A DNA stretch of 64,000 nucleotides, from assembly GCA_020975725.1 (NCBI GenBank), contig QXJR01000028.1:248001-312000 (forward strand), in the 5' to 3' direction. The position numbers and the translations under genes were made by a program. The notes beneath the pieces are model-generated. The model saw only the letters and a program-made list of their open reading frames with translations, was not told the DNA's origin and searched no databases. The DNA comes from Picocystis sp. L7. Taxonomy: Eukaryota; Chlorophyta; Picocystophyceae; Picocystales; Picocystaceae. Shown here one piece after another: positions 1-64,000 of the stretch (its first letter is position 1; each line of letters begins with the position of its first letter).

Positions 1-579
1 CCCGTGCGTGGGAAGAAGCGCTGCTACGACGTCCAGCGCGGATACGAGTTCTTGTATCCGGAAAGATGGCTGGCGGATCGAACCTTGTACGTCAAAGCTG
101 CAGAACGCGTGCCCAAGCTGGATCCTGGACCCTTGGACGCGCCATCCAGGAGAAACCAAGCAGTACGAGAACCTGTGGCTGGTTTCGGACCGCCAGGAAC
201 GGATGGGGAAGTGAACGTGAGCGTGGTGGTGGCGCCCATCCCGCCTGGATTCCAATGGAATGCCATCGGCACGCCCGAACAAGCCGCGGATTCGCTGCTG
301 GAGAAGAGCATCGCACCGCCAGGATCGAAGAAACGCGCCACCCGGCTGGACGCGCAGGAACGCACGGATGACAACGGACAGCTGTATTACACCATGGAAT
401 ACGTGGTGGAAACGCCGCGCTGGAAGAGACACAACAGTGCGGTGTACGCGGTTCGGAAGGACATGCTGTACACGCTCAACGTGGTGGCGCCGGAAGACCA
501 ATGGGAACAACAGAAGGAGCAGCTCCGGCCGATCGTCCAAAGCTTCCGGTTGGTCCCACCAAAACCGCAGACCTGGTGA
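1..579 (+). CDS. PsbP-domain thylakoid protein (PPD1-like), 5' end outside window
   Basis: The reading frame is open from the first base, so the N-terminus and any transit peptide lie upstream. About 192 residues are visible and cover nearly a whole PsbP fold. They start at a GYEFLYPERW strand and run through EPVAGFGPPG and EVNVSVVVAP to the hallmark YTMEYVVETPRWKRHN and YTLNVVAPEDQW segments. PsbP-family proteins are lumenal: PsbP itself belongs to the oxygen-evolving complex of photosystem II, and PPD paralogues assist photosystem assembly. The AGFGPPG and NVSVVVAP segments resemble PPD1, a photosystem I assembly factor, more than canonical PsbP; that assignment is from memory of the family. 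The protein ends at TAG/TGA after KPQTW with no extra domain. Confidence 0.85.
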   Translation, partial: PVRGKKRCYDVQRGYEFLYPERWLADRTLYVKAAERVPKLDPGPLDAPSRRNQAVREPVAGFGPPGTDGEVNVSVVVAPIPPGFQWNAIGTPEQAADSLLEKSIAPPGSKKRATRLDAQERTDDNGQLYYTMEYVVETPRWKRHNSAVYAVRKDMLYTLNVVAPEDQWEQQKEQLRPIVQSFRLVPPKPQTW

Positions 580-1248
580 ACGGACAACGACCGACGAGCG
601 TCCCCGCCGAAGTGGCGTGCAAACTCCATTCCACGGGGTCACCTCCAATCGCAAACGCGCATGGGACCCTCCCACGGACCAATGGACCTGGAAGCCTCGG
701 CGTGCGGGTGCACATGCAAGGCGGAATGCATCCTCGGCGCAAAAGACCCCTCGTTTGGGCCCGTGGAGAGGACCGTCAGGCGCGCACGTTCCCTCGGGTC
801 CTTGGAGTTTTCCACCGCGCTTGATCCTTGCACGGAAGGGACCCTGGACGATGGGATTGGGTGATCTGGTTCGTAAGACGGAAGCTCTGGTTTCTCCTCC
901 ATGGACGTCCTCGCTTGGATGGGAAGGTCGTGACCCTGCTCCCCATTCGTCTTTTTCTTCCGTCCGATGTTCTCCTTTGATCCCGCTGGATCGCTGCACG
1001 TGCGGTGGACCACGCCGTACCAGGGACCGGTCGCTGTTCCTTCGTTGGACGGTCTGCAGCCCACGTGCATGGACACCTCCCGCTTGCATACACGTCCATT
1101 GCATCCAGGCCATCCAATCCGTCTCGTGAGTTCCTCCACAGGCTTGGATGGGATGGATCCATGTCGATGGCCCGACCTGTGGTCTTGGATGAAACTGCAC
1201 CACCGTGGTGCAGGAAAGGAGAGGAAAAGGGGATCCTCTTTCCCCGCG
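580..1248. other. intergenic spacer between PsbP-like and EamA genes
   Basis: No coding sequence is supported here. It must hold the 3' end of the PsbP-like gene and the promoter and 5' leader of the transporter. A 267-codon antisense frame (639-1442) is low-complexity and resembles no family. A small 5' intron of the transporter could lie here but I could not place one. Confidence 0.5.
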
Positions 1249-2274
1249 ATGTGGACGAGCACGAGGATGCGCACGTGCGCGCCTCGTGTGTCGCGTGCGA
1301 TCGCACGTGGCCGTCGATCGCGTCCAGGGAGGGTCTCCGCGCACGGGAAGGAAGAGAAAAGCAGCTCGTGGTCGGTGCTGTCGCCGAGGACCAAGGGCCT
1401 CGCCATGCTCAACGTCGTCACGATGCTCTTCGCGTCCAACATGGCGCTGGTGAAGACCGTCGAAGGAGATCAAGTGGGACCCGTGGAGTTCGGGATCGTG
1501 CGGTTTGCATTCGCAAGCCTGGTGTTCTTGCCGTTCCTGAGGAAACAAGACGTGGAAGAGATGGGTGTGAAGCGACCAGCCATCGAGCTGGGAACGCTCG
1601 CATTCCTGGGATATGGGATGCAAGCCGTGGGACTGCTCACCGCGGATGCGTCGCGATGCTCGTTCATCTCCGCCATCACGGTGATTGCCGTGCCCATCGT
1701 CGCAGGACTGAGCGGACAGAAGATCAAACCGATCAATTGGATCGCGGCCGGGATCGCACTGGCGGGCGTTTCGCTGTTGGAATCCGGCGGCAATCCTTCC
1801 ATTGGAGACTTCTGGGCGCTGGGAAGCTCCATCATGTTTGCCACGCACATCGTGAGGACCGAGAAGTACTCCAAGAGACTGCCCTCCACCGCATCCGTGC
1901 CCCTTCTTGCGCTCCAATTGCTCACCATCACCGCACTGGCCACGTTGTCCGCCGGTCTCCTGTATGGGAATCAGCTCCTCCCTTTCCTCGATCCGGCACA
2001 GTGGCAGGAAGGACAAGCGATCGAATACCTGTCGCGGTTCCCCTGGGGCTTCGCGCTGTACTCCGGGATCGTGACCACCGGTATCTGCTTGAGGGTGGAG
2101 CTGGAGGTGCTCAAGAATGTCACCAGTGTTGAAGCGGCCTTGGTGTACTGCTTAGAACCGGTCTACGGTGCCGCGATTGCCTTTGTGGTGCTGGGAGACC
2201 GTTGGGGGGCGCTGGGATGGGTCGGGGCGCTCATGATCCTGTCTTCCAGCGTACTGACGCAGGTCCTAGGATGA
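1249..2274 (+). CDS. EamA/drug-metabolite transporter, probably plastid membrane
   Basis: About 341 residues. After a basic, Ser/Arg-rich leader of about 50 residues that looks like a plastid transit peptide come roughly ten hydrophobic segments in two EamA repeats, starting at MLNVVTMLFASNMALVK and ending WVGALMILSSSVLTQVLG. The second repeat has the typical PVYGAAIAFVVLGDR helix. DMT-family carriers export or exchange small metabolites, but the substrate cannot be read from sequence; plant chloroplast WAT1-like proteins are the nearest relatives I recall. I chose the ATG at 1249 because the leader then looks like a targeting peptide; the frame also has ATGs at 967 and 1405. The stop is only 51 bp from the stop of the convergent GOLD gene. 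Confidence 0.85.
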   Translation: MWTSTRMRTCAPRVSRAIARGRRSRPGRVSAHGKEEKSSSWSVLSPRTKGLAMLNVVTMLFASNMALVKTVEGDQVGPVEFGIVRFAFASLVFLPFLRKQDVEEMGVKRPAIELGTLAFLGYGMQAVGLLTADASRCSFISAITVIAVPIVAGLSGQKIKPINWIAAGIALAGVSLLESGGNPSIGDFWALGSSIMFATHIVRTEKYSKRLPSTASVPLLALQLLTITALATLSAGLLYGNQLLPFLDPAQWQEGQAIEYLSRFPWGFALYSGIVTTGICLRVELEVLKNVTSVEAALVYCLEPVYGAAIAFVVLGDRWGALGWVGALMILSSSVLTQVLG

Positions 2275-2325
2275 ACTGACTCAATTTTATTCAGTGGCCG
2301 CAAGAAAGGAGCAGCCAAATCGGCC

Positions 2326-3561
2326 CTAACCGTTCCTTTCTCCCAGAGGAGGAACGGCAGATGCCGTGTATCGAATCTGTTTGGAATAAAAATAAGAATG
2401 GCGGTTGTCGAATACAAGCTTGCACACTCCTTCAGAAGAAGAGATAAACTGACCTTCGTGCTTGGACTGCCTTGACGGGGGGATCATTTGCTTTTGACTA
2501 CCCTCCTTTTCGTGGAACTCAACGCTGAATCCCACGTCCCCTCCTGTGGAGGTAAACTCCCAGTTCACATGTGTGCCCGCTTGAAGCACATCCAAGACAA
2601 CTTCTTGTCCATCTCCAGCCACAATGCTTAGGTCGATGTACTGTCCGGTACGTAGTGCATTCTTGCCCGTGGACGACTTTGAAGTGGAGACCAGGAAGGG
2701 TGACTTGCGGAAGACCATGCCCATAAACTCCAGTACTCTGAGATCTTCTTCCACGAACAATTTGCATGCTTGAGAGAGCAACGAAAAACATTTAGATGCT
2801 TCTTCTTCCGAGCTGGCATTCTCTACAAAGTATGATACGAAAAGAAAAATCACACCCACGAACTCCGTCAGGCTGTAAATAGCTGGTCCGTACGCAATTC
2901 GCTGCTCTTCCATCGGACCGCCTTCTGCGTTGATTTCTTTGATAAAGTCAAGGAGCACTTGAGGCACACCACCAATGTAGGTGACGAGTGCCTTGTACAT
3001 TCCTGTTGCGTGCCCCAGCTGGGCCAGTGATTCTCTCCTGTCCATCTGTTGCTTCCACAGCAGTTCGTACTTCTCCTTGATCGACGCGCCCGCACCCACC
3101 AGCGCTTGAACTTCTTTCTCCCGATTCAGTTCGGTGCGATCTTTCTGCTGCTTGATGAGGTAGCCTCTGAAATCTTGCGGGAGGTAGTCCGCCACCATAC
3201 CAGAAATGTATTCGGTGTTTCCCTTCTGCATGCCCCGTATGGTCTCTTCAACCTGATCGAATCCAGGTGCCAAGGATCCCAATTCATACGTTTCACCTTG
3301 CACAACGATTCTATTGTATTTCCTGAGCAAGCACGCCACCTCCTCGCATTTTTCTCTCATCCTAAAGTAGTTCTCATCGATTTTGTGTGGTGCCTTCAAG
3401 GACTCTCGCTCCAACAGCTCTGCTTGCACCCCATTTTCCTCCAGGTAGGCTTCCATCTCCTCCCTGAGCGTGCCAAGTTCTTCACGTATCGGTTGCAGCG
3501 GATATTCTGCATAGAACTCCCGCAAGAGCTCTCTGGTGATGGGCACTGTGCCTTCGTCCAT
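2326..3561 (-). CDS. coiled-coil protein with C-terminal GOLD domain
   Basis: 411 residues from a clear ATG. Residues 1-190 are charged and helical, with predicted coiled coil near 20-60 and 145-180. Residues 190-290 include a hydrophobic stretch (SLTEFVGVIFLFVSYFV). The last 110 residues form a GOLD beta-sandwich: VNWEFTSTGGDVGFSVEF, then VCKLVFDNRHSYFYSKQIRYT. GOLD domains occur in p24 cargo receptors, SEC14-like proteins and FYCO1 and usually act in membrane traffic; the WEF..GGD(V/I)GF..EF pattern is closest to the SEC14/FYCO1 type. There is no SEC14, FYVE or RUN domain here, so the N-terminal part stays unassigned. An AATAAA-type signal lies on this strand near 2286, past the stop. Confidence 0.75.
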   Translation of the reverse strand: MDEGTVPITRELLREFYAEYPLQPIREELGTLREEMEAYLEENGVQAELLERESLKAPHKIDENYFRMREKCEEVACLLRKYNRIVVQGETYELGSLAPGFDQVEETIRGMQKGNTEYISGMVADYLPQDFRGYLIKQQKDRTELNREKEVQALVGAGASIKEKYELLWKQQMDRRESLAQLGHATGMYKALVTYIGGVPQVLLDFIKEINAEGGPMEEQRIAYGPAIYSLTEFVGVIFLFVSYFVENASSEEEASKCFSLLSQACKLFVEEDLRVLEFMGMVFRKSPFLVSTSKSSTGKNALRTGQYIDLSIVAGDGQEVVLDVLQAGTHVNWEFTSTGGDVGFSVEFHEKEGSQKQMIPPSRQSKHEGQFISSSEGVCKLVFDNRHSYFYSKQIRYTASAVPPLGERNG

Positions 3562-4046
3562 GGGTTCGAGTCTCGCTTGGTCGAATCGTTCCCACGTCCA
3601 CGTTGCACCCAGTCCTACCAGTAGACAAGCGGATGGATTTCAACGGTGTATAATCTCACAAATATCCCCTTCGCAGCCCTTCCAGCGTCGAAGGAGCGCT
3701 TCGTGCGCTCGCAGTTCAACGCGACGAAGCAATGATGGCGCGGGTGGCGGCCTTCCCCAAAGCGTCGGTCGAAGGTATCGATCCTCCATCGAGATCTTCG
3801 GTCCAAAGATATCGAATGAGGAAGACGAAGGTATCGGTGAGAATGTGAGGCTGGGGAATCTTCGAGTCGAGTGGTGGACCAACGGGTGGCTGAGGAGCAT
3901 GGGAATGACGAGAAGGTCCAGATGAGAGGACTCGGGGGCATTCCAGTGGAATCCAAGACAGGTGACGAAGGAACGGTCGTAAGCAGGAGGATTGCAGTGA
4001 GATAGGTGCTGGCATTTATTGATGTGTCGGAGCTGGATCGATGGAT
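3562..4046. other. spacer between GOLD gene and VPS36
   Basis: Holds the promoter of the GOLD gene and the 3' end of VPS36, whose poly(A) signal AATAAA lies on the minus strand at about 4016-4021. There is a TATCGATC motif at 3775-3782 and an ATATCGA motif at 3809-3815. No gene is visible. Confidence 0.5.
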
Positions 4047-5468
4047 CTACGTCAAGTGTTGAATCTCGTGCCTGGCAACGAAGTTCACAACAAGCTCTGA
4101 AGTGAAAATGTTGGGGTAAAACCGAAGACCTTCGAGAGAATCATCGCGGCACAGTGCACCCGTCCCCTCAATCGTATTGAGGTGCTCCTGGGCAAGTATC
4201 ACAGGAATGGACAGAGTGGCGCTGACTTCCTGGGCCGTTAAGTACTCCCTGCTTTCCAACATCTCATCAAACCGTCTTCTAACAGACTCTGCGCTGTGAC
4301 CCTTGCCCTCTACGGTCAGTACTCCATTCGAAAATTCCCTCAGCTTCATGGGAAGACGCAAGGATTCAAACAGCAGAGCAGCTTTGAGCATATCGTTGGG
4401 CGAAATCAAATCGGTTCCCCTTGCCCGGTTGTATATGCAGTATGCATCCACCAGTGGCATCACTCCCCCGGTCTTCTTCAATTGTGGTCCCAAAAAGTCA
4501 GAGAGCTGACGAGCAAGCTGATAATGGTACAACGAGCCTGCGTTGTCTTTTGTCACGGGAGTATCGATTCCCAAGCTCAGCAGCATCTCTCCCATTTCTT
4601 CGTTCTCCTTGCGGTTCGGTCCATCAGGGGATGCATTAAGCTTGTCACGCAACCTCTGGGCTATCTCAACCATACCTTTTGCTTCCTCCATTAGCGCGCT
4701 CAGGTCCTTGAAGGCCGTTTCCAGGGAGCTGTCCGTCTTTTGTTGCACATCCATTTCTCTGCGTAGGATGCCCGAGACTCCAGCATCTAGAGTGCTGAAG
4801 CGGCGTTCATCGGAACTGGGTTGATCGGTTCTCTCCCCCTCGGCAGGAAGCTTTTCTTCGGCAACTTTCTCCTTGTACCGCTGCAGCTCCTCTTCGTATT
4901 GATCGAGAACCTCCCTTTTGATGTCGGGTGGCAAGGCTCTGAGGAAGTTTGGATCCGGAAAGTACGGTTTCTCCAACGTAGCAGGTGCGGGTTGCGATGG
5001 CAGTGGCGCAGGATGGATTGGCCAGGTTTTCTTCTCGATGTTGTCCATCAATTTGCTGATGAAAGTCTTGTGATTCTCCGATTTACTTCTTAGGGGAATG
5101 ACGATGCGCCCCATAGATGCCACTTGGAGTTTCAAGGAGGTGATACGACTTCGTGCGTCCAAGGCAGCCTGCAGCTTCATCCTGGGCGTCTTCCAGAGGT
5201 GAAGTTTGGGCGGTGCGACTCTGGATACGCTGCCTAGAGGTACGGCGCACGAGTTTCCTTTCTGAGGAAGGTGCTTTCGATCGATCCACAGGATGCGGTG
5301 CGTGGTGAGTAGCAAGTATCCTTGGACGTATTTGTTCCCCAGCCTTCCTGGCAGGCCTCCCACCCCGTCGAATTCCAAATCTGCATCCCCGTACGTCGCA
5401 CATTGCACCTCTCCTTCCACCAACCGAGGCCTTCCAGAGGTGGAAAGTTCCACTTCTTCCAGGATCAT
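4047..5468 (-). CDS. VPS36: ESCRT-II subunit VPS36
   Basis: 473 residues from the ATG at 5468; an in-frame ATG at 5525 would add 19 basic residues. Residues 1-150 are a GLUE/PH-like domain, with the family signature YVQGYLLLTTHRILWID and later the MGRIVIPLRSKS strand. An acidic coiled linker follows. From about 235 to the end come the EAP30-type winged helices (LSALMEEAKGMVEIAQRL, GGVMPLVDAYCIYNRARGTDLISPNDM, SREYLTAQEVSATLSIPVILAQEHL). VPS36 binds ubiquitin and phosphoinositides through GLUE and, with VPS22 and VPS25, sorts ubiquitinated cargo into multivesicular bodies. There is no NZF zinc finger inside GLUE, unlike yeast. Divergent from SCC3. Confidence 0.93.
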   Translation of the reverse strand: MILEEVELSTSGRPRLVEGEVQCATYGDADLEFDGVGGLPGRLGNKYVQGYLLLTTHRILWIDRKHLPQKGNSCAVPLGSVSRVAPPKLHLWKTPRMKLQAALDARSRITSLKLQVASMGRIVIPLRSKSENHKTFISKLMDNIEKKTWPIHPAPLPSQPAPATLEKPYFPDPNFLRALPPDIKREVLDQYEEELQRYKEKVAEEKLPAEGERTDQPSSDERRFSTLDAGVSGILRREMDVQQKTDSSLETAFKDLSALMEEAKGMVEIAQRLRDKLNASPDGPNRKENEEMGEMLLSLGIDTPVTKDNAGSLYHYQLARQLSDFLGPQLKKTGGVMPLVDAYCIYNRARGTDLISPNDMLKAALLFESLRLPMKLREFSNGVLTVEGKGHSAESVRRRFDEMLESREYLTAQEVSATLSIPVILAQEHLNTIEGTGALCRDDSLEGLRFYPNIFTSELVVNFVARHEIQHLT

Positions 5469-6102
5469 CCCGTTGCGGCAGCACGTGCGCTCGGGTTTGC
5501 GACGTCGTTGTGTTGCCGGTTCCATGGAACACGAGATTCCTGCCTCGTCCCGAGGGATCCCCGATCAAAACGGCCGTTCTATCGGGAAAATGCCTCCAAT
5601 CAAAACGTGGGTTCGAACCCGGGTGGTCTTCCCATGGCCAACCGGATGCGATCGGGTGGATCCTGTCTCTCGGATCGACGAAGGGGCAACCCTGGTCCTC
5701 CTCGGCCTCCTTCCCACATTCCCCGTTCCGTCCGTCATCTCCCCGACATCCTCGTCCCCTGCCTCCGATGCACGCCGAGGATGCTTTCTCTCCCCTCTGA
5801 TTTCCTCCTCCCTTCCCTTTCATGACCGGACCCAAGGACCCCCCAAACGGTCGATTTTCAGACGCTTTCTTTCGTCCATGGCGCGAAACGAGGTCCCAAA
5901 CTGCGCCTTGATGGACATCATTTTCGCTTCGTGAGATTCGAGCAAGGAGGCGACGAAGAGGCGGCACAGGATCGATTCGTAGGCGATGCCTGCGACGAGA
6001 CGAAGTGCAAGGAACGTGGAACGGAAGGTGCTGGTGGACAAGCAGTGCGTGCTCGGAAGGAAGCGACGGACGGGATGGAAGAGGAAGACGAAAGACTGAC
6101 GC
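5469..6102. promoter_or_regulatory. shared divergent promoter of VPS36 and SCC3, plus unresolved SCC3 first exon
   Basis: About 630 bp between two divergently read genes. The SCC3 frame has no ATG near its 5' end, so its first exon must lie here. Candidate donors are the GTGAG at about 5932 and the GTGCTG at about 6027, but none can be chosen from sequence alone. Confidence 0.4.
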
Positions 6103-9100
6103 GTGCTTCGTGGCCAACGGACTCGCCAACGAAACGTTGGACGCCACGGGTGGAACGAGAACAGTCCGGACGAAGTGGATGATCAGATAACGGAAGAAGA
6201 ACCGCCCAAGAAGATCCAGAAGAAGCACGAAGCCAGTCCGAAGAAGAAGGCGAGAGAGAGGAAGAAGAGCTTGGAACCGGCCACGCCCACTGGCACAGGA
6301 AATGCGGTGGACCGTTCGCTCGACCTAAAAGGCCTCTCGTTGGACCAATCCGTGCAACAAGGGGATGGCCTTGTGGCGCTCGCGGTGAAGGAATGGGCGA
6401 AAAGGTACAAGGAAGACAGGTCCTCGGCCGTTGCCGAAGTACTCTCCCTGCTCAACGTGTTCTGCGGCTGTCCCGTAAATGTCACCGTGGAGCAAGTTCG
6501 AGAAGGAGATACCGACAGTCTTGTAAAGAGCTTAGTGGACATGGTGGTGGACGACGGAGGAGAAGATATCTTCGTGGGGTCCGCCAAAGAAAAGCGTGCC
6601 CTTCGCTCCAACTTCTTGGAGTTCTGGGATCAACTGGCTCGTGAAGCCTTTGCAATGGGTGTCGTATCCGATAGGTACCTCGTCGACAAAATTTTGGATC
6701 ATGTGGTAGGTTTGTCGGGAGCCATCGTTCGCAACTTCAGGCAAGTGGCTACGCTGGCAGGAGTGCAACTCTGCACCTCATTCATCAAGTGCTGCCTCTC
6801 GTTGGAAAGCTCGCTGGAAATCTCCCGCAAGCAATTGAGTGCTGAAATTCGCAAGAAAAATAAGAGTAATGGCAGCAGCATTTCAAGCCTGGAAAAAGCA
6901 ATCGAGGAGATGCAGAAAAAGCTCTCGGGAATCCAATTCTACCTGAAGGACACGTACACTCGTATTTTTGCTGTGAGGTACAGGGACCGAGATGAAGTGA
7001 CACGTAGCACTTGTGTGGAGGGCCTTGGTCGTTGGATCAAGCTTTACCCCAAAGAGTATCTGAAAGATGAGTATGTCAAGTACTTGGGGTGGTCCGTCAC
7101 AGACAAAGATGCTGGGGTGCGGTGTTGTGCCATAGATGCTCTCTGCGCACTCTTTGAGGACGAGGAGAACTTCACCTCACTGGAGCTGTTCACATCAAAC
7201 TTTAAGGACAGGTTCGTGGAATTGATCATGGACGTGGACAATCATGTATCTGCTAAAGCAGTACAAATGCTCACGAAACTCATCCAATTGGAAGCTCTCG
7301 AAGCTGAAGAAGTATCCCCTGTCTATGATCTGATGCTCGAGGAATCTGCGCCTCTTCGGAAGGCAGCATCGCACCTGGTCCATGCAGTGCTGGTGCAGAA
7401 CATTGCTTCCTACAGTAAAAAATCTTGTGACAGTAAGCAGGGAGATGATACAAAGCTTGACGCAGAGCTGGAATGTATTGTAGACCTACTGGTCGAGCAT
7501 GGAAACGACAGCACGGTTGCTTCATACTTCGTGGATGGCCTCTTTGAAAAGTGCGAATCGATGGTACAATGGGACAAGATGTCATCTGCCCTACTGTGTG
7601 ATGATGAGAGCAGGAAAATGTCGGAAGAGCAAGCAACTGCTATGCTCAGTCTGATGGCCGCCTGTGCAAAAAAAGCCACGGGGATCCAGCTGGTTGGGAA
7701 GGAATTTGGGCAGAAAAAAAGCGCTGCAAAGAACCAGAAAGAGATCTGGAACTCAAACAAAGAGGCTTTGACTGCATCTATGATCAAGAGTTTACCCAAC
7801 ATCATTCGAAAGTACCAAGTTGACGTGGAAAAGATTCCTCCTATGATGCATGTAGTGCAGACGCTGAACCTGGACATGTTCTCGTTGAAACGACAAGAGA
7901 AAACTTTCTACAGCCTCCTGAATCTAGTGAAAGAGTCCCTCCTCAAACACAGTGCAGTGGATTCTATATCTGCATGTGTGGGAGCACTTCTTTATTGTGC
8001 GAAAGAGGCCCCCGGTGATCTGAAAAGTGAATGTACTCAAGTGGTTACAGAGTGCAGTGTTGATTTACTTAACAAACTAGCAAAGCACTCGGATGAATTA
8101 CTTGCCATGAAGGATGAGGAGCTGCATGTAGATGAGCCAGACGTCTTTGCTTTCTATGCTTCCATGGTAAGATTGTATGAGTTTCAACACCAAGGGTACG
8201 ACCTCTGTGCACTGGAGGAGGCCGCATGCTGCTTCGCCAAACTGAGCAAAGTTCTTCTTGATGCTGCAGAAGGAAGGCCCTACATGGATCAAATCACTCA
8301 GTACTTAGTGGTCAACATACATGACCAGCTTCTGTGGCGTCTTCGTGGATTGAGAGCAGAAAGTGCAGAGATTAAGTTGATGAACGCCTTGAAATCTGAC
8401 TGTGAGCTCTTCATCACCTCTCTGGAGTCTCTTCTTGGATCTGACGCTTCTGCGGAATTGAAGGACACCTGCTACAGGGCCTTGACCGATATTCTGCTCA
8501 TCTTCAGCTTGGAGAAGCACCGTGGAAGTTTTCTAGAGCCTATGGGGATCCAACCACTGGAGGGCACTATGAAGGTGGTTTGGAGGCATTGCCTTTCTGT
8601 CCTGCAGAAGCACAGGGCACAGGAGTCAGCAGAGGTGGAACTTTCCAATGAAGATGTCGGAGAATGCACAGAAACTATGTTGGCTTGCACAAGATTGCTG
8701 GTCTTTGATGCAGTTGTTGACCAGGATTGGCTACTCGTCGAATCTTTGCGGTCTCTCAGTTGGGTTAGCCAGGCAGCAGAGGATGCAATCAAGCACATGT
8801 GCCAAGCTCTCAAACGCACCAACCCCGCTCGTCTGTGGAGTGCATGCTTTGGCGCCCTGGAAGCGAGTTTTGATGAATTTCGAACAAGCAGTAAGAAAGA
8901 GAAGAAAGGCAAGAAAGAAGAGCTAGCACACCTCACCCACTTCGTCAACACACAATACCGAACATTCGGAAGTGGCAAGCCCAGCGTTTTTGAGGTCATG
9001 AAACGGGGAATCGAATTCGCCAGTAGCGAGGGTACTAGCAGGATTGAATACTTAGAGCATGCTTTGGTCTCCTTTGCTTCGAAAGTTTCACCAACCGAGG

Positions 9101-9573
9101 CCAAGGACCTCTTGCCAGTAATGGAGCAGTGTGTGGACGGTACAGATCCTTCCTCGAATAGCAAAGCTTGGAAATCCTTTGTTGCACTCAAGGAATACCT
9201 TGTAGAAAAGTCTCTGGAAGCTGTCAACGCACCGACTGCTTTAAATCAGAACACAGACACACCTCAGCCACGAAAGATTTCCTTTGCCGATGAACATATT
9301 GCCAGCCCGGTTGATGTGCGAAGCGGTGGAGAATATTCTGGGCCTAACAAGGAAGGCTCACAACCTTCTTCGGCACAAGGTTCAGGTTCAAAGCTACCAC
9401 GCCTCTCATCAGCACATCGCAGGCTCGAGATGCCGAGCGAATCGCTTGAAATAGTAGGCGAAGAAGAACAGCCCATGCAGCATGAAAGCAGTAAGAGGAA
9501 CCTGGAAGACGTGGAAACCGATGAAGACCCACCAGAACCTCCACCACAACATCGAAGACGCCGAATACGCTGA
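6103..9573 (+). CDS. SCC3: cohesin subunit SCC3/STAG, 5' exon unresolved
   Basis: About 1150 codons. A Lys/Glu-rich N-tail (residues 25-65) is followed by the STAG domain (about 85-215) and the stromalin conservative domain near residues 285-370. The latter is seen as YTRIFAVRYRDRDEVTRSTCVEGLGRWIKLYPKEYL and YLGWSVTDKDAGVRCCAIDALCALF. Alpha-helical HEAT-like sequence follows to about 1000, then a polar C-tail. SCC3 binds the SCC1 kleisin and DNA and is needed for cohesin loading and sister-chromatid cohesion. The frame opens with GTG and has no ATG near its start, so translation most likely begins in an upstream exon joined by a 5' intron; likely acceptors are the AGs at 6167-6190. Length and domain order match plant and animal STAGs. 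Confidence 0.92.
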   Translation: MLRGQRTRQRNVGRHGWNENSPDEVDDQITEEEPPKKIQKKHEASPKKKARERKKSLEPATPTGTGNAVDRSLDLKGLSLDQSVQQGDGLVALAVKEWAKRYKEDRSSAVAEVLSLLNVFCGCPVNVTVEQVREGDTDSLVKSLVDMVVDDGGEDIFVGSAKEKRALRSNFLEFWDQLAREAFAMGVVSDRYLVDKILDHVVGLSGAIVRNFRQVATLAGVQLCTSFIKCCLSLESSLEISRKQLSAEIRKKNKSNGSSISSLEKAIEEMQKKLSGIQFYLKDTYTRIFAVRYRDRDEVTRSTCVEGLGRWIKLYPKEYLKDEYVKYLGWSVTDKDAGVRCCAIDALCALFEDEENFTSLELFTSNFKDRFVELIMDVDNHVSAKAVQMLTKLIQLEALEAEEVSPVYDLMLEESAPLRKAASHLVHAVLVQNIASYSKKSCDSKQGDDTKLDAELECIVDLLVEHGNDSTVASYFVDGLFEKCESMVQWDKMSSALLCDDESRKMSEEQATAMLSLMAACAKKATGIQLVGKEFGQKKSAAKNQKEIWNSNKEALTASMIKSLPNIIRKYQVDVEKIPPMMHVVQTLNLDMFSLKRQEKTFYSLLNLVKESLLKHSAVDSISACVGALLYCAKEAPGDLKSECTQVVTECSVDLLNKLAKHSDELLAMKDEELHVDEPDVFAFYASMVRLYEFQHQGYDLCALEEAACCFAKLSKVLLDAAEGRPYMDQITQYLVVNIHDQLLWRLRGLRAESAEIKLMNALKSDCELFITSLESLLGSDASAELKDTCYRALTDILLIFSLEKHRGSFLEPMGIQPLEGTMKVVWRHCLSVLQKHRAQESAEVELSNEDVGECTETMLACTRLLVFDAVVDQDWLLVESLRSLSWVSQAAEDAIKHMCQALKRTNPARLWSACFGALEASFDEFRTSSKKEKKGKKEELAHLTHFVNTQYRTFGSGKPSVFEVMKRGIEFASSEGTSRIEYLEHALVSFASKVSPTEAKDLLPVMEQCVDGTDPSSNSKAWKSFVALKEYLVEKSLEAVNAPTALNQNTDTPQPRKISFADEHIASPVDVRSGGEYSGPNKEGSQPSSAQGSGSKLPRLSSAHRRLEMPSESLEIVGEEEQPMQHESSKRNLEDVETDEDPPEPPPQHRRRRIR

Positions 9574-9955
9574 TGCTGATACAGCCAGAGCAGTTAGATA
9601 CCGACGCTTTATTGCACCCTTGACTTGCACAACGATTTTCTGCCAACGAGCATACTATGAAAGTGAATACGCTGCATTATTTGCATTGACCCCGAGCCTT
9701 CTCTCCCCACGACAGTTGATGATTTTTCTACTTGCAACGCCCTCGGAAGAGGGTTGTCCTGGACAAGGTCGTCCTCTCTTCATTCAGACAGCCAAGCTGT
9801 TGAGGTTCGCGAGTCCTAGATAGAGAACGAGACGAGATGGTAGCGCGCCCATCGCACATTCCCGAGAGCTCGAAATGCGTGGAGAGAAATGCAGGTGTGA
9901 CAGTACCCAAGAAGTGTCCATGCATTACAAAGAGCGAAAAACAGATACCTCAACC
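9574..9955. other. spacer between convergent SCC3 and RETICULATA-related genes
   Basis: Holds both 3' untranslated regions. A minus-strand AATAAA lies near 9607. No gene is seen. Confidence 0.5.
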
Positions 9956-11479
9956 TTACTGGTAGGCAGGTTGCCTCCTTTGCTGAGGCCTGCTTCTGCT
10001 TGGTGTCGGCCTGCTTGGCCCAGATCGCTGCCGACGCATATCCTTTGCAGACATAGTGAAGAGGGTGTCCTCTGCCACCTCCTCAGGCTCCACAATCACG
10101 ACCCGTGTTTTCCTCACTGCTTTCTTTGGCACCTTCTTCTCCCTCTTATAGGGTGCGGATGGCAGTCCCTGCCAACTGAGCCGCATTGGCTCACCAACAC
10201 GCTGATTGAAGTACCTCATCACTGCAGTGGATCCAAGAACCAGCCCCAAACTCCCCCAAAATGTGCGTTCACCTGGCACTGAAAGCCACCTGTCCAGTCC
10301 ACTCAAAGCCTGGTAGCGTGCATTGCATGATATTCCCAACCATGCGCCCAGTCCTGCAGCGCTCTGGGCTGCAGATGGTACAGGAAGAGAGGGTGTGTAG
10401 CCAGGTTCTTTCTTCCTTCTAATGTTCACCAACGTGTTGGTCATGACATTCTGTGCAGTTCCCGCAATGACACCAATGGCACTCAGCTCTGCCCCCTTCC
10501 ACAGCAACCCGGCTACGCGAGAAACGTGGGTGTACTCCCGCAGCGGACCACTTTGATCGAACACGTGGTTTGGTAGACTGTGCAAGGCCCTCTGCCAGGC
10601 GTATTTGTGTGCGTTCCCAAATGAGCGGGTTGGTGCCAGAGACCAGACCATGGCCGCATTTGCAGCACACAGCGTGGTGGTGTTGGCTACGACCTGCCCC
10701 CACTCACTTTTGAAATTATCCCCCCTCATGCGCATCTCATATGCAACGCTGCCACCGATGGTTAGCACCTGCTCCATTGCCATCTTGTAGAGGATGAAAG
10801 GGTCTGCCATGAGTCGGCCAACGAATGCCCTGGAAAAGGCAGGAGGCGTCACCCTGGCCACAGTTCGAACGATGGTGGGCTTGCAGTCGAGTGTAAAGAA
10901 GCGCCAGAGCTGTGCGGAGCTGACGAGGCCCATTTCTACCGCCATTCGAATCCCTGCGGGTAGGTCCGCGAGCGTCCTAAACCACTCGGCCATGACTGCT
11001 TCGATGGTGGCCTTGTCGAAAAGCTCGGGGATGACATTCCTCGTGGTGAAGATGCCGTCGTCATCACCATCACCGTCGTCGTCTCCTTCGTCGAAGTAGT
11101 CGTCATCGTCCCCGTCGTCTCCGTCTCCGCCTCCACCGTTGTTGATGCTCTTTCCATTGTCCCCACCGCCGCCCGAATCGTCCGTTCTAGGCTGCATCGT
11201 CTGCTGCTTCTGCGTCAGGTCCAAGTTTTGCTTCTGGAGCGTGGCACCGGAGAAGGAGCCCATTCCGGCCATTCCACGAGTCGGCACGGTCAGTTCGGCC
11301 GAGAATCCGCCTTGTTCTTCGGCGAATTCGCTGGCCGAGTCCTGTGCGGACGCAGACACGTCCAGCACGTGCCTCGGCTGGCACGTGATCCGAGCACGGA
11401 CGGACGCACGCTGCACGGCCGTGCTGCGTCGGAACCTCGCCGCGAGGGGTGCACGTTGTACGGGACATGCTGTCTTCAT
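9956..11479 (-). CDS. RETICULATA-related plastid envelope protein (DUF3411)
   Basis: 507 residues from the ATG at 11479. The first 35-40 residues are rich in Arg, Ala and Ser with almost no acid, as in a plastid transit peptide. Residues about 95-145 are a striking Asp/Gly-rich run. From about 155 to 440 lies the DUF3411 core (IPELFDKATIEAVMAEWFRTLADLPAGIRMAVEMGLVSSAQLWRFF, then FSRAFVGRLMADPFILYKMAMEQ), with several amphipathic or membrane helices. The tail is basic. RETICULATA and its relatives sit in the chloroplast envelope; mutants show reticulate leaves and altered amino-acid metabolism, but the biochemical role is unknown. The acidic linker before DUF3411 is typical of the family. Confidence 0.9.
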   Translation of the reverse strand: MKTACPVQRAPLAARFRRSTAVQRASVRARITCQPRHVLDVSASAQDSASEFAEEQGGFSAELTVPTRGMAGMGSFSGATLQKQNLDLTQKQQTMQPRTDDSGGGGDNGKSINNGGGGDGDDGDDDDYFDEGDDDGDGDDDGIFTTRNVIPELFDKATIEAVMAEWFRTLADLPAGIRMAVEMGLVSSAQLWRFFTLDCKPTIVRTVARVTPPAFSRAFVGRLMADPFILYKMAMEQVLTIGGSVAYEMRMRGDNFKSEWGQVVANTTTLCAANAAMVWSLAPTRSFGNAHKYAWQRALHSLPNHVFDQSGPLREYTHVSRVAGLLWKGAELSAIGVIAGTAQNVMTNTLVNIRRKKEPGYTPSLPVPSAAQSAAGLGAWLGISCNARYQALSGLDRWLSVPGERTFWGSLGLVLGSTAVMRYFNQRVGEPMRLSWQGLPSAPYKREKKVPKKAVRKTRVVIVEPEEVAEDTLFTMSAKDMRRQRSGPSRPTPSRSRPQQRRQPAYQ

Positions 11480-12474
11480 GCTTGCCTTCCCTTCCACGGT
11501 CCCAGGTGCGTCTCTCCTGCGCTGTGGAGGTGCGTCTCCGAGTCCGAATGCGACGTGCTTTGCTCCTCAACACGTGAAATTGTGATGCGAAAGGAGCCGA
11601 CGTATCGAGAAGACTCCCCCCGACCGGAACTGGCGGCGGAAAAAGGAGAGATGCCGCAGAGGAATCGTAAGACAGGACAACGAATCCTCGACGGGTGATG
11701 TCCGGAATGGTGGGCACCCGGATGGATCGGATGCGAAGCTCAAATCAGGACGCTTCAACAGGAGTTTGGTCGATACAGGAGGTGGTTTTGAGAAGGAAGG
11801 ACCGTCCGTTCGGGACGCCGTCTTCAGCCTCAAGAAGGACCGAACCGTGCTCCCTTCCATCGGCCGTTCCCCCAAGAGGATAGGGACACCCGCCCCTCAT
11901 CTTCTGCGGTAGATGCTATACGAGGGGGCAACCGGAGCGGTGCCCGGACGGGCCGGACGATCCTCTGCGGGGGACGGTACCTTTCGCCGGATCTTCTCGA
12001 GGCTTCGTGAGCACGCGGTCTCGATTCGGTGGGAAGACCGCAGGGGAGGGAGGGGATCTCCCCCCTCCGCCGCCCCTCCGCGATGCATGGACCGGCCGTC
12101 CCCCTTGTTTCCGCCCCTGTGGCAACGAGAGGGAAGGATACGCGTACGGATACGACGTTCGGACGGGATGGCGCTCGGCGATGCGGAAGTGGCGCGAGGG
12201 TTGGTGGAACGAGCGAGGAGAAAGGCATGGATGGTACCGATCGCGTGCGAACAGATCCAACGAGTGAATTGCAGAGGTCCAAATGCGAGGCTCGCATCGG
12301 AAGGAAACGGTGCGGTGGTGCAGGATCCAGGAGAAGAAGCGCTAGTGCGAAACAGTCAACGGTTCTCGTTGAGCTCGTCTCTTAACCGTTGCAGCCATCC
12401 GCTCTAGGAAAGATGAATCCGTCTCAACGACGACCATGTGCTTGACCTGATGTCGCCGCAGTCACAAGCACGCG
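11480..12474. other. spacer, GC-rich, no supported gene
   Basis: Nearly 1 kb between two minus-strand genes. Open frames exist on both strands but are low-complexity Arg/Pro/Ser-rich sequence with no family resemblance. It should hold the RETICULATA-related promoter and the uL30m 3' end. Confidence 0.4.
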
Positions 12475-12687
12475 TCAGCAAAGGAAATAGCTCTGTACTT
12501 CGACGCTCGTTTCCGGCGAACGCACCCGTTCGATGGCTCCTCGGACGGACGCGTTGTTGGGCAGTTCCCTGACGCTGTCTAACTTCCGCAAACCCAATGA
12601 CTTCGCCACGCGCCTCGTGCGTTCCGGTCTCCCTGCGAAGCTCTTCCTCAAGGTCACGAAGAGGGTGCGCACGACAGGACTCGTCAT
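12475..12687 (-). CDS. mitochondrial ribosomal protein uL30m
   Basis: A 70-residue gene. The sequence VVRTLFVTLRKSFAGRPERTRRVAKSLGLRKLDSVRELPNNASVRGAIERVR matches uL30 end to end: the T(L/V)xxSxxGRPexxrxxxxxLGLRKLxxxxxxxxxxxxrGxixxv pattern is diagnostic. uL30 sits on the large subunit near the central protuberance; the short bacterial-type form encoded in the nucleus is normally mitochondrial. I chose the ATG at 12687. The frame continues upstream to 12741 without an ATG (MGRG... would need TTG), so a 5' exon is possible. There is no targeting peptide, but short uL30m proteins often lack a clear one. Confidence 0.82.
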   Translation of the reverse strand: MTSPVVRTLFVTLRKSFAGRPERTRRVAKSLGLRKLDSVRELPNNASVRGAIERVRSPETSVEVQSYFLC

Positions 12688-13498
12688 CGTTGCCTCGTCT
12701 TCTGTGGCCTTTCGAAGGCCTCCCGCAACACCTCTTCCCAAAACTCCTCGACGCTTTTCGTAGTCCTGTCGCCGCTTTGACAGTGTATTGTCCGATCTCC
12801 AGCGAGAGAGTCACCGGTTCCCGCAGAGGTCCACCTGGAGTCCCCACCACCGTTTTGCAGCGAGTAAGATCTGCCCTATATATAGTTTCCATGTCCCCGA
12901 TAGGGCACGACTGTGCTTGAACAGGATCAGTTCTGCAGTTCGTACACCCTTCTGTATTCTCCAAATACAGACGAGTTCCTCACCCCGGTTGACGAGAGGA
13001 AGCCTCCGGTCCAGAGCGCGAAGCCAGCCGACACGTGACGAGCTTCAAGCCACGCTTGAAAGGAGTCCGTGTGGGCATGATGACCGTCCCATCGCGCATC
13101 ATTCCGCCGATGGTGAAGGTCCGGTGGCAATCCGACGGGTGTGAATCAACCATCTCTAATCTTTTGGATTCGGAAGAAAGGTTGAGATGAACGGGAAAGA
13201 GAAGCATTATATGTCCAAAGAAATCTTCCGACGGGACAAAGGAGGCCACCTTTTGCCGTGTTGGGTGAATGTTGTCAATTGACTTGTACAATGCAAGATC
13301 ACCAAGTGCTCGATACGCAACACCCAGGATCCGCTTTCGATGCCTAAACACACATGCTTTCGCGCTAGGGTGCTTTACGTGCACATCCTTCCCCTTAGAA
13401 GACGCTTGACATCATGTTTGACCACTGGGAAAGAACGCTTTAAATGTTGTGACGGCCAAGGAGCCCTAGAACATCTTTACCTCTTGCAAGCCGGTTGG
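12688..13498. other. spacer, no gene seen
   Basis: Falling GC content and no recognisable coding sequence. It holds the uL30m promoter and runs into the gene-poor zone with the solo LTR. Confidence 0.4.
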
Positions 13499-13502
13499 GT
13501 AG

Positions 13503-14084
13503 TGTAGCGTCCAAGTAGGGTCGCGGACAGGGGACACTTGTGCGACGAGCGAGTTACGGCTCTCAGCAGTCGTTGAGGTCCTGGAAGAGGCTGATGAGGC
13601 GAGGAGGTTGTCTCGTAGGACAAGTAGGAAAGTGAATTGCAAGGCAAAGAGAGGGACTAGAGGTCCGTCTCTCAAAACCACTCAGTGGCGGTTGAGATGA
13701 GGGCAAGTGGGGCACAAGGAGGGTCCACGTGCTGCTGACGGTCAAATCTGACCGTCCATGCAGCCAGTCGTGGGGCGTCCGTCAGCTGTCCGAGTCATCG
13801 ACACCGTCCAGCCTCCCCAGCCCTACCTTCTAGAAGTACACGGGGAAAGGGAATCCTTTCGACTCAACTCTACCGGTCAAGGGTTCCCTTCATCCCTTAC
13901 TGAAACATGTCCATTGACCCGGGGCGTTCTGCATCTATTCCCGGGCTCTGTTGACCAACATTCAATCCAGACCCGGATCTATGGTATAACGGTAGTAGGG
14001 GGCAGTAAGGCAATTACTGCCCTTTTACTCCCCAAAGTCTCGGGGTCTTCACGCAGGGTCTCATAGGGTCCCTGCTAGGCTACA
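13503..14084. repeat. solo LTR of a Ty3/gypsy-like retrotransposon
   Basis: 582 bp that starts TGTAGCGTCC and ends AGGCTACA, so it has TG...CA ends. It is flanked by the same 4 bases, GTAG, at 13499-13502 and 14085-14088. The first ten bases differ by one from the LTR of the full element at 40.5-48 kb (TGTGGCGTCC) and the last bases are also similar (CTTACA versus CTACA), so it probably belongs to a sister family. With no internal region, it is best read as the product of LTR-LTR recombination. The intact flanking repeat suggests a moderate rather than ancient age. Orientation is not certain. Confidence 0.75.
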
Positions 14085-14088
14085 GTAG

Positions 14089-16321
14089 CAACGCTAGTGA
14101 TTCCGACCAACATGCAAGAGTTCCGAAAGAAGTACCCCATGTCCAACGAGGTTGGCTGCCTCACGAATTCTGTAAAGTGGGTTTTTGAGTATGAAGTCTC
14201 GCTTCGCAATTCACGGTGTCGCCCTAACATGGGGCAAAATGCCATTCTCTACCTAGATGGCCAAATACAAAGGGCAAAGTATATGTCATACGTTCACCCT
14301 CCTCCGTAAGGCAGTCGTTGCCATGCTCTCGAAGGCACACGCACATCAAGCTGGCATCCACAATTGCATTTGTGAGAACCTCGTCCACAAAAGGAGGTAA
14401 CCAAGTCGAAATTTGCTATGTTTTCTACCAAGCACCTTTGCCGAACAATACGACTCCCACAAATGTATAGGCACCTCACTATTGGCAAGTTGACATGGGG
14501 CCCTTCCTAGCTTTGCTCCACACAAGCTCGATGTGGGATCGGTCTTCCTTGCCAAGGTCTTACGCATGCATCAACAACGCCCAAAATCGGCCTTTCCAAA
14601 TGGGCGACAAAATGGGTTCTCCCACGACTCCCGTCTACTGCCACTAAGGAGAATTCTGCTTGAACCTAAAGGGTGTACATGTCTCGATTAGTCGGTGAGT
14701 CAAACAACACAAGTAAATGCGAAGGATCAATGGAAAGGATGGATTTTGGTAGGGGAGGAGGAACTCCCGAAGAGAGAGTCCACGACTGAACTAGGCTCCT
14801 TTGTCGTAGAGCACACCGTACCGTGCGCATCCGTGCGATGTTGTTCGGCACCTTATGATACAAAGGTATACGAACCACGTTCATTTAAATTAGAGAGGAA
14901 TACAACGCGTGAAAAATCAATGTCCCACCTCGATTTTGTCTTGTTGAATTATTTGTGTACTATCCTTTCCACTTTGCTTAGCCCATTCTTTTGCACCTTC
15001 CCATGTAGACGTAAAGCTTGGTAGCTCGTCGACTCGTTCAATTCTAAAACACAAATGTACTTTGAACTCTATTGATCTAGTACTTGAACAATTTGTTTGT
15101 AACTATTCGAAGTTGCACAAACTCCAAAATACTTCCTTGCCAAGATGGACTATGTAGGAAATGTTTGATGTATGTTTTCAAGTTTTCACCATTCGAGACA
15201 GCGGCACATCTCGCTCCCTCTCGTTCGCCACCTTTACTATCATCGTAATTGCCATCTTGATCATAGGTCATGCAAGCGTCTTTTCCCATGCATGCAACTC
15301 ACCTTGCACCTGATGATCGCTAAACCGTCGAAGTTGTGCATCCTATTTTTAACCCAGTGTAGCATTACAATTACCTTCACCGCCGCCATGTTGTAACTAT
15401 TTCCAAACTTATGAAACTAGTTCCATACATTCACTTGTCGGGTGTCCCGGTGTTGGAGCCGTTGCCGAGGACTCAATTGGTACCAATAGCTCTTGAGCAA
15501 CCTCGACATCGACCACTTGTGCGTTGAAAACTTTTTGCGGCTTGCTTATTCAATGGAAAGGTGCATCGGGTGACCTTGGTCGTTTTGGACGATCTTTTGA
15601 AGTAGACAGAGTCTTCATCGCTCCATAATTTGTGTCTTGAGGAACGTCACTTTCGATGAAATAAGTTATGCCACATAAATGAGGATCATGACCACTTCCT
15701 TTCCATTCATAGTTTTAGTATGGATTGTTCGCGAGACTCCATCATTTCCTACTGGCAGGCCTTCTGGCTGCTCTCCTGTACCTTCCGCAAGGTTCCACCA
15801 TCTCCTGATGCCCGACTTTTCGAGCTTTCGCAGGGATTGCTGAAAGTAGACCTTGGTACTCGATGGATGGATCCTTCGTCCAACAGATAGCAAGCCTGCA
15901 CCCTTTAACCACGGGGCCAACGAGGCTACGGCTACCGCTGCAGAGGGTTTGCAAAAGCCTTGTCTTTGAGCCCACAGTTCGGGGGCATCTAGGATAAGGG
16001 GAGCCGCCACCCTGAAAAAACCCAAGTCCCTCTATGCCTTCCCGCAGACGGGACGCGCCCTCCGCAGAGAACACAAGAGCCTATAGCTCGGTCTGAGTAG
16101 AAGGGTGTTGCGATCTGCAGGTGTCACTTGGGTTATCCCTTGGATCAGTCAAGACTTTGCATTGATAACACTAACGAAACAGAAGGATTCTCCATTCCCC
16201 CTCCTCTCTATTGCAAGAGCACCTAGTACCGTACGCTCCCGAGGTACTGCACAGTACCAGTATTGCAGCTGCGGTACTGCCTGACTGCGGTTCAGCGCCC
16301 TGGTCCCGACAGCATGATAGA
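14089..16321. other. gene-poor, AT-richer stretch
   Basis: About 2.2 kb between the solo LTR and PRP38. Codon structure is absent and only short open frames occur. It may be decayed transposon sequence, but no named element can be supported. Confidence 0.4.
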
Positions 16322-17104
16322 TTACCCACCGACCTCTTCAGTTGCTTGGGCTTTGCCCTCCATTAGTATCTTTTCGAACTCTGCTTGCATAGGACTTTCT
16401 CTAGGCATCAAATAATTCGCTTCTTCCAGCAGAAATCTCGCTGGGAGTCTCGGCAGCATGATACCAAACACACAGTTCATGTGCAGCAGGTTATCCGCTA
16501 TCTCGTCGATGTGCACGGCTTCATACTGTCCTGCCGCATTTCGCAACCTGACCTTCCTAAAGTCCTCGTAGAGCGGTTCAACATACTTATAGATGTCTGC
16601 CGGACGACCAACCAGTCTGAGGTAGAAAGCTCCAAGCACCCGTACATACTTGTATTCGTAATTTTTCACTAGTTCGAACTACCGTACAGACCGTATCTAC
16701 CGTCAGCGGGCGTACTTCTGGAGATTTCGATGCTTTGTTCGCTACCGGACGCACCACTATCTCTATGTCGGGCTGTATTTGAAGCACTGCGTTTCGGTCG
16801 CGGTAGTTCACTTCAGATGGTCAGTAGTGCTCTCTGCACCTTCCCAACATCGTTTGTGGTCTCGTGGTTGCGTACTCTTGAGCACGAGGCAGAGGAACTG
16901 GGAGACGGATTTGGTTGCTCCATAAGTCCCTCCGACGGTATTGAGTTCCACTGCTCGATCAAGGATGGATTCCGCATTTAGTCCGAAGCATTTGTCTTTC
17001 CAGTACATGGTATCGTAGATTTTGGTCCTGGTGATTTTGTCGATGAGATACTGCGGATCCGTCCCGTGGACGCTCCTGGCCAGAGGATCGGTCGCGTTGG
17101 CCAT
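16322..17104 (-). CDS. PRP38: pre-mRNA splicing factor PRP38 (three exons)
   Basis: Three exons join in frame: 16876-17104, 16755-16786 (only 32 nt) and 16322-16678. Introns are 89 nt (donor GTACGC) and 76 nt (donor GTGCGT), both GT-AG. The product is 205 residues: MANATDPLARSVHGTDPQYL at the start, WKDKCFGLNAES, GGTYG, then FLCLVLKMLQIQPDIEIVFELVKNYEYKYVRVLGAFYLRL across both junctions, matching PRP38 of yeast, plants and animals. PRP38 is a U4/U6.U5 tri-snRNP protein needed for spliceosome activation. The Arg/Ser-rich tail of the animal protein is missing. Divergent from the unknown gene at 17971. Confidence 0.95.
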
Positions 17105-17970
17105 GCTTAGCACTCTAAAACGACGAAACCTTCACGTTCAAGACCCTTTCATCCGCGAAATCTCCCGATTTATCGCTCTCGCGAGCGCCTGCTTCTGCCG
17201 TCTTCGTGTTGGTGTCGCGAACCAACGTCGGTCCAACCCCGGTTCCATCCATCGAGGGAATTCGATAGTTGTGAAATAGGTGTAGGTCACAACTGTGTGC
17301 ATCGGGGAGGGTCCAGGATCGACGTCCTGGCACCGGTCAGGCAGGACGGTTCCCAGGACGGCGGACGTGTTGAGACGTCGGAGTAGCCTTGAAAGGCAGC
17401 TCGTCGAGAAGTACGGGACTGCACGTACTCCTTTCGATCTGAGCAGAGGCGGTGCTGCATTCTTCGTGCGCCTTCGATGTACGAGTCATCCATCGTCCAG
17501 GAGAAACCGAGAAGAAACTTTCGGTGGATGGTTCCTTCATTCGATCAACCCAGGAATGCTCTGGTTTCCAAAGGAAGAAGGATTCCACTGAAAACGCATT
17601 CCTTCCGAGGAAGCTCCCCTTTCGATCCCTACCCGAGAAAGGGGGTCGCTTTCCCACCCACAAAACCAGGGATCGGAACCCCCCCTTTTCGCGGTCAGGT
17701 TCCTCCCATCTCGTCGAGATCTCTTTCTGTAATATCGATAAGAGGGAAAGAGATATCGATCCAAGAGGGGATTCCGACGTCGCGAACGCCACAACGTGGA
17801 CTTGAGAAGGACGAAACGTTCGCACTTCGCACGTCCACCGCAACGCAAGACGTTCGCCAAGGCTTCGTGTCGAACGTTCGGGACGTGTTTCGTGTCCCTT
17901 TGGAAGCGAGGCAGGGGTCGAAGGTCGGCGTCGAGGTGCGTCCAGAGGAAGCAGGAGCAGACGTGCAACC
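17105..17970. promoter_or_regulatory. divergent promoter region of PRP38 and the 17971 gene
   Basis: 866 bp between two divergent starts. It contains a perfect TATCGATA at 17733-17740 and an ATATCGAT at 17753-17760, and a GAGAAGAAACT motif at 17509-17519 that recurs in two other upstream regions of the window. The long frames here are antisense low-complexity sequence. Confidence 0.45.
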
Positions 17971-18768
17971 ATGGCCGAGGCAGTGAGCGTCTTCGTGGAC
18001 CTGCTCATAGACAGCATACAAGCTCGGCTCTGGTTGGAACACGAAGTGGAAGGCTTGCTTCAGTCCGCCTACGAGCTGGAAGCGGATTTCAAAGAAAAGA
18101 ACCGGTCCATGAGGAAGGCACAGGTGTACAACTCGGAGTCCGCCATGAAACGAAGCACGAACCAGGAAGCACGTCTCCGGTGGCTTTCGAATGTGCTGGA
18201 AGACGTCGCTGGAGCTAGTGGCGAAGAGGTGGTGCGAAAATTGGAAACTGTGAATTTCGAGGAAGTTTTGAACAGCTCGAACGTCGAGCAGACGGTTCTT
18301 GTTCGTGGAGAGGTGGAAATTCGCAGCGTCGAAGACGGTGGAACTGATGGTATGGAACGCGTCGAAGGGAGGTCTTCCAGAAGCGTTGCGACAGTGCTCG
18401 ACTTAAGTATGGATGAAGAGAACGACGAGACGGGTCAGTGGGTGGAGGAGGATTTGGGCGAATCAACCGATGCCGAAGGTGTGGAGGACGTAGGTAGCGA
18501 TGTCTCCCTGTGGGGTGCTCGGATAGGCCTGTTCTTGGACACATTGAAGAAGGCGGACAAACCGGAAGATTTCAAACGGGTGCAGCAGTGCGTGGCAGAC
18601 CTTGCATCGTCTCTTGCCTCCCAGGGCGATGGAAAATCTACCCTCGAAGCGCGCGAGGCGGAGCTCATGGAACTCAGCATCCAGGACGTCTTGCTCTGCA
18701 TGAAAGAGCAAAACATCGACGCATTGCCACTGATAAACGTCGTATACAGATTCATGTCTTCGCTGTAA
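17971..18768 (+). CDS. unrecognised acidic protein
   Basis: 265 residues from a clean ATG. It begins MAEAVSVFVDLLIDSIQARLWLEHEVEGLLQSAYELEADF, a helical segment, then a helix with NSESAMKRSTNQEARLRWLSNVLEDV. A strongly acidic, disordered middle (residues 110-180) follows, and then a C-terminal helical part (WGARIGLFLDTLKKADKPEDFKRVQQCVADLAS, then LSIQDVLLCMKEQNIDALPLINVVYRFMSSL). There are no membrane segments or catalytic motifs. Codon use resembles its neighbours, so it is probably a real gene, perhaps a subunit or adaptor. The convergent neighbour ends 70 bp away. Confidence 0.7.
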   Translation: MAEAVSVFVDLLIDSIQARLWLEHEVEGLLQSAYELEADFKEKNRSMRKAQVYNSESAMKRSTNQEARLRWLSNVLEDVAGASGEEVVRKLETVNFEEVLNSSNVEQTVLVRGEVEIRSVEDGGTDGMERVEGRSSRSVATVLDLSMDEENDETGQWVEEDLGESTDAEGVEDVGSDVSLWGARIGLFLDTLKKADKPEDFKRVQQCVADLASSLASQGDGKSTLEAREAELMELSIQDVLLCMKEQNIDALPLINVVYRFMSSL

Positions 18769-18838
18769 ATATGCGTTGGAGCAGGTCGCTTTACCGGACG
18801 TGTGCACGCGCATCCCACACTCTTGTTTCAGACCTGCA

Positions 18839-19093
18839 TCACGATTTCCCCCATCGCCTCGCAGCTTTTCGTATCGCCTCCGGTGTGGGCTTCACTTTCC
18901 ACAAATTCGCGAACCATTTCTTGTCTTTCGCAGCAGCAGTGTCTCCTCCGTGAGATAGGAATCCACTCGTCTTTGGAGGCGCCTGGTTACCTCCTTGGGT
19001 GGCCTTCCAATCCTTGTACTTCTCCCACTCGTGGTGAAAGTAGGCTAGTGTCGCAGCACCCAAGCCGACGGCGAATGCGATTCGAAGAGCCAT
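18839..19093 (-). CDS. small single-pass membrane protein, unknown
   Basis: 84 residues. The N-terminus MALRIAFAVGLGAATLAYFHHEWEKYKDWK is one hydrophobic helix preceded by a single Arg, followed by a charged, soluble tail that ends in basic residues. This layout is common in small mitochondrial inner-membrane proteins (assembly factors or respiratory-chain accessory subunits), but I recognise no family. The frame extends upstream without resemblance to a protein, so the ATG at 19093 is the best start. Confidence 0.6.
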   Translation of the reverse strand: MALRIAFAVGLGAATLAYFHHEWEKYKDWKATQGGNQAPPKTSGFLSHGGDTAAAKDKKWFANLWKVKPTPEAIRKAARRWGKS

Positions 19094-20040
19094 CCTTCTG
19101 ATCACCACGAGGTTTGCGGTGCACCACTCGTCACGCAGACGTCTTCGTTTCCCACCAACTCCGACGGGCGGCAAGCGCACACCAAGTGGACGTGCGCGTG
19201 GCTCCACCCTTCCCACGTGCAGATGCGCACTCCAACCGTTGTTTTTGCCGACGGCCTGAGCTTGGACGTGTACGTTGACGTCGCTCCCTGTGAAGCAGGT
19301 GCAGTTGCGAGGTGAAAACGCGCCACGCGGGTGCGAAACAGCGACGTGTGTCCGCGCGCCGCTTCTCGTCCAGAGCACCGGCAATCGAAGGGACACGTTG
19401 AAAAGCTGGAATGAACGCCATGACACAGGTGGGTTCACCATTTATTCAAACTTGCAGCAACCGGTGGGATTCGACGCAAGGAACACATGGGGGTGGAACC
19501 CATGTTCAGGTGCTTCCTGATACAGAGATGGAGGCTGGCAAGGACGCCGCACGTCTTTCTGTCCGTGGGTCCATCGATGTGGATAGACATGATGCCTGTC
19601 AATAGGCACCGTTTCGTTCCCCGTTTTTCTCACCTTGAAACAACGCATCGGCACAGGTGTCTCCTCCGAACATGATCCTGAAGGTACCCTCTTGACGGAA
19701 AATCCGGTGTCTGCCATGTCCAAGGCAAGGCAAGGCTCGCATTGTTTTCTTCCCTTCGAGTTTCCAGGACAAGCTCTCTCCACGCAAGCGGGGTCGACCA
19801 GATCCACACGAACAAACGCGACCGATCCATCAAGCGTTTATCGCATCGTTCTTTTCTCGAAGGTCCTCGGAAAAACCGATCGGCAGGCGATTCGCTTCAG
19901 GTGTGCTGGATGTCGATTTACCGGAAGGTAACTTCGTGCGCTTGTGGGCCGGTGTGCGTCGGTCGACCCACCAAGCGACGAGTTCCTCGTCTATCTGAGT
20001 TTACCTTCGACCGCTTTCGTCGGCCCTTTCCATTCCCTCA
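19094..20040. other. spacer with one possible small minus-strand ORF
   Basis: 947 bp between two minus-strand genes. A 91-codon frame at 19442-19717 on the minus strand (MADTGFSVKRVPSGS...) ends in a TAA that overlaps an AATAAA signal, which is suggestive of a small gene, but its sequence matches nothing I know. Confidence 0.3.
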
Positions 20041-20361
20041 TCAATCTCGCTCGTCCCTCGCGGCTTTCTTCGCCGCCTTTTCCGGTTGGTGATAGAGCAC
20101 GATGAGGTATCGGTTTCGCACGTTGAATCCCGAGAGGTGCTCCTTCGCACTTTTGGCGTCGAGCACGTCTTCGTACACGACGAACGCGGTTCCTTTGGTT
20201 TCCTTGGCATTACCCAGCCTGATTTGCATCACGGGTCCGAACTTTCCGAAGATGTCGAACATCTCGTCGCCAGTGACGTCGAAAGGCAAGTTTCGGACGT
20301 ACAGGATCTGGTTCACTTCCGGCGGCAGCTTCAAGGCCGCCTTCCGCAGCGCGCGCGACAT
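20041..20361 (-). CDS. SF3B6: SF3b subunit p14 (SF3B6), branch-site RRM protein
   Basis: 106 residues from the ATG at 20361. It is essentially one RRM: RNP2 is [12 protein letters not shown]1 is GTAFVVYED, with the family's [35 protein letters not shown] and [21 protein letters not shown] segments nearly unchanged from human p14. p14 binds SF3B1 in the U2 snRNP and lies next to the branch-point adenosine. The length is normal (human 125). A frame extension of 20 codons upstream is not conserved. Divergent from MIC10 across 270 bp. Confidence 0.96.
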
Positions 20362-20543
20362 GGTTCGTTCTCCGGCCCCTTCCTCCGGATAGCACCTCCC
20401 TTCCACGTCCTTCGGATGCACCGTTCGGACGGCGTCGCCTCCGCCTTTCGAGCGCGATGGGCGGCGAAAGTCGCACGCCGAATCCGACGGATGGGACCGT
20501 CTGCCGCTTCCACCCTCGACTAAACCCTACACGAAACCTAGAA

Positions 20544-20562
20544 GTTAACCTCGGGGTTAACC
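20544..20562. promoter_or_regulatory. paired GTTAAC motif in SF3B6/MIC10 divergent promoter
   Basis: GTTAACC at 20544-20550 and GGTTAACC at 20555-20562, core starts 12 bp apart, each followed by TCGGGG. The same palindrome appears in three other divergent promoters of this window. Confidence 0.5.
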
Positions 20563-20631
20563 TCGGGGCTAGGGAGGGGGTTTCCCTTCGAGGGTTGAGA
20601 AAGCCACCAGACACGTCCCAGGCATTCGGGC

Positions 20632-21059
20632 ATGGCGCCTGCTTCGGAGCGACCGGAAGCGCTCACGTTGGACGAGAAATGGGACCGTACCATCGATCTG
20701 CTGCTCAGACGAAGCGTCTACGGAGGCCTGGCGGGCGCCACGGCGGCGCTGCTGCTGTTTCGTGCGTAGCGACGCGATGGAAGGAACGAAGGAAACGGTG
20801 GGATGAGGAAGCCGAGGGAAGAAAGATCGCGTGTGGATGGGTGCCGGGATGCGTCGGTAACCAAGGAGACTGACCGTCGAAATGAACAGGGAGGTCCACG
20901 AGCAGAGCCGCAGTAGCTGCGTTCGGGATGGGCACCGGCTTCGGTTCCGCGTACACAGACGCATCCAGACAGGTAAGGACGGATGGCGGTTCTACCAGTG
21001 CCCCTGCTGGCCGACGACAAGGCACCGATGCTGACCGAGGGACGACGTGTGCCTTTTGA
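20632..21059 (+). CDS. MIC10: MICOS subunit MIC10 (two exons)
   Basis: Exons 20632-20761 and 20890-21059 join across a 128-nt GT-AG intron (donor GTGCGT); the split Arg codon restores the frame. Exon 1 gives LTLDEKWDRTIDLLLRRSVYGGLAGATAALLLF and exon 2 gives RRRSTSRAAVAAFGMGTGFGSAYTDASRQ. The KWDR motif, two hydrophobic hairpin helices with glycine zippers (GGLAG and GMGTGFG) and the basic RRR turn between them are the MIC10 signature. MIC10 oligomers bend the inner mitochondrial membrane at crista junctions. After TDASRQ the frame continues for about 28 polar residues to the TGA at 21057; a GTAAG right there hints at another splice, but its possible intron would be only 26 nt. Confidence 0.88.
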
Positions 21060-22079
21060 CCTCGTTCACAAACTCTCCATGGACCAGTTCAGTGGCACGG
21101 TGCCTGAATTGCCCTCCGCATTGGACCCAACCAGATAAATTTATCCCGCCCTTTCCGCACACACAATGCAAGTGGCTCTTGCCCAAGTCGTTCCGTACTA
21201 TGTTTCCTTTGGTCCTCCGAAGCATCGCGCTCGAACGTCGGGCTTTCGATTTCGAGGTGCAGGTGCACAATTTCAGTGCTTCCCACCGATTCAGTGCGTC
21301 CTTGATCCAAGCGCTTTCTTCGGGAGCTCGTTCTCCGTAGCGGGCGGGGCTGGAGGTGGTTTCCTCCTTTGCATGCACTTACCCTATTTCTGTTCCAGCG
21401 GCGTAGGACCGAGGGTGTGTGGGGACGTGCCTTGCGAGCTGCTAGCCATCGAACAGGGCATTGCAAAGTACACCGTACGGCTTTTTCACGTCTATCCACC
21501 TGGCCGCCTTCCTGTCCTAGATCCCATCTGCAATGCGGGTGAGGGGCTGGATGGGATCCATCTGGTCCTGCACGGTGTGCCTTCACGCCCACCTGGGTGT
21601 CTTCCACCGTTCCATTCGGTTGCAAGAGGGCGTGGACGCTCGTTTTCAAACCTGCCTGTGTTGGTTCCACCCCTTGGACGTGGTGGGGTTCGGTTTCGAA
21701 TGGACCTGGATGCACCCGTCCGTCCGTCTCGTATCCGTACGCCGTACCCCCTCCCCCGTCGTACCGTATCCGACACGGTTCGCTGGATCTCCCTCGCCAC
21801 GTGCTCCACCGGATCCCACCCGACTGAACCGACCCCTGCCTCCCTTCTACCCCCCGTCTCGCTCGGGTCTGAACCCGGGATGCCCTCCTTTGGGGATCCC
21901 TCCCCCCCCCGAGGGAGAAGAAACTCCTTCGGGTGGGGATCCGTATCTCCTGCCTTGGGGTCTCCAGATCAGGATCATTCGTTCACCAACCATCGACCTC
22001 GTCGTCACGTGCACGCGGAAAAGGAGGCTCGCAAAACACCGCTTCGGAGGCGAAAAGGGAGGACAGACGTCCCTGCAAC
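21060..22079. other. spacer upstream of acyl-CoA synthetase
   Basis: About 1 kb, GC-rich, with runs of C near 21900 and long but low-complexity frames on both strands. A GAGAAGAAACT motif lies at 21915-21925, 155 bp before the next start. A minus-strand gene with short exons cannot be excluded, but none can be supported. Confidence 0.4.
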
Positions 22080-24230
22080 ATGACCAACGAACTGCTGGTC
22101 CAGGTGAGCGGGAAAAAAAGGAGGAACGAAAGGCAAACGAGGTCGCGAAGACGGGTTGGAAGCTGACCTCGAAACCCAACGCCTACGTCGACGTTGCAGG
22201 TGGATGGATCCAAACCAGCCACCGCGGATGCACCCTCGCAAAGCGCGGCATACCGAGCCAAGTTCGCGGAAAAAGGATGGCCCTCCCTCGAGTTCAAAAC
22301 CTGCTACGAGATCTTCCACAAATCGGTCGAAAAGCACGCGGAGAAGCCCTGCCTGGGGAAAAGAAAAGGGGTGAGTGCATGGACCTGCATCGTCTTCCCT
22401 CGTGGAGACGAATCTGAAAGACCGAGAAAAATGCAAGCAGAGTACTGACCCGAACGCTGCGATCGAGGACAGGATGGACCCTTCGAGTTCATGACCTACA
22501 AAGAAGCAGGGGAGAAGGCTGGACATCTCTCCGCCGCACTTCGTAAGGAAGGGCTGTCACAAGGTGCCCGTGTCGGGTGTTTTGGACCCAACTCGCCAGA
22601 GTGGATGCTGGCAATGCAGGCATGTAACAATCAGTCCATGCAATGCATTCCCCTGTACGATACTCTGGGTGCAGAAGTGATCGAATACATTGTAAATCAT
22701 GCAGAAATCTCCATTGTCTTCTGCGAAGCAACCAAGATGGGACACTTGTTAGAAGCCCTGCCCAAATGCCCCACGCTCAAGGCTGTCGTCATGTGGGGAG
22801 AGATCAAGGAGGATTCCCTGGCCAGTGCCAAAGCATCCGGTGTGAAAACTTTCTCTTTTGACGAGTTTCTCGAGGCAGGCAAGGCGGATCCGGTGGAAGA
22901 TGTGCCGCCCTCGCCAGACTCGGTGTGTACCATCATGTACACAAGTGGTACAACAGGTGATCCAAAAGGGGTAGTGTTGAAGCACAGTGCAATCGTCTCC
23001 GCCGTGGTAGCATGCTACCTTGCATGTTGCAATTGGGACATTCAACTCACAAGCGACGATGTGTTCCTCTCCTTCCTACCTCTAGCTCATATCTTTGATA
23101 GAGTGACAGAAGAAATGTTCCTGTCATTTGGAGGGCAGATTGGATACTGGAGAGGGGATGTGAAAATGCTTGTGGATGACATCGGGGCTTTGCGTCCCAC
23201 CTTTTTCTGCGGAGTGCCCAGGATTTATGATCGAATCTTTGCAGGGGTGACCGATCAGGTCAACAAGGCTGGGGGCCTGAAGAAGTTCCTTTTCAACTTT
23301 GGTTTCTCACGGAAGATGCACCATCTTGAGGCTGGTGTGAAACAGTCAAAGGCGAGCCCATTGTTTGACAAGATTGTTTTTTCAAAGGTAAAGCAGAGGC
23401 TGGGAGGAAGGGTGAGGATCATCGTGTCAGGAGCTGCCCCTCTTGCTCGACACGTGGAGGACTTTCTGCGTGTCACGATGTGTTGCCCCGTCGTGCAGGG
23501 GTACGGGCTCACTGAGACATGTGCTTCAAGTTTCATTTGCGAGCCGGATAACATCAAGATGGCTGGTACAGTCGGTGCTCCTTTCCCCTGCATCGAGTTC
23601 ATGCTGGAATCGGTTCCAGAGATGGACTACGATGCACTTGGAGATACTCCGCGTGGAGAGATTTGCTTGCGCGGACCCGCCCTCTTCTCTGGTTATTACA
23701 AGCAGGAGAAAGCCACCAGCGAGGTCATGGACAGCAATGGTTGGTTCCACACAGGCGACGTTGGTGAGCTTGCCGATGGTTGCTTACGAGTCATCGATCG
23801 CAAGAAGAACATCTTCAAGCTCTCGCAAGGCGAATATGTGGCAGCAGAAAAGCTGGAGAATGTCTACGGCCAGTGCGGTATGCTGGACATGATCTGGGTA
23901 TACGGCGACAGTTACAAGAGCATGCTGGTGGCAGTCGCCGTGCCTAACGAAGCAAAGCTCGTGTCCTGGGCTTCAGAGAAGGGCATCAAGGGTAGCTTTT
24001 CTGAGCTTTGTACTTCAGAGGAGGCCAAGGCGCACATTCTCTCGAAGCTCAGCAGCATCGGGAAGGAGAACAAGCTGAAAGGTTTCGAGATGGTTAAGGC
24101 CATTCACTTAGCCCCGGAGCCTTTTTCGGTGGAGAACGACCTTCTCACGCCCACGTTCAAGAAGCGTCGCCCACAGCTGAAAAAAGCATTCCAGAAGGAG
24201 CTCGATGCACTGTATGCATCCTTAGGGTAG
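22080..24230 (+). CDS. long-chain acyl-CoA synthetase (three exons)
   Basis: Exons 22080-22103 (8 codons), 22200-22370 and 22473-24230 join in phase 0; introns are 96 nt (donor GTGAGC) and 102 nt (donor GTGAGT). The protein has 650 residues. The joined N-terminus reads through LEFKTCYEIFHKSVEKHAEKPCLGKRKG into DGPFEFMTYKEAG as in plant and animal LACS/ACSL. AMP-binding motifs: YTSGTTGDPKGVVLKH (P-loop), YGLTETCA, GWFHTGDVGEL and DRKKNIFKLSQGEYVAAEKLE, the last being the fatty-acyl-CoA-synthetase signature. It activates fatty acids to acyl-CoA for lipid synthesis or beta-oxidation. No clear peroxisomal or plastid signal is visible, so an ER or outer-membrane site is likely. Confidence 0.95.
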
Positions 24231-24496
24231 GAGCGGCCCCTGCCAGCACCGGCATGTGGGTGGCTCACAGCTTTTGCTGCTTTGTAAGTGATTCATGAGA
24301 GGCAAGAGCGTGCATTGTCCGAGCTTGCTTGATTTTCCTTCGCACGGAGCCCCTTTTGGTTCTCTCTCTGTCTGCGCTGTTGGCACAACCATTTGCTTCG
24401 TTCTTTGGACGTGTCCTGCGTTCTCCCACAGCAGCAGGTTCGTGGTCGTGGTCCAATCCCGTGTTGATTGGCTGTGCATACTTTTGCACCACCTCC

Positions 24497-24501
24497 AAAA
24501 A
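24497..24501 (-). terminator. Pol III T-run terminator of the permuted tRNA
   Basis: TTTTT on the minus strand, 39 nt past the end of the tRNA 5' half. Confidence 0.5.
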
Positions 24502-24539
24502 GTGAATCGTCAAGTCCCTGCTCCTATGGAAGGGGGCTC

Positions 24540-24709
24540 CCGAAGCGAGAATCATACCACTAGACCAAGTACCCAAGGAAGGGTTCAACCCCCGGGTTAC
24601 CCATCCCTTTGCATCGAAGACCGTGTCCGATACAGAAGGGACGGGATCGGGTTCGAATGGATCCCTTCGATGGGGGTACTGCGAGAATCGAACTCGCGAC
24701 CTCTCGCAC
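24540..24709 (-). tRNA. permuted tRNA-Pro(CGG): 3' half encoded before 5' half
   Basis: Read on the minus strand, the 3' half comes first (24709-24673) and the 5' half second (24574-24540), separated by about 98 nt. Joined end to start they give a 72-nt cloverleaf. The acceptor stem GGGTACT/AGTACCC pairs 7 of 7. The anticodon stem is CTCGC/GCGAG with loop TTCGGGT, so the anticodon is CGG (Pro). The variable loop has 5 nt and the T stem is GCGAG/CTCGC around TTCGATT. The D arm TTGGTCTAGTGGTATGA is the standard eukaryotic tRNA-Pro one. At the junction a 4-bp TTCG/CGAA helix and a CGT bulge can form, as expected for the bulge-helix-bulge cut by tRNA endonuclease. B box therefore precedes A box. 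Permuted tRNAs are known from Cyanidioschyzon, Ostreococcus, Micromonas and nucleomorphs. Confidence 0.88.
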
Positions 24710-25015
24710 GTTCGCTGAGGGGCGATACGGTGTGTCGTGCTGCTTCGCACGGGGAGGTACAAGCACCGAAATGTGCCTCACGAGGGTATTGATACCGCAA
24801 CTCCTCCACGACCATTCGCAGAAATTCGAGGTCCTCCCCCCACAACCGTCCTCGTTCGAGTCCCTCCCACGACCGGTCGCCGTCGAGGAGCTCTTTCCTG
24901 CGCCCGCAGAGGAAGCTTCTCTCCCTTCCCCCTCCTTCCTCGAAGTGCATGGGTCCGTTTCGAGGGTTTTGTCGAGGGGTCGGCGCACGAGTCCATCTCC
25001 ATTTCCATCGTCGCG

Positions 25016-26995
25016 ATGAGTCGCGCACCAGAGAACAGCGGCACGCAGAAGACCACCGTGCCACTCGTGCGCACGGTGGGATTCGATCTGGAAGCCGAAC
25101 GACTCGCAGCTGCCAATTTGTCGGCCGAAGATTCGCCCGCGACGCTGCAAACCGCCGCCAGCCTCTCTCCGGTGCGCATCCCTCCTGCGATCTTCAAGAA
25201 ACAGCAGCATCACGACGAAACGGAACGCCATCACGCGGAAGCGGAAGGCGTCGTGGACGACGAGGACCTTTCAGAAGCACCCGAAAGTCCAGATCTTGCG
25301 TCGGAAGGGACGCATTCGGACGGACCGGATCCGACTGCGGCGACCTTGGCCACCAGCGTCGACAAAACCGTCGTGTACGTGCGCAAAGACAGGATGCATC
25401 CTTCCGGATCTGTGATCGCCAACGCCATCTCAGGGAGGAGAGATTCTCCAGATCTTCCGGAGACGCAAGACGCGGAGACGAAAAGCGAGGAACCTCAGGA
25501 AGAGTCCATCCCAGCTGAACAGGCCACGGTGGACACAACCCATCCAGAACAAACAGAGACGAAATCCAGGACCAAAGAAGTAGCGAAAGAACAGAAAGAG
25601 ATCCTTGGTGATCACCCGAATCAAGAGAAAGCAGAAGAAGCCGAAACATCCAAGAAAGAAACGAAGAAGAAACTGACGCGAGCAGAACGCAGAGAAATAC
25701 AAGAGAAACAAAGGGCCGCCAAGGCGGAGGCCAAAGCAGCAGCAGCAGCACCTGGTGGTCCTGGGAAACCAGCTGCAAAGAGAACGAGCGAGCAGCCAGC
25801 CTCTGATTCTTCTCGCATGCCTGTCTCAGCAAGTAAAGGGACGGATGTGGAAAGACCACAGGATGGGAAAGACGACAAAAAAAAAGTGGAGAAGATCCTC
25901 AAGAAAGGTCTGGTCCCACAGAACAAAGCAGTCAAAGTGGTAGAGCTGTTCTCCCACATTCGGCAAGTAGACGAGGAGGCTCTATTGTCGAGTCTGATGG
26001 AGGTGGGATTGGGAAGCTCGGTGCTTCACCCAGACGTAGTGGAGATTGGGCTTCAATACGCAGATGGAACCATTGTAGGGGGGACTGCGCGATGTTTTAC
26101 TATGCTCGTAGCATTTAGGAAGATGATATTGTCGTATGCGACACCATCAGGGAAGCAGTTTTCTAGGGACCTCACCGCAAAATTAAACACAAACATTCAA
26201 TTCCTGACACAGTGCAGACCGCTATCGGCAAACATGGGCAATGCAATCCGCTGGCTCAAAATGCAGGTTGCAAACGTAGATCCCTCACTGTCAGATGAGA
26301 CTGCACGGAACATGTTGGTAGGTAGTATTAATCAGTACATTCAAGAGAAGATCATTTTCGCGGAGAAAAGGATTGTGGAACTAGGATTGAGCAAGATCGA
26401 CGATGGGGATGTCATACTCACCTATGCATTCTCGTACATCGTACTGCAGTTGCTGTTAGCAGCACAAGCGGCCGGCAAACAGTTCAGTGTCATCATCGTT
26501 GATTCGCGTCCGCACAACGAAGGACAGGAACTTCTTAGCCGCCTCCTGCAGGAAGGAGTCACATGTGTTTACACTCACATCAATGCAGCACCGTATGTGA
26601 TGAAAGATGCCACCAAAGTATTCGTTGGAGCATCGGCTGTACTTGCAAACGGTGCGGTCATCTCCAGGGCAGGCACTGCGGCGATAGCATGTGCTGCGGA
26701 GGTCTTTGGTTTGCCTGTGATGGTTTGTTGCGAGTCAAACAAGTTCCATGAACGAGTGCAGTTGGATAGCATCACATCCAACGAGTTGGGCGATCCAGGA
26801 GCTCTTGTGCAAACCAAGGGTCGTCCGGACCCCAACCTGCATGGCTGGGAAGATGTGGACAACCTCTACCTGCTGAATCTGAAGTATGATGCCATGCAAG
26901 CCGAGTTTGTTACCATGATCATAACCGAATTTGGACTCGTGCCGCCGACAAGCGTTCCTGTGATCCTGCGTGAGTACCGAACGGATCCTTTCTGA
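25016..26995 (+). CDS. EIF2B4: translation initiation factor eIF2B subunit delta
   Basis: 659 residues from the ATG at 25016. Residues 1-280 are a disordered, charged N-tail with a Lys/Ala-rich helix (KKLTRAERREIQEKQRAAKAEAKAAAAAPGG), as in animal and plant delta subunits. From about 290 the IF-2B fold begins: NKAVKVVELFSHIRQVDEEALLSSL, HPDVVEIGLQYADGTIVGGTARC, VDSRPHNEGQELLSRLLQEGVTCVYTHINAAPYVM, FVGASAVLANGAVISRAGTAAIACAAEVFGLPVMVCCESNKFHERVQLDSIT and SVPVILREY at the end. Delta belongs to the regulatory core of eIF2B, the GDP-GTP exchange factor for eIF2, and senses eIF2 phosphorylation. Convergent with the Mpv17-like gene 150 bp away. Confidence 0.96.
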   Translation: MSRAPENSGTQKTTVPLVRTVGFDLEAERLAAANLSAEDSPATLQTAASLSPVRIPPAIFKKQQHHDETERHHAEAEGVVDDEDLSEAPESPDLASEGTHSDGPDPTAATLATSVDKTVVYVRKDRMHPSGSVIANAISGRRDSPDLPETQDAETKSEEPQEESIPAEQATVDTTHPEQTETKSRTKEVAKEQKEILGDHPNQEKAEEAETSKKETKKKLTRAERREIQEKQRAAKAEAKAAAAAPGGPGKPAAKRTSEQPASDSSRMPVSASKGTDVERPQDGKDDKKKVEKILKKGLVPQNKAVKVVELFSHIRQVDEEALLSSLMEVGLGSSVLHPDVVEIGLQYADGTIVGGTARCFTMLVAFRKMILSYATPSGKQFSRDLTAKLNTNIQFLTQCRPLSANMGNAIRWLKMQVANVDPSLSDETARNMLVGSINQYIQEKIIFAEKRIVELGLSKIDDGDVILTYAFSYIVLQLLLAAQAAGKQFSVIIVDSRPHNEGQELLSRLLQEGVTCVYTHINAAPYVMKDATKVFVGASAVLANGAVISRAGTAAIACAAEVFGLPVMVCCESNKFHERVQLDSITSNELGDPGALVQTKGRPDPNLHGWEDVDNLYLLNLKYDAMQAEFVTMIITEFGLVPPTSVPVILREYRTDPF

Positions 26996-27145
26996 CCAAA
27001 CATGAATAAAAGAAAATTGAATTTCAAGTGTGCGAATTTTGCGTGTGCTATTCCAGGTGTTCCGCAGCCCCATCAAGGAATCGTGCCTCCCATTTCGCAA
27101 GATAATGTTTGGCTGTACTACAGCGGTCACACAGCGATGGTCTTT

Positions 27146-27902
27146 TTAACGGCTCTTTCTACTCTTCTGCTTTGCTTGCAAGATGAGGAAGGTGGACCAG
27201 CAGAGTGCAACCATGTTTGCAAAGAGTACTCGAAGCTTCAAGGGCACGAACCTGTAATTGATGAGAGATGCCAGCGGCCACACTTGCCAGCCCTTGAGCT
27301 GCACGGAAGGGTAGTTACCCTGCACTCTAGCGAATGCTGCTTGTACGGTGGCTCGATCAACCACAAGTGCGATGTAGGACATCAACATAATGTTGTTGAT
27401 GGGTCCATAGGTGACCTGATCCACGAGCACTTTTTGTGCAGTTGTGGATAGGTTTTTCTTGCCATGGAACATCTTCTCCATGAACCTCTGCCAATAGTGC
27501 AGGCTAGGACCTCCCCAGAGGAGCCCGAATGCCGCCATGGCTGCCGTCCTCTTGTACTTGTAGGATCCGTGGCCCACAAGCCGTTGTGCAACCAGGTCGC
27601 TCAGTCCTGCGATGGTAGCTGACGTGAGGGCCTGCATTTCGGTCAGTCCTTTCGCCTGTCCCTCGCCTCCGTTCTCTAATATGCTCGTACACCCCTCTTT
27701 CTTGCGCATTCCGCTTCTCTTCGCCATTCCCTTTGTGGGAAAGACCCTCACTGCTGCTGCTGCGGTGGGGGTCCGTCGGTTGGATCCCTTGGTCCTTCCC
27801 ACGCCTCGTTTCATCCCGAAATCTTACCTTGGTGGACAAGGGATGCCTCTCCAGCTTCTCGTTGTATCGTTTCCACGCCCATGCGACCAGTGGTGTGGCC
27901 AT
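27146..27902 (-). CDS. Mpv17/PMP22 family membrane protein (two exons)
   Basis: Exons 27828-27902 and 27146-27631 join in phase 0 across a 196-nt intron (donor GTAAGA). The 186-residue product begins MATPLVAWAWKRYNEKLERHPLSTKALTSATIAGLSDLVAQ, the classic Mpv17 start (W..Y...L..P..TK..T.g.l...gD..aQ). Later come GLLWGGPSLHYWQRFMEKMF, KVLVDQVTYGPINN and the family signature WQVWPLASLINYRFVPLKLRVLFANMVALCWSTFLI. Four membrane helices. Family members are peroxisomal (PMP22/PXMP2), mitochondrial (MPV17, Sym1) or plastid channels; which one cannot be decided here. Divergent from the carboxypeptidase. Confidence 0.95.
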
Positions 27903-28174
27903 ATCTGCACCACACAACCGACGAACGGTATGCCAAACCGCTCTTCGTTCCCCCCAACCCCACCCCACATGTCCCCACGAAGGTGAACTTTTCCTTAACC
28001 GAAGATTTTATCGGAGAAACACAGCCGATTAACAAGTCCTAAAATCGGCGATCCGGGGGGGTGGGGTGAATTCGGGCTTAACCTGCGATCGGGTGGGGCA
28101 AGGAGGGAGGGTTAATTCGAGTAAACTGGGGTGGGATCGACCGACGTGTCGCATCGACGACCGACACGTGCGTG
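27903..28174. promoter_or_regulatory. divergent promoter of Mpv17-like and carboxypeptidase genes
   Basis: 272 bp. Contains CTTAACC at 28077-28083 and GGGTTAATT near 28108-28116, related to the GTTAACC motif seen in other divergent promoters. Confidence 0.45.
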
Positions 28175-29668
28175 ATGGACGCGACCAGGCGCGGAAGGAT
28201 GTACACGTGCTTGTGCTTGGCCCTGGCGTGGGTAGGACATGCGTCTGCAGCCGTACCAGCCACGAGGACGACGGCCCACGGTGGAGGAGAACCTCGGAGA
28301 CCGAGGCACGACAGGATCGTCGAACACGAGTGGAAGGAAGACGTGCCCACGCGAACACCGAACGTTGAAACCTACCTGGGAGACATGCCCAAGCAGTACT
28401 CCGGATACTTCAAACTCAACCGCACGCACGAAGCCGAACTCTTCTACCTCTACTATGAATCCAGAGGATCGCCGAAAGATGACCCAGTCGTGCTGTGGAT
28501 GACCGGTGGACCAGGATGCAGCTCACTCATGGCAGCACTGGGTGAAAACGGTCCATACCATCTGGAAGAAAACCTAACACTCACCGTCAATCCGTACGGT
28601 TGGGATCGAGGACACAACCTCATCTACGTGGACCAACCCGTCAATACTGGATTCTCCTTCAGCAAGGATCCTGCGGATGAAGTGACCACAGAAGAAGGGG
28701 TGGCAAATGACATGCACAACTTCCTGGTGGAATTTTTCGATGCTCACCCGGAATTGGCCGACAACGACTTTTACATTGCGGGCGAAAGCTATGGAGGACA
28801 CTACGTGCCGGCGGTGAGCTACAAGATATGGACCAGCAACATGAGCGGGAAATTCGCAAACATCCCCCTCAAAGGGTTCTCCATCGGAAACGGGCTCACT
28901 GACCCTTCCATCCAGTATGCCGCCTACACGGACTTTGCGGTGGAGAACGGCATGATTGACAAGGCCACCTACGCCGAAATCCAGCAGTATGTTCCAAACT
29001 GCAAGGAAACCATCGACGTCTGCAATTACATGAAAACCCCGCTGGTATGCGAAGCAGCGATTGGCTATTGCCAGAGCAAGATTGTGAATTCCATCTTGAA
29101 GGCGGCTGGCAACGTCAACGTGTATGATATTCGGAAGCAGTGCACGTACAAACCCCTCTGCTATAACTTCACGCGCATGTCGGAGTACTTGAATGATCCC
29201 AAGGTCAAGAAAGCACTGGGGGCGAAGCCTTTCTTGACTTGGAAGACCTGTTCCATGAAGGTCAACGAAGAGTTCATTGGGGACTTCATGCGGGACTACG
29301 CCCCATTGGTGCCGCCGATGCTTCAGGATGGCATCCGCATTCTGCTATATGCAGGGCGCGAGGACTTCATCTGCAATTACTTGGGCAACGCCCGTTGGGC
29401 CGATGCATTGGATTGGTCTGGTTCTTCGGCCTACCAGCACGCTCCCACATTGAACTACACGATGGACGGTGAGCCGGTGGGCACGATACGGGAGGCACAC
29501 AACTTTGCTTTCATGGTCATTGACGAGGCGGGTCACATGGTACCCATGGACCAGCCGGGTCCGGCGTACCAGATGATTCGAGATTTCACGTCGGGCTCGG
29601 TCGCTGGGGGTCCTCCTCCTCATGACATGTTGTGGACGGGGTCGGGGCGCCTTGCCTCTGCAGTTTGA
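28175..29668 (+). CDS. serine carboxypeptidase (peptidase S10)
   Basis: 497 residues from the ATG at 28175. A signal peptide (MYTCLCLALAWVGHASAAVPA) directs it to the secretory path, and several N-x-S/T sites are present (NRT, NLT, NMS, NFT, NYT). The S10 fold is complete: VVLWMTGGPGCSSLMAALGENGPY (substrate-binding region), NLIYVDQPVNTGFSFS, the nucleophile Ser in GESYGGHYVPA, the Asp in AGREDFICNYLGN and the His in EAGHMVPMDQP. The enzyme removes C-terminal residues at acid pH, probably in the vacuole, like carboxypeptidase Y. Relatives in plants also work as acyltransferases, but the GESYGGHYVPA context fits a peptidase. Confidence 0.96.
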   Translation: MDATRRGRMYTCLCLALAWVGHASAAVPATRTTAHGGGEPRRPRHDRIVEHEWKEDVPTRTPNVETYLGDMPKQYSGYFKLNRTHEAELFYLYYESRGSPKDDPVVLWMTGGPGCSSLMAALGENGPYHLEENLTLTVNPYGWDRGHNLIYVDQPVNTGFSFSKDPADEVTTEEGVANDMHNFLVEFFDAHPELADNDFYIAGESYGGHYVPAVSYKIWTSNMSGKFANIPLKGFSIGNGLTDPSIQYAAYTDFAVENGMIDKATYAEIQQYVPNCKETIDVCNYMKTPLVCEAAIGYCQSKIVNSILKAAGNVNVYDIRKQCTYKPLCYNFTRMSEYLNDPKVKKALGAKPFLTWKTCSMKVNEEFIGDFMRDYAPLVPPMLQDGIRILLYAGREDFICNYLGNARWADALDWSGSSAYQHAPTLNYTMDGEPVGTIREAHNFAFMVIDEAGHMVPMDQPGPAYQMIRDFTSGSVAGGPPPHDMLWTGSGRLASAV

Positions 29669-29986
29669 TGGTTGGAGTTCCACGCGCATCCTTGTGCGTG
29701 CCTTCTTTTGCATGCTTTTGTTTTGCTTGGTTTGTTTTGGAACGGGTCTCCATCTCTCCGTTCCATCTTTGGGATCCGCTGCTGGATGTTGCGATTCATC
29801 CCTGCTTCCCTCGGTTGGTTGGTGGGAGGCAGAGACCATCGTTCCCGTGCATTTGGATGGTGCACCTGTTTCTGCTATTCATGGATTTTTCGTTTTGTTT
29901 CTTTCTTACCCACATGCTCTTGCACCATTGGGTTGCAAGGGACAGACGGGTCCTCCTGGCCACATTGCCAGCTTCACACGTCCGCC

Positions 29987-31552
29987 ATGCACGTGTCGCG
30001 ACCGCCTCCCAGCCGCTTCTTGCGCGGTGCTGCGACGTCTTCACGCCATGGCTGGTCACGATGCTTCCTTCCCTTGCGTCGGACGTGGGCCGACGAAGCC
30101 GACGCGCCGACGGAAGGCGGCGTGGAAGCAGGCGTGGCGCATCACGTCGACGTCGCCGACGCGTCTGGCGGATGGCTGTCGCGCCTGTTGGCTTCCATGG
30201 GCCACGCCACGCCCACTGCGGTCCAGATGCGCTCGTTTTCCGCCATCTCCTCCGGACGCGACGTGGTGATGGCGGCGGAAACGGGAAGCGGCAAGACCTT
30301 GGCCTACCTCATGCCGCTCGTGGCGCGTCGCCACGGCGCAGGACGAGGCGCACCGGCCTCCCTCGTGCTCTGTCCCAACGCCACGCTCGTGCAACAGGTG
30401 TTGGACGTCGCCAAACTGCTGGCGCGTTCCACCTTCGATGCTTCGGATCCCATGCAAGTGGCACACGTGCGAGATGGCCAAGCCGCTTCCGCCGACCTGG
30501 TGGTGGCCACACCTTCTCTCATGCGAAGGACGCTGGATGAAGTGGGCAAGCATCGGAGGAAACAAGCAGAATGGGCGTTTGCAAGGCGGTTCGACACCCT
30601 GGTGGTGGATGAAGCAGACATGATGCTCACCGGTGGATACCGCAGGGACTTGGCCCATCTCGTGGACATCTTGCGCAGGCACGAAGGCATGGAAACAAAG
30701 GAAGAACAAGGTGGGTCCAGAGACGTGCCCGAAGATGCCTGGGATCCGGAAACAGTTGAAGTAGAGTCCCACGTACACGTCCAGAACGATTCAGACACAC
30801 GCACCAAGGAAATGGAAGGGGTCACGGAGGAACCCCCCTCGGCGGATCAACCAGAAGAAGAGATACAAGCCATGAAAGGGAGGCAATACGTGTTCGTGGG
30901 AGCTACCCTGCCAAGACGAGGGAAGAAATCCATCGCCGCCACCCTGGAAAAGAAGTTCCCCGATGCCGTCTGGATCCAAGGACCCAGGCTGCATCGACCA
31001 GTGGATCGATTGGAACAGCGGTGGTACGAGACCGACCTGGAGAGCCGCATGGAGCTCTTGCAAACGATCCTTCGAGGGGAACAAGGGAAACCCACGGGAA
31101 AGAGGACCATGGTGTTTGTGAACAAGTCCACCTCTGCCGCCGCCCTTGCCTCTCGCCTTCAGGAGGAAGGCTTTCAGAACGTCCTGCAGTACCACAAAGA
31201 TGTGCCCAGGGAGGATTTGATGGATGGTCTGCAACGCTTCTCCCGCGAAGAAGGGTGCATCATGGTGGCCACAGACTCCGCTTCTCGTGGACTGGACATC
31301 CCAGATATCACCCATGTCGTCCAGGCAGATTTTGCACAATCCGCCATAGACTTTCTCCACCGCATTGGGAGAACTGCCAGGGCAGGGAAGGATGGGCTGG
31401 TCTCCTCCATGTACGTTGAAGTGAATAAACCGCTCGTTGAGACTGTCCGAGAGGCGATGGAAGCTGGGCTGGAAGTGGAAGCGGCGTTTAGCCGGAACAG
31501 GGGCTTCCGCAAGAAGGTGAGAAAGTATGGTAAAATAAACATTCGTGAATAG
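29987..31552 (+). CDS. organellar DEAD-box RNA helicase (RH22/DDX28-like)
   Basis: 521 residues from the ATG at 29987. The first 45 residues are Arg/Ser/Ala-rich, a likely mitochondrial or plastid targeting peptide. Helicase motifs in order: Q-motif-like ATPTAVQMRSF, motif I AETGSGKT, Ib VVATPSLMRR, II VVDEADMML (DEAD), III FVGATLP in place of the usual SAT, IV TMVFVNKS, V VATDSASRGLDIPD and VI HRIGRTARAG. Between II and III sits a long acidic insert (residues about 225-290). The non-SAT motif III and the insert fit the RH22/DDX28 group, which assists organellar large ribosomal subunit assembly; that role is inferred. Its stop is 20 bp from the stop of the convergent peptidase gene. Confidence 0.92.
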   Translation: MHVSRPPPSRFLRGAATSSRHGWSRCFLPLRRTWADEADAPTEGGVEAGVAHHVDVADASGGWLSRLLASMGHATPTAVQMRSFSAISSGRDVVMAAETGSGKTLAYLMPLVARRHGAGRGAPASLVLCPNATLVQQVLDVAKLLARSTFDASDPMQVAHVRDGQAASADLVVATPSLMRRTLDEVGKHRRKQAEWAFARRFDTLVVDEADMMLTGGYRRDLAHLVDILRRHEGMETKEEQGGSRDVPEDAWDPETVEVESHVHVQNDSDTRTKEMEGVTEEPPSADQPEEEIQAMKGRQYVFVGATLPRRGKKSIAATLEKKFPDAVWIQGPRLHRPVDRLEQRWYETDLESRMELLQTILRGEQGKPTGKRTMVFVNKSTSAAALASRLQEEGFQNVLQYHKDVPREDLMDGLQRFSREEGCIMVATDSASRGLDIPDITHVVQADFAQSAIDFLHRIGRTARAGKDGLVSSMYVEVNKPLVETVREAMEAGLEVEAAFSRNRGFRKKVRKYGKINIRE

Positions 31553-31572
31553 GCTCGGAGGGATCGCATTCC

Positions 31573-32511
31573 TCAGAAGCCGTGGTGTTCTGTTGCACGC
31601 ATGATCTTCAACCCTTCCTTTTCTTCCTGTAGCGCGATTCCATGATCCACCCACAGCAGCTGGTACTCGGAATCCTTCAACGTGTTTAAGCCTCTTCGAA
31701 GGAGCTGCTGCCATCCGGATGCACTCTCCAAGGCATTGTGGATGCTTTGCATGGAAACATTAGGGTCCAAGACGAGCAGGCTCGTCTCTTCTACAGTGGA
31801 TGGTGGTCTAGTCAGCTTCTCCACGCCTATTATCGTTCGGCTGTGCCCTTCGTGTTGAAAGTACAGTGGCGACTTGAAGCAAACGACCGTAGGAAGGTGT
31901 GGATCCGTTTCTCTCCCCTGCGAGAAGTAGCTCCACACCCAATCCAGTAGGCTCTCCTTGTTGCTTCCTGTGATCCTAAAGTCGGCAATGCGCGCACGAA
32001 AGCCGAACAGCCGCAGCAGTGCCGCACATTCTGTGGTCCCGATCCATTTGGCGGTACCTTTCACCCTGTTTCCGAGCTGCCTTGCACCTTCCACATCGAA
32101 TCCTGCGTCCCACGCCATTTCCAGGTAATCCTGCAGCTCTCCAATGCTTGGGATGCGTCCCAATCCGAAGCACAGCGCTTCCGCCGCACGTTCATCCCTG
32201 TGCAGGAGGTACGAGCACATCATCTGTATGTTCCTCCATCCACATCCCCATCCCATGTCTTGTCCGGGCACGCAGGAGGAGTGTTGCACGTGGCTGGACA
32301 GGAACCCTCGCGACCTTCTCCTGCGCTCTTGCTCGATGCATCGTTCGAGCCATGGGACGAGGTTCCTTGCCGGATCGTTTCCGGACGTGTGTGAGACCGA
32401 CGCTTCGCTCGACGTCGTCGAATCGTCGACCACCACCACGTCGTCGCCTCCGTCGACGTTACCCTCTGCGCCGCCTCGAAGTGCCATCGTCCTGTGCTCC
32501 TGCCGTGGCAT
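31573..32511 (-). CDS. ZUFSP/ZUP1-type C78 peptidase, start uncertain
   Basis: About 312 residues if it starts at 32511 (304 from the ATG at 32487). Nearly all of it is the C78 papain-like domain: catalytic Cys in GQDMGWGCGWRNIQMMCSYLL, then IPSIGELQDYLEMAWDAGFDVEGARQLGNRVKGTAKWIGTTECAALLRLFG, QHEGHSRTIIGVE with the catalytic His, LLVLDPN with the Asp, and LNTLKDSEYQLLWVDHGIAL. The QLxNRxxGTxxWIGxxE run is specific to ZUFSP/ZUP1, a deubiquitinase for K63-linked chains, and not to UFSP1/2. The zinc fingers and motifs N-terminal to the peptidase in animals are absent from this frame; they could sit on an upstream exon. A short acidic stretch (VDGGDDVVVVDDS) precedes the domain. Confidence 0.85.
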   Translation of the reverse strand: MPRQEHRTMALRGGAEGNVDGGDDVVVVDDSTTSSEASVSHTSGNDPARNLVPWLERCIEQERRRRSRGFLSSHVQHSSCVPGQDMGWGCGWRNIQMMCSYLLHRDERAAEALCFGLGRIPSIGELQDYLEMAWDAGFDVEGARQLGNRVKGTAKWIGTTECAALLRLFGFRARIADFRITGSNKESLLDWVWSYFSQGRETDPHLPTVVCFKSPLYFQHEGHSRTIIGVEKLTRPPSTVEETSLLVLDPNVSMQSIHNALESASGWQQLLRRGLNTLKDSEYQLLWVDHGIALQEEKEGLKIMRATEHHGF

Positions 32512-33237
32512 CGGCAGGCCAGGAACGAACGCTTGGCGTCTAGTCGCCACGCCTGCATCCTTTCCTTCGCCTTGGGTGTGGACGAGGAGCCTTCCGTTTC
32601 GCCTCGACGCCGGGTCCGTCGCACAGGCGCCTCCATGGGACGCGGCCATCTCGAGCCGACGCCTTTCGGACGTGCAAAGGCGGAGGCGAGGCGCTTCGAT
32701 CGGATCCGGAAGCGCAAGTCGCACCGGTGGAGCTTGCCTTTGGGAACGAGAAATGGCGTCGTGGTGGCGGTCGTGGGAGGGTCGATCCCGATGCCAAGGA
32801 AAGGGGCCACAGACGAGCCATGGCGGACCTTTCCTGGCTAAGAAGCCAAGCGCATAGGATGGACGACACGTGCACGGAAGGAGGCTTGCGTGTCCGCGGA
32901 AGGGCGGCGTCCTTCCTGTGCTTTCGATCACGTGACGACGAAACATGGGGTCGGGGAGGGGGGAACGAAGGGAGCTTTTCGGGATCACGTGCGATCTGGA
33001 CCCCAGGTTCGCCGAGGGGAGATCCCAACGGACGGTCCCGATGACCTCTCCGGGAACGCAGGACGATTCTGCGCCGTCCGATGGGGCGGAGGGATCGCCC
33101 CCCCCCGGACGGGGGGGAGGGCCTCTGCAGCACCTGCACGCGTCCTCCGGAACGCCCCGTCTCCCTTCCGGGGAACCGTCCGTTCTTCGCCGTGTGCCGA
33201 CGAGCCCCCCCCCCCCGGGGCCACCCGGCCCGAAACG
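32512..33237. other. spacer between divergent genes, GC-rich with C/G runs
   Basis: About 725 bp. Contains two long C or G homopolymer clusters near 33100 and 33210. The 5' exons of either neighbour may lie here, but none can be fixed. Confidence 0.4.
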
Positions 33238-33959
33238 AACCTTGTGGATCTCGACGTGCTCGATCGAAAGGAAGAGCAGTTCGCGTCGAAACCGCGAGAA
33301 AGAAGCGCTTCGAAGGATGCTGCTGCGCAAGTTTGCGGGCGAAATGGGACAGGGAAGGAGGTGGAGGAGGAGGAGAAGCAGCAGCACCTGCCAGGTGAGG
33401 CGCGGGAAGGAGGCGGCGAAGGAGGAAACGGACGACACCCGCTGACCGAAGGACGATCGACCAGGCGAGACCGCACCAGGACGGTGCAGAAGGCACGCCT
33501 GTGGATCCGTTCTCCGGCGACACGGAACGCATCCACTTCTTCACCGCAGAAGGTACCGTCGTGACCTTGCCCGGGAGGCGGCTGAAGGAACGGGAAGCGA
33601 CCACCAAGCGTCCCACAACCACGCCGAAGCTCCCAAGCTGGGAGGAACAAGGACTGTGCGTCGGTTCCACCTTCCTGCTCTCGGCCACGAATGGCCACGA
33701 CTTCGGCCGGAGGTTCCTGGCGTTGGGATTCTGCCAGTGCACCGAGACGCTCTCCGAGGTCGTGGAACTGACGGTGGTAGGACGTGGCGGGACCGTCATG
33801 TTGAGGGAAGTGGATCAGAAAGGATTCAGTCGACGCCTGGACATGAGTGTGGCCGTACCTTCGTTGTGGGGGGTTCCGCCGGAGCTAGACTACCTCCACG
33901 GTGCTTTGCAAGAGGGAGGTGGCATCGTCCATCGCGTCTGGCGCGAATACATCATGTGA
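33238..33959 (+). CDS. conserved protein of unknown function, two exons visible, 5' end open
   Basis: Two exons, 33238(or earlier)-33394 and 33490-33959, join across a 95-nt GT-AG intron (donor GTGAGG); the split GAA codon keeps the frame. Exon 1 gives NLVDLDVLDRKEEQFASK...EEEEKQQHLP, continuing into EGTPVDPFSGDTERIHFFTAEG. Exon 2 has a compact folded part: LCVGSTFLLSATNGHDFGRRFLALGFCQCTETLSEVVELTVVGRGGTVMLREVDQKGFSRRLDMSVAVPSLWGVPPELDYLHGALQEGGGIV. This reads like a conserved domain, perhaps plastidial, but I cannot name the family. Neither exon has a convincing ATG, so a first exon lies upstream. Tandem with the LSD1 gene. Confidence 0.65.
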
Positions 33960-34571
33960 CCGCGTGCCAAGAGGCTTGTCCGTTGGTCATCGGCGAACGA
34001 CCAAAACGAGCCTGCGATGAGCCTGTTACTCGAGTCTTTCCGCCCTGACCAGTTCCTACTCTCTTCGCTTGGGGTTTCGAAGTTGGAGGAGGTGAGAACC
34101 TTCCGGTGGCGTGGTCTGACCCAAGTACGTTGCCGAGAGATCCTCTTGCGTTCAAGGGACCCTTCGGACAACGGGATGCGTGTTTGCCTACCCTTGTTAC
34201 GCTTTTCATCGGTATTCCATACTTTTGCTGGGTACCTTGTAAGATCACTGTGCAGATTTCCCACCCTGCCACGCAAGGCACGGCACGGCGCGCTTGGGAA
34301 GGATCTCCGGTTCTTGTGTCTCACGTGGTCCGGACGCTGGCACCGTGGACCTGGACCTCCCTCGTCGATCCTTGCGTGTGGGACCAACCACCTCTTCTTC
34401 TTCCCACCGTCCCAGGCTGCATGGGATCCCAGGCAGGGCCCTCCACTCCTGGCCACCTCGGTTGTGTCCCAGTCCAAGGTGGTGCTTCCCCTCCCTCTTG
34501 GAGCACCTCGATTTTACGTGCGAGTTAAGCTCCATGCACGTCTTGGGAGGAAGGAAGGTGTTGGCCGACAG
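33960..34571. other. spacer/5' leader before LSD1-type gene
   Basis: The LSD1 frame stays open through here (to 34017) but the sequence shows no protein-like pattern and no ATG near its start, so I treat it as leader and promoter. Confidence 0.45.
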
Positions 34572-37259
34572 ATGGCCATGGCGAGCACGCGCATGGCGGC
34601 GATGTCGGAGGAAGAACGTGCGCATCAGGCGGCATGCGACCTTCTGGACGGTGCACCTGGACCCCCTCCTCCGATACAGGAGGCCTCTGCGGCATGGACG
34701 CGTCCGCCGACGCGTGGAAAGGGACGTGGAAGAGGGAGAGGAAGAGGAAGAGGAGGCCGCGGCAACCGACGTGGTAGACCGCCGCAAGGAGAAGTGTGGC
34801 CGCGATGGTCCCAGAAACAGGTCGATCGAGCTGAACAGTACGTGGCCACGTTGCTTGGGTTCGACCCTTTCGCCTTGAACGAAGCCGAAGCGGAATGGTT
34901 GCCGGACCAGTTGGACGTGTATCGCTACTGTCTCGTGCGCAACCACATCCTGGCCAAGTGGAGAAGGGACGTGTCTCAACCCATGGCGTTGAGCGACGCG
35001 TACCAAGCCATCCAACCGAAGTTTCATGGACTCGTGCAGCTCGCCTATCGGTTCTTGGACGCCAATGGATTCATCAACTTTGGAGTGGCACCGTTGTTTG
35101 CACAAGCCTTGGAGCGCGCGGGCACGCGTAACGGATGCGTCGTGGTCGTGGGTGCAGGACTTGCAGGATTAGCCGCCGCAAGATCACTCATGTCACAAGG
35201 TCACAAAGTAGTGGTCTTGGAAGGGAGGGACCGACCGGGTGGACGGGTGTACACCAAAAAAATGGCTGTGGGAGAACACCAAGCCGCCCTGGATCTCGGA
35301 GGAAGTGTCATCACCGGCATATACAGCAATCCCTTGTCTGTGCTGTCGAAACAAGCAGGAATCCCTCTGCACAAAATTCGAGAGGAATGCCCCCTGTACT
35401 ACCAGGGCGCCTTGGTCGACGAGAAGATCGACCAAGATACTACCCAGTTCTACAACCAGTATTTGCTAGATGGAGCTGATAAATTTCGGAATGCCATCGG
35501 AGTTGCTGCCGATTTCATATGTCTGGGGGATGCTCTCGAGGTAATCTATGCAGACGAGCTGGAAAAGCAAGTGGAACAAAGTAAGACAAGGAAGAACAGT
35601 GACAAAGACCAGAGTGATGCTCTAGGCCAGGCTCAAGATGAAAGGAACGGGTCAGCGGACGATGGACGGCAAGACGGAGAGGACAAAGTTTCGCTTGAGA
35701 CACTCATGCATGGCGACAACCCTATCGAGCAAAAGCTCATCGATTGGCATTATGCAAACCTCGAATACGCCAATGCTGCTCCATTGGGCAACCTATCGTT
35801 GGGCAAGTGGGATCAGGATGATCCCTTTGACGTCATCGGGGAGCACTGCTTTCTAGCAGGTGGAAATGCCCGCCTCATCCAGGAGCTCGCCAAAGGTGTG
35901 CCCATTTACTACAATAGCAAGGTGGATTGCGTCAGATACAGCACAGGAAACGTGGAGGTACACATGGGAGAGTTGGTGTTTCAAGCCGACGCATGCTTGG
36001 TGACTGTCCCTTTGGGGGTGCTTAAGGATGGAAGCATCAAGTTCATTCCAGAACTCCCAGGAGAGAAGCTTGCGTCGATTGACAGGCTGGGTTTTGGGGT
36101 CCTGAATAAGATCATTCTTCTGTTCCCGTACACTTTCTGGGAAACAGAACTTGACACTTTTGGACGAGTCAATGACACAAGGGTAAGAAGGGGCGAATTC
36201 TTCTTATTCTATTCTTATGCAGGCATCAGCGGAGGCTCTGCATTGCTTGCAATGGTAGCAGGCCAGGCTGCTATTGACTTTGAAAAGATGCCAGAAAAGG
36301 ACGCGACAGAGAAAGTAATGGCAGCATTGCGAGAGATCTATGGACCCCAAGGCATCTATGTTCCGGATCCCCTGCAGGTGATCTGTACGCGATGGCAATC
36401 AGACCCCTTCTCTCGTGGGTCTTATACCCATATGTCTCCTGGTTGCACAGCTGATGATAGCAGGGTATTGGGGGAGCCGGTGAAAGATACTGTGTTCTTT
36501 GCGGGCGAGGCCACCACGCCCTACCATCCCTCCACCATGCATGGGGCATTCTTCACTGGTTTGCGGGAAGCAGGTAGGATCAGTAGGAGGTTTTGGAGGC
36601 TTGAACAAGCTAAGGTGAGGATGCTGAAGGGGCAGGGTGTCAATGAAAGCGAGGCAGCACAGCCAAGAGCTGTGCAAACGTTGAAAAACGGCGATCCCCG
36701 GCCTTCGGTTCCAGCAGATGAAACTGCACAGGTGGACGGGAAAGTCAGCGAAACAAGTTCTGGCAGGGTAAAGGAGGAATCAGAAGAACTATGTGCTCCT
36801 GAATCCAAGAGGCAGAGGCTGGACGTGGCATCAGAAAGCAAACAGCCTCCCAATGCTAGTGTTGAATATCTCTTGCGCTGCTTTGAAAGCAGTGAATCCC
36901 GATTTGGGTGCTTAACACTCCTGCACATTGGTATGTGCTGTGGTGAGCACCATGCCATCGTAAAGGTGCAACTCACTGGCGAGAGGAATAATGGCCAAGC
37001 ACCACTGCACCCACCTCTTTTCACGTATGCTAGATTCGACGACATCAAGCATGTTATTGATATGCATGGGGATGTTGAGAAGCTATACAGACTAACCAAG
37101 GCCACAGGGTTGAAGCTTTTGGAGGCTTCCTCGTTCCTAGAAAGTGAAGGTTCAGCACTATTGTCACAATACGTTGCACCAGATGGTGGAAAGGAAGGGG
37201 CGCTTGCCTGTTCATCCTGCGGAGCGTGGGGAACGAAGGATGCAGGTCAAAGTGCTTAA
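34572..37259 (+). CDS. LSD1-type histone lysine demethylase (SWIRM + amine oxidase)
   Basis: 895 residues. Residues 1-75 are Arg/Gly-rich (a (GR)n run at 52-70, DNA- or RNA-binding in character). A SWIRM domain spans about 85-180 (FALNEAEAEWLPDQLDVYRYCLVRNHILAKW). The FAD-binding part starts VVVVGAGLAGLAAARSLMSQGHKVVVLEGRDRPGGRVYT, and the catalytic half includes GFGVLNKIILLFPYTFW with the conserved flavin-contacting Lys and ends in the FAD motif FAGEATTPYHPSTMHGAFFTGLREAGRI. In place of the long animal tower there is a short, charged insert (about residues 325-380). The C-terminal 200 residues are unlike typical LSD1 and carry a second compact, unassigned region. It removes methyl groups from H3K4me1/2. 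Confidence 0.94.
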   Translation: MAMASTRMAAMSEEERAHQAACDLLDGAPGPPPPIQEASAAWTRPPTRGKGRGRGRGRGRGGRGNRRGRPPQGEVWPRWSQKQVDRAEQYVATLLGFDPFALNEAEAEWLPDQLDVYRYCLVRNHILAKWRRDVSQPMALSDAYQAIQPKFHGLVQLAYRFLDANGFINFGVAPLFAQALERAGTRNGCVVVVGAGLAGLAAARSLMSQGHKVVVLEGRDRPGGRVYTKKMAVGEHQAALDLGGSVITGIYSNPLSVLSKQAGIPLHKIREECPLYYQGALVDEKIDQDTTQFYNQYLLDGADKFRNAIGVAADFICLGDALEVIYADELEKQVEQSKTRKNSDKDQSDALGQAQDERNGSADDGRQDGEDKVSLETLMHGDNPIEQKLIDWHYANLEYANAAPLGNLSLGKWDQDDPFDVIGEHCFLAGGNARLIQELAKGVPIYYNSKVDCVRYSTGNVEVHMGELVFQADACLVTVPLGVLKDGSIKFIPELPGEKLASIDRLGFGVLNKIILLFPYTFWETELDTFGRVNDTRVRRGEFFLFYSYAGISGGSALLAMVAGQAAIDFEKMPEKDATEKVMAALREIYGPQGIYVPDPLQVICTRWQSDPFSRGSYTHMSPGCTADDSRVLGEPVKDTVFFAGEATTPYHPSTMHGAFFTGLREAGRISRRFWRLEQAKVRMLKGQGVNESEAAQPRAVQTLKNGDPRPSVPADETAQVDGKVSETSSGRVKEESEELCAPESKRQRLDVASESKQPPNASVEYLLRCFESSESRFGCLTLLHIGMCCGEHHAIVKVQLTGERNNGQAPLHPPLFTYARFDDIKHVIDMHGDVEKLYRLTKATGLKLLEASSFLESEGSALLSQYVAPDGGKEGALACSSCGAWGTKDAGQSA

Positions 37260-37398
37260 TTCCCAACTGCATGTACAAGTTTATTCGTAGAATCCTTGGA
37301 CATTGAAAGTACCACTTGAGATGTCCATTCCTCAACTCTATCTGTTCCGGGACGCTGACAGAGACCTACAAGTACAAGCTGATGAAGGTCCGCAAACA

Positions 37399-38895
37399 TT
37401 AGAGAATTCCCCTCCTCTTGGTGAAACGGTACACAGTCCAGAAGAGGAATAGGCATCCGAAAACGATAAACGCCGTTGTGAGATAAAAACCCCTCACACT
37501 CATTTCCAAGGTGGACCTCAGGTTCATGCCAAAAATACCTGATACAAGGGCCCCAATTGCCACAGCAAAGGATGCCATGGACAAAGTTAGTTCCAACCTA
37601 TTTACAGCAAACCTTCTGGATGACAGGGAAACCGAAATGGATTCTTCCAAGTCACGAGCTCCTGCAAGAAGGCGCTCTGCCTCGTTATGTGCAGTGGCGC
37701 AGCGTTGAAGGTAGTATTCGAGCACGTCTTCCATCTCTTCCAAAGCGTCTTCATCCATCTCTGCTTCCGCTTCTACTTCTGCCAGTAGATCACCCACCTC
37801 TTCATCCTCACCCTTGTCACCTCTGAGTTGTTCCCTGAGCTCCTTCCAAACTCTAGCTCGCTCGCTTCTCTCCTTCTTCCTGGTCAGCAGTAAGTCTTGT
37901 AGGTCATCTTCATCGTCCATGACCTCTTCAAGGAGCTCTCGCAGGGTGTCTGCTTTGCTGATGAGTTCCACCAGCGTCTGTTTCACTCTCCGAAGTTCTT
38001 CCAGCGCCTCTGCAGTAATGTTGGAGGGGAGCACACGTAAGAGGCCCGAGACTCTTTCAGTTACCCGCAGTAAACTTTGGTCCAGTGTTCCTGTTGCCAC
38101 CATAAGGGCAGCTTCAAGTACTTCCAGCTCGAAAGGAATGAGGTGGGTGTTGTCTACTTCTTCACTTCCTGAGTTGAGCGGGCCCCCCGCAAAGACACGC
38201 ACCGACTCTGCAGTTCTAAATGCGACTCTTGACCTTGCGACGCTCTTTAGCCTGGTAGTGAGGGTCTTCAGGAAGAGCTTTGCGAGGTCGGAGTCCGGCT
38301 CAAAGAGCAGTGCATAGTCGGCCGCGACAATGGCTCGCACACCTCCGAGGTTTATCACCATGACATCGTCTTTGACGACGAGCGTGTCGGAGGTTTTCGT
38401 GGCGGAAAGGGAAGGGTCCAGTCTTCTCAGATCTCTAGGAGCCAGCGCTTGCACTCGAAGCAGGTCTCTCTTTTTGACGTTGATGATTTCGACGTTTCCA
38501 AAAGCATCCAGTCGTGCTATGGTGTACACGGCTCTTCCCACGGTGGACGCCACGTGGTTTCTCGTCCCTTCCACGCGCAGTTTTTTCAGATTTTCGTTCC
38601 TGGCTCGTTGCCACACCACGTTTTCGTTGTACATTTTCTCCCAATCTTCCCTGTCTTCGTATTCGTTCCCATCTCGGCTCTCCTGCTGCTGCTCTTCCAC
38701 CGCCGAATTCCCACTGCGCCTCCATCCCTTCTCCTCCCGTTCGCCTTCGTTTTTCCCTCGGTAATGGAAGCACCTCGTCCTCGAGCCCCTCTTGGTGCCG
38801 GAGGTGGCGTGGCAGAGCCGCGTCGTGCGCGGTTGTGATGCGCATCGCATCCTCCAATTCCGACCGGAATGGATGAGACGCACGAAACCATCCAT
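37399..38895 (-). CDS. MRS2/MGT-type CorA magnesium transporter
   Basis: 498 residues from the ATG at 38895; the frame continues a few codons upstream without an ATG. An Arg/Ser-rich leader of about 60 residues suggests import into mitochondria or plastid. The long helical cytosolic or matrix part follows (LRVQALAPRDLRRLDPSL, VMVINLGGVRAIVAADYALLF, PFELEVLEAALM, then acidic coiled coil with DDEDDLQDLLLTRKK). Two C-terminal membrane helices flank the pore loop signature GMN in GIFGMNLRSTLE. MRS2 proteins form pentameric Mg2+ channels of the inner mitochondrial or plastid membrane. A minus-strand AATAAA lies at about 37280. Confidence 0.95.
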   Translation of the reverse strand: MDGFVRLIHSGRNWRMRCASQPRTTRLCHATSGTKRGSRTRCFHYRGKNEGEREEKGWRRSGNSAVEEQQQESRDGNEYEDREDWEKMYNENVVWQRARNENLKKLRVEGTRNHVASTVGRAVYTIARLDAFGNVEIINVKKRDLLRVQALAPRDLRRLDPSLSATKTSDTLVVKDDVMVINLGGVRAIVAADYALLFEPDSDLAKLFLKTLTTRLKSVARSRVAFRTAESVRVFAGGPLNSGSEEVDNTHLIPFELEVLEAALMVATGTLDQSLLRVTERVSGLLRVLPSNITAEALEELRRVKQTLVELISKADTLRELLEEVMDDEDDLQDLLLTRKKERSERARVWKELREQLRGDKGEDEEVGDLLAEVEAEAEMDEDALEEMEDVLEYYLQRCATAHNEAERLLAGARDLEESISVSLSSRRFAVNRLELTLSMASFAVAIGALVSGIFGMNLRSTLEMSVRGFYLTTAFIVFGCLFLFWTVYRFTKRRGIL

Positions 38896-40498
38896 CGGGT
38901 ACAAACCCTGAGGTTCCTCCAATCGAACCCAGAACCTATCCGGTCGAAGCCCCTTCAGTAAGGATCTTTCAAAGGATAAAACAGGACCCTCCGACCCGGA
39001 CCACGTGGGGAAATCGTGTGCAAGGAGGAGGGATTTCGTGTGTCACTTCCTCCTCGTGGTGGGTGGAGGAATGGATGCACGCCGTGCCTTGCTCCAATAC
39101 CATGGCCAAGCACGACGAACACGAACGCGTCCTTTCGCCTCCAACATCGAGACTTGTCCGGGCAGGCGAGGGTGGAAAACGCAAGCCGGGAGAACGCTCG
39201 AGGAAGCCCTCACGAAAGCACGATCGAAGACACCCCCGCACATTTATTGTCGCCCAAGTGCCGTACCTTCTGGGGTCGGATCGTCCGTCCTCGAATTAAG
39301 GATGATCGGAATCAGCCTGGGCAACGGTGCCCTTTCGTTTGTAGAGTTGCAAACATGGCGCCTGGGAGCATTCCCACAATTTCGATCAAGCATGACATCC
39401 TCCGTTGGAAAGTATCAAGTTCATCGTATTGGCCCAAGCCGTTTGCAGAGAGCGGGTGTGCGTCGAGGAAGGTGCGGGCGTCCGTTAATCGCACGGCCGG
39501 TGCGCACTATGCATGCACCTCGTTGGGCAAGTTGTGTGCTACACCAACAAAACCATCCGGGGTGATTTCCAATCGACAAGGGAGTTGCATCATGAAACTC
39601 ACTAAAAGAATCGTGAAGCAATAGGACCTTGTCCGATTCTTGGCGTGTCGTGAAGGAAGACACTCCATCGAATCCCAACGAAAAGAATAGGCGCAAGCAT
39701 GCTCGTCATTGGACGAGAATCTTGGTTTATCGAAACCAAGACGAGAGGACAAAGAGAACGAACACCAAACGAGATATGGAAGCTTGCTAGGAACCCGACA
39801 ACTCTCAGAACTCCAACGACCACTTAGACCGACCCGCCCTCTCACTCGTTCGCGGGGAGGTTTGTGGCCTCGAAGCTTCATTCGATGTATGAGTATTATA
39901 CGAAACTCTTTCCGCCTACCACCACCACGAGTTCGCCTAATTTTCCGTCCACCCGATGTTCATCCTCGTCTTTCCATGCTTTGTTGTGTTCCTCCGGTCT
40001 TTTACGCATCGACTTCATCCATGCCATTTTTGCCCCCGTGAGTGTTCGCAATCGCTTCCATCCTCCCCTTCTCCGTCCTTCTTCTTCTAGCCACGGTGCC
40101 CCTGTACCACCGGCCTTTTCTTGAACCTATGGAACACCTCGTAGGTGGATGCCCGAGTATAATTGGTGCGTGGAAAGTGCTGATTGATATCGAATGAAGT
40201 CGTTCGAGCGATCGAAATCTCGATTGCCCCTTCAACACCATGTGGGTGCTACTGGAGCGTTCGGTAGTCCTTGCTTAGCTTCGAGACGTCGGTTCTTTAA
40301 GGTTGGAAGTCGAGAAAGTAGGAGGATTATAGAGGAATGCAAGACCAAAGTGCAAATGCTTTGACGTTTACCTTATGGATGGAGTTGTTGTCCATGTTGC
40401 GGTCGGGATTCCTAGCGAAACGGAGATCGGTTACACCCGAGCGTTACGCCTCATAGTTCACCGGTCCTCGCACAAGATGTGAGTAGTTTATGCCGTTG
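38896..40498. other. spacer left of the retrotransposon
   Basis: 1.6 kb. The first few hundred bases are the MRS2 promoter. A minus-strand AATAAA signal at about 39243-39248 hints at the 3' end of a small minus-strand gene; a frame at 39312-39494 lies next to it, but I recognise nothing. From 39600 on the sequence is AT-richer with no coding signal. Confidence 0.35.
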
Positions 40499-40502
40499 GA
40501 GC
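40499..40502. repeat. target-site duplication GAGC (left)
   Basis: GAGC immediately before the left LTR, repeated at 48049-48052 after the right one. Four bases is usual for Ty3/gypsy integrases. Confidence 0.8.
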
Positions 40503-41120
40503 TGTGGCGTCCTGTTGTGGACGGAGGTACAGTCTTCCTCTCGCAAAGGCGACTGATGGCGCACGTGAGAAGGTGGAGGTCGATGGAGCGGAAGTTCAAC
40601 GGCAAGAAGTGGTGGTTTTCATGATCCCTTGAGGGCCCTACATAGCCTCTCATAAGGGGGGAGTGTTTCAGCCTTATCCGCTCGAAGATCCTGCCCAACA
40701 GAATCTTCCGGATGTTTGGATGACCAATCAGAAGGTTAGGACACAGTTTCCCAGCAAGAACCGAGTAGCTGCTGTGTACTTGACCGTACGATCCTTTCGG
40801 GGAGTACCCTCGGGATCGGGGGCACCCCGATCCCGTCCCCAGTCCCTCTCAGTCTTAGTAAAGGTGGGGGACTGCCCCTTCATCGGGGATCGGGGATCCT
40901 TACTGATTGATTGGAAAGGGGGACTGCCCCTTTCCAACTAACCCTTGTGCTGAAGCACCAAAGCAAAGCATGTCTATCCGAGTCTGGGGCCCGTCCAGGG
41001 GCGATCCGGGTCTAACGAGGTAGGGGGTCCCTTACAAGGAGCCCAGATACCAAGGTCGTCTCAGGATCAGGTCTTCGAAGGAGACCTGGCCAAAGGCACC
41101 TTTTCAAAGGGGGCCTTACA
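40503..41120 (-). repeat. 3' LTR of the Ty3/gypsy element
   Basis: 618 bp with TG...CA ends. By eye it is identical base for base to the other LTR at 47431-48048. A purine-rich tract lies directly inside it, as expected for plus-strand priming. Confidence 0.93.
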
Positions 41121-43099
41121 CTCTCCTGGCTTCTGGCAGGTCACTGACATATTAGACTTGATTAAAGTTGTAAACATAGCTGACAGGGTCATAGAGCAGT
41201 GACTGAATTTCTGCTGGAGTGTAGGTTTGTTCGTAACCATCTGTCCATTGGACAACGTAGTTGGCCTTCTGCTTGCGTAGTACTAATCCCTGGTAGTATG
41301 CAGTTTCTGTGTCTGAGATATGAAAGTGGTCTTGTACTACTGCATTGATGAGGTTGGTTGGTCGGCAGGAAGTCGGCCGCTTGCGAACCTGAAAGGGCAG
41401 TTTGGATGATCGCCAGGTGTTGACCAGGATAGGTGCTGGGTGCTGTAAGTAGACTTGTTCTTTATGCTGCCTGACTGCGTCGATATTGGATGAGGTAATC
41501 CCTTGTTCTGGGATGCATCCATTGGCTTCTTCCAGCTGTAAGAACTCATCCAATATATCACTAGTCTCATCCACCCAAAAGTAGGGACATGTTTCCGAAT
41601 TTGTGAGGACCCAGTACCGAACGGCTGCTGCAGGAAACTGGGAGTAATCTCGGAGCAAATAGCGTTTGATTAGCGGCATCTGTTCTGGTTCAGGGTGAGG
41701 TGGTACTGGATCTAGGTTGAGTAGGCGGTGCTGTTCTGGAAAGAGCGTCAAGTCACTATCAACCCAATGCGCTATGCGATCAGCATTGAAGCGGTCGTCA
41801 TATGCGGAGCCAGCAGGTAGTTGCAAACGGTAAGCGCCTTGGCCTAGGCATTCCATGATTGTGAAGGGTCCAACATAATATGGGTCCAGTTTGTTTTTGT
41901 CGGTGGAGTTTTTCAATCCGTATTGCACCTTGACCTGATCCCCTACCTGAAAGGTCCTTGTTGGCCGGTGGTCTCGTAGTTGCGAAAAAGTTTCTGCTTG
42001 CTGTTGCAGGTGACTGAGGATTTCTTTGTATATGCACTGCTGTTGATGTAGGAAGAGTGTCAGTCGATGATCTGGCGTTAGAACCTGTGGTTCATCCGTA
42101 ACTTGCGGAAGTTGCAGATGCCAAGGCAATCGCGAGTGACACCCGTGTATCGCAACAAAAGGCGAAAAGCGTGTGACTGCATGTTCGCTGTCATTGTAAG
42201 CGTGCGCAGCAGCTTGTAAGTAATCATCCCAGTTTCGCTGATCGTCACAAGTAGTTCTCAGTGTTTGTAAGAGGGTGCGGTGTTGTCGTTCAGCCCCTCC
42301 TTGAGACTGTGAATGGTATGGAGTTCCGGTGGAGTGTCGAGTCCCAATGGCAGTGCAGAATGCTTTGAAAAGTTTGCGGTAAGCCGGGCCGTTATCCGTG
42401 TGTATGCACTGAGGAGTATGGTAGCGGTGAACCAGGTTGTCCAGCAGACATTGCGCTTGGCGAAAAGCGCTCCATGATGAGTGTATGGCTATATAAATCG
42501 CAAATTTTGTAAAGCGATCGACAATGGTCAGTACTGCATTGTGCCCTTTAGTGGTCAAGGGCAAGCCTTCGACAGCGTCCAATACTATTGTGTGAAAAGG
42601 GTATGGATAGAATCTTGTTTCTGGGAACATGGGTTGTTGGTTGGTTGTGGTCCCGGGTTTCTGGAGCTGACAAGTAGGGCATTGAGCCACAAAATGCTTG
42701 ATGTGTTGCCGCAAACCTTTCCAGTGAAAGTGTCGGAGAGCTGTGGCGTAGGTACGGGCAGCTCCGAAATGATTACGATCATGAACCAGGTGCAGAAGGT
42801 CTTGTCGAAGGGCATTATCTGCAGGTACATGAACGACCGCAGGTCCTTGGTAGTTGGTAAGTTTGTTTGGTTGGCATGTCTGAAACAATAGTCCATCTGA
42901 GACACGTAGTGTATCAGGAGGAGCTTGCAACATAGCTTGATATTTGGGATCCTGCTGTGCGGCGTCGCGCAATCGCTGCAATATAGACCTTGATGTGGGG
43001 TCGGAAAGTTCGATAGCGTTTTCTGCGGGACTGGTTAGAACGCACACAGTCTTGTCAAGACTGCGGCTAGCTAGCGGTCGAAGCGTCCCTGTGTGGTGT

Positions 43100-43980
43100 T
43101 CTAGGTATGTGCCCAGCAGAAAAGCTATCCATGAAACGGGAAAGGCATTGCCGCACATTCTATGTCTTGCTGCTTCTGTGACTCCCTCAGCTGCAGTGTC
43201 ATTAATTTCCATGCCCACCAGGCGTTCTTTTTCGTTTATGTGAAGGGGGCGTAGCGTGTCCGATGCATCGTATACCCAGGAGGATCTGCTCCTGTCACTA
43301 TGCGAACGGGTAGCTGCCATCAGCGTAGGACATTTAAGTATCGGCGCACGTGAATTGTCCAGAGGTACCCGTGATCCTTCCAGCAAACATTCTTGCCAAG
43401 TAAGCGGTAAGTCTGTTCGGTGAGTAATTGGTTTTCCAGTGGGGAGAGATGTCCAACAGTAACGCATGCGTTTCTGTGGGCAGTACTCAGCAAGATTATG
43501 TAATGTGGGGTCCCCAAACAGTAGGGATACGTCTTGGAAGTCTTGTTGCAAGTGAGCTGCAAAAGGAGTGCATTCGATGATGAAATCCGGGCGATTGGCT
43601 CGTTCGTAAATCTGATGCACAACTGTAAACAACTCTCGTGGGTCTCGGAGACCCTGGCTGGGGTAGTCCTGGGAGTTATTAGCTCTGGAGAACGGTTGGC
43701 ACGGAACGCCAGCGATTAGCAGGTTCACTTTTGGTAGCTTGCGCCGATGTGCTAAATGGCGCACATCGTTGCCGTAACGAAATATATCTGTTCGAAGGAA
43801 CATGCCTGGCCTGTCCAGATTAACATCTGCAAATACCCGACGGATTACGCTGCGAGCACTGGGGTCCGTTTCAACGGCGATATAATCAACCTGCATGGGG
43901 CAGGATGCTGGTAATAGATTCCATAGGGCGCGTAGAACTGTGCCCATGCCGGCACAAAGATCCAGGATGCAGATGACAGG
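43100..43980 (-). other. cytosine-C5 DNA methyltransferase domain inside pol
   Basis: About 290 residues between RNase H and integrase. C5-methyltransferase motifs appear in the normal order: motif I ILDLCAGMGTV (AdoMet binding), motif II-like AVETDPSA, motif IV IAGVPCQPFSRAN with the catalytic Cys, a motif VI region (DFIIE), motif VIII near QKRMRY, and motif X with MCGNAFP. The spacing between IV and X is compact, and there are no chromatin-reading domains. It resembles bacterial-type Dcm or small eukaryotic DNMT catalytic cores more than DNMT1. It is embedded in the pol frame, not a separate gene. Confidence 0.9.
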
Positions 43981-46130
43981 GCTGTCACTGGTTGTTCCTT
44001 GCTTGGATAGGTAATCGGCCGTGATGTTTTCTGGACCTGGACGGTATACGACCTGGAATGGAGCGAAGTATGCGAGCTTTGCTACCCATCGTTGGTCTCT
44101 AGGACTAAGTTGTTCTGATGATTTGGTCTGTAGGTATGCACTTGCGTTGTTGTCGGTAACAACCGTGAACAGTTGGCCAAACAAGAGATGTCGCCAATGT
44201 TGTAATGCATATACAATGGCACAAGTCTCCTTTTCTGCAGGATGATAGTTGCGTTGTGCGGCATTAAATTTCTTCGACCAGAATTCCACTGGTTTCCACT
44301 GCCCGTCTGGGATCTGTTGTAATAGAACGGCTCCCATGCCCAGGTTTGAAGCATCAGTTTCGATGCGGATGAGCCTGTCTTCATCAAAGAGTTGCAGGAT
44401 GGGTCTAGATGTAAGCATGTGTACTAACTGATCAAAAGCGATGTCGTGTTGTTGTTTCCAGTAATGTACAAAGTCATGTTTGTATTGCTTCCGTGTAAGT
44501 TCTGTTAACGGAGCAGCGATGTTGGCATAATTCTAGACAAATCGCATATAAAACTGGCACAAGCCTAGAAAGGCAAGGTTCTGCTTGTGGGTGACTGGCT
44601 TTGTAAAGCTTTGAATGCGCTGAACCAGGTGGTCGGCGCAGGACAGCTGGCCGTCGTGGATCTGGAAACCAACCCATTCAAGGGTCTGATGAAAGAAGTG
44701 GCATTTCGACTTCTTCAGTTTAATGTCATTCTGCAGACACAATTGGAAGAACTGCTCCAAATGTTGAAAGTGAGACTCATGGTCCACGGAATGGATGAGA
44801 ATGTCATCCATATAAACTTTCAAGAACGGATGGGCTCCAAAAATGCGATTCATCATCCTTTGGAAGGCTGCTGGAGCATTGGCAAGGCCCATAGGCATTA
44901 CACGCCATATGTAACTACCAAATGGGGTAACCACCGCTGTTTTGTCTATGTCCTCAGGGTCCATAGTCAACTGATGGAACCCATCAAGCGCATCGACAGA
45001 GGAGAACAGATGAGATCCTTGCAAATTTTGCAGATGATCATCGATGCGAGGTAGGGGATACCTATCTTTGACTGTGGCTGCATTCAGCAGTCGGTAATCA
45101 AAGACAACTCGCCACCCCCCATCCTTCTTAGGTATAAGCAAGACGGGGGCGCCCCAGCTCGATCCTGCGCAGATATCCATTTTTCCGGCATCCACATACT
45201 CAGCAAGGAGTTCGCGCAACGCCTGTTGTTGGTGGGGCGATAACCTGTAATAGTTCCGGTGAACCGGCTGCGTTCCTTCCTTGAGCGCAATTTTGAAGGA
45301 CTCTCCAGGTATCCTTTCTTTTGGTATGCTCGTACGTTTCTCAAAGCAGGCATTATACCTGTCCAGCAAGCAGTCCAGTCGTTGTTGTTGTCCATCTGTA
45401 AGAGTGAGCGCGTCGGTAAGTTTACTGCGGAAGGTAGAGAAGTCTTGTTCCTCAGCCGATAATTCTTGGGAGGTGTCCACAGGTTGTACCATTAAGAAGA
45501 GGCAGTCTGGAGACTGTATGGCTCTGTTTACCTCTGATGGCGGTACGATCAGGTCCAATTTGCGCGAAGTCAAGAAATCTGCATCTCCCTGGATGGCATG
45601 GGTGATGCCGCAGGAGTCCTGTAATTCCATCAATTTGTCTTGCCAGCGAATGTTGCATAAGTAGGCTTGACAGAAGTCGGCCCCGAGAATACAATCGAAA
45701 GATTCGATGGGTGCGACTCCAAAGGTATGCCAGACTTGGAAACTGTCCATTTGTAATAGGACGGATAAGACCTGGGCTCGGTGTTCTGTAGTACCTACAG
45801 CCAGGTTGAAATTGAAGTACTTGTTTGTTGTATTCCAATATCGCTGATGAGGGTCATGTTTTTGCAGCCTGTTGTACAATCCAAGGCTGATAAAAGAGTT
45901 GCTGGCGAGCGTGTCCAGGTAGGCCTGTGTACGCAGTTGGGGGTCCTTGCTGGACCCTAGGTAACAGCATGCTGTGAGGAATTCACAGCGTGGTCGAGGA
46001 TTGGAGGATGCCCGCAGTGTAACCACTGTGCCTGGGTAAAGGTTGACAACTGCTTGTTCCAAGGAAGAAGGTTCTGTGGGCTCCTCTCCCGGCTTCGTCC
46101 CGACAGCCTCGTCCGTCGGGGGAAGCCTGC

Positions 46131-47408
46131 TCAGTTTTTTGGTATCATTGGGGATGTGTGACGGCAGCGCTTAGCGTCATGGCCGTAACGCCGACACCTG
46201 GGACACAAAGAGTTGGCCCGGCATTGGCCCATTTGTTCTGCAGTGAGCTTAGCTCCCAGCGGCAGCGCACGAAGTTGTGTCTGCACCTGTACGATACGGC
46301 GTTGTTGCTCGGCCGATAATTCAGCAAAGCGCTTGAAGGAACGGGCGTTGGGAGGTTGCCCGGCGCTATCGATTTCGCCGGCCCCAGGGAGAGCATTGAC
46401 AACTGTCTCCCTTGGATGGCGCGTAGGCGTTCGCGCAGTGACTTTTTGCTGACGGATCATGTTTCTTGATGCAATGGTGTTTTGCGACTCGATCCGTAAG
46501 GCTGCTGCTGCTATCCCCCAGGGTGTTATGTCCGGTGTTTGTCCCAGTTCCACCAAGAGCTGGAAACGATGCTCCACTTGATTCCCCAGGCTGTAAGGCA
46601 GTCCAGTGCGTAACTTTGTGGCGATGTCATTTTCCGTGATAGCCACACAAGTGGGATCAGAGCTCATATTCACCACAAAGCTTAATAAGAGCAAGCGATT
46701 CAAAAACTGAACGACGCTCTCGCTGTCCGTACGCATACGTGCTCGCTGGAACTCTTTCCAGGCATCGGGGCCGGGGTCCCTTCGTTGGAAGGTGTCCTTG
46801 AGGACGGCGTAGAGAGCCGGAAGGTCTTGTACTCGGTTGCCATCAGCCATGATGATGTTGTCCATCATGATACGGGCTGTTCCTGTCAAGGTTTGAAGTG
46901 CCAAGACTACTTGTTGGGTTGGTTGGGTGGCGTAACTTTGAACCCAGCAAGATACCTCACGGTACCAATGGGTCAAAGCATATGGCTCCGTGGCCACCTC
47001 GATACCGGAGAAGCTCTTGGGTTTGTTGAGCGTGACTCCTTGGAGTCGTTGCGATGCGCCCATGGTTTGGTACATACTTGTAAGTGAAAGGAGCCCATGC
47101 TCGGTGTATGGGAGGGCAGGAGGTGGCTTTTGAGCCATAGTCTCTTCAGCACTCTTTGGCTTGAGGATTACTTGGACGTCCTCTTCGCTCTTCTCTCCGC
47201 TCTCTTCGCTCTTGTTTTCGGACTCGTGGGCCGGGTCCGGATCTTCCTCTCGGGGGAGAGACGTTTGCAAACGTTGGAGCTCCCCTTCGAGAGCTTGATA
47301 ACGAGCTTGTAGCTCGGCTCTTGCTTCTTGTTCCCTTTCCAACTCGTCCCTCATGCCTTGGAGGCGAGTGAGAGTCCTCAAGGGAAGACCGTCTTCTTGG
47401 TCGCTCAT
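46131..47408 (-). other. gag region of the Ty3/gypsy element
   Basis: About 425 residues beginning MSDQEDGLPL. An N-terminal coiled coil and acidic stretch is followed by the capsid-like domain (ALTHWYREVSCWVQSY, WKEFQRARMR, VVQFLNRL) and a C-terminal zinc knuckle CPRCRRYGHDAKRCRH (C-x2-C-x4-H-x4-C). It is a separate frame from pol, as in many family members. Confidence 0.85.
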
Positions 47409-47430
47409 GCGAGAAGAATTGCTTCGACAA

Positions 47431-48048
47431 TGTGGCGTCCTGTTGTGGACGGAGGTACAGTCTTCCTCTCGCAAAGGCGACTGATGGCGCACGTGAGAAG
47501 GTGGAGGTCGATGGAGCGGAAGTTCAACGGCAAGAAGTGGTGGTTTTCATGATCCCTTGAGGGCCCTACATAGCCTCTCATAAGGGGGGAGTGTTTCAGC
47601 CTTATCCGCTCGAAGATCCTGCCCAACAGAATCTTCCGGATGTTTGGATGACCAATCAGAAGGTTAGGACACAGTTTCCCAGCAAGAACCGAGTAGCTGC
47701 TGTGTACTTGACCGTACGATCCTTTCGGGGAGTACCCTCGGGATCGGGGGCACCCCGATCCCGTCCCCAGTCCCTCTCAGTCTTAGTAAAGGTGGGGGAC
47801 TGCCCCTTCATCGGGGATCGGGGATCCTTACTGATTGATTGGAAAGGGGGACTGCCCCTTTCCAACTAACCCTTGTGCTGAAGCACCAAAGCAAAGCATG
47901 TCTATCCGAGTCTGGGGCCCGTCCAGGGGCGATCCGGGTCTAACGAGGTAGGGGGTCCCTTACAAGGAGCCCAGATACCAAGGTCGTCTCAGGATCAGGT
48001 CTTCGAAGGAGACCTGGCCAAAGGCACCTTTTCAAAGGGGGCCTTACA
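47431..48048 (-). repeat. 5' LTR of the Ty3/gypsy element
   Basis: 618 bp, same sequence as 40503-41120. No standard primer-binding site starting with TGG is evident directly inside it. Confidence 0.93.
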
Positions 48049-48756
48049 GAGCAAAAGGCAAATATCAACAGAGAGGATCGTCAACCGCCGCCAATGGACG
48101 CGCACGCTCTGTCCTCACAAGAATGCGCTCCTCTTGCATCCGCTACAACCCCGTGGTTTTACAAGAGCTTGATTCGATTGGATCCATTGAAAGCCCGCCA
48201 GGACGGGTTCTTGACCACTGCTTTACAATGGGATGGATACCGCAGATGAACGGTACCTTTTTGTACCGTTGACCTTGCTCCGGCACTATGCGGTGCAAGC
48301 TTTAGGTTCAATGTACCCGTTTGTCCTCGCATGTCCGAAAACCTGTCGAACTCCCACATCGTGCCCATCGATCATGGCTTGGATCCAAGCGAATGGCCGC
48401 TAGCGGTGGAGCATGTCTAATTTCGCATCTTCCTGCCGTGGTCCATCTAGTTTGTCCCTTGAAGGAAAACCAGCAGATGGAAGCATGATCCTCCTTTTCG
48501 ACATTTTCTCGTCTTGTGGGTTTCGAATCCTCGCACTTCCACTCCTTGAAGCTGTCCATGGACCTGTTCGTTCCTTGCACGCCAGCATGGATTTCCCTCC
48601 CTGTGGTGAGGGATTGTTTCTTCTGTTCTCTCGATCCTTCGGGTTCGGTCCAGCTCATGGGAAGGAAAGGTCCAACTTGAATCGACTCTGCAGTCGACGA
48701 GGTGCGCGCACCTTCGAGGCAGCGGCACGAGGTGGATTGCGACGCGCGTTTGGATC
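48049..48756. other. spacer between retrotransposon and MinC-like gene
   Basis: Begins with the right GAGC duplication. It should hold the MinC-like promoter and perhaps a first exon with a transit peptide: a plus frame at 48413-48769 has an Arg/Ala-rich end (RGARTFEAAARGGLRRAFGS) that would suit one, but no splice can be confirmed. Confidence 0.35.
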
Positions 48757-49719
48757 ATGCGGTCGGTGAAAGCGGGATGGACGGGCAAGGGAAGGTGGAG
48801 GAACAGGAGGCCTGGTGCAGGGATCTGGAAGGACGGATCCGAACCTGAACGCGACATCCTTCCCATGCCGACACCGAAGAAGCGGAACCGCCAAGCCGAC
48901 GATCCACCTGCTGGAAAACCCAAGCGAGGAGAAGCACTGTACCTGAAAGGTACCGTGCGAGGTGGACAAGTGATCAAACACCATGGAACGGTGATCGTGG
49001 TGGGAGATGTCAACAAGGAAGCCGCCGTCGTGGCGGGAAAAGACGTCGTCGTGTGGGGAGCGCTCCGTGGAGAAGCGCACGCAGGATGTCAAGGAGACGA
49101 ACCCGAAGCCACCATATTGGCCTTGGAAATGAATCCCACGCACCTGAAGATCGGAAACGCCACCGCCATCGGACCTGGTGGTGCACCAGTAGACTATCCA
49201 GAAGTAGCCAGCCTCTCGGAGGAAGGTGCAATTCAAATCCAACCAGCGGGTCGATTAGGAGCGGAAAAAGCTGGCATCCAAAACACAGGCGCTGCACGAA
49301 CCAATCGAAAGGGATGGGAAAACACCAGCTTCAGTGCTGCAGGGAAAGCCGCACTGTTCACGGGAGCCTACATTGGTGCAGTGGGCCTTGCGCTAATGAT
49401 CGCTCCGGTCACGTGCTTCGGAGCATTGTTTGATGCACGTGTGATCTCTGCAGGTTGGATCCGGGTCTTTGGTGTGTTGTGCACGCTGTTTGGACTCTAT
49501 TACAGTGGCACAGCAGTGGGGGAGCGAGTCGGGGCTGGGGCAAGGAGCTTCTATGTGTCCACCGTGGTCGGACGTTATTTCCTCTTTGTTTCTTTTTTGG
49601 TGATGGTGTGGCTCCGAAAGATCGAGCCCAACTTGCTTATTCTCGGATTTATCAACCTTGCATCGGCCACCTCCATGCTCACCGCGCTGCGTCGTCCAGC
49701 AACCGGTCAGGATAGATAA
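48757..49719 (+). CDS. MinC C-terminal domain fused to a four-helix membrane domain
   Basis: 320 residues from the ATG at 48757 (another ATG at 48865). Residues about 58-165 are the MinC C-terminal beta-helix: LYLKGTVRGGQVIKHHGTVIVVGDVNKEAAVVAGKDVVVWGALRGEAHAGCQGD, then ATILALEMNPTHLKIGN; the GDVN, G(D)VVVWG.L.G.AHAG and L.P..L.I segments are diagnostic. MinC's N-terminal FtsZ-inhibitory domain is absent. Residues about 193-310 carry four hydrophobic helices (FTGAYIGAVGLALMIAPV, VFGVLCTLFGLYYSG, YFLFVSFLVMVWL, LLILGFINLASATSML). The C-domain of MinC dimerises and binds MinD, so the protein probably acts in plastid division at a membrane. The 5' end may extend into another exon. Confidence 0.85.
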   Translation: MRSVKAGWTGKGRWRNRRPGAGIWKDGSEPERDILPMPTPKKRNRQADDPPAGKPKRGEALYLKGTVRGGQVIKHHGTVIVVGDVNKEAAVVAGKDVVVWGALRGEAHAGCQGDEPEATILALEMNPTHLKIGNATAIGPGGAPVDYPEVASLSEEGAIQIQPAGRLGAEKAGIQNTGAARTNRKGWENTSFSAAGKAALFTGAYIGAVGLALMIAPVTCFGALFDARVISAGWIRVFGVLCTLFGLYYSGTAVGERVGAGARSFYVSTVVGRYFLFVSFLVMVWLRKIEPNLLILGFINLASATSMLTALRRPATGQDR

Positions 49720-51799
49720 CCCAGGCGCCAGTGTTGTTGCTCGCAAGTGGACTGCATCTGGTGTTGCTTAGTTTTTTACGCCAAGACAAGAGTCTAGCAC
49801 TCATTGCATCCAGACCGAAAGACATGCGCTTGGTCCCCACCCACAGAAAAATCATGTGAATCGCTCTTCGTTGTTGATGGCTTCAGGCGGTGCTTACTCC
49901 CATAGAGCTTGAGCACTTCGGCATTGCAACCGTGGTCTTTTCCACCTACTTGGCATTGTTTCTTACATCTCTCATCAAGAAAAGCGTGCTTCTTCACGGT
50001 GGAGTGGGTGTACCCTTGCCTGGGTCATGGGCACAGATCGGAAGGAGGTAGTTGGGCTGTACACATGTACGGCTTACACATATCGGAATGCTTGCGAATG
50101 AAACTCGCAATCCAGCAGCATTGGGCAAGCCAGCCGTTGGCATCTGACTCCAGGATATTGGGAGCACCTCTGTATTTAATCGCTAGAATTCGCCAGAGTT
50201 ACCACACGTTCCACCATGCCAGTTTGGCTTGGATCACCCAATTTGAGCGACTCCCCTCTTACGGCTGATAAAAATGCGCTAGTGTTCGGTGCATGCCACT
50301 TCATCTACCAATGGACCTAACCTTTAAGGATGGCCTCGTTTGCTTGCTGTGACATCCTCCGTGTTCGATTCGATTCTCTCGGCTTCTGGCCTTCAACTTC
50401 GCACTAGATCATGTGGGTGTTGCAGGAGCTCGGAGGGCCCAACGCACCTAAAACGTTGAAATCTTCTCACAACCATTTTGCTTCGTCCTTGGCCAGCTCT
50501 TACATTGTTCCTAAAGTATTGCCGCCCGGTATTGCAATTTCCACAATTTCATGACGATGCTAGTGGTGCGCTTTGTTTGTGGAACTTGTTGCGGGCGGCA
50601 AGCGTGTGGTCTATTCTCGCACATGCGTCAAGCGAGCGAGATCTCACATGCGCAAAAGTTCCACCGTTCGGACTTGCATGTTGCCCAAGGTCACGTCCGC
50701 ATCGAGACTTGGAATTCGTGCATAGGCAAGAAGGTCACGAAGCTAGTAGCAATCACTCTATGTTCGTTGCAAATGTACACAAGGCATCTTTGCTAGAGAG
50801 CGGAAAAAGGCGGGAGGGCAAACTTCTAAGAACTATCTTTCATGGATTGGAGGAGTTACGTTTGGCATCTATATCCCTTGGACAAGTTTCAACCTCACGA
50901 AGGTAACAAGAGTCGTTGGCTTTTTAGCTACCTCTTCAAGAGAACAATTGCAGTGAGCGAGGCCCTTTTCAATGCATCGAGCAGAACATTCAGAAAGTAT
51001 GGTTCCGTGGAGAATCGAAGCGCCTACCATCAAGAATACTCTTCGATATCATCATGTGACCGTGGGTGCCCACGATACACGAAAGGTATTAGTTTCTGTG
51101 CATACGCCGGTGCTGTGGCATAGCAATGTAGCTTTTACACACAGTGCTAGAGTGCTCGCAACACCAACGGTGTTAGCACGATTCTTCTTAAATTCAACAT
51201 TACGTGTACCGCTCGAAATTCTTTGTTTGCGGCGAGAGACGTTTCGGGTATCATGTGTAATGCTACCTTTGGACACATTGAGTAGATCCTTCGCAATCTT
51301 CCCGTTTTTGAGAAGTAGGTCGCAACACCATACCATATGATGGTGAAGGAAGGCGTGATTTCGAAGCCGTGGTTGGGCTCGCGATCCCGTTGCCTTGGCT
51401 GCAAAGGGGGTTCGTTTCGTTGCTCTATTCAAGGGAAAGAACTTATTGTGGGTGTTTTGTGTCTTCTTCCGTTGATGTCCATGGTGCGTAGGCGTCCACT
51501 CCCTTGGAAGGACCGGACAGAGATCCTGGTTCCCATTTCGAATGCACGTTGTCGTTGGCATGCCCAGTACATACGTAGGCAATCGTCGCAGCCGTAGGTG
51601 GAACGCTTCCGTTCGGAATCTACCCTCATCCATCGTGTCACCACCGCCACGTCCGAGTGGATTTCTCCCCCCCCCCTCCTCGTCCACGGCCAGGAGAGAA
51701 GAAACTCCCTTGAGGGGGGTTGAGGGAGGTGGAGCCGACGTCTCGACAAACATCCATTCGTCGGCATTGGAAGAACGCCAACCGTCGCATTAGCGGATC
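49720..51799. other. gene-poor spacer, AT-richer
   Basis: 2.1 kb with no supported gene. The last 150 bp have C runs and a GAGAAGAAACT motif at 51696-51706, about 95 bp before the next start, probably promoter. The middle part shows short frames only. Confidence 0.4.
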
Positions 51800-53761
51800 A
51801 TGGCGCGTTCAGGAGGCGGGAACGAGTCCCTGGAGAGATGCATGGAGGCACTGGGTATGCCCAGGTACGCCACCGAAGCCGAGGTGCGCAAGGCCTACAA
51901 GGAACGCGTGCGACAGGTGCATCCCGACAAAGGTGGAGATCCGGAGACCTTCCAGAACATCCAGCGCGCGTACGAAAGGCTCGTGCGAAAATGGGACCAA
52001 GACAGACTGGAGAGGAAGAAAGTGCAGGAGAGGATAGCTGCCAAGGCCAAACGAAGGATCGAAACCCGAGAACTGGAAAAGAAGGAACCGGCAGTCGAAC
52101 CGTCGGACTTGCGGCAGGAGGTGCATGAACTGCACCTCGACGAAAGAAAGCAGGAAGTGGTGCCAAGCGCAGATCTGAAACTCCTGGGAGACGAACAATA
52201 CGATAGCGGAAACTTCGAAAAAGCCCTCCAGTACTACGACGCCGCCGCTGCTTACGCCAAAATAGACAACTTGCTCGAATACGCGGAGCTCTACGAAGCC
52301 AGAGCGAGAACCTACTTTCAACTTGAATCCTACGTAGATGCAGCAGAAGATGCCACGAGATGCATCATGTTGCGACCCATATGGGCTCCCGGCTATTTGG
52401 CAAAAGCCTCGGCCGAAGAGAAGCTGGAACAGTGGGTGGCAGCCCAGCAAAGCTATGCACAGTTGCTGGTGCGCGCCTCGGATGAACAAGTCCTGCAGGT
52501 AGGTAAGGACGGACTGAAGCGCGTGGAAGATATGCTATCGAGACAAAGCTGCTTGGCCATCCTTGTAGGACATGATTTGCCAATCGATCAAATTGCCTTC
52601 CTGCCGGATCCCCTGTCCTTCAAGGATGACTCGATGAGACGGGCGCGATCTCAACATGTACTCGCAACTGCCTCCAAGGACGGGACTGTACGGATATGGC
52701 AAGCCCCCAGCGGCAAGAGCATAGCTGTCGTCAGAGGAAAGCACGGGGGGGTGACCACGATGGCTTGGGCTCCAGATGGGAGTGGTCTGATTGCCATTGG
52801 TCACAAGGATGGGCATTGCCTGCTTTGGGGGGTGGAGCTGGGATCAGAATTTAACGAGGACGCTGCCCATGGTTCAGCAAACTGCTTGTTTGCAATCATG
52901 GCCCACGATGCCGAGGTAAACCATATGGCTTTCGACCGCTTTGGCACTATTCTGGCCACAGCATCCGAAGACCTGTCCTGTAAGGTTTGGAATGTGGAAA
53001 CTGGGGAATTGGTTGTTGCACTACCAACCCTTCACATAGACACAATAAACAAAGTGGTGTTCTCCCCGAATGGGCGGTGCCTTGCAACAGCCTCTGACGA
53101 CCAAGATGCACGGGTATGGGACGTTTACGGCGACGTTGTGGAACCAGGGGGTTGCATCCACACGCTGGGGTGGGAAAGTGGTGCCGTCAATGACATCAGT
53201 TACACTCATGATGGGAGGCTGATCGTAATTGCCACGCACGACGACTCTCCGAACAAGAAATGGTATCGCTTGCTTGTGTGGAGTGCTGTGAGCGGAAGGC
53301 TTTGCAAGTGGTATGACGGCCACGAAAGCATTATTACCTGCATGTCATGGCACCCAAGTCCAGAGGAGGAGGAGGACTATGAGCTGGTCACATCATCGCA
53401 AGATGGCACGCTCCGCTTTTGGTCCATTGCTGGAGAGCCGGCAGGGGCTGGTCAGTGTACTTTGGAAGTAGACGAGCACCGTGGGGAGTTGGTCTACCAG
53501 CCAGGTGTCACACGTCGGCTCTACGAAGGTGCCATTCACAGTGTTCGGTACGATCCTACTGGAACCTTCATTGCAACTGGTTGCCAGGATTGCCGGGTAC
53601 GGGTGTACGGGGCGGAATCAACAGAGTGCCTTGCAGATTGGATTGGACACTCGGGTCCAGTCCGCGATATTGCTTGGAGCACAGACGGCACTCTTCTCGC
53701 TTCTTGTTCTGATGATGGAACTGCACGGATTTGGAAGACGAAGCAAGATAGACTTCTGTAG
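51800..53761 (+). CDS. J-domain/TPR/WD40 fusion protein
   Basis: 653 residues from a clean ATG. Residues about 12-70 are a J domain with the HPD motif (YKERVRQVHPDKGGDPETFQNIQRAYERL), which would stimulate an Hsp70 ATPase. A charged coiled linker follows. Residues about 120-240 hold three TPR-like helix pairs (LKLLGDEQYDSGNFEKALQYYDAAAAYA, YAELYEARARTYFQLESYVDAAEDATRCIML, WAPGYLAKASAEEKLEQWVAAQQSYAQLL). Residues about 255-650 form a WD40 propeller with about seven blades (VLATASKDGTVRIW, ILATASEDLSCKVW, CLATASDDQDARVWD, LVTSSQDGTLRFW, LLASCSDDGTARIW). TPR plus J occurs in DNAJC3/DNAJC7; a WD40 propeller added behind is uncommon. Probably an Hsp70 co-chaperone that recruits a client or complex. 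Confidence 0.93.
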   Translation: MARSGGGNESLERCMEALGMPRYATEAEVRKAYKERVRQVHPDKGGDPETFQNIQRAYERLVRKWDQDRLERKKVQERIAAKAKRRIETRELEKKEPAVEPSDLRQEVHELHLDERKQEVVPSADLKLLGDEQYDSGNFEKALQYYDAAAAYAKIDNLLEYAELYEARARTYFQLESYVDAAEDATRCIMLRPIWAPGYLAKASAEEKLEQWVAAQQSYAQLLVRASDEQVLQVGKDGLKRVEDMLSRQSCLAILVGHDLPIDQIAFLPDPLSFKDDSMRRARSQHVLATASKDGTVRIWQAPSGKSIAVVRGKHGGVTTMAWAPDGSGLIAIGHKDGHCLLWGVELGSEFNEDAAHGSANCLFAIMAHDAEVNHMAFDRFGTILATASEDLSCKVWNVETGELVVALPTLHIDTINKVVFSPNGRCLATASDDQDARVWDVYGDVVEPGGCIHTLGWESGAVNDISYTHDGRLIVIATHDDSPNKKWYRLLVWSAVSGRLCKWYDGHESIITCMSWHPSPEEEEDYELVTSSQDGTLRFWSIAGEPAGAGQCTLEVDEHRGELVYQPGVTRRLYEGAIHSVRYDPTGTFIATGCQDCRVRVYGAESTECLADWIGHSGPVRDIAWSTDGTLLASCSDDGTARIWKTKQDRLL

Positions 53762-53983
53762 CATTGTTGGGGTGAATCCTCCATTGATTACGTGGGCATG
53801 GGTTACCTGGCAGCTGGTATACCTTCCCAAAGGCTGCAGATACCTTCTTATTTCCTAACGATGCAGATCGAGTTGACAGTGTGTGGTGTGCAGAAGTTCC
53901 CCATCAGTTGACCATGGGACGAGCCGCCCACAGCTTACTTGAGCGATGCACCTGTTTTGGAACCGCAAAAAAGCACGAGTCAG

Positions 53984-54713
53984 TCACACGATCAGCGGCG
54001 TTTTGTCGTTCTTTTGCCGCCACACATCTCGTCCCCTTACCTCCTCAAGCCCCCCTTCTGTTGCTTGAATTTTTTCCTTGAGGACCAACACCTCTTTCCT
54101 TCTTGCTTCGAGTGCGACCGTTGCCTTTGCTTTCTGTGCTTCTGCTTCTGACAAGAGGTCCCTCAGAGCTTCCTTTTCCTTCAACTTGAGTTTCATGCGC
54201 TCTAACCTGGCTAGTTGGCTCGGCATGACACTGGCGGGCGGGGGCCTCGGCATGGAGCCGTCCGTTCCATCCACTCCCTGTTCTTCGCACATTTGATCGA
54301 GCATGTTGAGTTTTTCGATGATCTGGTGTTCCTGTGCGATGTCGGAGTACTCCGATCGACAGTTCGACCTGATGCTTTGGACGACCTGCACGTACAGGTC
54401 ATACAGGAGATCATGAAACTCGGGTCCGATGGTCGGAAAGCAATCCTTGAATTCCTGTTCGTTTCGATCCGTTCGTGTCGACCCGTCTCTTTCGGTCAGC
54501 ACTCCGTTCGCACAACTCGCGTTTCGTTCCTCGCCGCGTGCTCTGCGTGGTCCACGGCTCGCCTCCATGCGCCTCGCTTCGTCCACCACGCACCTGGAAG
54601 TCGCAGTTCTGCACCGTCCGATCGACGGCGTTTCCGAAGGCCTTTCGCAGGGCGTGGGCACGTTCTCGTTCTGCAATTCCCTGCTCGGCACGTTCCGCGA
54701 ACGCGCCTTCCAT
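53984..54713 (-). CDS. NNF1: kinetochore MIS12-complex subunit NNF1/PMF1 (two exons)
   Basis: Exons 54594-54713 and 53984-54454 join in phase 0 across a 139-nt GT-AG intron (donor GTGCGT). The 196-residue product reads ALRKAFGNAVDRTVQNCDFQ|EFKDCFPTIGPEFHDLLYDLYVQVVQSIRSNCRSEYSDIAQEHQIIEKLNMLDQMCEEQG, which matches NNF1 (the A(F)...L..t...cs(Y/F).(F)..CFP and LN.LD.(L/M)..E patterns). A long coiled coil follows (LARLERMKLKLKEKEALRDLLSEAEAQKAKATVALEARRKEVLVLKEKI). NNF1 pairs with MIS12 to link the inner centromere to the NDC80 complex. Length is close to human PMF1 (205). The C-terminus runs convergent to the WD40 gene. Confidence 0.82.
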
Positions 54714-55146
54714 GGCTTCGCCTTGCGCTCGAAGACGCGCACGTGCGCGATGCTCCGCGACGAAGTGAAACGAATTCAAACGAGCTCGGCCACTGGCCGG
54801 AGACCGTCCTCGTACGATCCGGGCGGTCCCTCCTCGCGAGCGAGGGAGCGGGGTCCGAACGAAGCCGGGGGAGGGGGCATGGACCGACGAGGATCGAAGG
54901 GGGGGGTTCAACGTTCACATGGGGCTTCGGCCTTGGAGCTGGGGAGGGGGGTCCCCTCGTTTGGCGGGTTCCGACCCATCATCGCAGAGGAGTTCCTTGT
55001 TCGTCCGGGCGGAAACAGACACTTCGATCGTCCTCTGCGGGATACGGATCTCTTCTCCGGGGGTTCGGTCCCCCCCCCCTTCCCTGGCTGTCGGGCAGGT
55101 CCCCTCGGTCGCCCCTTCGCGGTTTCGTGCGGAGTTAACCTCCCTT
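54714..55146. promoter_or_regulatory. left part of the NNF1/RPT2 divergent promoter
   Basis: 433 bp between the NNF1 start and the transposon. Contains GTTAACC at 55134-55140. The rest of the original promoter is on the other side of the insertion (56725-57115). Confidence 0.45.
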
Positions 55147-55155
55147 CGTTCCCTT
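55147..55155. repeat. 9-bp target-site duplication CGTTCCCTT (left)
   Basis: Same nine bases occur at 56716-56724 directly after the element. Confidence 0.85.
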
Positions 55156-55699
55156 GGACGTCCTTAAATCGACGAGAATAGGGGGGCCTTCCATCACGGT
55201 CCTTGTCGATGGGTCGGTCGAATAAAACAAGCCCCACGGACGATTTCCTGCCCAGGAAACGGGGATCCGTCGAGGATTCATCGATATCTTCGATCGAGAT
55301 ACCGACACGTTTCCCGTCATCTTCGCCCCCCACCGACGATCGAACCCATCGAACGCGCATTTGCCCAAGTCCGAACGACCTGAGGAAAATCGGATGCAGG
55401 AAAAGCGACCACGGTAGGAATCACCACCACCCCTCCCCTCCCACAGCCCAGGGACTCAGGCAAAGGGGATCGAACGTGTCGACCTGCGCATGTGCGACCG
55501 TCTCGACTGCTTCGATCCGACGCCACGAACGAAGCCAATCGAGACGGTCGCACACGTGCACGGGAAGATCGAGAGGAGATCGTCGGGATCGGAAACGAAC
55601 GGATCGGTTGGGATTCGTGGCGATGCAGCACGAGACGAAACAGCGAACGAAGCTCCGACACCGTCGCAAACCATCCACCGAACGGGACGGTGCGTCGAA
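55156..55699 (+). repeat. left terminal inverted repeat of the Mutator-like element
   Basis: 544 bp, reverse complement of 56172-56715. Includes a TATCGAT-type motif near 55279. Confidence 0.9.
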
Positions 55700-56171
55700 A
55701 AGTCGATCCCTCCAGACAGCGCTGGAAGCCTCGCTGCTTGGAAGAACCCCATCTAGAACCGGCACGGTGCGAATCCGAGCAAATTCGTTCGCTTCAAGTA
55801 GGGCACGGTGGCACGCCATCGCCACCTCGTCGACCCGCACGGTTGACGCTCCGCCTGTCGAATGCAGAGACGGTGCATGCGACCAACCACGCATCCGGTC
55901 GATCCGATCTTTCTCGTGGATGTGATCAACGCACGTAATTTTCGATCGAACGGTGGTTCGCGGGTGCGTGCTGCTCGTCTGAGCCGGCCTCAACAAAAGG
56001 TGCGGGAGAAGGATGCGGTTCGGAACCAACGACGTCAATGGCGACAGCAGCCTCGCCTTCGTGGCAACCGAGTCGGGTTTGCCACAGCCGAATGGAACGC
56101 GACTGAAGGTATGGTTTGTCGTCGATCCGACACGTTTCGCAAGGTTGCAGACGCTCAGGCCTGCGCCGCTG

Positions 56172-56715
56172 TTCGACGCACCGTCCCGTTCGGTGGATGG
56201 TTTGCGACGGTGTCGGAGCTTCGTTCGCTGTTTCGTCTCGTGCTGCATCGCCACGAATCCCAACCGATCCGTTCGTTTCCGATCCCGACGATCTCCTCTC
56301 GATCTTCCCGTGCACGTGTGCGACCGTCTCGATTGGCTTCGTTCGTGGCGTCGGATCGAAGCAGTCGAGACGGTCGCACATGCGCAGGTCGACACGTTCG
56401 ATCCCCTTTGCCTGAGTCCCTGGGCTGTGGGAGGGGAGGGGTGGTGGTGATTCCTACCGTGGTCGCTTTTCCTGCATCCGATTTTCCTCAGGTCGTTCGG
56501 ACTTGGGCAAATGCGCGTTCGATGGGTTCGATCGTCGGTGGGGGGCGAAGATGACGGGAAACGTGTCGGTATCTCGATCGAAGATATCGATGAATCCTCG
56601 ACGGATCCCCGTTTCCTGGGCAGGAAATCGTCCGTGGGGCTTGTTTTATTCGACCGACCCATCGACAAGGACCGTGATGGAAGGCCCCCCTATTCTCGTC
56701 GATTTAAGGACGTCC
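56172..56715 (-). repeat. right terminal inverted repeat of the Mutator-like element
   Basis: 544 bp, reverse complement of 55156-55699; the coordinates mirror around 55935.5 throughout. Confidence 0.9.
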
Positions 56716-56724
56716 CGTTCCCTT

Positions 56725-57115
56725 TCCTCGCCCTGGTTTCGGACGAGGCGAACCCGGTGCCTTCCCTTCTCCCCGCGGTCCAGAAGGGGACCCACCGGGT
56801 TCAACCCTCCCTTTCGTCGGGGTGGGGATGCAGGGGGGACGAGGTTAATTTCGAGGTTAACCTCCATGGGCACGGGTTTCGGTGGGACGAGATCGACTTG
56901 GACGTGGATCGTGCTTCGATCGGATCGCGCACTTCGGCGACGAAAGACACGCGTAAAAAAGCCTCGCGTGGGTCTCTCGAACCCGTCCAGTGGCTGTGGA
57001 CTGCACCTGCGAGCGGGAAGCGGATCGATCGGAAGAGTGGAGGCGGAGAAGAGGGGGAAGAGTCGCAGCGAAGGCACACAACACCTGGTCGTGAAGGCAC
57101 CAGGAGGAAGCAAGC
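56725..57115. promoter_or_regulatory. right part of the NNF1/RPT2 divergent promoter
   Basis: 391 bp upstream of RPT2. Contains GGTTAATT at 56843-56850 and GGTTAACC at 56855-56862, 12 bp apart, the same paired arrangement as in the SF3B6/MIC10 promoter. Confidence 0.5.
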
Positions 57116-58631
57116 ATGGGAAACGAACAGAGCGGACCCGGTGGGTTCCCAGGTGAAGGGAAGAAAGACGAGAAGAAGGAGAAGAAGAAGTATGAACCAC
57201 CCGCCGCACCCACCCGGGTGGGAAAGAAACTCAGGAAACACAAAGGACCAGACACCTCGCAGAAGCTGCCCACCGTCACGCCCAACACCAAGTGCAAACT
57301 GAGGCTTCTCAAACTAGAAAGGGTCAAAGATTACCTCCTCATGGAAGAAGAATACGTCACCAATCAAGAGAGACTCAAACCGCTCTCCGAAAGGCACGAA
57401 GAAGACCGATCCAAAGTCGACGACCTAAGAGGAACGCCTATGAGCGTGGGAAGCCTCGAAGAGATCATCGATGACAAGTACGTCCCGCACCAGCCGAACA
57501 ACCGAACACAGAACCGAAACTTGCAGCTGACCGAACGACTTCGTGTACGCGAATACCGTCGTGCGAAACACGCAGCCACGCGATCGTGTCGACGTCGGTC
57601 GGACCCGAGTACTACGTGAACATGCTGTCCTTCGTCGACAAAACGCAGCTCGAACCTGGATGCGCGGTGCTGCTGCACAATAAGGTGCGGCGAACAGGAA
57701 AGGCGCACACGCACTCCTCTCGTTTGAAGGGAATGGCTGACAATCGCAAACACTGGTTGGGTTGCGTGAACAGGTACTTTCTGTGGTGGGACTGCTGCAG
57801 GATGACACGGATCCCATGGTCTCCGTGATGAAGGTGGATAAGGCTCCACTGGAATCATATGCAGACGTTGGAGGGCTGGAGGACCAAATACAAGAGATCA
57901 AAGAGGCGGTCGAGCTGCCACTAACGCACCCAGAGCTTTACGAGGACATAGGCATCTCCCCACCCAAGGGGGTGATTCTATACGGAGAGCCTGGTACAGG
58001 CAAGACGCTCCTGGCCAAGGCTGTCGCCAACTCGACTTCTGCTACCTTCTTACGTGTGGTGGGGTCTGAACTGATCCAGAAATACCTCGGGGATGGTCCA
58101 AAGCTGGTGCGTGAGTTGTTCCGCGTGGCAGATGAAATGTCTCCTTCCATCATCTTTATGGATGAAATCGATGCGATCGGCACGAAGAGGTACGATTCTC
58201 AGTCTGGTGGGGAAAGAGAGATCCAGCGTACAATGCTTGAGCTGTTGAACCAAATGGATGGGTTTGATTCGCGTGGGGATATCAAAGTTGTCATGGCAAC
58301 GAACAGGATAGAGACCTTGGATCCAGCCCTACTACGACCTGGGCGTATAGATAGGAAAATCGAGTTTCCTCTGCCAGATCAGAAAACCAAGCGTCGTATT
58401 TTCTCCATCCATACGAACAAGATGACCCTCGCTGAAGATGTGAACCTCGAGGAGTTTGTCATGTCGAAAGATGAGCTATCGGGTGCGGACATCAAAGCCA
58501 TCTGCACTGAATCTGGACTCTTGGCACTGAGAGAGAGGCGCATGAAAGTGAAGCATGCAGACTTCAAGAAAGCGAAGGAAAAAGTCATGTACAAGAAGAA
58601 GGAAGGTGTCCCAGAGGGACTTTATTTGTAA
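57116..58631 (+). CDS. RPT2: 26S proteasome AAA-ATPase RPT2 (three exons)
   Basis: Exons 57116-57477, 57576-57684 and 57774-58631; introns of 98 and 89 nt (donors GTACGT and GTGCGG). The 442-residue product fits RPT2 along its length (human PSMC1, 440). It begins MGNEQSG, the N-myristoylation signal typical of RPT2. Coiled coil about 60-110, OB domain about 110-170 ([33 protein letters not shown] across the first junction), then the AAA domain: Walker [14 protein letters not shown] (Glu where most have Pro), Walker [18 protein letters not shown], the second region of homology [22 protein letters not shown], and the C-terminal HbYX-like end GLYL. RPT2 opens the 20S gate and helps unfold substrates. 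Confidence 0.97.
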
Positions 58632-58682
58632 GCAGCGTCGTTCATTCCCCACACTGTCCCCCCATTCAGCTACATCTTTGCA

Positions 58683-59687
58683 TTACGTCACCCCTTTGAA
58701 TGTGTACAATGGCCGGACACGCTGGAACACCGTTGGGTCGGCAGGATCCCTGCAGGCTGGATCGCTGTGCAGCACGGGCAAGGAGTATGTTGCATTGCAC
58801 AGCCCGCTACAAGTGGGCATATCATACATGGCAATGGTTGTGTCCTTGCAACTTTTGTCACACAGTCTTCTGTCGTCGTCGTGTACGACGTTCAAAGCCA
58901 GCATCCAGGCTCCCACTGTTACGTCCTCATTGTTGAAGAACCGCAGGCTTCCCTCCCTCATGTTGGCTATGTCTGCTGCTGCTCTTCCGGACACTACATA
59001 CGCCGGTCCCCAGGCATGGGTGAAGTAGCTGTCCATGTTTCCCATCAATCTATGCTGTGGTTCGAACCATCGTAAGTTCGGAGTTTTGAAAATCTGTCCG
59101 TTTTTCATGCATCCAACGTAGCCGGATTCGTTTTCTCTCCATTGGGGTATGGCCAGGGAAAGCGCACTTAGCTTCAGGTATACATCGTCGTCGACCTTAA
59201 AGATGTATTCCGGATCAAACATGTCGAGCACCGTTTTGAAGAAGGTGATTGTTTTCTTCGGCAGTCCAAGGTAATGTTCAGTGATGGGCAGTCGCATCAT
59301 ATCTCGGTGTCGGTTCGCTTCTTCTTCCAACCGTGCTTCGTCTTCCGGGACTTGACTGTGTCCAATGACGAATCGGACAACGATCTGATGTTCGCTTTCG
59401 AGCCTTTCTCTTTCTGTTTCGTCTGGGAACCACGTATTTCTCAGCGCGCTCCTCCTGGACTGGTAGTCGTACTTGTGGTTTGCGTTGGGTTTCGGAAATC
59501 CCGTCTGTACACCGACGAAGCACTGGATGCGCTTCCTTTCCGATAGCTTTTCTACAGCCGGTGTTCTTCCTGTTCCGGAAGTGCTCAGGTGTCTCACACC
59601 CATCAGCAGCACTCCAAACAGTGCGAGAGAAGCCAAAGCCAAGCGCATTTTCTCGTCGGTGGTGTGCTTCCTCTTCCGACGCCACAT
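58683..59687 (-). CDS. GT31 beta-1,3-galactosyltransferase-like Golgi enzyme
   Basis: 334 residues from the ATG at 59687; the frame runs on upstream to 60116 but that part is Pro/Ser-rich and not conserved. A basic N-tail and one membrane helix (LALASLALFGVLLMGV) give a type II Golgi topology. The GT31 domain follows: FVGVQTGF, RRSALRNTWF, RFVIGHSQ, YLGLPKKTITFFKTVLDMFDPEYIFKVDDDVYLKL with the DxD-type DDD for Mn2+/UDP-sugar, YVGCMKNGQI, YFTHAWGPAYVVSGRAAADI and NEDVTVGAWMLALNV (the ED(V)..G motif). It probably adds galactose in beta-1,3 linkage to glycoproteins; acceptor unknown. It ends 51 bp from the RPT2 stop. Confidence 0.92.
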   Translation of the reverse strand: MWRRKRKHTTDEKMRLALASLALFGVLLMGVRHLSTSGTGRTPAVEKLSERKRIQCFVGVQTGFPKPNANHKYDYQSRRSALRNTWFPDETERERLESEHQIVVRFVIGHSQVPEDEARLEEEANRHRDMMRLPITEHYLGLPKKTITFFKTVLDMFDPEYIFKVDDDVYLKLSALSLAIPQWRENESGYVGCMKNGQIFKTPNLRWFEPQHRLMGNMDSYFTHAWGPAYVVSGRAAADIANMREGSLRFFNNEDVTVGAWMLALNVVHDDDRRLCDKSCKDTTIAMYDMPTCSGLCNATYSLPVLHSDPACRDPADPTVFQRVRPLYTFKGVT

Positions 59688-60889
59688 GGTTGTGTCCACA
59701 CCCCCTTTTTGAAAGGCAGAAGGGTGCCTCGGGCCACCAGACACACCCTCAGGAACAGATACACCCTCGCAACGCTTGAGCTCCCCCAGGACCTCGATCC
59801 CGGACGAACGGTTAACCCACAGGTTAACATCACGAGGGGGAACCAAGGGGGATGCGCAAGTGTTGGGCACGGAAGCGCAAGAGGGTGGATGCGAAGGTGG
59901 ATGCGAAGGTGGAGCAGAAGCGAACGGGGGGGGGGCGAGAGAGAAAAACAAGCCGTGGCGTAGGAGGACGGATGTCCGACGTCGACGAGGGAACGAAAGG
60001 TACGAGGACGTACTTTCCGAAGGATCCATGGAATGCTCGCGTGGCGCATCAGCTTCGAGAACGAAGGGCTTCGTGTGGACATAGCAAACGGTCGATTCCT
60101 TGCCTTTCCGACGCAAAACGTTGTATACTTATGAGGACAACCACCATCCACGTCAAGTTGTGATTTCCGTTCTTTGGGTCATTGTATGGAACTTTGTGGT
60201 CGATGAAAGATTTTTCCTTCGTGGCCTCGCACATCCTCCGGTCCAATGTTCACTCTCATGAAGACCTGCACGCCGTGTTTCTAAACCATGCCTTCCTTGA
60301 AGCTTTGGTGGTTCGCTTTCGCCGCAGGCGCAACGGTGTCGTTTGGATCCTCGCCGTAGGAGACGGACATCCAACGCGAGATTCAAATGGGCCGACAGCC
60401 GACGAATTCGAGGGAGTCCGACTCGGACATCCTTTTGTCGCAGAGGAATTTCTTCCTACAATCATACGTTTCCTCGTCGCTTGCGATGACAAACAGACCC
60501 ACTTCTTCCCGCCCCCTCCTCCGGATCCACCGTTCCCATCCTCCCCTGTCCCCGGTCCACCTTCCGACCCTTTCCTTCTCAAGTTCCCGTCCCCGCAGAG
60601 GATTCGCCTCCCCCCACCCCCTCCTCCCCGTCCGCACCCACCCCGGGCTCCTCTCCTTCCTCGGCCTGGGAATCGTGTGGGATTTGAGAGGGATCCCGTT
60701 CGTGTGGGATTTGAGGGGGATCCCGTTCGTGTGGGATTTGAGGGGGATCCCGTTCGTGTGGGATTTGAGGGGGATCCCGTTCGTGTGGGATTTGAGGGAG
60801 AGGGACGTTGGAGGGAACGGTTTCGTCAGAATTGGAACCGAAGCGCAAAGCACGAGGCCGAAAGAGCGGCATTGCGCGCGGCCGAAGGG
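59688..60889. promoter_or_regulatory. divergent promoter of GT31 and XMAP215 genes
   Basis: About 1.2 kb. GGTTAACC at 59811-59818 and GTTAAC at 59823-59828 repeat the paired motif. A 27-bp tandem repeat lies at 60674-60800. The XMAP215 frame is open through 60203-60889, so part of this may be coding (see the finding). Confidence 0.45.
60674..60800 (+). repeat. 27-bp minisatellite, about 4.7 copies
   Basis: Units begin CGTGTGGGATTTGAG at 60674, 60701, 60728, 60755 and 60782, exactly 27 bp apart; the first copy is slightly diverged. In the XMAP215 frame each unit would encode VGFEGDPVR. Confidence 0.9.
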
Positions 60890-63800
60890 ATGGCGAGCGA
60901 TGCAGACGGGATCTGCGAATCGGCGAGAAGCCTCCCGATGCCGGAACGGTTCGCACACGGGCTGTGGAAGGCGCGGATGGAGGCCTACGAAGAGGTGCTG
61001 CCTGCGTGCAGGAACGCGAGCGATGGACAAGATCAAGTGCTGGTCCAAGTGGGACCGTTGATGCCTAAAGCCATCCAAGACGCCAACGTGGCTGCACAAG
61101 ACAAGGCCCTGGAACTCATGGTCGCTGTGCTGGAAAAAGTGGACGAAAACTATGCCGCGAAATACGGCAAGGAAGTAAGCCAAGCCATCGTCAAGAAAAC
61201 ACTCGCAGGAAGAGCTAGCATCGTGGACAAAGCCAACCAAATCATGATGCTGCTAGTCGAACTTGAAGCCGTCGATCATGTGCTGGAAGCCACGATCACC
61301 AAAGGGATCACCAATAAAGTGCCAAAGGCACAGCTAGCAGCAGTCAATATTCTGGTCAATGCAGTGTCCCTCTTTGGAACGAGAGTGGTTCCTGCCAAAC
61401 CAATTGTACAAGCTGTTCCCAACTTGTACACCGCCAAGGATGCAAAGGTGAGAGATGGGGTGAAAAGCCTCATCGCAGCATTGATTGGGTATGTGGGAAA
61501 AGCACCCTTGGAAGCTGCCCTTCTCAGCAAGATGTCCGATGCGATGAGGAAAGATCTCGAGTCTCTTTTGGAAACTATGGAACCCATGCAACCTTTGAGG
61601 ATGCTGCGGAAGGAAATGCATCTTCCTGCGCCTATGGACGTGGAAGAGGAAGGGCATTCTTCTCCAATGTCATGTGCAGCCGAGGAAGAAACGGATCAAG
61701 ACAATGCTAGTGCACTTTCTGCCTATGACCTTGCAGAACCTGTGGACGTAGCGAAACAAATTCCACAAGACTTCTTGGAGAATGCAAGGGCGGCCAAGTG
61801 GTCAGTTCGAAGAGATGCGTTTCAAAATTTGTTTGAACTTTCTTCGACACCTAAAATTGCCCCTGGAGAATTCAGGGATGTTGTGTCTGAAATCAAGAAA
61901 GTCGTATCGAAGGACAGCAACGTCGCAGTCATCACATGGGCAGTCAAATGCCTCGGAAACCTTGCCGAAGGACTCAGGACTGCTTTTCAGGGACATGCCA
62001 AAAGCACTTGCTCCTCCCTTTTTGAGAAGTTCAAGGACAAGAATGGACCTTTGGTGGCCGCATGCAGAACTACTTTGGAGCTTTACGTTAAGTACTGTGT
62101 CAATGCGATTGACATCTTAGATGATGCAGTTGCAGCATTCAATCACAAAAATCCCAAAGTGAGAGCGCTTACCGGGCAGTGGCTTGCTGGTGTGGTTTCA
62201 AATTGCAGTCGAAAACCAGCTATAGATCTCCAAAGAATACTACTCCCAATATGTGCAAAGGGTACTGCAGACAGTGATGCAGCAGTTCGAGCTGCGTCTT
62301 TTGAAATCATTGCAGCATTTGCAAGGAAGCAGCAAGGTTTGCACTTTCTGGATAGGGTTGCAGATCAGATTGATGATAGCAAGAAGAAAACCCTCATGCA
62401 AATGCTTGGATCTGTGGAAGAGAATTCTGCACCCGAACGCAGCACTAGCAATCAAGGTGCAAGTTCAAGTAAACCAGGCCAATCAAATCAAGTGAGCCGT
62501 GTATCTTCGCGCCCAGTCAGTGCGTTGCAGAGGCGGAATGGGCCCAAACGGATGCCATCTCAAGGCAGCCTCACAAGAAGTAAAGCTGGGGACACGTCTC
62601 AGCAGCCAGGAGGATTGCGCAGTGCCACCGAAATCGAGAAACCACAGATAAAGCCTATTCCCATAGAAGAATTGACCAGCACACTGGGCTTACTTATTGG
62701 ACCTGCCGTGCTTGAAAATCTCAAATCCGCTTCATGGAAAGACCGTCTAGAAGCAGCAGGTCTCTTCTTGGAGTCAGTGAAAGAGATGATTGGAGAGAAT
62801 CTGGACCGGAACACGAGAGCCCTTGTCCGTTTTCTTGCAGTGGTGCCAGGCTGGGCGGAGAAAAATTTTCAAGTCATGTCAAAGGTTATTGAGGTGTTCT
62901 CATTCCTTGCATCTTCGTCCGGGTCGTTCGACAAACCAGAGGCCTATGTTATCCTTGAAGGCATCGTTGAGAGAGCTGCAGATCCGAAATTGAAAGGTCC
63001 TTGTGGCGAGTGCTTCAGCCTTATCGCTGAAGCTGTAGGTCCTGACTTTGTTTTTTCCACTCTGCATGAAAAGGCGGCAGCCCAGAAGAACCCAAAAGTG
63101 CTCTGTGATGTCTTGGGTTGGATGGGTTTCGCCTTGCAAGAGTTTGGTGGACGATGTGTTGAAACTGCCAAACTTGTTGGATGGTTGAGGATGGACTTGC
63201 AATCCACCAATGCAGCAGTGAGGAACGCGGCCATTGGGGTCCTGGGCATTCTGCATCGTTTCCATGGTGCAAGCATCAAATCGTTCTTGACCGATGTCAA
63301 GCCAGCATTGATGTCTTCCATTGATCTTGCCTTTTCGAAGTATCCATATGAAGGGAGTAATACTAGTCCACCTAAAAGGTCTGTTAGGTGTGAACAAAAG
63401 CTCACTGCCGAGATGACCGGAGAGGAATGCCCTCGAGCAGACATCAGCGAGCAGATATCAAGGGAACTGCTTGCACAGCTTGGCAGTCCCAACTGGAAGG
63501 AGAGGCAGGCTGCGCTTCAAGATGTATCCAAGATACTCGAGGAAAATAACTTCAGAATCGAGCCTTCTGTAGGCGATCTTATGCCAGCACTTCGAGCACG
63601 CTTAGCCGATACAAACAAAAATCTAATTGTCGCAGCCCTGTCTACTCTGGGACTTCTCTCAAGAGCCATGGGCCCCGGAATCGACAAACACACCAAGCTT
63701 ATCTTACCGGATGGATTAAAGAATGTGAACGACAACAAGAAGACCGTACGAGAAGCTGTGCTTCGAATGTCTGAGGATTGGAACAATGCAACAGATTCTG

Positions 63801-64000
63801 AAAAGACTTTGACTTACATGCTTGGTGCATCTGACGATTATAGAATCAGTGCCGATGGGAGGGCTGATCTCCTCACGTGGCTTTCTCTAAATGTCAGACA
63901 CAAAAACTTTGGGCTCAGCCTAGCTCAAGAAGTGTTGAAAGTTGGATCCCGTGGACTTACTGACAAGACTCCTCAGGTTCGCGATGCAGCTTCTGAACTC
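60890..64000 (+). CDS. MOR1: XMAP215/MOR1/Dis1 TOG-domain microtubule protein, 3' end outside window
   Basis: 1037 residues visible; the frame is open to the last base. Starting at the ATG at 60890, TOG1 opens with LPMPERFAHGLWKARMEAYEEV, the (W)KxRxEayeel signature, then QDANVAAQDKALELMVAVLEKV and AIVKKTLAGRASIVDKANQIMMLLVELE. TOG2 starts near residue 290 (ENARAAKWSVRRDAFQNLFEL), TOG3 near residue 600 (LKSASWKDRLEAAGLFLESV) after a Ser/Gln-rich linker, and TOG4 near 860 (LGSPNWKERQAALQDVSKIL). XMAP215 proteins are microtubule polymerases that carry tubulin on their TOG domains. An upstream in-frame ATG at 60203 would add 229 residues, including the 9-residue repeat. Confidence 0.93.
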   Translation, partial: MASDADGICESARSLPMPERFAHGLWKARMEAYEEVLPACRNASDGQDQVLVQVGPLMPKAIQDANVAAQDKALELMVAVLEKVDENYAAKYGKEVSQAIVKKTLAGRASIVDKANQIMMLLVELEAVDHVLEATITKGITNKVPKAQLAAVNILVNAVSLFGTRVVPAKPIVQAVPNLYTAKDAKVRDGVKSLIAALIGYVGKAPLEAALLSKMSDAMRKDLESLLETMEPMQPLRMLRKEMHLPAPMDVEEEGHSSPMSCAAEEETDQDNASALSAYDLAEPVDVAKQIPQDFLENARAAKWSVRRDAFQNLFELSSTPKIAPGEFRDVVSEIKKVVSKDSNVAVITWAVKCLGNLAEGLRTAFQGHAKSTCSSLFEKFKDKNGPLVAACRTTLELYVKYCVNAIDILDDAVAAFNHKNPKVRALTGQWLAGVVSNCSRKPAIDLQRILLPICAKGTADSDAAVRAASFEIIAAFARKQQGLHFLDRVADQIDDSKKKTLMQMLGSVEENSAPERSTSNQGASSSKPGQSNQVSRVSSRPVSALQRRNGPKRMPSQGSLTRSKAGDTSQQPGGLRSATEIEKPQIKPIPIEELTSTLGLLIGPAVLENLKSASWKDRLEAAGLFLESVKEMIGENLDRNTRALVRFLAVVPGWAEKNFQVMSKVIEVFSFLASSSGSFDKPEAYVILEGIVERAADPKLKGPCGECFSLIAEAVGPDFVFSTLHEKAAAQKNPKVLCDVLGWMGFALQEFGGRCVETAKLVGWLRMDLQSTNAAVRNAAIGVLGILHRFHGASIKSFLTDVKPALMSSIDLAFSKYPYEGSNTSPPKRSVRCEQKLTAEMTGEECPRADISEQISRELLAQLGSPNWKERQAALQDVSKILEENNFRIEPSVGDLMPALRARLADTNKNLIVAALSTLGLLSRAMGPGIDKHTKLILPDGLKNVNDNKKTVREAVLRMSEDWNNATDSEKTLTYMLGASDDYRISADGRADLLTWLSLNVRHKNFGLSLAQEVLKVGSRGLTDKTPQVRDAASEL

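Follow-up and report, generated by a model that had tools for sequence, protein, structure and literature searches.

The 64-kb window examined here, meaning the whole stretch of 64,000 nucleotides, very probably contains a functional nuclear type II circularly permuted gene for tRNA-Pro(CGG), judging from the order and pairing of its two halves. Both halves are on the minus strand, with the 3′ half upstream of the 5′ half, and the gene is placed between an ORF for an AMP-binding enzyme and an ORF for an eIF2B-like protein, both on the plus strand of an 807-kb contig (C26). The original prediction of a permuted nuclear tRNA-Pro(CGG) is thereby supported, and the strand, which it had not named, can be added. 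Type II circularly permuted tRNA genes are an already known kind. The case exceeds the first reading in that the permuted tRNAs of this genome include all three proline isoacceptors as well as four others. The features of the locus are as follows, with the parts of the permuted gene given in transcript order and the neighbouring ORFs last.

24709..24714, minus strand: end of the leader, CGAA-CG; the CGAA pairs with TTCG (bases 32-35) in 4/4 positions, and the CG together with T38 makes a 3-nt bulge.
24673..24708, minus strand: 3′ half of tRNA-Pro(CGG), bases 38-73 (C73), first in the transcript; read from the sequence and found by the structural scan.
24575..24672, minus strand: intervening sequence of 98 nt, running from the 3′ end to the 5′ end, with no T4 run and no CCA after base 73.
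24539..24574, minus strand: 5′ half of tRNA-Pro(CGG), bases 1-37; found by the 5′-half pattern and the structural scan.
24497..24501, minus strand: T5 run, candidate RNA polymerase III terminator, beginning 38 nt beyond the 5′ half.
22491..24230, plus strand: neighbouring ORF, AMP-binding enzyme (PF00501).
25016..26995, plus strand: neighbouring ORF, IF-2B family, eIF2B delta-like (PF01008).

Joining the halves at 37/38 yields a 72-nt product in which the acceptor stem (7/7), the anticodon stem (5/5) and the T arm (5/5) are paired entirely by Watson-Crick pairs, reproducing the predicted pairing as well as the predicted anticodon loop, TTCGGGT. The product has U8, G18G19, U33 and C73, and its acceptor halves, GGGTACT and AGTACCC, match in cis. 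In the D arm, 3 of 4 positions pair (two Watson-Crick and one G-U), a count identical to that in the other two tRNA-Pro genes. G37 can be assigned to either half, and exon bounds of 24709/24540 are just as possible as 24708/24539. When the joined halves were given to ARAGORN, they were called as tRNA-Pro(cgg). The same program reported 0 tRNAs in the 64-kb window, and Rfam at the gathering threshold reported U3 only and no tRNA, which bears out the expectation that ordinary finders miss the gene. The U3 snoRNA gene is at 12907-13141 on the plus strand and scores 102 bits against the plant U3 family. Elsewhere in the window, the palindrome GGTTCGAACC is present in two copies, at 5610 and 59059. 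The closest named match of the eIF2B-like protein is from Trebouxia (45% over 67% of the length). Proline accounts for 98 of 1735 codons (5.6%) in the three window ORFs with Pfam matches, and all four proline codons are in use.

The uniqueness of the locus within the window was assessed with an untrained scan for a TTCRA T-loop, complete pairing of three stems with G-U permitted, U8, U33 and a D-loop GG in permuted order with a gap of 0-150. Under these rules, which were drawn up with the target already known, exactly one match was obtained over the two strands of the window together, the tRNA-Pro(CGG) locus, and 30 random 64-kb windows of equal dinucleotide frequencies gave no match. Two covariance models of tRNA rotated at 37/38 were also used. 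The first, R1, was trained on 14 ordinary tRNAs of the same genome, including a rotated ordinary Ala(TGC), and on the three tRNA-Pro; its scores for Pro and Ala are thus not independent tests. The window gene, itself part of the training set, scores 61.6 bits with R1, which across 82 sources gives the five Pro and Ala genes 61.6-67.5 bits, the best other match being 43.7, from neighbouring plastid tRNAs. The second model, R2, was trained on 13 ordinary tRNAs with Pro and Ala left out. It recovers both permuted tRNA-Ala at 62.3 and 58.4 bits (in 52 sources, the highest score outside the permuted genes is 44.6), and none of the three Pro genes is listed at E 0.001 over the same number of sources. 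With filters off, R2 gives the window gene 15 bits on the 3′ half only; this is still the top match in the window, and the gene is not recovered as a permuted tRNA. The unusual tRNA-Pro D arm and the long intervening sequences may be the cause of this failure. The class II Leu gene is weak in both models (27.8 and 26.2 bits) and the Ser gene is listed by neither. Because ordinary tRNAs also match R1 and R2 partially, with E down to about 1e-10, E-values alone are no proof of permutation.

The proline set was then considered across the genome, a 20.5-Mb assembly in 30 contigs. A 27-nt pattern for the tRNA-Pro 5′ half, allowing up to 3 mismatches, has exactly three matches genome-wide and 0 in the reversed control:

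Contig C24: permuted Pro(AGG), found with the 5′-half pattern.
Contig C26, in the window: permuted Pro(CGG), found with the 5′-half pattern.
Contig C28: permuted Pro(TGG), found with the 5′-half pattern.

Each of the three 5′ halves is downstream of its own 3′ half. Pro(CGG) and Pro(TGG) have one common 3′ half sequence, which at up to 3 mismatches is found solely at those two permuted sites, and the acceptor halves of Pro(AGG), GGGTGAT and ATCACCC, match each other and differ from those of the CGG and TGG genes. A fourth match of an earlier 5′-half pattern, on contig C7, was dropped, as the adjoining sequence has no tRNA half by eye and the match is absent with the 3-mismatch pattern. An intact tRNA-Pro(CGG) elsewhere in the genome had been named as the finding that would point to a pseudogene. 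No such gene, and no intact nuclear tRNA-Pro of any kind, was found with the half patterns, on which this statement rests; a copy more than 3 mismatches off in the pattern would escape. Misses of the DNA search carry no weight, as a DNA query missed Pro(AGG) despite more than 20 exact shared bases. Since loss of cytosolic proline tRNA would presumably be lethal, all three tRNA-Pro genes must be functional, provided that no divergent copy escaped the search.

Apart from these three, the tRNA-Pro genes seen were two ordinary tRNA-Pro(TGG), one on the mitochondrial contig C29 (80 of 97 kb scanned) and one on the plastid contig C30 (40 of 62 kb scanned). The mitochondrial-looking contig is 66% GC in its first 80 kb and has tRNA blocks in large repeats, both direct and inverted, with a repeat unit of apparently 80.9 kb, judged by tRNA positions. 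The plastid contig is small (61.6 kb), is 36% GC in its first 40 kb and keeps chlL and chlN. Its ChlN is 84% identical to that of Auxenochlorella, 79% to that of Streptosarcina, which is a streptophyte, and 100% to two unnamed proteins. The ChlN and eIF2B-like matches hint, tentatively, at a trebouxiophyte-like alga.

Four further permuted tRNA genes were located outside the proline set:

C26:393891-393991, minus strand: permuted Ala(AGC), found via a DNA query.
C6:529174-529288, plus strand: permuted Ala(CGC), found with the tRNA-Ala 5′-half pattern.
C5:565704-565830, minus strand: permuted Leu(TAA), found with the Ser 5′-half pattern.
C1:1333142-1333306, minus strand: permuted Ser(AGA), found with the Ser 5′-half pattern.

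The tRNA-Ala 5′-half pattern has three matches, an ordinary Ala(TGC) and the two permuted genes. The Ser 5′-half pattern likewise has three, an ordinary Ser(TGA) and the permuted Leu(TAA) and Ser(AGA), and a Leu pattern returned three Leu genes, all in ordinary order. For all seven permuted genes, ARAGORN calls the expected tRNA from the joined halves, and the junction is at 37/38. The cognate halves are in cis, within 101-170 nt, and are separated by intervening sequences of 28-98 nt, those of Pro(CGG) and Ser(AGA) being 98 and 83 nt. Both permuted Ala genes have A73 and G3-U70, the latter being the mark of tRNA-Ala. Pro(AGG) and Pro(TGG) resemble each other over one stretch of their intervening sequences (0/200 shuffles as good), and a pairing of Pro(AGG) with Ala(AGC) is matched by 3/200 shuffles, in a set of 63 comparisons; the former similarity is a weak hint of common descent. 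Words like GGTTCGA also occur inside the Pro(TGG) intervening sequence.

In total, 40 nuclear tRNA genes were located, 33 in ordinary order and 7 permuted. This census is incomplete and the count is a lower bound, because the sequence words proved unusable and, of 710 candidates, no more than 63 were scored in the Rfam tRNA search. As a census word, GGTTCRANYCC is too common (787 places against 142 in the reversed control), and most AGTTCRANYCT matches are due to chance (115 places, with 162 in the control). Among the 100 of the 787 GGTTCRANYCC matches that were listed, GGTTCGAACCC and GGTTCGATCCC are frequent. No Arg(TCT), Arg(CCG), Gln(TTG), Leu(CAA), elongator Met, Ser(CGA), Ser(GCT) or Val(AAC) is among the 40 located genes, which says little in an incomplete census. 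The ordinary genes include an initiator-like tRNA-Met whose anticodon loop is interrupted by an 18-nt intron and a tRNA-Tyr(GTA), read from the sequence, with an intron of about 200 nt, which is long for a nuclear tRNA; ARAGORN calls the latter as Arg(gcg) with a 201-nt intron. Because the initiator Met and Tyr genes carry introns, the cell must splice tRNAs.

A helix at the junction links the seven permuted genes. In each of them, leader bases -6 to -3 before base 38 stand opposite loop bases 32-35, and at this one fixed offset 27 of 28 positions are paired. In all seven, the two remaining leader bases and base 38 are left as a 3-nt bulge next to the anticodon stem. The partners are as follows.

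Pro(CGG) and Ala(CGC): leader CGAA, loop TTCG.
Pro(AGG) and Ala(AGC): leader CTAA, loop TTAG.
Pro(TGG): leader CGAA, loop TTTG, with one G-U.
Ser(AGA): leader CTAG, loop CTAG.
Leu(TAA): 3/4 leader-loop pairs.

The TTCG/CGAA helix predicted for the window gene is therefore present, with a bulge made up of CG and T38. Base 34 and its partner covary across the set, being A34 with T in Pro(AGG), Ala(AGC) and Ser(AGA), C34 with G in Pro(CGG) and Ala(CGC), and a T34-G wobble in Pro(TGG) and Leu(TAA). With the leader shifted by up to 8 nt, no more than 19/28 pairs form, and when the placement within the leaders is random, 0 of 300,000 trials reach 27 (mean 12.4, maximum 24). The helix rule was first noticed in the Pro genes, and the Ala, Leu and Ser genes served as tests, in which 15 of 16 pairs were found; common ancestry among the Pro genes, and between the two Ala genes, is possible, so that the seven are not fully independent. 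When leaders and loops were swapped among six genes, 4 of 720 pairings equalled the true one (mean 17.8/24 pairs against 23), because several genes have loop sequences in common. The bulge-helix-bulge that had been predicted stands in part: the anticodon stem, the bulge and the central helix are present, whereas no outer helix beyond the bulges was seen by eye. The motif is a relaxed hBH, which is the green-algal form according to the review of permuted tRNA genes (PMC3978253).

The ends of the genes follow the same plan. A run of T4 or longer is present within 70 nt of trailer in 7/7 permuted genes and within the intervening sequence in 0/7; for the window gene, this is the T5 run at 24501-24497, in keeping with the T-run that had been noted after the gene. 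CCA is not encoded, the three bases after position 73 being CAT, CCT, GGT, CAT, ACC, TAT and TGT in the seven permuted genes. Upstream, TGTGA or GTGTCA is present at 7 of 32 ordinary genes (68 nt) and at 4 of the 6 permuted ones examined (95 nt; Ala(CGC) left out), with Pro(AGG), Pro(TGG), Ala(AGC) and Ser(AGA) as examples, over a background of 5.3% per 68 nt, an enrichment that was found post hoc and counted after removal of one duplicate flank, that of the second tRNA-Asp. It is possible that these words are a promoter element shared by ordinary and permuted tRNA genes. The sequence upstream of Pro(CGG) is without the motif, and no constant position was found for a TATA-like element upstream of the tRNA genes.

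Folding of the presumed circles gave a mixed picture. The acceptor stem is part of the lowest-energy fold in 3 of 7 cases (Pro(AGG), Pro(TGG) and Ala(CGC)) and is missing in Pro(CGG), Ala(AGC), Leu and Ser. The mean acceptor probabilities are 0.35 for Pro(CGG), 0.86 for Pro(AGG), 0.43 for Pro(TGG), 0.05 for Ala(AGC), 0.98 for Ala(CGC) and 0.00 for Leu and Ser, and the anticodon-stem probability is low in Ala(CGC) (0.16) and Ser (0.00). These predicted folds may mean that the cloverleaf depends on proteins, modification or prior pairing at the junction, or else that the fold parameters are inadequate.

The RNA elements needed by the published pathway are present at the window gene. In red and green algae, a linear transcript is cut and ligated at the junction to give a circle, which is processed by RNase P and tRNase Z before CCA addition (PMC3978253). 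By analogy with that pathway, from which we take transcription, circle formation, the order of cleavage and charging, RNA polymerase III would produce one linear transcript consisting of the leader, the 3′ half, the 98-nt intervening sequence, the 5′ half and the trailer, ending at the T run. The anticodon stem would close the molecule, with the leader CGAA pairing with bases 32-35, and the tRNA-splicing endonuclease would cut at 37/38, next to the leader helix. A tRNA ligase would then join the ends into an RNA circle, from which RNase P and tRNase Z would cut the intervening sequence off the acceptor stem, followed by CCA addition. That mature tRNA-Pro(CGG) is made and aminoacylated we infer from the absence of an intact tRNA-Pro.

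It is quite unlikely that the locus is instead a rearranged pseudogene, a silent relic left after a tandem tRNA-Pro duplication had shed its outer halves, with proline tRNA supplied from elsewhere. Duplication with loss of the outer halves is one proposed origin of permuted genes (PMC3978253), expression of the locus is a prediction, and a tRNA-Pro beyond the 3-mismatch reach of the 27-nt pattern would have escaped. Against a silent remnant, there is no intact nuclear tRNA-Pro among the matches to supply the cell, the acceptor, anticodon and T stems are free of mismatches, all three isoacceptors are permuted, and the junction helix has been kept at its fixed offset with matching base changes. 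An assembly error that swapped the halves is barely conceivable; although the order comes from a single assembly, the error would need to have struck seven loci, spread over six contigs (C1, C5, C6, C24, C26 twice and C28), each time at 37/38 and with a matching leader.

Two other readings accept a working tRNA and differ in how its halves would meet. If the halves were transcribed separately and spliced in trans, their neighbouring order would be incidental; maturation would still take identical cuts at leader and trailer, and the identical 3′ halves of the CGG and TGG genes would in principle be exchangeable. Such a split tRNA is nevertheless very improbable, since in 7/7 genes the cognate halves are in cis at close range, no T4 run lies between the halves while one follows the 5′ half, and the Pro(AGG) acceptor halves fit each other and not those of CGG/TGG. 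Split archaeal tRNA genes are likewise joined at bulge-helix-bulge sites, whereas the Picocystis halves are adjacent, on one strand and in reversed order. One might also entertain a gene in ordinary order whose partner half lies further out, across a very long intron, in a genome whose tRNA-Tyr has an intron of about 200 nt. The chance of this is minimal, because, with up to 3 mismatches allowed, the tRNA-Pro 5′ half exists in just three copies genome-wide, and every copy follows its own 3′ half.

The permuted gene in Picocystis can be placed beside those already described. A tally from 2014 comprises 34 permuted tRNA genes from six algae and one archaeon, with a patchy and unexplained distribution (PMC3978253). 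Its table of 34 contains no tRNA-Pro and no green-algal tRNA-Ala, and its longest intervening sequence is 74 nt; it does contain a permuted Cys(GCA), cysteine having a single usual anticodon, as well as three Ser genes permuted in M. pusilla, Ser(TGA) not among them (PMC3978253). The green-algal genes of that review resemble the Picocystis genes in having the 3′ half first, a junction at 37/38 and the relaxed hBH, and in the permutation of Leu(TAA) and Ser(AGA). They differ in that no permuted tRNA-Pro or tRNA-Ala is among those it covers and in their intervening sequences of 11-64 nt, compared with 28-98 nt in Picocystis. The permuted genes described in 2007, as given in the same source, share the gene order, the T stretch after the 5′ half and the lack of an encoded CCA. 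They differ in having four junction positions, where the seven Picocystis genes have 37/38 only; their longest intervening sequence is 74 nt, and no tRNA-Pro is among them. For those genes, the circular intermediate and aminoacylation have been demonstrated experimentally. In the trebouxiophyte Auxenochlorella, the tRNA set is described as complete only once permuted genes were found (PMC12636532, preprint PMC12633428), and a permuted tRNA-Pro may already be among the permuted genes of that alga (PMC12636532).

In the titles and abstract openings listed for papers on permuted tRNAs, we found no report of a permuted tRNA-Pro. Relative to that literature and to the genes covered in PMC3978253, what is new is apparently the permuted tRNA-Pro, the seemingly wholly permuted set of three isoacceptors and the 98-nt intervening sequence. 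It is likely that all cytosolic proline decoding, together with alanine decoding by the AGC and CGC anticodons, proceeds via circular RNA precursors in Picocystis, with no conventional nuclear tRNA-Pro and with intervening sequences of up to 98 nt. Standard tools miss essential tRNA genes of this kind in small green-algal genomes. The permuted proline set also makes it possible to examine whether duplication spread the permuted order or whether that order originated several times. With three tRNA-Pro genes all permuted and none ordinary, the circle pathway would be essential for one amino acid and therefore testable; if this is true, a whole four-codon amino acid would depend on back-to-front splicing.
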